Positions 1 to 23,099 of a DNA stretch of 23,099 nt are shown here, in pieces. The stretch covers positions 1 through 23,099 of IMG/VR virus record IMGVR_UViG_3300049893_003323. One strand, written 5' to 3'. The number at the start of each line of letters is the position of its first letter. Within the stretch, counting starts at the first letter, position 1. The notes under the pieces are model-generated. The model was not told the DNA's origin, did not search any database, and was given only the letters and a program-made list of their open reading frames with translations. The translations under genes were made by a program, and so were the position numbers. This stretch comes from a virus.

Positions 1-2
1 GT

Positions 3-2153
3 TCAAAGCTCGTTCAGTTCCGCGCGCGTCACGTCAGGGTCCGTCTCCTCGCGGCGCGGTGCGGTGGCGATGTCATCCAGCGTCTCGGCGGTCGCGCGCC
101 CGCGCAGGACGCGCTCGTTCTCCTGATGCGCCGCCAGGCTGCGGCCCGAGAGCAGGTCGCCGTTATGTTCACGCCGTGCGCCGATGTCCTCCGCCGCGGC
201 GATGTGCCGTCCGTTCATGTCCTGGAGTGCGCTGGCGAACCACTCCGCCTTGGCACCCATCGCGCGCCGCACGCCTTCAAGATCGTTGCGGCTCGGGAGC
301 AGATGGCGCGGGCATTCGCCGAGGACGCGGTTCTGCGCGTCGCACACCACGAGCACGGCGGTGTTGAACGGGTTGAGATAGGCGCGGAACCGCTCGCCGT
401 TCGGCAGCCGGTCCCCGGCGTAATCGACCGCGCGAAAATAGATCGCGTCCCCGTCGCCGGTCAGCTCGCGCGCGGTGATCTCGATCAACCCGTTGCGGAC
501 CTGCACGGTGTCCGCGCCGCAGGAACGATAGCAGTGCTCCGGCCCGAGCAGTGCGGGCAGCTCGAACATCTGCAACCGCTTCAATTCGCCCCGGTGCGCC
601 GCGAACACCTCGGCCGGCGACATCCGCCGCGAACTCACCACGATCTCGCCGCGCGAGTTGAGCATCGGCTCGGTGATGAAGTTCAGCTTCTCCCACCCCT
701 CCAGCTCGTGATTGCGCCGCTTGTCGATGGCTTCGAGCATCGCCTCGGCGCGGAAAAAGAATTCACCCCACGGCAGCATCGGCCACTTCACGCGATCTGC
801 GTTCGCGACCGCCAGCGCGCCGCATTCGATGGCCTTCATCAGCGCGCCGCATTCGGCCTCGATCTGGTTCAACTGCTCGGGCGTGCGGTTGCGGTCCAGA
901 CCCACCTGCCCCGGCATCGACGCGAAAGCATTGTCCACCAGGTTGAAGAATCCTTCCACCAGCGCCTTGAAGCGGTAATTGCCCTTGCCGAATCCCGGCC
1001 GCGCCGCCGGCAACTGGCCGATATGTCCGGCCCGTTGAAACTTCCCGCCGCGGTCGATGGTGACGCGCGCGATGTCACTGAGCCGCGTCAGAAATTCCTC
1101 GTCGCGCACCGTCGCGGTGCCGCGTTCCCAGACGAATTTCGTCCCGTCCTTCCGCGTGCCGAACTCGGTCAGGACGTGCAGCACGAACCATTTGAAGTCC
1201 GCCTCCGTGAGCGCCTCCTTCTTTTCGAGCGACGCATCCCAGAGCGTCGGCTTCATCCCGCGCGCGAAACAACTGGCGCTCAACACGTCGATGGCGAAGA
1301 AACCGCGCGGGCGCAGGAACACGCGCTGGCCCGGATAGATCACCTTCACGTTGAACTCGTGATCGTCGAACTCGACGAACTCGCAGAGCTTCAGTCCCAC
1401 GCGGGACGTGAGCACCTTGAGGCCATGCTGGCTCGCCGCCGCGCGCCCGATGCGCGACGCCGCCTTGGCGAAGTTGTCCATCCGCAGGTGCCGGTAAATG
1501 GTGGACTCGTGCCAGCCGGCGGGATGATCCATCAACCGCCCGCCCACTGTGGCCGCCTCCGGCCAGGTGGCATATCCCGGAATCGAATGCACGCGCGTGC
1601 CGGCCTCGATCATGCGCCCGCCCCATTCGATGCGGTTCAGCGTGTGGCGCGTGCGCCAGATGTGCAGGACTTCCTCGATGGCCCGGCGCGTCCCGCGCTG
1701 GTTGTTTTCCGCCAGCGTGCAAACGGCCTGCACGAACTCCGCAGGCAGCCGCGTTTCTTCGCGCCCACGCGGGTCCGGCCACTTCCGTTTGTCCCACGCC
1801 GCTTCCCACGAACCGGTCGCGGCGAACTCGTAATAGCGGTTGCACACCGTGCGCTCGGCCAGATGCCGGCCGGTCTCCGATAGGTAGGCCACGGCGCGGC
1901 GCGTGGCGGCGGTCTTGTTGTCCGATTCGTGGATCATGCGGAACGCCGACAACCAGCGCAGGATGGACCGCTGCGCGTCGTGCGGCAGGCGCTTGAGGAA
2001 GAAGGCCCGGTCGCACTCGGGCACGCCATAGGTCAACACTGGGCGGAGCGGGGCGGCCGTGGCCCCGTCATTACGGCCCATCACGGCCAAGGATTCGGTT
2101 TGCGCAGGTGCGCCGGGCGCACCGTCCAGTGGTGAAATGGCGTCGTAGTTCAT
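3..2153 (-). CDS. Mu A-like DDE transposase (phage transposition protein)
   Basis: A 716-aa protein that should cut and join phage ends during integration and replicative transposition. An N-terminal helical/HTH region (about residues 60-230, with conserved-looking WHESTIYRHLR) precedes an rve/RNase H-fold core. The catalytic triad is readable: first Asp in VEFDDHEF (D263/264), second in VTIDRGGKF (D367), and Glu in ALVEGFFN (E400), which matches MuA's ITIDN and PVERAFG motifs. Residues about 500-610 fit the beta-barrel Mu-transpos_C domain, followed by a charged tail. Length is close to MuA (663 aa). ATG 2153 was chosen because it lies 8 bp after the preceding gene's stop; the open frame extends further upstream but overlaps that gene. 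It is last in the leftward operon, and the stop codon falls at the window edge. Family is confident from the triad and context; end-binding sites are not visible here. Confidence 0.9.
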   Translation of the reverse strand: MNYDAISPLDGAPGAPAQTESLAVMGRNDGATAAPLRPVLTYGVPECDRAFFLKRLPHDAQRSILRWLSAFRMIHESDNKTAATRRAVAYLSETGRHLAERTVCNRYYEFAATGSWEAAWDKRKWPDPRGREETRLPAEFVQAVCTLAENNQRGTRRAIEEVLHIWRTRHTLNRIEWGGRMIEAGTRVHSIPGYATWPEAATVGGRLMDHPAGWHESTIYRHLRMDNFAKAASRIGRAAASQHGLKVLTSRVGLKLCEFVEFDDHEFNVKVIYPGQRVFLRPRGFFAIDVLSASCFARGMKPTLWDASLEKKEALTEADFKWFVLHVLTEFGTRKDGTKFVWERGTATVRDEEFLTRLSDIARVTIDRGGKFQRAGHIGQLPAARPGFGKGNYRFKALVEGFFNLVDNAFASMPGQVGLDRNRTPEQLNQIEAECGALMKAIECGALAVANADRVKWPMLPWGEFFFRAEAMLEAIDKRRNHELEGWEKLNFITEPMLNSRGEIVVSSRRMSPAEVFAAHRGELKRLQMFELPALLGPEHCYRSCGADTVQVRNGLIEITARELTGDGDAIYFRAVDYAGDRLPNGERFRAYLNPFNTAVLVVCDAQNRVLGECPRHLLPSRNDLEGVRRAMGAKAEWFASALQDMNGRHIAAAEDIGARREHNGDLLSGRSLAAHQENERVLRGRATAETLDDIATAPRREETDPDVTRAELNEL

Positions 2154-2161
2154 GAGGTCAA

Positions 2162-2932
2162 TCAGGCGCGGCGTTTGCGAAGGGGGGCCTGCTCGTCGGT
2201 GAATCGTTTCAGCCATTTGGCTTCCTCGACCATCTTCGTCCAGAGCTGGTCGGGCAGCATGGACACATCCCCGGCGGCGGTCTCGCGGAGGAGGAAACTG
2301 GCGTTGACGATCTGCTCGGCCATTTCGATGACCAGTTCCCGGCGGCGCTGCTCCGCGCCATCCGGCGCGCGGTCGGGCCGGACGGTGATCTCCTTCTTGC
2401 ACCCCGAGCACTTGAGTTTCCGGCCGTGCATCCCGAGGTTTTCGGCCGCGCAGTGCGGGCAGTGGAAGGCGTATTTCCGAATTCCGCCCCGGCTCTTTTC
2501 CGCGCCGCCGCCCCAATCAAACGCCATCTGCCGGGCGGACACGCCATCAGCGATGTTGTCGAAGGATTTGCGCGCTTTTGCGGCTAGCGGCGGAAGCTCG
2601 GCGGGGGGGAGGGCAAGCACCGTCCCGATGGGCAAACCGTCAAAAGCGCAACAGTTGCGTATTTGGAGTTTTTGCGCCGCGCCCGCAGCGACCTGCATGT
2701 GGAATTGTGCCGTGCGCACCTTCATCCCGTTCGATTCCAGCCACGCCTCCCACTGCCCGTGCTCCAGCGTCTCTTTCTTCGCGAACAGCATGAATCCGCT
2801 GACCGCGCACGCGCGCCCGGCCACGCGCTCCGCGTTCACCGCCTTGCGATAGGCGTCGAGAATTTCCTCATCCCCCGGCACCACCACCGCCGGCACCTCC
2901 GGCATCACTTCCATTTCCATCGCTCCGTTCAC
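2162..2932 (-). CDS. DUF3102-like phage protein with zinc ribbon
   Basis: A 256-aa early protein of unknown function. The N-terminal half has the pattern I associate with DUF3102 phage proteins: a helix with AGRACAVSGFMLFAKK, then HGQWEAWLESNGMKVRTAQ. The middle has a four-cysteine zinc ribbon (HCPHCAAEN and KLKCSGCKKE, residues about 155-180). The C-terminus is helical and basic, ending RKRRA. The GTG at 2932 is preferred because it overlaps the upstream stop and has AAAGGA about 6 nt before it; ATG 2920 is an in-frame alternative. It sits just upstream of the transposase, so a DNA-binding or accessory role in transposition or early regulation is plausible but inferred. The DUF assignment is by pattern only. 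Confidence 0.72.
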   Translation of the reverse strand: MNGAMEMEVMPEVPAVVVPGDEEILDAYRKAVNAERVAGRACAVSGFMLFAKKETLEHGQWEAWLESNGMKVRTAQFHMQVAAGAAQKLQIRNCCAFDGLPIGTVLALPPAELPPLAAKARKSFDNIADGVSARQMAFDWGGGAEKSRGGIRKYAFHCPHCAAENLGMHGRKLKCSGCKKEITVRPDRAPDGAEQRRRELVIEMAEQIVNASFLLRETAAGDVSMLPDQLWTKMVEEAKWLKRFTDEQAPLRKRRA

Positions 2933-3399
2933 TTGGTTCCTTTCGTTTGTTCGTGCCGCAGGCGCTCGGCCTGCACGTTGATTGATAGCCGTTGCAACTC
3001 GATGGCGTTCGCCACCGCCGCATCGACCAGCGCGTTGAAATCGTCCAGCACCGGCGTTAGTCCGGCGCTGCCCACCCGGTCGATCATTTCGCGAACGGCC
3101 GCGAGCGTCTCCTCGTGCAGCACCCGGTTGGACTCGCGCATGATCTGCATTTCGCGGACGTCGCCGGCCAGGTTGAGCGCGTCGCGCAGCCATTTTTCCG
3201 AACACACCGGGCAGGCCCCGTGCGTGGCCGGCTCGCTGCCCTCGGCCATCACCAGTCCGCACCACGCGCACACGCGGCGGGGTGACACCGCGCCGGGCGA
3301 CGGCGGCGCGATGGATTTGGTTGAAGCCGGCATCTCCGCCCCGGTGGGATTGTCGCCGTGCTGGACGCCGGTCTGGGGTTCGTGCTGAAGAGTGTTCAT
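2929..3399 (-). CDS. Hypothetical early phage protein with CxxC pairs
   Basis: A 156-aa protein that I do not recognise. A Pro/Ser-rich N-terminus (about 1-40) leads into a probable zinc knuckle, CAWCGLVMAEG followed about 20 residues later by CPVCSEKW. The rest (about 70-156) is predicted-looking amphipathic helix with a basic end (HEQTKGTK). The layout suggests a small metal-binding DNA- or protein-interaction module with a helical tail. The ATG overlaps the stop of the upstream DnaA-like gene (ATGA), and its own stop overlaps the GTG of the next gene, so it is a coupled member of the early operon. Confidence 0.7.
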   Translation of the reverse strand: MNTLQHEPQTGVQHGDNPTGAEMPASTKSIAPPSPGAVSPRRVCAWCGLVMAEGSEPATHGACPVCSEKWLRDALNLAGDVREMQIMRESNRVLHEETLAAVREMIDRVGSAGLTPVLDDFNALVDAAVANAIELQRLSINVQAERLRHEQTKGTK

Positions 3400-3854
3400 G
3401 CGGCCTCCTGCTGTTGTTGCTTCAGCGTCGCCGCGATGGCGGCGCGGATGGCGGCGAGGTCTCGCTTGATGTCGGCGTGATTCGTCGCGATGCGGTCATG
3501 CACGCGGCGCACCGCGTTCGTGACCGTGCCGTGGTCGCGGTCAAACACGGCGGCGATGCGCGTGTTCAACAGCGCGTGATCGACGCGCATGAGGAACATC
3601 GCGACGTGGCGCGGCTGCACGACCCACTCGGGGCGTGTGACCCCGGCGAGATCGGAAACCTCAACCTTGTAGTGTTCGGCCACGGCTTCGAGCACGGCCT
3701 TCTCGACCGCGCCCGCGTGGCGAAGTCCGAGCACCACGTCGAGCCGGTCGCGCAGGTGCCGCGCATCCTCGGGCGTGAGGTTCAGCGTCATGCCCGCCAC
3801 GTCCACGTCGATGACTTCGCGGCGGCGCACGTCCGGCAGCTTAATGACACTCAC
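3396..3854 (-). CDS. Stand-alone DnaA domain IV-like DNA-binding protein
   Basis: A 152-aa protein whose middle resembles the DNA-binding domain of the replication initiator DnaA (Bac_DnaA_C). Residues about 66-120 contain DLAGVTRPEWVV, PRHVAMFLMR, then the signature-like FDRDHGTVTNAVRRV, matching DnaA's R-Q-hAMYL and GRDHTTV elements. No Walker A/B or other AAA+ sequence is present and the protein is far too short for full DnaA. It may bind DnaA-box-like sites in the phage or host origin, or act as an early regulator; this is inference. GTG 3854 overlaps the upstream stop, and the gene ends in a Gln-rich tail (KQQQQEAA). The length and position (early operon) argue for a dedicated phage gene rather than a broken dnaA. 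Confidence 0.75.
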   Translation of the reverse strand: MSVIKLPDVRRREVIDVDVAGMTLNLTPEDARHLRDRLDVVLGLRHAGAVEKAVLEAVAEHYKVEVSDLAGVTRPEWVVQPRHVAMFLMRVDHALLNTRIAAVFDRDHGTVTNAVRRVHDRIATNHADIKRDLAAIRAAIAATLKQQQQEAA

Positions 3855-4042
3855 GCCACACCTCCCGCGTGTGTGGTCTTGATCATCCGCGCCTTGATGC
3901 CCGTGGCGTCACAGTCCGGGCAGTCGAACCAGCCGCGGCTGGTCTGGAGTTCGCCGGTTCCGCCGCACTTCGGGCACGGGCCGGCATCGAGTTGGTGACG
4001 CACCGGCGGTGCGTCGTTGGGTTTTGTTGCTGGGTCTTTCAT
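3851..4042 (-). CDS. DnaJ-type zinc-finger mini-protein
   Basis: A 63-aa protein with two CxxCxxTG motifs, CPKCGGTG (about residues 23-30) and CPDCDATG (about 41-48). This spacing matches one half of the DnaJ central zinc-finger, so it should hold a single zinc ion. No J domain is present. Such short proteins are common in phage early regions and usually have no assigned function. The ATG at 4042 has AAAGG about 9 nt upstream; the stop overlaps the GTG of the DnaA-like gene. Confidence 0.7.
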   Translation of the reverse strand: MKDPATKPNDAPPVRHQLDAGPCPKCGGTGELQTSRGWFDCPDCDATGIKARMIKTTHAGGVA

Positions 4043-4054
4043 GGGTGGGGCCTT

Positions 4055-4546
4055 TCAAAGTCTGCGGTCGCGAAGAAATTTCGTGATGCTCTTCCACGTC
4101 ACCAGCGCCGCGCCGTGACGCCCGCGTGAGTAATCGGTGCCGGGCAGCATCGAGAGATCCCCGGCGTCGAGCAGGTAAATGATCATCTCGCTCGAACAGT
4201 TGAGGGCCAGCCGGAGATCAGGCGAAGGGACGAACGGCTTGTCCGCCCGCGTCGGGAACAACGTGGCCTCAATCTCCGGCCAGCCGAAATTCTTCCGCCC
4301 GGCGCGCCCGAGCAGTTGCTCGCGCCGCGCATCCACGCACGGTGCGAACACGCGCACTGCGCGCCGCTCTGCCTCGCTCCGCCCGATGTCGAGGGCGTAT
4401 TCCAGCGTGCCGTCGTCGATGTCCGCCAGCACCTCGTCCTCGGTGTAGGCCAGCGCGGCGCGCACGCCCTCGATGGTCATCATCGGCCGGAATTCCGGCA
4501 CGCGCAGGAGGCGCGGCTGGATCGGTGATGGCGCGAGCGCAGGCAT
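4055..4546 (-). CDS. Putative tandem winged-helix/excisionase-like DNA-binding protein
   Basis: A 163-aa protein with two modules that look alike. Module 1 (about 23-72) is TIEGVRAALAYTEDEVLADI, then DDGTLEYALDIGR; module 2 (about 106-163) is SPDLRLALNCSSEMIIYLL, then DAGDLSMLPGTDYSRGR, ending in an S-I-x-x-FL helix. Each reads as helix-turn-helix, a short Gly-containing turn (DDG, DAG), then a beta-wing, as in MerR/excisionase-type DNA-binding domains. The last helix (WKSITKFLRDRRL) matches the usual SI.xFL end of such domains. It could be an early regulator, an Mor/Xis-like factor or a transposition accessory. Function is inferred; only the second module is a comfortable match. Confidence 0.65.
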   Translation of the reverse strand: MPALAPSPIQPRLLRVPEFRPMMTIEGVRAALAYTEDEVLADIDDGTLEYALDIGRSEAERRAVRVFAPCVDARREQLLGRAGRKNFGWPEIEATLFPTRADKPFVPSPDLRLALNCSSEMIIYLLDAGDLSMLPGTDYSRGRHGAALVTWKSITKFLRDRRL

Positions 4547-4550
4547 GGGA

Positions 4551-4625
4551 TCAGCGGTGGGTGGCCGCGGCCACGATCACGGACATGGTCAGCGCCAGTG
4601 CGAGAAGGAAATACAGTGTGATCAT
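4551..4625 (-). CDS. 24-aa membrane peptide
   Basis: A very short open frame encoding MITLYFLLALALTMSVIV plus a short Ala-rich tail ending in THR. The whole peptide is one hydrophobic segment, consistent with a single membrane helix. Its ATG overlaps the stop of the upstream 76-aa gene as ATGA, and it ends 4 bp before the next start, so it fits the operon exactly. Tiny membrane peptides in this position occur in many phages; no function is assigned. Expression is unproven. Confidence 0.5.
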   Translation of the reverse strand: MITLYFLLALALTMSVIVAAATHR

Positions 4626-4852
4626 GCGGCCCCCTTTGCTTCGCTCATCAGTTCGAGAAATTTTCGCTGCGCTCGCTCGTGCGTCAGCAGTCCCTCGCGC
4701 GACAGCGCGAGCCATTCGCGCCGCTGGCTGTCCTCGGGAAGCACGGCGATCAGCGACTCGATCAACGCGAGCCGCTCGCTCACACCGTCGGGCAGGGATT
4801 GGATCGCCGCGTCCGCGACGCGGTCGTAGTCGGTGGGGGTGGGGTTACGCAC
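4622..4852 (-). CDS. Hypothetical early phage protein, 76 aa
   Basis: A 76-aa, mostly helical, charged protein that I do not recognise. It contains DYDRVADAAIQSL, RLALIESLIAVLPED and QRKFLELMSEA, giving two or three amphipathic helices and no cysteines or membrane segment. The start is GTG 4852, 8 nt inside the upstream HTH gene, with AGGA about 5 nt upstream; it is therefore translationally coupled to that gene. Confidence 0.65.
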   Translation of the reverse strand: MRNPTPTDYDRVADAAIQSLPDGVSERLALIESLIAVLPEDSQRREWLALSREGLLTHERAQRKFLELMSEAKGAA

Positions 4853-5051
4853 AGAGTTCCTTTACGATCAGGTTGTAGGTGGGGCCGAACTGGTCGGGCC
4901 ATCGGACGGCCCGCCAGACGGTCGTGCGCTCGCGGTTGATGGCGCGGGCGAGGCCCGGCACGCCGCGGTGTCCGCGCTGCCAGGCGAGAGATTCCAGGTT
5001 CTCCGTGGTGACCGGATTTTCGCGTTTGACTTTTGGCAACTTCGGGCGCAT
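4845..5051 (-). CDS. Ner/Cro-like HTH regulator, first gene of the leftward early operon
   Basis: A 68-aa basic protein with one probable helix-turn-helix in RGHRGVPGLARAINRERTTV followed by WRAVRWP. Size, basic N-terminus (RPKLPKVKRE) and position as the first early gene divergent from the repressor parallel Ner of Mu and Cro of lambda, which turn down early transcription or the repressor promoter. The ATG at 5051 lies 19 bp downstream of the proposed -10 box. The likely targets are the TTTTAGTTACG repeats directly upstream. Family placement is by architecture and HTH pattern, not by close sequence match. Confidence 0.68.
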   Translation of the reverse strand: MRPKLPKVKRENPVTTENLESLAWQRGHRGVPGLARAINRERTTVWRAVRWPDQFGPTYNLIVKELCA

Positions 5052-5055
5052 ACCG

Positions 5056-5113
5056 TTTTAGTTACGCAACTTTTAGTTACGAACACGGAAGTCGTCAAAC
5101 ATTTTTTAGCAAC
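5056..5113. promoter_or_regulatory. Divergent operator region: repeated TTTTAGTTACG sites
   Basis: Two exact copies of TTTTAGTTACG lie at 5056-5066 and 5071-5081, 15 bp apart. A partial third copy (TTTTAGCAAC) is at 5104-5113. The set fills most of the 76-bp gap between the divergent HTH genes and overlaps the leftward -10 box, as expected of repressor/Ner operators. Which regulator binds is not shown by the sequence. Confidence 0.55.
5070..5098 (-). promoter_or_regulatory. Leftward early promoter (predicted)
   Basis: On the minus strand TTGACG (5098-5093) and TAAAAG (5075-5070) are separated by exactly 17 bp, a good sigma-70-like match. The predicted transcript would start about 12 bp before the Ner/Cro-like ATG, so the leader is very short. 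The -10 box overlaps the second TTTTAGTTACG repeat, so occupancy there would block it. Confidence 0.5.
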
Positions 5114-5127
5114 TCAACAAAGTTTTT

Positions 5128-5520
5128 GTGACCGAGAACAACCGGAAATTTTGCGAGATGGTTGATGCGAGCGGATGGACCCGCTCTGAAGTCGCGCGGC
5201 GGCTGCACAAGTCGCCGGGCGCGATCACGCAGTTTTGTCAGGGCGCGACGCGGCCGAGCGACGCGGTGATGGAATTGTTCCGCATGATTTTGGCTAAAGA
5301 AAATCCCACCGCCGTCGATAAGTCCCCAAAGCCGAGGGAGCGCATGAAAGAACCGTTGGAAGACATGGGCGGGGGCGTCGCCAAGGACGAGATTCCCGAG
5401 TTGAAGCGTAAGCTGGACGAGATTGCCGAGTCAGACGATGACCTGCGCATGATCAAGCAGGTGATTGACTACGCACACGCGCACCGCCGGAAAAAGCGGC
5501 GCGAGAAAAAGGAGCGATGA
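5128..5520 (+). CDS. XRE/Cro-CI family phage repressor
   Basis: A 130-aa protein read divergently from the early operon. The N-terminus carries a clear HTH (about residues 15-50): WTRSEVARRLHKSPGAITQF, then GATRPSD, typical of HTH_XRE. The C-terminal half is charged and helical, ending in a strongly basic run (HRRKKRREKKER). There is no S24/LexA-type protease domain, so RecA-driven self-cleavage is not expected; induction would need another route. GTG 5128 is the likely start because it keeps the full first helix; ATG 5158 is possible but would cut it. No good Shine-Dalgarno precedes GTG. The stop overlaps the next ATG. Confidence 0.75.
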   Translation: MTENNRKFCEMVDASGWTRSEVARRLHKSPGAITQFCQGATRPSDAVMELFRMILAKENPTAVDKSPKPRERMKEPLEDMGGGVAKDEIPELKRKLDEIAESDDDLRMIKQVIDYAHAHRRKKRREKKER

Positions 5521-5942
5521 CGATGAACACGGACGCCTTTTATTTGTGGATGGAAAACGCCGCGCGCGGGCCGGTCACGCGCGCGGAAATCATCGCGCGC
5601 CAGCATGACGGCACGGTGCATCCCGGCACGCTCATCGCCACGCACGCCGCCGGCCCGTGGACGCCGCTGGCGGACTTCTGCCTCACGCCACGCGCCGCGG
5701 AGCGGCGGGACGCGCGCACGCGCGACGACGGCCGCGCGTATCGCACCATCGCGGCGTGGGCGTTCGTGCTGGCGGTGGTGTTCGTGGTCGTGGGCGCGGG
5801 CGCGCTGGTGTTCGACAACCTCCCGCTGCTGTCCGGCTGCGTCTTCTTTTTCTTCGCGCTCCTGCTCGCGGGGTTGATCTGCGAACTGATCGCCGCCGTG
5901 CATACGGCCGCCGACCGGATCGTGAAGGCACTGCATGAGTGA
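5517..5942 (+). CDS. GYF_2-domain (DUF4339) two-TM membrane protein
   Basis: A 141-aa protein. Residues about 7-54 match a GYF_2 domain: FYLWMENAARGPVTRAEI, then a Thr-Leu-hydrophobic strand and the ending GPWTPLADF. A basic linker leads to two membrane helices (about 78-98 and 103-124). GYF_2 domains are thought to bind proline-rich peptides, so this may be a membrane anchor with a cytoplasmic interaction domain. It is coupled to the repressor (ATGA); ATG 5523 has better spacing to the GGAG at 5511-5514 and may be used. Being co-transcribed with the repressor suggests expression in the lysogen, for example in superinfection exclusion, but that is inference. Confidence 0.72.
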   Translation: MTMNTDAFYLWMENAARGPVTRAEIIARQHDGTVHPGTLIATHAAGPWTPLADFCLTPRAAERRDARTRDDGRAYRTIAAWAFVLAVVFVVVGAGALVFDNLPLLSGCVFFFFALLLAGLICELIAAVHTAADRIVKALHE

Positions 5943-6084
5943 CCTGCTCCCCGCGTGGCTGGCCTGGCCGCTCGTCGCCATCGGCGTCATCGCCGGCTGG
6001 GTCGTGATCTTGATGGCGCGCGACGCCCTCTTCGGCCCGCGCCGCCGCGGCCCGCGCGACAACTACCACCGGCCGAGGCGTTGA
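5935..6084 (+). CDS. 49-aa single-TM membrane protein
   Basis: A 49-aa protein with one strong membrane helix (LAWPLVAIGVIAGWVVILMA) and a very basic tail (GPRRRGPRDNYHRPRR), predicting a cytoplasmic C-terminus. Its ATG overlaps the end of the GYF_2 gene by 8 nt, so the two are coupled and may work together in the membrane. The last base of its stop codon is the first base of a 44-bp palindromic repeat. Function unknown. Confidence 0.62.
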   Translation: MSDLLPAWLAWPLVAIGVIAGWVVILMARDALFGPRRRGPRDNYHRPRR

Positions 6085-6127
6085 CGCGAATTTCGCGAAT
6101 TCGCGCGAATTCGCAAAATTCGCGTAA
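6084..6127. repeat. Palindromic repeat element, copy 1 (44 bp)
   Basis: A 44-bp imperfect palindrome built from GCGAATT/AATTCGC units, starting ACGCGAATTT and ending ATTCGCGTAA. It matches the element at 22531-22574 at 41 of 44 positions, while the flanks of the two copies are unrelated. It would fold into a long hairpin in DNA or RNA. It is much more AT-rich than its surroundings. It may be a REP-like or MITE-like element; no protein of its own is evident. Confidence 0.75.
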
Positions 6128-6183
6128 GCCCTCCCCGGTTTTCGCTTGAGTCCGCGCGCGCTCGGCTGTAGAAGGTTCCCCGC

Positions 6184-6220
6184 AGGCCCCACCGCGCGAG
6201 CGGTCGGGGCCTTTTCATTT
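6184..6220 (+). terminator. Rho-independent terminator
   Basis: AGGCCCC-ACCGC pairs with GCGGT-C-GGGGCCT across a GCGA tetraloop, with one bulged C, and is followed by TTTTCATTT. This is a strong stem with a T-rich tail. It would end the repressor/GYF_2/small membrane protein transcript before the late genes. Confidence 0.7.
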
Positions 6221-6283
6221 CCCACACCGGTTTCCCGCCCGCCGGAATTACGCGCGCGCGAAATCATGTTGTGATGCGCGCCG

Positions 6284-6982
6284 TTGAACGCAACGCGCCA
6301 CATCAGCCACCGACCGCCGCCAGACGCCGGGAGTTGTCCCGCTCCCCGCCGAGTTGTTCCGGCCATCGCGCTGGCGGCGGTCCTTTTTCCGGCCGCCGCG
6401 TTCGGAGTTGATCTCGATCCCGCGCTCGACAACGCCAACCCGCTCGCGCCCTTCGCGCAGTTCCTCGGCTCGGCGCTGGTCACGAAAATTCTGTTGTGGA
6501 TGGGGGCGTGTCGCGCGGTGGGAAAACTCGTCAGCACCAAGCTCCAGGAACTCCTCGATGCCGCCGTGCAATTCGCGCGCGGGACCGCCGACGAATCCGA
6601 CGACCACTGGATCAACTCGATCCTTGGCAGCCGCGCCTATCGCGTCGCGCGGTTCTGGGTTGATTACTTCTTCTCCGTAAAACTCCCCACACTCCCAGCC
6701 CCGGAAAAACCCATGACCACCACACCATCACCCGCCGTGGCCGCGCTCCTCGTGGCCGCGTGCCTCGCCCTCACCGGCTGCTCGACCAGCCGCGTCGCGA
6801 AGACCTCGCCCGACGGCACGAAGATCAGCGCGTTCAACTCGCGGTTCATCTGGAGCACCGAAGGGTTCTCACTCACCTACAACACCAACGGCAGCGCCAC
6901 CGTGACCATCCAGCGGTCGAATCCCGATGCCGAGACGATGGGCAAGATCGCCGAGGGCGCGGCGCGGGGGGCGACGAAATGA
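6284..6982 (+). CDS. Holin-like membrane protein fused in frame to a lipoprotein
   Basis: A 232-codon open frame that looks like two genes without a stop between them. The first part has a hydrophobic or signal segment after RR (VVPAIALAAVLFPAAAFG, about 24-41), a second hydrophobic stretch (ALVTKILLWMG, about 63-73) and a helical end (RVARFWVDYFFSVKLPTL), resembling small phage membrane proteins found near lysis genes. The second part, from Met144, is a lipoprotein-like sequence (see 6713). The only in-frame start near the beginning is TTG 6284; it has no clear ribosome site, so the true start is uncertain. Position, just after a terminator and before small membrane and coiled-coil proteins, suggests a lysis-associated role. 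Holin function is inferred from context and hydrophobicity only. Confidence 0.5.
   Translation: MNATRHISHRPPPDAGSCPAPRRVVPAIALAAVLFPAAAFGVDLDPALDNANPLAPFAQFLGSALVTKILLWMGACRAVGKLVSTKLQELLDAAVQFARGTADESDDHWINSILGSRAYRVARFWVDYFFSVKLPTLPAPEKPMTTTPSPAVAALLVAACLALTGCSTSRVAKTSPDGTKISAFNSRFIWSTEGFSLTYNTNGSATVTIQRSNPDAETMGKIAEGAARGATK
6713..6982 (+). CDS. Lipoprotein (possible outer-membrane spanin-like), nested start
   Basis: From ATG 6713 the frame encodes 89 aa beginning with a short polar N-region, a hydrophobic core (AVAALLVAACLAL) and the lipobox LTGC, with Cys23 as the lipidation site. The mature part (about 66 aa) has FIWSTEGFSLTYNTNGSATV and is soluble and non-repetitive. GGAAA lies about 6-8 nt before the ATG. 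The N-region lacks the usual Lys/Arg, which is odd for a free lipoprotein. In a Gram-negative host a small lipoprotein beside a TM-coiled-coil protein (7571) would fit an o-spanin/i-spanin pair, but Rz1-like features such as Pro-richness are absent. It is in the same frame as the upstream holin-like gene. Confidence 0.55.
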   Translation: MTTTPSPAVAALLVAACLALTGCSTSRVAKTSPDGTKISAFNSRFIWSTEGFSLTYNTNGSATVTIQRSNPDAETMGKIAEGAARGATK

Positions 6983-7269
6983 AGACGCGCAAGAAAAAGG
7001 AAACACTTCCGCGCGGCTACACGCAGACGCCGGTGATGGTGATCGACCTCAACGCCGTGTCCGCCCGCCGCGTGATTCCCGGCGACTTCGGATGGCCGAC
7101 CACCGTTCAACTCTCCTACACCACCAACCTCAAGCCCTGGAATTTCGAGCGCAACACCGGCGAGGGCTGGACGCATCTCGGCCGCGTGACCGGCGGCGCG
7201 ATTGTCAACATGGAGTTCGACCGCGACAAGGGCGAGCCGCGCTGGCGGCTGGTGGAGGTGCCGGCGTGA
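6979..7269 (+). CDS. Hypothetical phage protein, 96 aa
   Basis: A 96-aa protein that I do not recognise. A basic N-terminus (MKTRKKKETLPRGYTQTP) is followed by a probably beta-rich body including TTVQLSYTTNLKPWNF and GGAIVNMEFDRDKGEPRW. No membrane segment or cysteine is seen. ATGA overlap with the lipoprotein gene and GTGA overlap with the next gene place it in a tight cluster between the lysis-like genes and terminase. Confidence 0.6.
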   Translation: MKTRKKKETLPRGYTQTPVMVIDLNAVSARRVIPGDFGWPTTVQLSYTTNLKPWNFERNTGEGWTHLGRVTGGAIVNMEFDRDKGEPRWRLVEVPA

Positions 7270-7574
7270 GTCGTGCCGCGAAAAAAGAATTCCCGATCCG
7301 CGTGAACTTCTGCGGACGCCTGCGCGTGATTCGCGGCGAGTCCGTGCTCTGGTCCGTGTCGGAAGTGGCGCGGACGAAATGGCCGGTCGTGGGCGGCTAC
7401 GAATGCGCGCAGATGCGCGTGCGCGGGAAGGCCGGCGACCGCGCCGGCCGCAACCAGCTCGTCGTGAATCTCGTGAACGGCCTCATCGTGAAGCCGTCGC
7501 CGAAATACTTCGTGCGCCCCGATCCCTACGATCCGGCCGCGCGCGAAGCCATGCAGAAGGGAACCAAGGAATGA
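7266..7574 (+). CDS. Hypothetical phage protein, 102 aa
   Basis: A 102-aa protein starting at GTG 7266, chosen for its GTGA overlap with the upstream stop. It has a mixed beta-like body (FPIRVNFCGRLRVIRGESVL and NQLVVNLVNGLIVKPSPKYF) and a charged end (AMQKGTKE). No family is recognised and there is no membrane segment. It ends by overlapping the next ATG by one codon, in the same coupled run. Confidence 0.6.
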   Translation: MSRAAKKEFPIRVNFCGRLRVIRGESVLWSVSEVARTKWPVVGGYECAQMRVRGKAGDRAGRNQLVVNLVNGLIVKPSPKYFVRPDPYDPAAREAMQKGTKE

Positions 7575-7900
7575 TCGCCGAAATCACCGCCCCCGTGGAA
7601 ATCGCCTCGTGGCTGGCCTGCGCCGCGTTCGCGGTCGTGCTCACCAACGGGCTGTTCAAGCTGGTCAACAACGTGAAGGGGCCGAACGCACTGCCGCCCG
7701 CGGGAGAACTCGACCTGCGCGTCTCGAATCTCGAAACGCGCACCAACACCATCGAGGTCGGCCTGGCCGAACTCCGGCACGAGATGAAGGAAGACTTGAA
7801 GACCATGCTCGCGGCCGGCGAGGAGCGTGCAGGGAAAATTCACGGCCGCATCAACGACGTGCTCGCCGCCGTGTCCGAACTGCGCGGGAGGCTGAAATGA
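7571..7900 (+). CDS. TM-plus-coiled-coil protein (holin accessory or i-spanin-like)
   Basis: A 109-aa protein with one N-terminal membrane helix (IASWLACAAFAVVLTNGLF, about 11-29) and a C-terminal coiled coil from about 48 to the end (DLRVSNLETRTNTIEVGLAE and later REL-type heptads). This topology, inside anchor plus long periplasmic or cytoplasmic coil, is shared by i-spanins (Rz) and by XhlA-like holin accessories. The lipoprotein about 600 bp upstream could be its partner. No endolysin is visible in the window. Function inferred from topology and place. Confidence 0.6.
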   Translation: MIAEITAPVEIASWLACAAFAVVLTNGLFKLVNNVKGPNALPPAGELDLRVSNLETRTNTIEVGLAELRHEMKEDLKTMLAAGEERAGKIHGRINDVLAAVSELRGRLK

Positions 7901-8157
7901 GCGCACACGTTCACATCCGCCTTCAGTTGCTCCGATCACTGCGCGCCGCCGGTGGCGAGCCGATGCCCGAGAATGCGCTCGTGGATGCGGCTCAATTTCT
8001 CGTCCGCCCCACGCCGGGCGCGGGCGATGTCCTCGCCGAGTTGGGCGATCTGGAGCGGGCCGGCTTCGTGGTCAGCCAGCTTGATATGTTCACGAATGTC
8101 CGCAGCTACACGCTGACCACGGCGGGCGAACTCAAGGCGAAGGAGCTTGCGAAGTGA
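7897..8157 (+). CDS. Small winged-helix-like phage protein
   Basis: An 86-aa protein resembling a single winged-helix fold: helices in HIRLQLLRSLRAAGGEPMPE and VLAELGDLERAGFVVS, then a wing-like strand pair VRSYTLTTAGELKAKEL. The 'LxxLExAGFV...YxLTxxGxxxA' pattern is typical of small DNA-binding wHTH proteins. It directly precedes the terminase genes, so a role in DNA packaging or late regulation is possible. It overlaps the previous gene by ATGA and abuts the next. Confidence 0.6.
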   Translation: MSAHVHIRLQLLRSLRAAGGEPMPENALVDAAQFLVRPTPGAGDVLAELGDLERAGFVVSQLDMFTNVRSYTLTTAGELKAKELAK

Positions 8158-8688
8158 ATGAGCAAGGCCATCGAATCCAAACTCGACACGTTCCGCGACC
8201 GGCTCGACGAATGGTTCGGCCAGGAACATCTCCCGCTGGCCGACGCGCAGGCGCGGCTCAAGGAGCTTGGTTGTGCGGTCTCGCTTTCGCGGCTCTCGCG
8301 CTGGTGGCAGATGCGTTCGGCGGAACTGGATCAGGACCGGCTGCTCGCCCAGATCGCGACGGGCGCGGCGCAATGCCAGGCGCTCAAGAAAGAATTCGGC
8401 ACCAACGCCCCGCCGGAGATGGACACGTTGATCTCCCTGTTGCGCGTTTTGATTTTGCAATTCTCGACGCAGGCCAGCGCGAATCCCGAACTGGTCAACA
8501 TGATCGGCGGCCTGCTCCGGCCGGTGCTCGTATGGGCCAAGTTGCAGGACAAGGCGAAAGACCGCGAGCTGGTCGAGCGCCGCGTGAAGTTGCTCGAAGA
8601 GCAGGCCGCCAAGGCGCGCGCGGCGATCAGCGACCCGACGTTGACGGCCGAGCAGCAGCGCGAGCGACTCCGCGAAATTCTGAAATGA
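8158..8688 (+). CDS. Terminase small subunit (Mu gp27-like, putative)
   Basis: A 176-aa helical protein directly upstream of, and overlapping (ATGA), the large terminase. The N-terminus reads as an HTH (LADAQARLKELGCAVSLSRL followed by SRWW), which fits DNA recognition. The centre (LISLLRVLILQFS) and a charged C-terminal coil (ELVERRVKLLEEQAAKARAA) fit the oligomerising part. DUF3486/gp27-like proteins occupy this place in Mu-like phages and have similar length. The assignment rests on position and architecture. Confidence 0.72.
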   Translation: MSKAIESKLDTFRDRLDEWFGQEHLPLADAQARLKELGCAVSLSRLSRWWQMRSAELDQDRLLAQIATGAAQCQALKKEFGTNAPPEMDTLISLLRVLILQFSTQASANPELVNMIGGLLRPVLVWAKLQDKAKDRELVERRVKLLEEQAAKARAAISDPTLTAEQQRERLREILK

Positions 8689-10112
8689 GCGGCCCCGCGA
8701 AATCCAAGAAGGTCCGTCCGCTCCGCGACAGCACGCTGCCCGCGACGCTCTCGCCGAAAGACCTGCTCTTCCCGCTGCAACGAAAATACATCGACGACCG
8801 CAGCCAGTACAAGATCGCCGTGACCACGCGCCAATGGGGCAAGTCCACGCTGACCAGCGGCGAGACCGTGCATGACTGCCTGACCGATCCGGGCACGAAG
8901 TGGGTTACGATGTCGGCCGGCGAGCGCCAGTCGCTCGAATGGCTGGGCAAGGCGAAGGAATGGTTGACGGCCTACAAGATGGTGATCGAGGACATTGCCG
9001 AAGACCGGGGCGGCATCGCCGAGGGCCTGCTCCGCGCCAGCGAAATCACGCTCAACACCGGCTCGAAGATCATCGCCATTCCCGCCAACCCGAGCACGGC
9101 CCGCGGCTATTCGGCGAACATCAACCTCGATGAATTCGCCTATCACGAAGATCCCGATGCGATCTGGGCCGCGATGTTCCCGAGCACCACGAATCAACTG
9201 GCGGGCACGTTCCTTGACCGATGGAAGGCCATGCTCAAGGGCGAGAGCACCGACATCCGCCGGCATCTCAAGGTGCGCGTGGTTTCGACCTTCAACGGCC
9301 GCAACAACAAGTTTTTCAACCTCTGGGAAAACGCCGTGCGCAACGGTTATTCAACGCACCGCATCACCATTCACGACGCGGTCGCGGACGGGATGCCGCT
9401 CGACGTCGAGAAGCTCAAGGCCGCGCTCGACGACCCGGACATCTGGGCGCAGGAATTCGAGTGCGAGCCGATGGACTCGGCGGCGGTGTTGCTGCCCTAC
9501 GATCTGATCGCCACCTGCGAATCGCCCGAGGCCACGACCACCGTCCCCGTGGAATACTATATTGGTGCCCAGCCCGCACCGCTTTTCATCGGCTGGGATT
9601 TCGCGCGGAAGAAAGACCTCAGCGTGCCGTGGGTGATGTCGCTCGTCGGCGACGTGTTGCATTCGCGCGAGTTGATCGAATTGCGCGGCGTGAGCACGCC
9701 GGCCCAGATTGAACTGATGACCCCGCGCATCCGCGCCGCGCGGCGCGTGGCGGTGGATTACACCGGGCCGGGCATCGGCCTGGGCGATTACCTCGTGCGC
9801 GAGCACGGCGAGTGGAACCCGGCGAAGCATCTCTACGGGAAGATTGAACTGGTCACGTTCACGAACAACGTGAAGCTCGAACTGTTCGCGAAACTCCGCA
9901 TGGCCTTCGAGCAGCGCCGGCTTCGCATCCCCATCAACCGCACGGTGCGTGAAGACCTGCACTCCATGCAGCGCGTCGTCAGTGCGCAGGGGAACATCAC
10001 CTATCGCGCGCCGCACACCGACGACGGCCACAGTGACCGCTGCACCGCGCTGGCGCTCTGCCTGCGCGCCGCCGGCCAGAAGGTCGTCAGCTACGGAGGG
10101 TTCCTGGCGTGA
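8685..10112 (+). CDS. Terminase large subunit (ATPase-nuclease, Mu gp28-like)
   Basis: A 475-aa DNA-packaging motor. The ATPase part has a phage-type Walker A, TTRQWGKSTLT (about 47-57), and Walker B, INLDEFA (about 146-152). The C-terminal RNase H-like nuclease has GWDFARKKDLS (D305, D311), VAVDYTG (D358) and the ending DDGHSDRCTALALCLRA, with D451 as the likely third acidic residue. Length and motif spacing fit the Mu gp28-type family. It should dock on the portal and cut or fill the head; transposable phages usually use headful packaging. A 310-bp gap follows, which breaks the otherwise continuous gene overlaps. Confidence 0.9.
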   Translation: MSGPAKSKKVRPLRDSTLPATLSPKDLLFPLQRKYIDDRSQYKIAVTTRQWGKSTLTSGETVHDCLTDPGTKWVTMSAGERQSLEWLGKAKEWLTAYKMVIEDIAEDRGGIAEGLLRASEITLNTGSKIIAIPANPSTARGYSANINLDEFAYHEDPDAIWAAMFPSTTNQLAGTFLDRWKAMLKGESTDIRRHLKVRVVSTFNGRNNKFFNLWENAVRNGYSTHRITIHDAVADGMPLDVEKLKAALDDPDIWAQEFECEPMDSAAVLLPYDLIATCESPEATTTVPVEYYIGAQPAPLFIGWDFARKKDLSVPWVMSLVGDVLHSRELIELRGVSTPAQIELMTPRIRAARRVAVDYTGPGIGLGDYLVREHGEWNPAKHLYGKIELVTFTNNVKLELFAKLRMAFEQRRLRIPINRTVREDLHSMQRVVSAQGNITYRAPHTDDGHSDRCTALALCLRAAGQKVVSYGGFLA

Positions 10113-10206
10113 GCGCGTCACCAAACATTCTGCCGCCGGCCCGCTTCATGGGTGGGGGCCTGGTCCGTCGAGATTCGGCGGTTCGTGGGCCGGCGGCTTC
10201 AACTTC

Positions 10207-10229
10207 AAATTGGCAACAGTTGCCAATTT
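10207..10229. repeat. Perfect 11-bp inverted repeat
   Basis: AAATTGGCAAC and its exact reverse complement GTTGCCAATTT are separated by a single A. In DNA this is a dyad suited to a dimeric regulator; in RNA the one-base loop would force the innermost pairs open. It belongs to the palindrome-rich gap upstream of the portal gene. Confidence 0.7.
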
Positions 10230-10260
10230 CGATTTCCGGGAGTACGCAAAATTTGCGTAC
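10221..10260. repeat. Diverged copy 3 of the palindromic element
   Basis: When aligned to the reverse complement of copy 1 (6084-6127) with one 3-bp gap, about 25 of 36 bases match over 10222-10257. Most differences fall every third base, so the conceptual peptide ANF-x-x-REFAKFA is retained as ANFDFREYAKFA. The right end is a perfect 19-bp palindrome (10242-10260). Relationship is probable but the match is much weaker than that between copies 1 and 2. Confidence 0.45.
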
Positions 10261-10390
10261 CCCGCCGCGAATGCCCGTAGGCGCGTTTTGTTTCGCGCAA
10301 CGTCCGTTCACCCTCCCCGGATATTTGACCCTTGTGCAAGGCGATGCAAAAGCGAATGCGGGCCTATCCCGTCCCGTGGTGATGAAGTCA

Positions 10391-10409
10391 GCACGCAAAT
10401 TTTGCGTGC
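10391..10409. repeat. Perfect 9-bp inverted repeat before the portal gene
   Basis: GCACGCAAA and TTTGCGTGC flank a single T. It differs from the palindrome at 10242-10260 only at the second base of each arm and the centre. It ends 13 bp before the portal ATG, partly next to the AGGGGGTGG ribosome site, so folding or protein binding here could affect portal translation. Confidence 0.65.
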
Positions 10410-10422
10410 AAGGGGGTGGGCG

Positions 10423-12537
10423 ATGAACTTTTTGCGTCGGTTTGCGTCATGGGTTGTCGCGAAGGGGAGCATCGCCCCCTTCGACCGCATTCCGTCCGTG
10501 GACGTCACGGGCGGCGAGAAGCTGGCCGAGCCGTTCCGTCGCTCGGTCTGGGTTCAGGCGGCCATGCGCCGCGTGATCCTGCCCGTCACGTCGGTCCCGC
10601 TCCAGTGGTGCGTCGAGTCCGACGACGGCCCGCAGATGGTGGCGGACCCGGCACAGGCCGCGTTCTGGGCGCAACCCGCCGTCGGCCCCGGCGGTCAACG
10701 GCTGTCCCTCACCGACGTGATCGAGATGTCGCTCGGCTGGCTGATGCTCGACGGCGAATTTTTCTGGATCATGGACGGCGCGCCGGTGCCGTTCCCGGAA
10801 GTCGGCGCGGCAGTGCGCCCGTTCGCCATTGCCCGGCCCGACCGGATGCGCGCCATCATCGACCGCGGCCAGCTCACCGCGTGGGCGTTCACCGATGCGA
10901 CCCGCCGCACGGTGCTGCTTGATCCGGCGCAGGTCATCCACGTCAAGAACTGGAATCCGTATTCCGACTGGCGCGGCCTGGGTCAATACGAGGCCGCGCA
11001 GATCGCGGCGGAGGCGGATTACCTGGCCGGCCGGTTCAACCTAAACCTGATGAAGAACAACGGGGACACCGGCCCGATCATCATCGGCAAATCCGGGATG
11101 CCCGATGACGCCCAGCAGAAGCAAATCACGCTGTTGCTGCGCGAGAAAAAGGAACGCTCCCTTCGCGGCGAATTCCGCCCCGTGTTCCTCGGCGGCGACA
11201 TCGTCGTGGAAGATGCCAAAGTGCAGGTGCCCGACGCGGCCTTCGTCAACGTCCGCCTCCAGAACCGGCACGAGGTCTTCATCGCTTTCGGTGTGCCGCC
11301 GTCGATGGCGGACATTCAGGCGAGTTACTCCATCGGTTCGGCCAGCGACCGCTACGCGCTGATCACCGAGACCTGCGTGCCCGTGTCGGAAAAATTCCTC
11401 GCCGCCGTCAACGCCGTGAACGCGCGCGGCGGCGACGCCACGCGCCGCGCGGTGTTCGCGTGGGACAAGCATCCCGTGATGGTCGCCGCGCGCAACGAAC
11501 GCATCGACGCCGGGACGAAGCTCTGGGATCGCGGGATGCCGTGGGCCGAGGTGAATCACTACCTTGATCTGCGCCTGCCCGAGTTCGACGGCTGGGACAC
11601 GGGCTTCCTCCCGTTCAGCGTCGCGCCCGTCTCGACGCTCCCGCCTCCGGCTGATCCGGCCGCCGCGCCGGATTACGCCGAGCCGGCCGATGAAGACGCG
11701 GAAGAATCCGCCGGCCCGGTGGCCGCCATGCTGCGCGCGCTGCGCGGCGGCGCGGTGCAAAAGGCCCGCGACCCGCGCGAGGTCGCGCAATGGCGCACGC
11801 TGATTGCGAAGCGCCGCGCCGCGACGCTCACGCTCCAGGCCAAGATCAACAAGGTGCTGTTCAACGCCCGCGCCGAAGTCCTGCGCCGCCTTGAATCCGC
11901 GCCGGCCCGCGTGGCGGTGAGCGCCCGCGCCGGTGTCGCGGCGGACATGATGTTCAAGCTGCCGGACTTCCGCGCCGCGCTCGGCGTGGCCATGCGCGGC
12001 ACGTTGCGCCCGGTGCTCGACGCGGCGGGCAAGGAGTTGTTCGCCGAGATCGGGAAGGATGACCCGTTCAAGTTCCCAGATCCCAAGGCGCTCGAATTTC
12101 TGCGCGGGCGCGAAAACAAATTGAGCGACACGGCCACGGACATTTACGAACAGGTCAAAGGTTCGTTGCAGGAAGGTCTGAACGGCGGCGAAACCACGGC
12201 GCAACTGGCCGCCCGCGTGCGCGGCGAGTTCAACGACATGAGCCGCGAGCGTTCGATGCGCATCGCCATGACCGAGGTGAACAGCGCCTACGGCGAGGCC
12301 CGGCAGGAGGCGATGAAGCAGGGCAACGTGCAGTTCAAGAAATGGCTCACGTCCGGCAACGACAACGTGCGGCCCGCGCATCAAGAAGCCAACACGCAGA
12401 CCGTCCCGGTGGACGAACCCTTCGACGTGGGCGGCGAACAACTCATGCACCCCGGCGATCCGAACGGCTCGCCCGAGAATGTCATCAACTGCCACTGCGT
12501 ATCCATCGCCGTGGCCACGAAAGAGGAAGAATCATGA
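10423..12537 (+). CDS. Portal protein fused to MuF-type head morphogenesis domain
   Basis: A 704-aa protein. Residues about 1-400 fit an HK97-type portal, the dodecameric DNA entry ring: an N-terminal FRRSVWVQAAMRRVI helix, EMSLGWLMLDGEFFW, VIHVKNWNPYSDWRGLGQYE, and GVPPSMADIQASYSIGSASD. A Pro/Ala/acidic linker (about 405-440) leads to a Mu gpF-like domain (about 560-700), recognised by ERSMRIAMTEVNSAYGEAR, KKWLTSGNDNVRPAHQ and the ending PENVINCHC. The two are separate genes in Mu and many siphophages; fusion exists in some phages. ATG 10423 has a strong purine-rich site (AGGGGGTGG). It overlaps the protease gene by ATGA. Confidence 0.85.
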   Translation: MNFLRRFASWVVAKGSIAPFDRIPSVDVTGGEKLAEPFRRSVWVQAAMRRVILPVTSVPLQWCVESDDGPQMVADPAQAAFWAQPAVGPGGQRLSLTDVIEMSLGWLMLDGEFFWIMDGAPVPFPEVGAAVRPFAIARPDRMRAIIDRGQLTAWAFTDATRRTVLLDPAQVIHVKNWNPYSDWRGLGQYEAAQIAAEADYLAGRFNLNLMKNNGDTGPIIIGKSGMPDDAQQKQITLLLREKKERSLRGEFRPVFLGGDIVVEDAKVQVPDAAFVNVRLQNRHEVFIAFGVPPSMADIQASYSIGSASDRYALITETCVPVSEKFLAAVNAVNARGGDATRRAVFAWDKHPVMVAARNERIDAGTKLWDRGMPWAEVNHYLDLRLPEFDGWDTGFLPFSVAPVSTLPPPADPAAAPDYAEPADEDAEESAGPVAAMLRALRGGAVQKARDPREVAQWRTLIAKRRAATLTLQAKINKVLFNARAEVLRRLESAPARVAVSARAGVAADMMFKLPDFRAALGVAMRGTLRPVLDAAGKELFAEIGKDDPFKFPDPKALEFLRGRENKLSDTATDIYEQVKGSLQEGLNGGETTAQLAARVRGEFNDMSRERSMRIAMTEVNSAYGEARQEAMKQGNVQFKKWLTSGNDNVRPAHQEANTQTVPVDEPFDVGGEQLMHPGDPNGSPENVINCHCVSIAVATKEEES

Positions 12538-13226
12538 ACGCCATCCGACGCACCATTCATCCCGAGGTCCGCGTGCTCGACGCGAAATTGCACCAATGTG
12601 AATTCGTCGCCAGCGACGAGACGGTGGACAGCTATCGCGAAGTGATCCGCGCGAACGGCTGGCGCTTCGACCACTTCGAGAAAAACGCGCCGTTGGTGGA
12701 CAGCCACGACACGAGCACCATCGAACGGCAGGTTGGAAAGGTCATCGACTTCCGCGTGGTCGGCAACAAGTTGATCGAGACCGCGCAGTTCGCGGCCGAT
12801 GTCGAGAGCAACCGCCTCGCGAAAATCGGCTGGGACATGCTCGCCGCCGGCTACCTGCGCGCGGTCAGCGTCGGATTCTTTCCCGTCAAGAGCGTGTCGC
12901 GCTGGGACGCGAACCCGACGGCCTACGCGCAGATGATCAAAGACCTCGGCTTCAAACCCGAGGACCAGAACGCGCCGCGCTGCATTTACACCGAGCAGCA
13001 GCAGATCGAACTCAGCGTGTGCATCATTGGCGCGAATCCGAACGCGCTGGCCCGCGCCTACAAGGCGTCCGTGCTCGACGACGCCGCCATTGATTTTCTC
13101 AGCCAGGAATCGACCTCGCACCAAACCGCCCGCGCAGCCGCTGACGCCGCTGATGTTGCACGGGCCAGGCAGCGGCAGTGTGCGGAATTCCTTCAACGGT
13201 TCGAGAATGCACTGAAAGCCAACTGA
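12534..13226 (+). CDS. HK97-type prohead protease (S78 family)
   Basis: A 230-aa protease that trims capsid proteins during head maturation. The expected catalytic residues are visible: His58 in PLVDSHDTS, Ser112 in YLRAVSVGFFP, and Glu159 in QQIELSVCIIGANPNAL, which matches the HK97 gp4 order H-S-E. The usual N-terminal start (AKLHQCEFVASDETVDSY) and length are typical. The Ala-rich C-terminal helix (AAADAADVARARQRQCAEF) may guide it into the prohead. It sits between portal and capsid as in HK97. Confidence 0.9.
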   Translation: MNAIRRTIHPEVRVLDAKLHQCEFVASDETVDSYREVIRANGWRFDHFEKNAPLVDSHDTSTIERQVGKVIDFRVVGNKLIETAQFAADVESNRLAKIGWDMLAAGYLRAVSVGFFPVKSVSRWDANPTAYAQMIKDLGFKPEDQNAPRCIYTEQQQIELSVCIIGANPNALARAYKASVLDDAAIDFLSQESTSHQTARAAADAADVARARQRQCAEFLQRFENALKAN

Positions 13227-13228
13227 CC

Positions 13229-14527
13229 ATGAAAAAGACCACACTCCTCTTCGCGCCTGACTCCGAAACCGGGGCCACGCTCGACACCATCGCCAACGCC
13301 GTCGAGCAGGGCCTCGGCGCGCTGCGCACTGAACAGAAGTCCCTGCGCGACCAGATCACGGCCGACGTGGGCAACCTGGACAAAACGAGCAAGATCTTGC
13401 TCGAAGACATCACCCGGCTCAAGAAGGCCGCCAACGACACCGACGCCAGCCGCGCCGAACTGCTGAAGAAGATCAGCCTGCTCGACGCCCGCGTGCAGAT
13501 GCAGGTTCGCGACATCGCGGGCTGCCCCATTCGCCGCATCCAGGGCGACGAACGGATGCGCACGAAGTTCAACGCCGCGATCCGCGCGTCGATGGACAAG
13601 GATGGCGTGCTGTTCAAGCCGTTCGAGCCGAAGCTCAAGGCGCTCGGCGAAGATGCTTCGCCCGGCTCGACGTTGATCGACGACGCGCTGGCGGCGGAGA
13701 TTTACGACACGCTCGCCTCGTACGGCGTGTGGAACACGTTCGGCGTGCGCAACGTCGGCACCAAGCAGACCAAGTTCCCGCTCAAGTCCGCGCGGCCCGT
13801 CGCGAACTTCGTGCTGACCGAGAGTGACACCGTCGCCGATGACACCACCAAGGCCGGCAGCAGCGTGACACTCGAAGTCGAAGTCATCGCCGTGCTGCTC
13901 AACGTCTCGCTCCAGTTGCTCGAAGACAGCGAGTTCGACATCACCGCCGACGTGATGGCGGATTTCGCCGAGGCCCTGGCCTACCGGCTCGACTACGCCG
14001 CCGTGCTCGGCGACGCCACGGCCGACGCCACCAACGGCGGCTTCACGGGCATCCTCAACGGATGGACCGCCGCAGACGCCGCGGCCGGCAACGCCACCAT
14101 CGAGACGACCGAACTCGAAGACTGGCTGCGCGTGCTCACCACGGTCGATCCGGTTGTCCTGTCCCGCGCGTGCCGCTGGTGGATCAATCCGCGCTCGCTC
14201 GTCCGCACGCTCGGCGTGAAGGACGAGAACGGCCGCCCGATCTTCCTCACCGCGCTTGAAGCCCCGGCTTCCGGCGGCATCGGCTCGATCCTCGGCTACC
14301 CCGTGACGCTGGCGCACATCATGCCGACCACCAACGCCGCGCCCGCGAAGGTCGCCGCGTTCGGAGATCCGCAGTCGCAGGTCATCGGCATCCGCCGCGC
14401 CTTCAACTTCGAGGGCAGCGATCACCACAAGTGGAATACGCTCCAGCGTTCGTTCCGCGCCTACGGCCGGGCCGGCGTCAAGACCCGCTCCGCCACGGGT
14501 GGTGCGTATCTGAAACTGACCGCCTGA
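13229..14527 (+). CDS. HK97-fold major capsid protein
   Basis: A 432-aa capsid precursor. Residues about 15-95 form a coiled-coil delta (scaffold) domain, which the S78 protease is expected to remove. The HK97 fold follows: DASPGSTLIDDALAAEIYDT, FPLKSARPVANFVLTESDT, VLLNVSLQLLEDSEFDI and GFTGILNGW all sit where HK97-family capsids have them. There is a late conserved stretch, IGSILGYPVTLAHIM. It follows the protease by 2 bp and ends just before a strong hairpin, a break in the late gene run that may limit read-through. Confidence 0.9.
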   Translation: MKKTTLLFAPDSETGATLDTIANAVEQGLGALRTEQKSLRDQITADVGNLDKTSKILLEDITRLKKAANDTDASRAELLKKISLLDARVQMQVRDIAGCPIRRIQGDERMRTKFNAAIRASMDKDGVLFKPFEPKLKALGEDASPGSTLIDDALAAEIYDTLASYGVWNTFGVRNVGTKQTKFPLKSARPVANFVLTESDTVADDTTKAGSSVTLEVEVIAVLLNVSLQLLEDSEFDITADVMADFAEALAYRLDYAAVLGDATADATNGGFTGILNGWTAADAAAGNATIETTELEDWLRVLTTVDPVVLSRACRWWINPRSLVRTLGVKDENGRPIFLTALEAPASGGIGSILGYPVTLAHIMPTTNAAPAKVAAFGDPQSQVIGIRRAFNFEGSDHHKWNTLQRSFRAYGRAGVKTRSATGGAYLKLTA

Positions 14528-14533
14528 AATCAT

Positions 14534-14558
14534 CCGGGCGCGGGCTGACCGCGCCCGG
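14534..14558 (+). terminator. Hairpin after the capsid gene
   Basis: CCGGGCGCGG and CCGCGCCCGG form a perfect 10-bp GC stem around GCTGA, followed by only TTTCACC. The short T run makes it a weak terminator; it may instead stabilise the capsid transcript's 3' end or cause partial termination. Confidence 0.55.
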
Positions 14559-14601
14559 TTTCACCATCACTGAAAAACCATTGCAGAACTTGAAAACGAA
14601 A

Positions 14602-15042
14602 ATGAAAACACTGTTCAACATCATCACCCTCGCGTCCGCGCTCGTCGCGTCCGCGCAGCAATACGGCGTGGGCAACACCCTCGCCAGCATCGGCGGCACC
14701 AACGCGACGGCCACGGCCAGCAACGTCGCGGGCGTGGCCACGCTCACCAAATACGACCAGTTCAGCATCGAGGCGGTCATCGCGCTCACCAACGCCGCGG
14801 CGGGCACGCTCGACGTGGCCTGGGACACGTCGAATGACAACTCAAGCTGGGCCACCACCGGCGCCGGCCTGGGCTGGTTCTCGATCCCGCTCACCAACGG
14901 CGGCGCGGTGATCAAGTGGAACACGAACATCACCATCAACAGCGTCGGCTACTGGCGCGCGCGTTGGATCACCAACGCCTCCGGCCAGTCCGCCACCAGC
15001 ATCGTGATTCGCGCCTACATCAAGCCGCGCCGCAACGGCTGA
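14602..15042 (+). CDS. Exported protein in the head region (possible decoration protein)
   Basis: A 146-aa protein directly after the major capsid gene. It starts with a standard-looking signal peptide (MKTLFNIITLASALVASAQQ, cleavage likely after ASA). The mature part is beta-rich and Asn/Thr-rich: TKYDQFSIEAVIALTNAAAG, NDNSSWATTGAGLGWFSIPL and YWRARWITNASGQSATSIVI, which reads as a beta-sandwich. Its place is where head decoration genes lie, but export to the periplasm would not fit normal head assembly. It is the only late gene bounded by hairpins on both sides and has no clear ribosome site. It may be a virion decoration protein with a hydrophobic N-terminus, or an exported moron product. 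Confidence 0.62.
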   Translation: MKTLFNIITLASALVASAQQYGVGNTLASIGGTNATATASNVAGVATLTKYDQFSIEAVIALTNAAAGTLDVAWDTSNDNSSWATTGAGLGWFSIPLTNGGAVIKWNTNITINSVGYWRARWITNASGQSATSIVIRAYIKPRRNG

Positions 15043-15059
15043 CCGACACCACGCGCCAC

Positions 15060-15101
15060 GGCGCGGCGGCGGGTTTTCCCGAAGTTTCCCGTCGCCGCGC
15101 C
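15060..15101 (+). other. Long GC-rich hairpin between decoration-like gene and next gene
   Basis: A 14-bp stem (15060-15073 with 15088-15101, one G-U pair) encloses a 14-nt loop. No T tract follows, so it is unlikely to be a simple terminator. It may be an RNA-processing or stability structure and lies 15 bp before the next start codon. Confidence 0.55.
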
Positions 15102-15116
15102 CAGCGCCGGCACCCC

Positions 15117-15350
15117 ATGAGGCACCAGATCAAAGACCGGATGATCCGCCCGCGCGAACTGCGGACGAAGCCGCGCACGCGCTGCGGATTCACGGACAAG
15201 GTCTGCTTTCCGTCCGAGCGCAGCGCGCTCGAACGCGCCGGGGAAATTCTCGACGGCCAGCACAACCGCCGCGCGACCAACCGCGCCTCAAACTTCCGCG
15301 CCTACCGCTGCGAATACTGCAGCCAATTTCACCTGACCAGCCACGCATGA
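15117..15350 (+). CDS. Small Cys/His phage protein, 77 aa
   Basis: A 77-aa basic protein (RHQIKDRMIRPRELRTKPRT at the start). The end, YRCEYCSQFHLTSHA, carries CxxC and two His residues, a pattern seen in short phage proteins with a single zinc knuckle (C-x-x-C-x-x-x-H-x-x-x-H). A further Cys pair (CGFTDKVCF) lies upstream. Function unknown. It meets the connector gene by ATGA. Confidence 0.65.
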   Translation: MRHQIKDRMIRPRELRTKPRTRCGFTDKVCFPSERSALERAGEILDGQHNRRATNRASNFRAYRCEYCSQFHLTSHA

Positions 15351-15970
15351 ATGCCGGCATCGCCAACCTCTACACGCTCAAGCAGCACCTGCTGCCCGCG
15401 TCGCTGCTGACCGGCACGACCTACAACGCGACCATCACCGCCATCGGCCTCGGCGTGGCCGCGCACTTCGAGCGGTTCTGCAACCGGAAATTTATCCGCA
15501 CCGCGGCGGACACTTACATCGTCCACGCCGACCGCCAGGTGATCGTGCTCCCGCGATTCCCAATCGAGTCGATCAGCGCCGTCGCGCTGAAGACGAACGA
15601 GGAAGAAGGCTGGCAGACGCAGGACAGCGACGTGATCGAGCAGCTCGACCACGCCGCCGGCATCGTGCAACTCGCCGCGCCGCTCGGCACGTATCTGGCG
15701 CAGGTGCGCTTCACCTACACCGGCGGATATTGGTGGGAGCAGGCCGAGCCGGCGGACGCGGGCTATCCGACCACGCAGCCCGCCGGCAGCACCGCGCTGC
15801 CCGATGATCTCAAGTTCGCGTGGTTGCAACAGTGTGCGCGCGTGTGGGAAATGCGCGACAAGCTCGGCGCGGGCGTGGCCGCTGATCCCGAGGCGAAGGG
15901 CAAGCAGACCGAGGTGCATCTCACCAAGCAGACCGTCGAGATGCTTCAGAGCTATCGGAGGTTCGCATGA
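15347..15970 (+). CDS. Head-tail connector (gp6-like, putative)
   Basis: A 207-aa protein where HK97-like phages encode the adaptor that sits under the portal. The N-terminal helical part (YLVAHFERFCNRKF-like, actual VAAHFERFCNRKFIRTAAD) and the phrase VLPRFPIESISAVALK are typical of gp6/DUF3168-neighbour connector proteins, where a short beta unit follows helices. VRFTYTGGYW and a helical end (FAWLQQCARVWEMRDKLGAG) also fit. Position between capsid and gp10-like genes supports the call. Confidence 0.72.
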   Translation: MNAGIANLYTLKQHLLPASLLTGTTYNATITAIGLGVAAHFERFCNRKFIRTAADTYIVHADRQVIVLPRFPIESISAVALKTNEEEGWQTQDSDVIEQLDHAAGIVQLAAPLGTYLAQVRFTYTGGYWWEQAEPADAGYPTTQPAGSTALPDDLKFAWLQQCARVWEMRDKLGAGVAADPEAKGKQTEVHLTKQTVEMLQSYRRFA

Positions 15971-16566
15971 ACCAGATGACCATCGAACTCACGCCCGAGT
16001 CGCAGGCGGTGCTGGCGAAATTCCAGTCGCTCCCGCTCGCGTTGTTGCGCGCGATGGCGGCGGCGGTGGACACGGAGAACCAATACAGCGTCGGTCACAT
16101 CCAGTCGCGGAAACTTTCCGAGCGCGGGCCGAAGACGCTCGGCGTGGTCACGAACCGGCTGCGTCATTCTGTGCGCGCCACCAAGGCTGAGATCACGCCC
16201 GCGGGCATCGAGTCGGGCATCGGCACAAACGTCGGTTATGCGGGGCCACACGAGTTCGGCATCAACGAGCAGGTGACGGTCAAGGCGCACATCCGGCGCA
16301 CGGCGAACCGATTCCTGATCGACAACGGCGCGCGCACCGTCTCGCGCAGCCAGGCGTCGCGGCTCGGCGTGCTCACCGCGAAGGGCAAGGCGCGCAAGGG
16401 CGTGGCCGCCGAAGTGCAGGGCAGCGAGACCACCGTGCGCCAGCATGTCCGGCAGATGAAATTCCCCGCGCGGCACATGTTCCGCGAGGGCGTCCGCGAG
16501 CGGCTGCCGAACTATCGCGAGGCGTTGTCCAAGGCGGTGGTGAACTTCGACGGAGGTGTCGCGTGA
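15967..16566 (+). CDS. HK97 gp10/Mu gpG-like tail-connection protein
   Basis: A 199-aa protein likely to join head and tail. The sequence GTNVGYAGPHEFGI (about 84-97) is the hallmark of HK97 gp10-like and virion-morphogenesis proteins, preceded by LRHSVRATKAEITPAGIESG. It ends in MKFPARHMFREGVRERLP and a terminal helix. It has a strong ribosome site (GGAGG) about 6 nt before ATG and overlaps the upstream gene by ATGA. A central stretch of about 30 residues (from VKAHIRRTANR to ARKGVAAE) is an extra loop compared with the shortest family members. Confidence 0.8.
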   Translation: MNQMTIELTPESQAVLAKFQSLPLALLRAMAAAVDTENQYSVGHIQSRKLSERGPKTLGVVTNRLRHSVRATKAEITPAGIESGIGTNVGYAGPHEFGINEQVTVKAHIRRTANRFLIDNGARTVSRSQASRLGVLTAKGKARKGVAAEVQGSETTVRQHVRQMKFPARHMFREGVRERLPNYREALSKAVVNFDGGVA

Positions 16567-17273
16567 TCGCCATCGAACAGATTCCCGCCGATGTTCGGGA
16601 CAAGTTGTTGAGCGAGGAATACTTCGCCGACGTGAACGTGACGGCGGAGGATCAGCTCGAAATCAGCGCCGACATCGCGGAGCAGCTCGCCGCGCTCACC
16701 GCGCGCGGCGGCAAGACCGGCGCGGGCGTGATCATCGGCAACCCGGTGGTGACGACGCCGCTGCCGAACGTGCCCGGCCCGGAGTTGTCGCTGCGCGTTC
16801 CGATCACGGTCCTGGAGCAACCGTCCATCAATCGCGACGCGGCCAACAACGGCACCACCAAGACCGGCGCGCAGATCGCCTTTCGCATCCTGCAAATTCT
16901 CGCGCGCTGGCAGGACGCCGAGTTCGGAATTTTCTACGCGGACCCGTCCGCCGGCTGGCGCGAGTCTGACGACTTCGTGAAGCTGGGATTCACCGCCATC
17001 GACCTCAACGTGATCGTGGTCCTCGCCACACCGCATCTTGAGCAGGTCAGCACGCCGACGATTTCCGCGCCCGCGACCACCGTCACGCTGGCCAACATCA
17101 CCAGCGGCGCGACGATCAAATACACCACGGACGGAAGTTTTCCCGGCAGCGGCAACGCGGCGGCGCTGACCTATTCCGCGCCGTTCACCGTGGCCAGCGG
17201 CACCACCGTGCGCTGGGCGGCCTACAAGACCGGCTTGCGCGGCAGCGACGTGGGCAGCGCCGTGATCACATGA
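16563..17273 (+). CDS. Tail-terminator-like protein with C-terminal chitobiase-type beta domain
   Basis: A 236-aa protein starting at GTG 16563, which has GGAGGTG about 7 nt upstream. Residues 1-158 resemble a tail-terminator/gp37-type fold by position and pattern (VPITVLEQPSIN, FRILQILARWQDAEF, FTAIDLNVIVVL). Residues about 163-236 match CHB_HEX_C_1, an Ig-like domain found at the C-terminus of secreted chitobiases: STPTISAPATTVTLANITSG, ATIKYTTDGSFPG, then APFTVASGTTVRWAAYKTG. Such added domains on virion proteins often bind surface sugars. The tail-terminator label is from order only; the extra domain is the firmer call. Confidence 0.7.
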   Translation: MIAIEQIPADVRDKLLSEEYFADVNVTAEDQLEISADIAEQLAALTARGGKTGAGVIIGNPVVTTPLPNVPGPELSLRVPITVLEQPSINRDAANNGTTKTGAQIAFRILQILARWQDAEFGIFYADPSAGWRESDDFVKLGFTAIDLNVIVVLATPHLEQVSTPTISAPATTVTLANITSGATIKYTTDGSFPGSGNAAALTYSAPFTVASGTTVRWAAYKTGLRGSDVGSAVIT

Positions 17274-17301
17274 ATTTGCGAACCAACAACACCCAAACAC
17301 T

Positions 17302-18246
17302 ATGAGCGTATCCCGAACCACCATCGTCCGAAGCCCCGGCAAGATCACCTTTGGCGGCGCGACCTTTTACCCGGAGACCAGCATCGACATTCCGTTCGCG
17401 CCGGACTTCGACGACATCCTGGCCTGGGCGCATGGCAAGATTGATTACACGAAGAAGGATCTGAAAATCCCCGTGCGCGCGAAGCTCTGGGGCGGGATCA
17501 ACAACCTAAGCGTGCTCTTCCCCGCCGCCGTGCTCACGCCGGTGCCGGGCACGTCGTTGTGCAGCGACGCCGCGCTGGTCGTGCTCGGCAAGAACGGCGA
17601 CCAGGTCACGTTCCACAACGCCTTCATCTCGAAGCTCATCGACCTCGAACTGGGCATCGACAAGAATTTCTTCGCCGCCGAGGTGGAGTTCATGTGCCTG
17701 ATCAAGTCGGGCAAGAACCCGACCGAGGCCGGCGCATACTACACGCGCGCCACGGGCGTCAGCTTCACGGACAGCTTCGATCCCACGACCTTCCTCCGCC
17801 AGCGATGGACGGCCGCGTGGGCGGGCAAGACCGGCCTCACGAGCTTCGAGTTCCGCGCCGCGCCGCGTGTGAACTGGAATCTCGACGTGCAGTACGATTA
17901 CTCGCCGAATTACGGCACCGACAACGCCTATCTCGGCGCGGGCGGCCTCATCGGTGAACTCACCGGCATCCCGGCCGTGGCGGACGTGGCCACGCTGGCG
18001 TCGAACTCGCTCGTCAACGACGGCACGGCCGCCGCGCCGACGGCCTTCGGCACGCGCGCCGGGGCCAGCGCCGCCGATCTCACGCTCACCGGCGCGACCG
18101 CGAACAGCATCGTGCTCAAGAATGCGTTCATGGTCAGCCACGCCGAGGCATTCGACATCACCAAGACCCGCGCGCAGGAAACCAAATGGCGCACAACAAC
18201 GGGCTTCTCCGCCGGCACGCCCGCGGCCATCGCCACCATCAGCTAA
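17302..18246 (+). CDS. Major tail (tube) protein, putative
   Basis: A 314-aa protein after the tail-terminator-like gene, the usual place of the tail tube. It has a beta-rich body (GKITFGGATFYPETSIDIPF, DQVTFHNAFISKLIDLELGI, FFAAEVEFMCLIK) and a long C-terminal part ending in TTTGFSAGTPAAIATIS. Its length is typical for tube proteins with an added domain. I see no family signature strong enough to name it. A 28-bp gap precedes its ATG (AT-rich), and a 59-aa gene follows after 6 bp. Confidence 0.62.
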   Translation: MSVSRTTIVRSPGKITFGGATFYPETSIDIPFAPDFDDILAWAHGKIDYTKKDLKIPVRAKLWGGINNLSVLFPAAVLTPVPGTSLCSDAALVVLGKNGDQVTFHNAFISKLIDLELGIDKNFFAAEVEFMCLIKSGKNPTEAGAYYTRATGVSFTDSFDPTTFLRQRWTAAWAGKTGLTSFEFRAAPRVNWNLDVQYDYSPNYGTDNAYLGAGGLIGELTGIPAVADVATLASNSLVNDGTAAAPTAFGTRAGASAADLTLTGATANSIVLKNAFMVSHAEAFDITKTRAQETKWRTTTGFSAGTPAAIATIS

Positions 18247-18252
18247 CACGCC

Positions 18253-18432
18253 ATGAAGACCATCCTTGACCAGATCGAAGCACTCATCGCCGACGCCGAA
18301 CGCATCGACCCGCGCACGCCCGACGTGGCCATGGTCCTCGGCGGACTGCACACCGCACGCGACGCGGCGCAGAAGATTCTGCGCCCCGCGCCCGCGCCCA
18401 AGGTGAAGCCCTCGAAGCCCGCGGCGGAATGA
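18253..18432 (+). CDS. Small helical protein, 59 aa
   Basis: A 59-aa protein: a helix (KTILDQIEALIADAERID), a second helix (VAMVLGGLHTARDAAQKILR) and a Pro/Lys/Ala tail (PAPAPKVKPSKPAAE). It lies between the tube and the next tail gene, where many siphophages have a tail-assembly chaperone, but no slippery site or overlapping longer frame is visible. Function unknown; the tight spacing supports it as a real gene. Confidence 0.6.
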   Translation: MKTILDQIEALIADAERIDPRTPDVAMVLGGLHTARDAAQKILRPAPAPKVKPSKPAAE

Positions 18433-18438
18433 CCGTGA

Positions 18439-18870
18439 ATGAGCGAGAAGTTCACCATCACTCCGGCCGGGGCCAACACGCCCGTGGTCGTGCTCGGCGA
18501 CGACGCCATCACCGCGCCGCACAACTCGATTTCCGCGCCGCCGCTCCCGGATGCGGAGATCCAGTTGCAGGTCGCGATGCCCGTGCGCGCCGCGCGGGCG
18601 CGTGTTTTCGCGCGAGGAAACGCGCTGGTGAACTACTCGTGGACGGTCATCCGCACGCACGCGACGCAGGCTGAGGCCGAGACCTTCCGGCGCGAGCACG
18701 TCCGCGCCGTGCTGCGCGACTGCGCGCTCGGGCAGTTCGTCCTCGTGCGTCAGAGCTTCGGCGTGACCATGCGCAGCACCGGGGCGCTGGCCAACGTGCG
18801 GTGCAACGAGTGGCTCGGCGTGCGCACGGTCACTTCCTATTCGTGGCGCGGAACCCCATTTGAGACATGA
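18439..18870 (+). CDS. Hypothetical tail-region protein, 143 aa
   Basis: A 143-aa protein that I do not recognise. It seems beta-rich at both ends (KFTITPAGANTPVVVLGDDA; SFGVTMRSTGALANVRC, WLGVRTVTSYSWRG) with a helix in the middle (ATQAEAETFRREHVRAVLRD). No membrane or signal segment. It overlaps the next gene by ATGA. Location suggests a tail or distal tail component. Confidence 0.58.
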   Translation: MSEKFTITPAGANTPVVVLGDDAITAPHNSISAPPLPDAEIQLQVAMPVRAARARVFARGNALVNYSWTVIRTHATQAEAETFRREHVRAVLRDCALGQFVLVRQSFGVTMRSTGALANVRCNEWLGVRTVTSYSWRGTPFET

Positions 18871-19562
18871 AAAATTTCACCCTCCGCGAAATCTGGCTGC
18901 CGCTCGACGTGAACGGCGATGAAGAGGCTTCCACCCTCAACGGCGCGGCCCCGCTGATCTTCCCCGGCTTCGAGTACATGTTCCGCATCGGCATCTTCGA
19001 CCGGATGCCGGCGGGCGAGGATGACCCCGGCGAGTTCCGCAACATCGCCAGCCTCGTCGCCTTCATCATGCGCGTGAAACAGACCAGTTACGCGGGCACG
19101 ACGCTGATCGACACCAGCGACGGCGCGGCCATCGCCGCCGGTGCGACGGTGCTCTTCGATCCCACCTGCACGGAGGCCGAGTTCGTCGCCAAGACGAAAG
19201 CCCCGGTGAATGTCTATCTGCCCGCGGCCATCACCAACCCGACCGGCATCACCAGCGCCGAACAACAATGGGTCACGTTCACCGGCGCGACCGTGGACGC
19301 CGCCGCGCAGCCGGACGCCTTTGGCCGCTGCCGCCTGCGCGTGATTGATCTCGGCCAGGGCGCGGCCTCGTCGCCGCCCGCGCCGGCCACGAACTACGTG
19401 ACCAGCGACATCTTCGCCGCCGCGATGAACGGCGTCGTCAAGTTCGGCGTCAACCCGCGCGGCCGATACCCGATCCTCGTCAACACCGACGGCAGCAAGG
19501 GCACCACCGTCCGCGCCGGGGACAACGGTGAACTGGTGTCCGAGATTGTTGAGAATCCGTGA
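18867..19562 (+). CDS. Hypothetical tail-region protein, 231 aa
   Basis: A 231-aa protein with a beta-rich sequence: LREIWLPLDVNGDEEAS, FIMRVKQTSYAGTTLIDTSD, and QQWVTFTGATVDAAAQPD followed by RCRLRVIDLG. The pattern resembles an upper-baseplate or fibre-base protein (a globular beta domain plus a thin C-terminal linker), but no family is certain. It sits directly before, and overlaps, the fibre gene, so it may attach the fibre to the virion. Confidence 0.55.
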   Translation: MKNFTLREIWLPLDVNGDEEASTLNGAAPLIFPGFEYMFRIGIFDRMPAGEDDPGEFRNIASLVAFIMRVKQTSYAGTTLIDTSDGAAIAAGATVLFDPTCTEAEFVAKTKAPVNVYLPAAITNPTGITSAEQQWVTFTGATVDAAAQPDAFGRCRLRVIDLGQGAASSPPAPATNYVTSDIFAAAMNGVVKFGVNPRGRYPILVNTDGSKGTTVRAGDNGELVSEIVENP

Positions 19563-19573
19563 TTTCCAAACCC

Positions 19574-22486
19574 ATGAAAACCTTTTGCAAAGACATTTCG
19601 CGGCTCGTGCTTCGTGCTTCGTGCTTCGCCTTCGCGCTGGGCACGCTGGCGGTGACGGCGCAGGCGGCCACCTTCTACAAGGGCACCATCACCATCACCA
19701 GCGTGCCGCCGGCCAATGCGGTGTTGTCCGCGCCGGGTGACGCGCGCGGGTGGCAGACGGCCGCGAGCATCACCAACGCGCAGCGCCAGATCGCGACCAC
19801 CAACACGCTCCAGGCTGCGGCCACGAATCTATTCCAGCACCTGAGCCTCTACGGGTTCACCAACGTGAACGGCGTGAAGCTGGGCACGAACAACACCGCG
19901 CTGCCCACGAACACCGTGGTGCTGGAAATGGCGGTCGATCAGTTCGTGACGCTCACCACGTTGAGCAATTGGGCGACGATCACTTATTCGACGAACAGCG
20001 GCGCGGCGATGGTGGCCGTGCGCGTCCCGCACACGTCCGAGGCCGGGCTGGTGCAGACGCAGATCGTGACGGGGTTGATTAACGCGCTGGCCGATTCACG
20101 CGCGACGAACAAGATCACCAACACATCGCCGGCCTTCAGCGAATTCATCACCACGCGCACCAATGTGCAGAGCGTGACGAATCTGAACACGCGCGGCGGG
20201 ACGAACTTCAACGGCTACCTCTCCGGCGCGAGCGGGCAACTGAGCAACGTGGGCGTGGTGAATCTGGTCGCGACGAATTTCAGCGCGCCGGGTGCTGGCG
20301 CGTCATCACTGGCCATTGGCAACGGGGCCTCGGCAATTGGAGCGTCAGCAATTAGCATTGGAGACAATGCGGCCGCCACGAACGCAAACTCGATTGCCAT
20401 CGGCGTCGATACCATTGCCGAGGGCGAATTTTCAACCGCAGTGGGTTCCGCAGCATCGGCGACCGCATTCGGCGCGACCGCATTTGGCGACAGCGCCGTG
20501 GCGTCTGCCGTTGGGGCGGCTGCGTTTGGCGCAAGTGCCGGAGCGGCACACTCGAACGCTGTTGCGGTTGGCGCGCTCGCGCAGACCACGCAAACCAACC
20601 AAATCCGCCTTGGCACGGCCGCCGAGACGGTGAGCATCCCTGGCTCGTTCGACCTCCTCGGCACGGGCACGGTGGCGCGGTTGGTGGTGACGAATCTGGA
20701 CGTGCAGGCCGGCACGTTGACGAATGTCGGCATCGCCGCCAGCGGCCTCACCGCCACGCAGGCAATCATCGTCACGCTCAACGCGACGAACGGCACGCTG
20801 ACCAACCTCAAGCTGCACACGGTCGAGAATACGCAGCACTTCACGAACTCGGGCGCGGTGCTGCATCGCGAGCGCACGGTGTCGTCGCTGGCGGCGGGCA
20901 ACAACATCATCGACCGGGGCACGAACAACTTCGTCTTCTTCTCCGCCACGGCGGGCGCGGCCACGGTCAACGCAATCACCAACGGGTTCGGTGATGGCGA
21001 CTGGATTGACGCGGTGAACGGCACGGGCTACGCCCTGACGGTGGCGAATCAGAGCGGCTTCAGCACCATCCCGCAGAACCGCATCCTGACCGTGAACGGC
21101 GCGAGCAATGTCACGGTTTTCCCCGGCGGCTTGATGCGCTTCCGTTACAGCGCCAATGACGCGCGGTGGCTGCTCGTTTATCCCGAGGTCTTCAGCGCCG
21201 TGGCCACGAATGCCATCGCGTCGGTGAACGGCGCGGGGAGCAACACATTCCTGATCGCGCCGGTCTTCGCGACCTCGGCCACGAGCACGAACACCACGAA
21301 CGCATGGGTGTGGACGGCCAGCGGCACGAACGGCGCGGGCGCATGGGCACCGGCCCCAAGCGGCGCGACGAACTTTGTGCTGGCGCTGAACGGCGCGGGC
21401 ACGAACTTGGCCGCGACGTATTTCACCGGCGCCACGAACGATCCCTTTCAGGTGCAGTCGAGCAACGGCACGCCGGTGCTGGTGGTGAAGACGAACGGGC
21501 GCGTGGGCATCGGCACGGTCACGCCGGAGGCGCTGGTGACGATCAGCAACGCGCCAGGCAACACAGGCACGCCGCTCTTCCACGCCGGCACGAACAATAC
21601 CGCAAACGGCTTGTGGGTGACAACGAACGGGAACGTGGGCGTGGGGACGGCCGCGCCGAGTTACACGATGCATGTGGCGGGGAATGGGTTTTTCTCCAGC
21701 GACCTCACGCTGGGCGCGGGGCGATACTTCTACCCGCGTGAAAGTTCGACACTGGAGCGGATTGGATCTCCGAATTCGGGTTCGCTCGAAATGGGAAATG
21801 GTGCGTCAACTTTTCTCGGCGTCACCGTCGGTGCCGGTTCCGGGCTTCCGCTCGCGACGATGCACATCAGCAATGCGCCGGTCGCGCTCGACCCGCTGCG
21901 CGTCTATACGCGCGCGGGCAACGGCGCGCTGCCCGCGCTCACCGTGACCACGAACCGGGTGACGTTGATCGGTGCGACGGCGGCCACGAACACGCCCACG
22001 GCCGGGCACGCCGGACTGTTCGCCGCCACGAATTCGGGCACGGTGGCGTTGATGGCCATCGACTCGGCGGGCGGGCTGCGGGATTTGTCTCCGTCCGCCT
22101 TCGCCTCCGCGTCGCTGACGACGAACGGTTACATCACGCTCGGGTGGGTGGACGGATGGAACATCACCACGACGGGCGGGAGCACGGCCATCGTGAGCAA
22201 CAACTCGACGGTGTGGCTGACCAACGCGGGCGCGTACGAGGTGAGTTTCGGCACCGGCATCATTGGCGGCAACTCGGACTCGGTGGCGGTGAGTTTTTAC
22301 ACCAACGGCGTCGAGTTCCCGCTGCGCATGAGCGCGGTGATGTCCAGTCCGGCCGTGCAGGAGACGGGGTTCAAGACGGCCATCGTGAGCCTGCCCGGCA
22401 ACTCGAACGTGCGGATGTGGGCAACGAACTTCAGCAGCGCAACACTCGGGCTGTCGAATGCGTGCCTGGTGGTGAAGCGGTTGTGA
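19574..22486 (+). CDS. Long YadA-like fibre or adhesin with signal peptide
   Basis: A 970-aa protein. It begins with a signal-peptide-like segment (charged start, then ASCFAFALGTLAVTAQA). Residues about 245-340 are YadA-head-type repeats (SLAIGNGASAIGASAISIGD, NSIAIGVDTIAEGEF, AAFGASAGAAHSNAVAVG), which form a trimeric beta-roll. Later come two GxVGxGTxxP repeats (GRVGIGTVTPEALV and GNVGVGTAAPSYTM) common in phage fibres, and a C-terminal beta-sandwich reminiscent of C1q/TNF-like tips (AGAYEVSFGTGIIGG, SFYTNGVEFPL, SLPGNSNVRMWATNF). It is Asn/Thr-rich throughout. ATG 19574 is preferred because it gives the short signal-like start; GTG 19559 in the same frame overlaps the upstream stop. Probably the receptor-binding fibre or a secreted surface adhesin. 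Confidence 0.75.
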   Translation: MKTFCKDISRLVLRASCFAFALGTLAVTAQAATFYKGTITITSVPPANAVLSAPGDARGWQTAASITNAQRQIATTNTLQAAATNLFQHLSLYGFTNVNGVKLGTNNTALPTNTVVLEMAVDQFVTLTTLSNWATITYSTNSGAAMVAVRVPHTSEAGLVQTQIVTGLINALADSRATNKITNTSPAFSEFITTRTNVQSVTNLNTRGGTNFNGYLSGASGQLSNVGVVNLVATNFSAPGAGASSLAIGNGASAIGASAISIGDNAAATNANSIAIGVDTIAEGEFSTAVGSAASATAFGATAFGDSAVASAVGAAAFGASAGAAHSNAVAVGALAQTTQTNQIRLGTAAETVSIPGSFDLLGTGTVARLVVTNLDVQAGTLTNVGIAASGLTATQAIIVTLNATNGTLTNLKLHTVENTQHFTNSGAVLHRERTVSSLAAGNNIIDRGTNNFVFFSATAGAATVNAITNGFGDGDWIDAVNGTGYALTVANQSGFSTIPQNRILTVNGASNVTVFPGGLMRFRYSANDARWLLVYPEVFSAVATNAIASVNGAGSNTFLIAPVFATSATSTNTTNAWVWTASGTNGAGAWAPAPSGATNFVLALNGAGTNLAATYFTGATNDPFQVQSSNGTPVLVVKTNGRVGIGTVTPEALVTISNAPGNTGTPLFHAGTNNTANGLWVTTNGNVGVGTAAPSYTMHVAGNGFFSSDLTLGAGRYFYPRESSTLERIGSPNSGSLEMGNGASTFLGVTVGAGSGLPLATMHISNAPVALDPLRVYTRAGNGALPALTVTTNRVTLIGATAATNTPTAGHAGLFAATNSGTVALMAIDSAGGLRDLSPSAFASASLTTNGYITLGWVDGWNITTTGGSTAIVSNNSTVWLTNAGAYEVSFGTGIIGGNSDSVAVSFYTNGVEFPLRMSAVMSSPAVQETGFKTAIVSLPGNSNVRMWATNFSSATLGLSNACLVVKRL

Positions 22487-22530
22487 GGGGATCACGCATG
22501 AAACCTTCCACGACGCTGAAACCCGGACTT

Positions 22531-22574
22531 ACGCGAATTTCACAAATTCGCGCGAATTCGCGAAATTCGCGTAA
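22531..22574. repeat. Palindromic repeat element, copy 2 (44 bp)
   Basis: Matches copy 1 (6084-6127) at 41 of 44 bases with no gap; the differences are G/A transitions. It starts ACGCGAATTT and ends ATTCGCGTAA and is an imperfect palindrome. It lies between the fibre gene and a 53-aa membrane-protein gene, inside a 31-codon frame (22498-22593) that ends by ATGA on the next start. Confidence 0.75.
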
Positions 22575-22589
22575 CAGCTTTTTCCAGCG

Positions 22590-22751
22590 ATGAATACCAA
22601 GACCCAGATGATCCTGCTCGGCGGCGCGGCGGCGTCGGCGTGGTGGGCGGGCGCGATGTTCGAGCCGGCGCGGCTGGTCTGCACGCTGGCGGCCATCTGC
22701 CTGTCGCTGATCGCCGCGCTGGTGATGGTGTTTGAATCGGAGGGCGACTGA
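22590..22751 (+). CDS. 53-aa membrane protein before the tape measure
   Basis: A 53-aa protein with two short hydrophobic segments (ILLGGAAASAWWAGAMF and LVCTLAAICLSLIAALVMVF) separated by EPAR, and an acidic end (ESEGD). Two-helix hairpin topology is like a small holin, but its place before the tape measure is not a normal holin site. The stop overlaps the next ATG by one base (TGATG). Function unknown. Confidence 0.55.
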   Translation: MNTKTQMILLGGAAASAWWAGAMFEPARLVCTLAAICLSLIAALVMVFESEGD

Positions 22752-23099
22752 TGGCGGACAACGACAACAACCTTCAGATCAACATCAACGTCCGCGCCAA
22801 CACGCAGGGCGCGCAGGAGGCCGAGCAGGCGTTGAAGAAGGTCGCGGCGACGGCGGTAAAAGAAGAGAAGTCGCTGGCGGATCAGATCGGCGAACTGCGC
22901 GAGAAATCGGAAAAGCAATCGCTGGCGCGGACGGAAAAGATGGCGGAGGCGCAGGCTGCCGCCGTGGCGAAGGCGGCGGAGAAACGCGCGTCCGAGGAAG
23001 TAAAGGCCCGCGAGAAAGTCACCGAGGCGGAGAAAAAGGCGGCGCAGGAATCGGAGAAGGATGTCGCGCTTACGGCGAAGCAGACGGATTCAAAGAAGC
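22751..23099 (+). CDS. Tape measure protein, N-terminal part (cut by window end)
   Basis: The open frame runs off the window after 116 codons with no stop. It starts with a short beta-like segment (NNLQIINV-type, actual NLQINVRAN reading NLQINI then NVRANTQGAQEAEQALKK), then an unbroken Ala/Glu/Lys-rich coiled coil (EKRASEEVKAREKVTEAEKK). This 'NVxAxTxGAxxAxxALKK' start is typical of phage tail-length/tape measure proteins, which fix tail length and travel with the DNA. Position after the tail tube supports it. Total length and any lytic domain are outside the window. Confidence 0.7.
   Translation, partial: MADNDNNLQININVRANTQGAQEAEQALKKVAATAVKEEKSLADQIGELREKSEKQSLARTEKMAEAQAAAVAKAAEKRASEEVKAREKVTEAEKKAAQESEKDVALTAKQTDSKK

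Follow-up and report, generated by a model that had tools for sequence, protein, structure and literature searches.

Introduction

Stand-alone copies of DnaA domain IV, the box-reading domain of the bacterial replication initiator, are already known in phages by annotation. A search of BFVD returns 34 viral models that match at E values up to 0.001, many of them named "Chromosomal replication initiator, DnaA C-terminal". The proteins of this kind from uncultured Caudovirales phages in BFVD/UniProt, and similar ones in Rhizobium phage RHph_N28_2, are mostly small and have one DnaA-IV domain. Those of named phages that we viewed in context sit in recombination/replication modules of non-transposing phages, and in two Bradyrhizobium phages and one Rhizobium phage ERF, YqaJ, DUF1376 and methyltransferase genes are annotated in the DnaA-IV region. 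The domain is thus widely annotated in phage sequence, yet in the open-licence PMC literature we found no tested function for any stand-alone phage DnaA-IV and no description of one in transposable phages.

Here we analyze an IMG/VR virus record of 23,099 bases that is linked to no host genome (the window), in which a protein of this kind sits, unlike those of the named phages, in a transposase operon. Transposing phages, which are expected to lack an oriC-type origin, make a good test case for the role of the domain, because a role at a phage origin is unlikely there. If such a protein blocks the DnaA boxes of its host, it would be a takeover device that competes for a DNA site instead of the initiator protein, and also a small natural means of stopping initiation. 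The recurrent place of the gene in Mu-like early operons, which we describe below, seems undescribed in that literature.

A DnaA domain IV without the rest of DnaA

The open reading frame at 3396-3854 on the minus strand, which begins with GTG, encodes a protein of 152 aa with a domain at about residues 49-145, and FDRDHGTVTNAV is present exactly in its translation. PF08299 (Bac_DnaA_C; curated cut-off 31.5 bits) matches residues 53-118 with an E value of 8.7e-16 and 58.1 bits, and no second Pfam family scores above its cut-off. In a phmmer search against PDB sequences, the best match is 1j1v, E. coli DnaA domain IV (E 5.6e-8), followed by the DnaA proteins of M. tuberculosis and A. aeolicus, and PHROG 27829 (DnaA-like replication initiation protein) matches weakly (E 0.038, 15 bits). 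The AAA+ ATPase of DnaA (domain III) gives no Pfam match over cut-off in this protein or in the scanned neighbors of the early operon, and residues 1-52 give no match over cut-off to the N-terminal domain I, which makes the DnaB and self contacts.

The AlphaFold model of the protein has a mean pLDDT of 86.3, with ten-residue blocks of 91-98 over residues 51-150. All 12 of the best PDB chains found by Foldseek with this model are DnaA, and VIA-align gives Z scores of 17.2 to 3pvp_A (M. tuberculosis DnaA-DBD) and 16.5 to 1j1v_A, with the first unrelated entry at Z 6.0. The ParB, DeoR, MarR and sigma-factor chains in the VIA-align list lie far under DnaA (Z 4.5-6). Profile match and modeled fold together confirm that the frame encodes a real DnaA domain IV. 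An earlier note on this DNA had described a DnaA-like DNA-binding domain without an ATPase part and had named the prediction of another HTH family as one outcome that would speak against it; the PF08299 score, the fold and the missing AAA+ match bear the description out. The likeness to DnaA domain IV (PF08299; 1j1v, 3pvp) extends to R399, R407, D433 and H434, which are kept (E. coli numbering), while the window protein differs in that domains I-III were not found and in having T at 423, a host-like G at 435 and N at 439. A pattern scan of IMG/VR for close relatives gave 27 stretches that fit the pattern, none of which was confirmed, and among named phage records there are just two weak matches, with 31.8 and 35.5% identity.

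The gene belongs to the early operon of a Mu-like phage

The window shares with Mu/B3-like transposable phages a divergent repressor, an early operon with MuA and a Mu-type terminase, and it differs from them in carrying the DnaA-IV gene in its early operon and in that Mor was not found. The operon lies on the minus strand. Its first gene (4845-5051, 68 aa) is in the position of Mu Ner, an assignment made on position only, with a weak PHROG match; it is followed by a 163-aa gene with no family in Pfam or PHROGs (4055-4546) and, directly upstream of the DnaA-IV gene, by a 63-aa CxxC zinc-ribbon-like gene with weak Pfam matches below cut-off (3851-4042). Directly downstream come a 156-aa gene with no family (2929-3399) and a 251-aa gene with a zinc-ribbon-like stretch (2162-2917), which matches phrog_6146 (unknown function) with E 2.7e-5 and has all its Pfam matches under cut-off. 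The last early gene in the window, at 3-2153, encodes a MuA-like transposase (phrog_310, 38.1 bits) with 34-36% identity to MuA genes from two other viral records and no match among named phages. A repressor-like HTH protein is encoded divergently at 5128-5520 on the plus strand (PF13560, 27.2 bits against a cut-off of 27), and the AT-rich stretch between the two operons holds two direct repeats TTTTAGTTACG, 15 bp apart (5056-5081), which are a probable operator.

The DnaA-IV gene overlaps each neighbor by 4 bp, its start lying in GTGA (3851-3854) over the upstream stop and its stop in ATGA (3396-3399) over the downstream start, and the ribosome-binding site GGGAGGTG lies upstream of its start. 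These overlaps and the ribosome-binding site indicate a coupled operon gene rather than a stray frame. The right part of the window is a late region of Mu/B3 type, and its terminase has 28-37% identity to those of named Mu/B3-like phages, for example Alteromonadaceae phage B23 and Pseudomonas B3, so that transposase and terminase both agree with the Mu-like early operon proposed before. The record stops just past the MuA gene, which places MuB outside it; in related loci MuB follows MuA. No match to GemA or Gam (PF06252, PF07352) occurs in the window, part of the early region being beyond it.

Relatives of the terminase in bacterial genome contigs point to the probable host. Nine such loci have 29-72% identity; in seven of them the MAG carries the label Verrucomicrobia(-ota), Limisphaerales, Spartobacteria or Opitutaceae, and the other two are from Acidobacteriia and Desulfobacteraceae. 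The two closest (72%) are from Verrucomicrobia and Limisphaerales. From these MAGs we infer that the phage host is a member of Verrucomicrobiota.

Free-standing DnaA-IV genes recur in diverse Mu-like loci

Free-standing DnaA-IV genes are present in 12 diverse Mu-like loci, namely the window and those that we label G003, G022, G038, G036, G269 C4, G284, L147, L154, L157, L158 and L159. Scans with MuA and terminase gave 33 virus records, many of them fragments without the early region, and PF08299 is found in two of these (G003 and G022). Among the MAGs with a related terminase, eight of nine were searched, and two (G038 and G036) have a free-standing gene besides the host dnaA; L053 of G036 looks like the end of dnaA. 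More than one PF08299 match occurs in 19 of 288 Verrucomicrobiota genomes. When these 19 and two others were re-examined, seven matches outside dnaA were over cut-off, in five genomes; four are free-standing (one in G256, two in G269 and one in G284), and a Mu-like early region was found for two (G269 C4 and G284). A PF08299 match in G267 was rejected as a free-standing gene, being dnaA cut by the contig end, as were most of the additional matches in these 21 genomes, which are weak and in many cases belong to open frames some 300-360 aa long; judged by eye, we take such frames to be transposase proteins with a DnaA-C tail.

The seven loci from the window to G284 were found without sequence patterns. 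IMG/VR was also scanned twice with patterns such as (N/D/G)RDHG(T/A)V or DHGTVIHA; the scans brought in 19 and 16 loci, some contigs being common to both, and the choice of patterns makes G435, H434 and H439 over-represented in those loci. Local profiles of MuA, MuB, Gam and GemA identified five further Mu-like loci among the 16 (L147, L154, L157, L158 and L159). All five have PF08299 over cut-off and a MuB-like PHROG match, and three of the four scanned for a MuA-like match have one (it is absent from L159, and L157 was outside the scan). Over the 66 pairs among the 12 loci, MuA identity is 15-57% (median 23%) and DnaA-IV identity is 17-44% (median 30%). None of nine named Mu-like phages has a DnaA-IV match over cut-off, StopSmel giving one weak match of 16.3 bits. 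The gene is therefore a recurrent accessory of Mu-like phages and not a core part. The earlier note had called it an unusual partner for a transposing phage, which is right only in part, given the 12 loci with the gene and the nine named phages without a match over cut-off.

A tree of 33 domain sequences, from which the five later loci were left out, places the host DnaAs in one clade (support 78) and the Rhizobiales phage proteins in another (91), and groups no Mu-locus proteins at a support of 75; one capture or several would both fit it. The protein of G022 (L058:721-1437) carries about 120 additional aa at its N-terminus, in which no Pfam family is recognized. In the genome G269 a DnaA-IV gene occurs twice, each time in another phage setting; the second gene (L080:8775-9140, in the prophage-like region C35) lies directly before a gene that by eye is DnaB-helicase-like.

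Domain IV forms the C-terminus of DnaA and the 12 sequences are divergent, as could be expected if the gene were a functionless, decaying remnant of a captured dnaA. We regard this as very improbable, since the domain is intact in 12 loci whose MuA proteins have so low a median identity, and the window gene keeps its tight overlaps on both sides and its ribosome-binding site.

Position of the gene within Mu-like operons

The DnaA-IV gene lies after MuB in nine of the 12 loci, frequently with Gam or a GemA-like gene next to it. In seven loci it is downstream of Gam (G003, G022, G038, G036, L147, L157 and L158), with a 4-bp overlap in G022 and G038, and in three of these seven (G003, G036 and L157) a GemA-like gene comes next. 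In G269 C4 its place is between MuB and Gam, and in L154 it is 66 bp past MuB, near the end of the contig, whereas the window, G284 and L159 have it upstream of MuA. The terminases of the window and G003 share 76% identity, while their DnaA-IV proteins share 33% and occupy different operon slots, which suggests that the gene has been exchanged or moved.

The place after Gam, in three cases followed by a GemA-like gene, is near the gemA-mor place of Mu, and the main rival to the reading that we prefer below is that the protein regulates transcription at a DnaA-box-like phage operator and so stands in for the Mor/C activators. A search of 25 records and genomes for Mor (PF08765) gave two with a match, both without a free-standing DnaA-IV gene; six of the seven carriers then known are among those 25 (G036 is outside them), and none has Mor. 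The window record has no Mor/C (PF08765) match, and its DnaA-IV protein matches PF08299 alone over cut-off. Leptospira transposable prophages are likewise described without Mor/C in a passage of PMC8705779, and the divergent contact residues of some members would fit other operators. However, the gene is upstream of MuA in the window, G284 and L159, and related Verrucomicrobiota Mu-like phages without DnaA-IV are also without Mor, which argues against a simple exchange of Mor for DnaA-IV. In addition, no common phage operator was found, the lone TTATTCACA of G003 (14477) not being repeated in other loci. We consider a regulatory role unlikely on balance, though more likely than the other alternatives.

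MuB is an AAA+ protein, like DnaA, and the DnaA-IV gene is near MuA and MuB wherever these are in view, in L154 at 66 bp from MuB. The protein could accordingly aid transposition in the choice of target sites or the loading of replication proteins, perhaps by recruiting MuB, host DnaA or DnaB to DnaA-box sites, and non-Mu phages can also have the gene near replication-type genes, such as those of DUF1376 proteins. MuB is outside the window, however, and most related Mu-like records, many of them fragments, show no such gene, so we think this role improbable. A specific form of it, to which we give only a very small chance, is that the orphan domain and MuB would form a split, re-assembled DnaA, in which domain IV would read host boxes and MuB would be the ATPase, so that transposition would be aimed at oriC-like sites with replication proteins at hand.

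DnaA boxes are enriched near host dnaA and not in phage DNA

Expected box counts were taken in each case from 20 first-order Markov sequences, and the numbers involved are small. The positive control consists of 20 Verrucomicrobiota dnaA regions (L108, L109, L113, L114, L123 and L125 among them), which contain 15 TTATNCACA sites against 1.7 expected. All 15 read TTATTCACA, never TTATCCACA; they fall in nine of the 20 regions, the other 11 having none, and six regions have paired sites 283-296 bp apart. The host DnaAs of this phylum, with its TTATTCACA boxes, have G or A where E. coli has T435.

The window contains no TTATNCACA and no TTWTNCACA in its 23,099 bases; TTWTNCACA within one mismatch occurs nine times against 10.0 expected, and TTATTCACA within two mismatches 11 times against 15.9. 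Over the 12 Mu loci with the gene, there are two TTATNCACA against 1.2 expected and eight TTWTNCACA against 5.8, and over 18 non-Mu loci with the gene four against 3.7 and eight against 11.6, respectively. Seven related records without the gene have six TTATNCACA against 2.3 expected and seven TTWTNCACA against 7.4. Nothing in these counts suggests that phages with the gene retain boxes in their own genomes. A single TTATTCACA lies between the early and late operons of G003 (L056, 14477).

These counts bear on the proposal, also made in the earlier note, which suggested a search for boxes in the phage, that the protein, by binding DnaA boxes of the phage, initiates replication at these sites or draws it to them. 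The PHROG name of its weak match, DnaA-like replication initiation protein, is in keeping with this proposal. However, the search gave no excess in the window or in the 12 Mu loci together, and no AAA+ or DnaB-binding part was found in the protein; we therefore consider the proposal quite improbable. Both this role and a partnership with MuB or the target site are less likely than competition for host boxes or regulation of transcription. With host dnaA regions enriched in boxes and phage DNA not, host boxes are favored over phage boxes as the target, although the absence of enrichment in phage DNA is equally expected for a protein with another recognition sequence.

Contact residues are partly conserved

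Residue R74 of the window protein corresponds to R399 of E. coli DnaA, D107-H108-G109 to positions 433-435 and N113 to 439. The base-specific contacts of DnaA listed in a passage of PMC7561715 are R399, P423, D433, H434, T435 and H439, and R399A and T435M are described as defective in a passage of PMC5742627. The residues of the window protein at these six positions are R, T, D, H, G and N, three of them as in E. coli, and both the minor-groove arginine R399 and R407 are kept. Of the 12 Mu-locus proteins, all have R399 and 11 have R407, while D433 and H434 are each present in 10. Residues were counted in these 12 and 17 other proteins, with L078, L080 and L090 (same as G003) left out, as were the repeats or near copies L094-L096, L099, L100, L103-L105, L151-L153, L155, L156 and L161.

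Verrucomicrobiota DnaAs have G at position 435 in 22 of 26 cases and A in four, so G435 of the window protein is host-like and need not reflect decay. The window protein differs from the DnaA of its likely hosts at 439, and in place of the basic SKRR stretch that ends in R399 it has GVTR, a change that may weaken binding. D433-H434 is lost in whole or part in two of the 12 Mu-locus proteins (Y-P in G036 and D-R in G269), and a third, G022, reads N-H-S, so that the reading of DnaA boxes cannot be assumed for some members.

Proposed competition for host DnaA boxes

The reading that we prefer, tentatively and with somewhat less than even confidence, is that the window protein would be made early and bind host DnaA boxes as a dead-end competitor, holding back DnaA at oriC and/or DnaA-controlled transcription. 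A box-reading domain without a motor, the lack of phage boxes and the ready supply of host boxes make a host-directed competitor the simplest account. The gene product would be a stand-alone reader of DnaA boxes, expressed early from the operon that it shares with the transposase, and its predicted targets would be host boxes such as TTATTCACA near dnaA. DnaA assembly at oriC and/or DnaA-controlled transcription would then be blocked while the phage replicates by transposition, and a stalled oriC might leave replisome parts for the phage. We infer the DnaA box of this host from the phylum, and the host in turn from the terminase relatives.

Mu replication is not known to need DnaA at oriC. In E. 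coli, as a passage of PMC3325207 describes, it begins at transposition forks via PriA and host replisome proteins, and a host-directed block would therefore spare the phage. Non-transposing carriers of the gene, which other loci of the pattern scans include (their neighbors were judged by eye), are also without an excess of boxes, and a host-directed role fits both life styles. Phage proteins against host initiation include lambda P and YfdR (in a passage of PMC4776307) and 77ORF104, which acts on DnaI (in a passage of PMC4887207). If the competitor reading holds, the DnaA-IV protein would likewise stop host initiation, but lambda P, YfdR and 77ORF104 bind host replication proteins, whereas it would compete for a DNA site. 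Competition with host DnaA, as first put forward in the earlier note, is compatible with the kept contacts and with box enrichment in the host only, whereas T423, G435 and N439 differ from E. coli.

Other features of the window

A near-perfect palindrome of 42-45 bp with the core GCGAATTCGCGCGAATTCGC has two copies, at 6084-6128 and 22531-22574, which are 93% alike and fall within the late region, inside intergenic stretches or close to them; it was not found in the other fetched loci and could be a binding site, a terminator or a dispersed repeat. A 23-bp palindrome around AATTGGCAACAGTTGCCAATT lies at 10207-10229, in the stretch after the terminase gene. Among the tail genes, the 975-aa open reading frame at 19559-22486 has repeats that we take to resemble YadA-head repeats, and it possibly encodes a fiber or adhesin.
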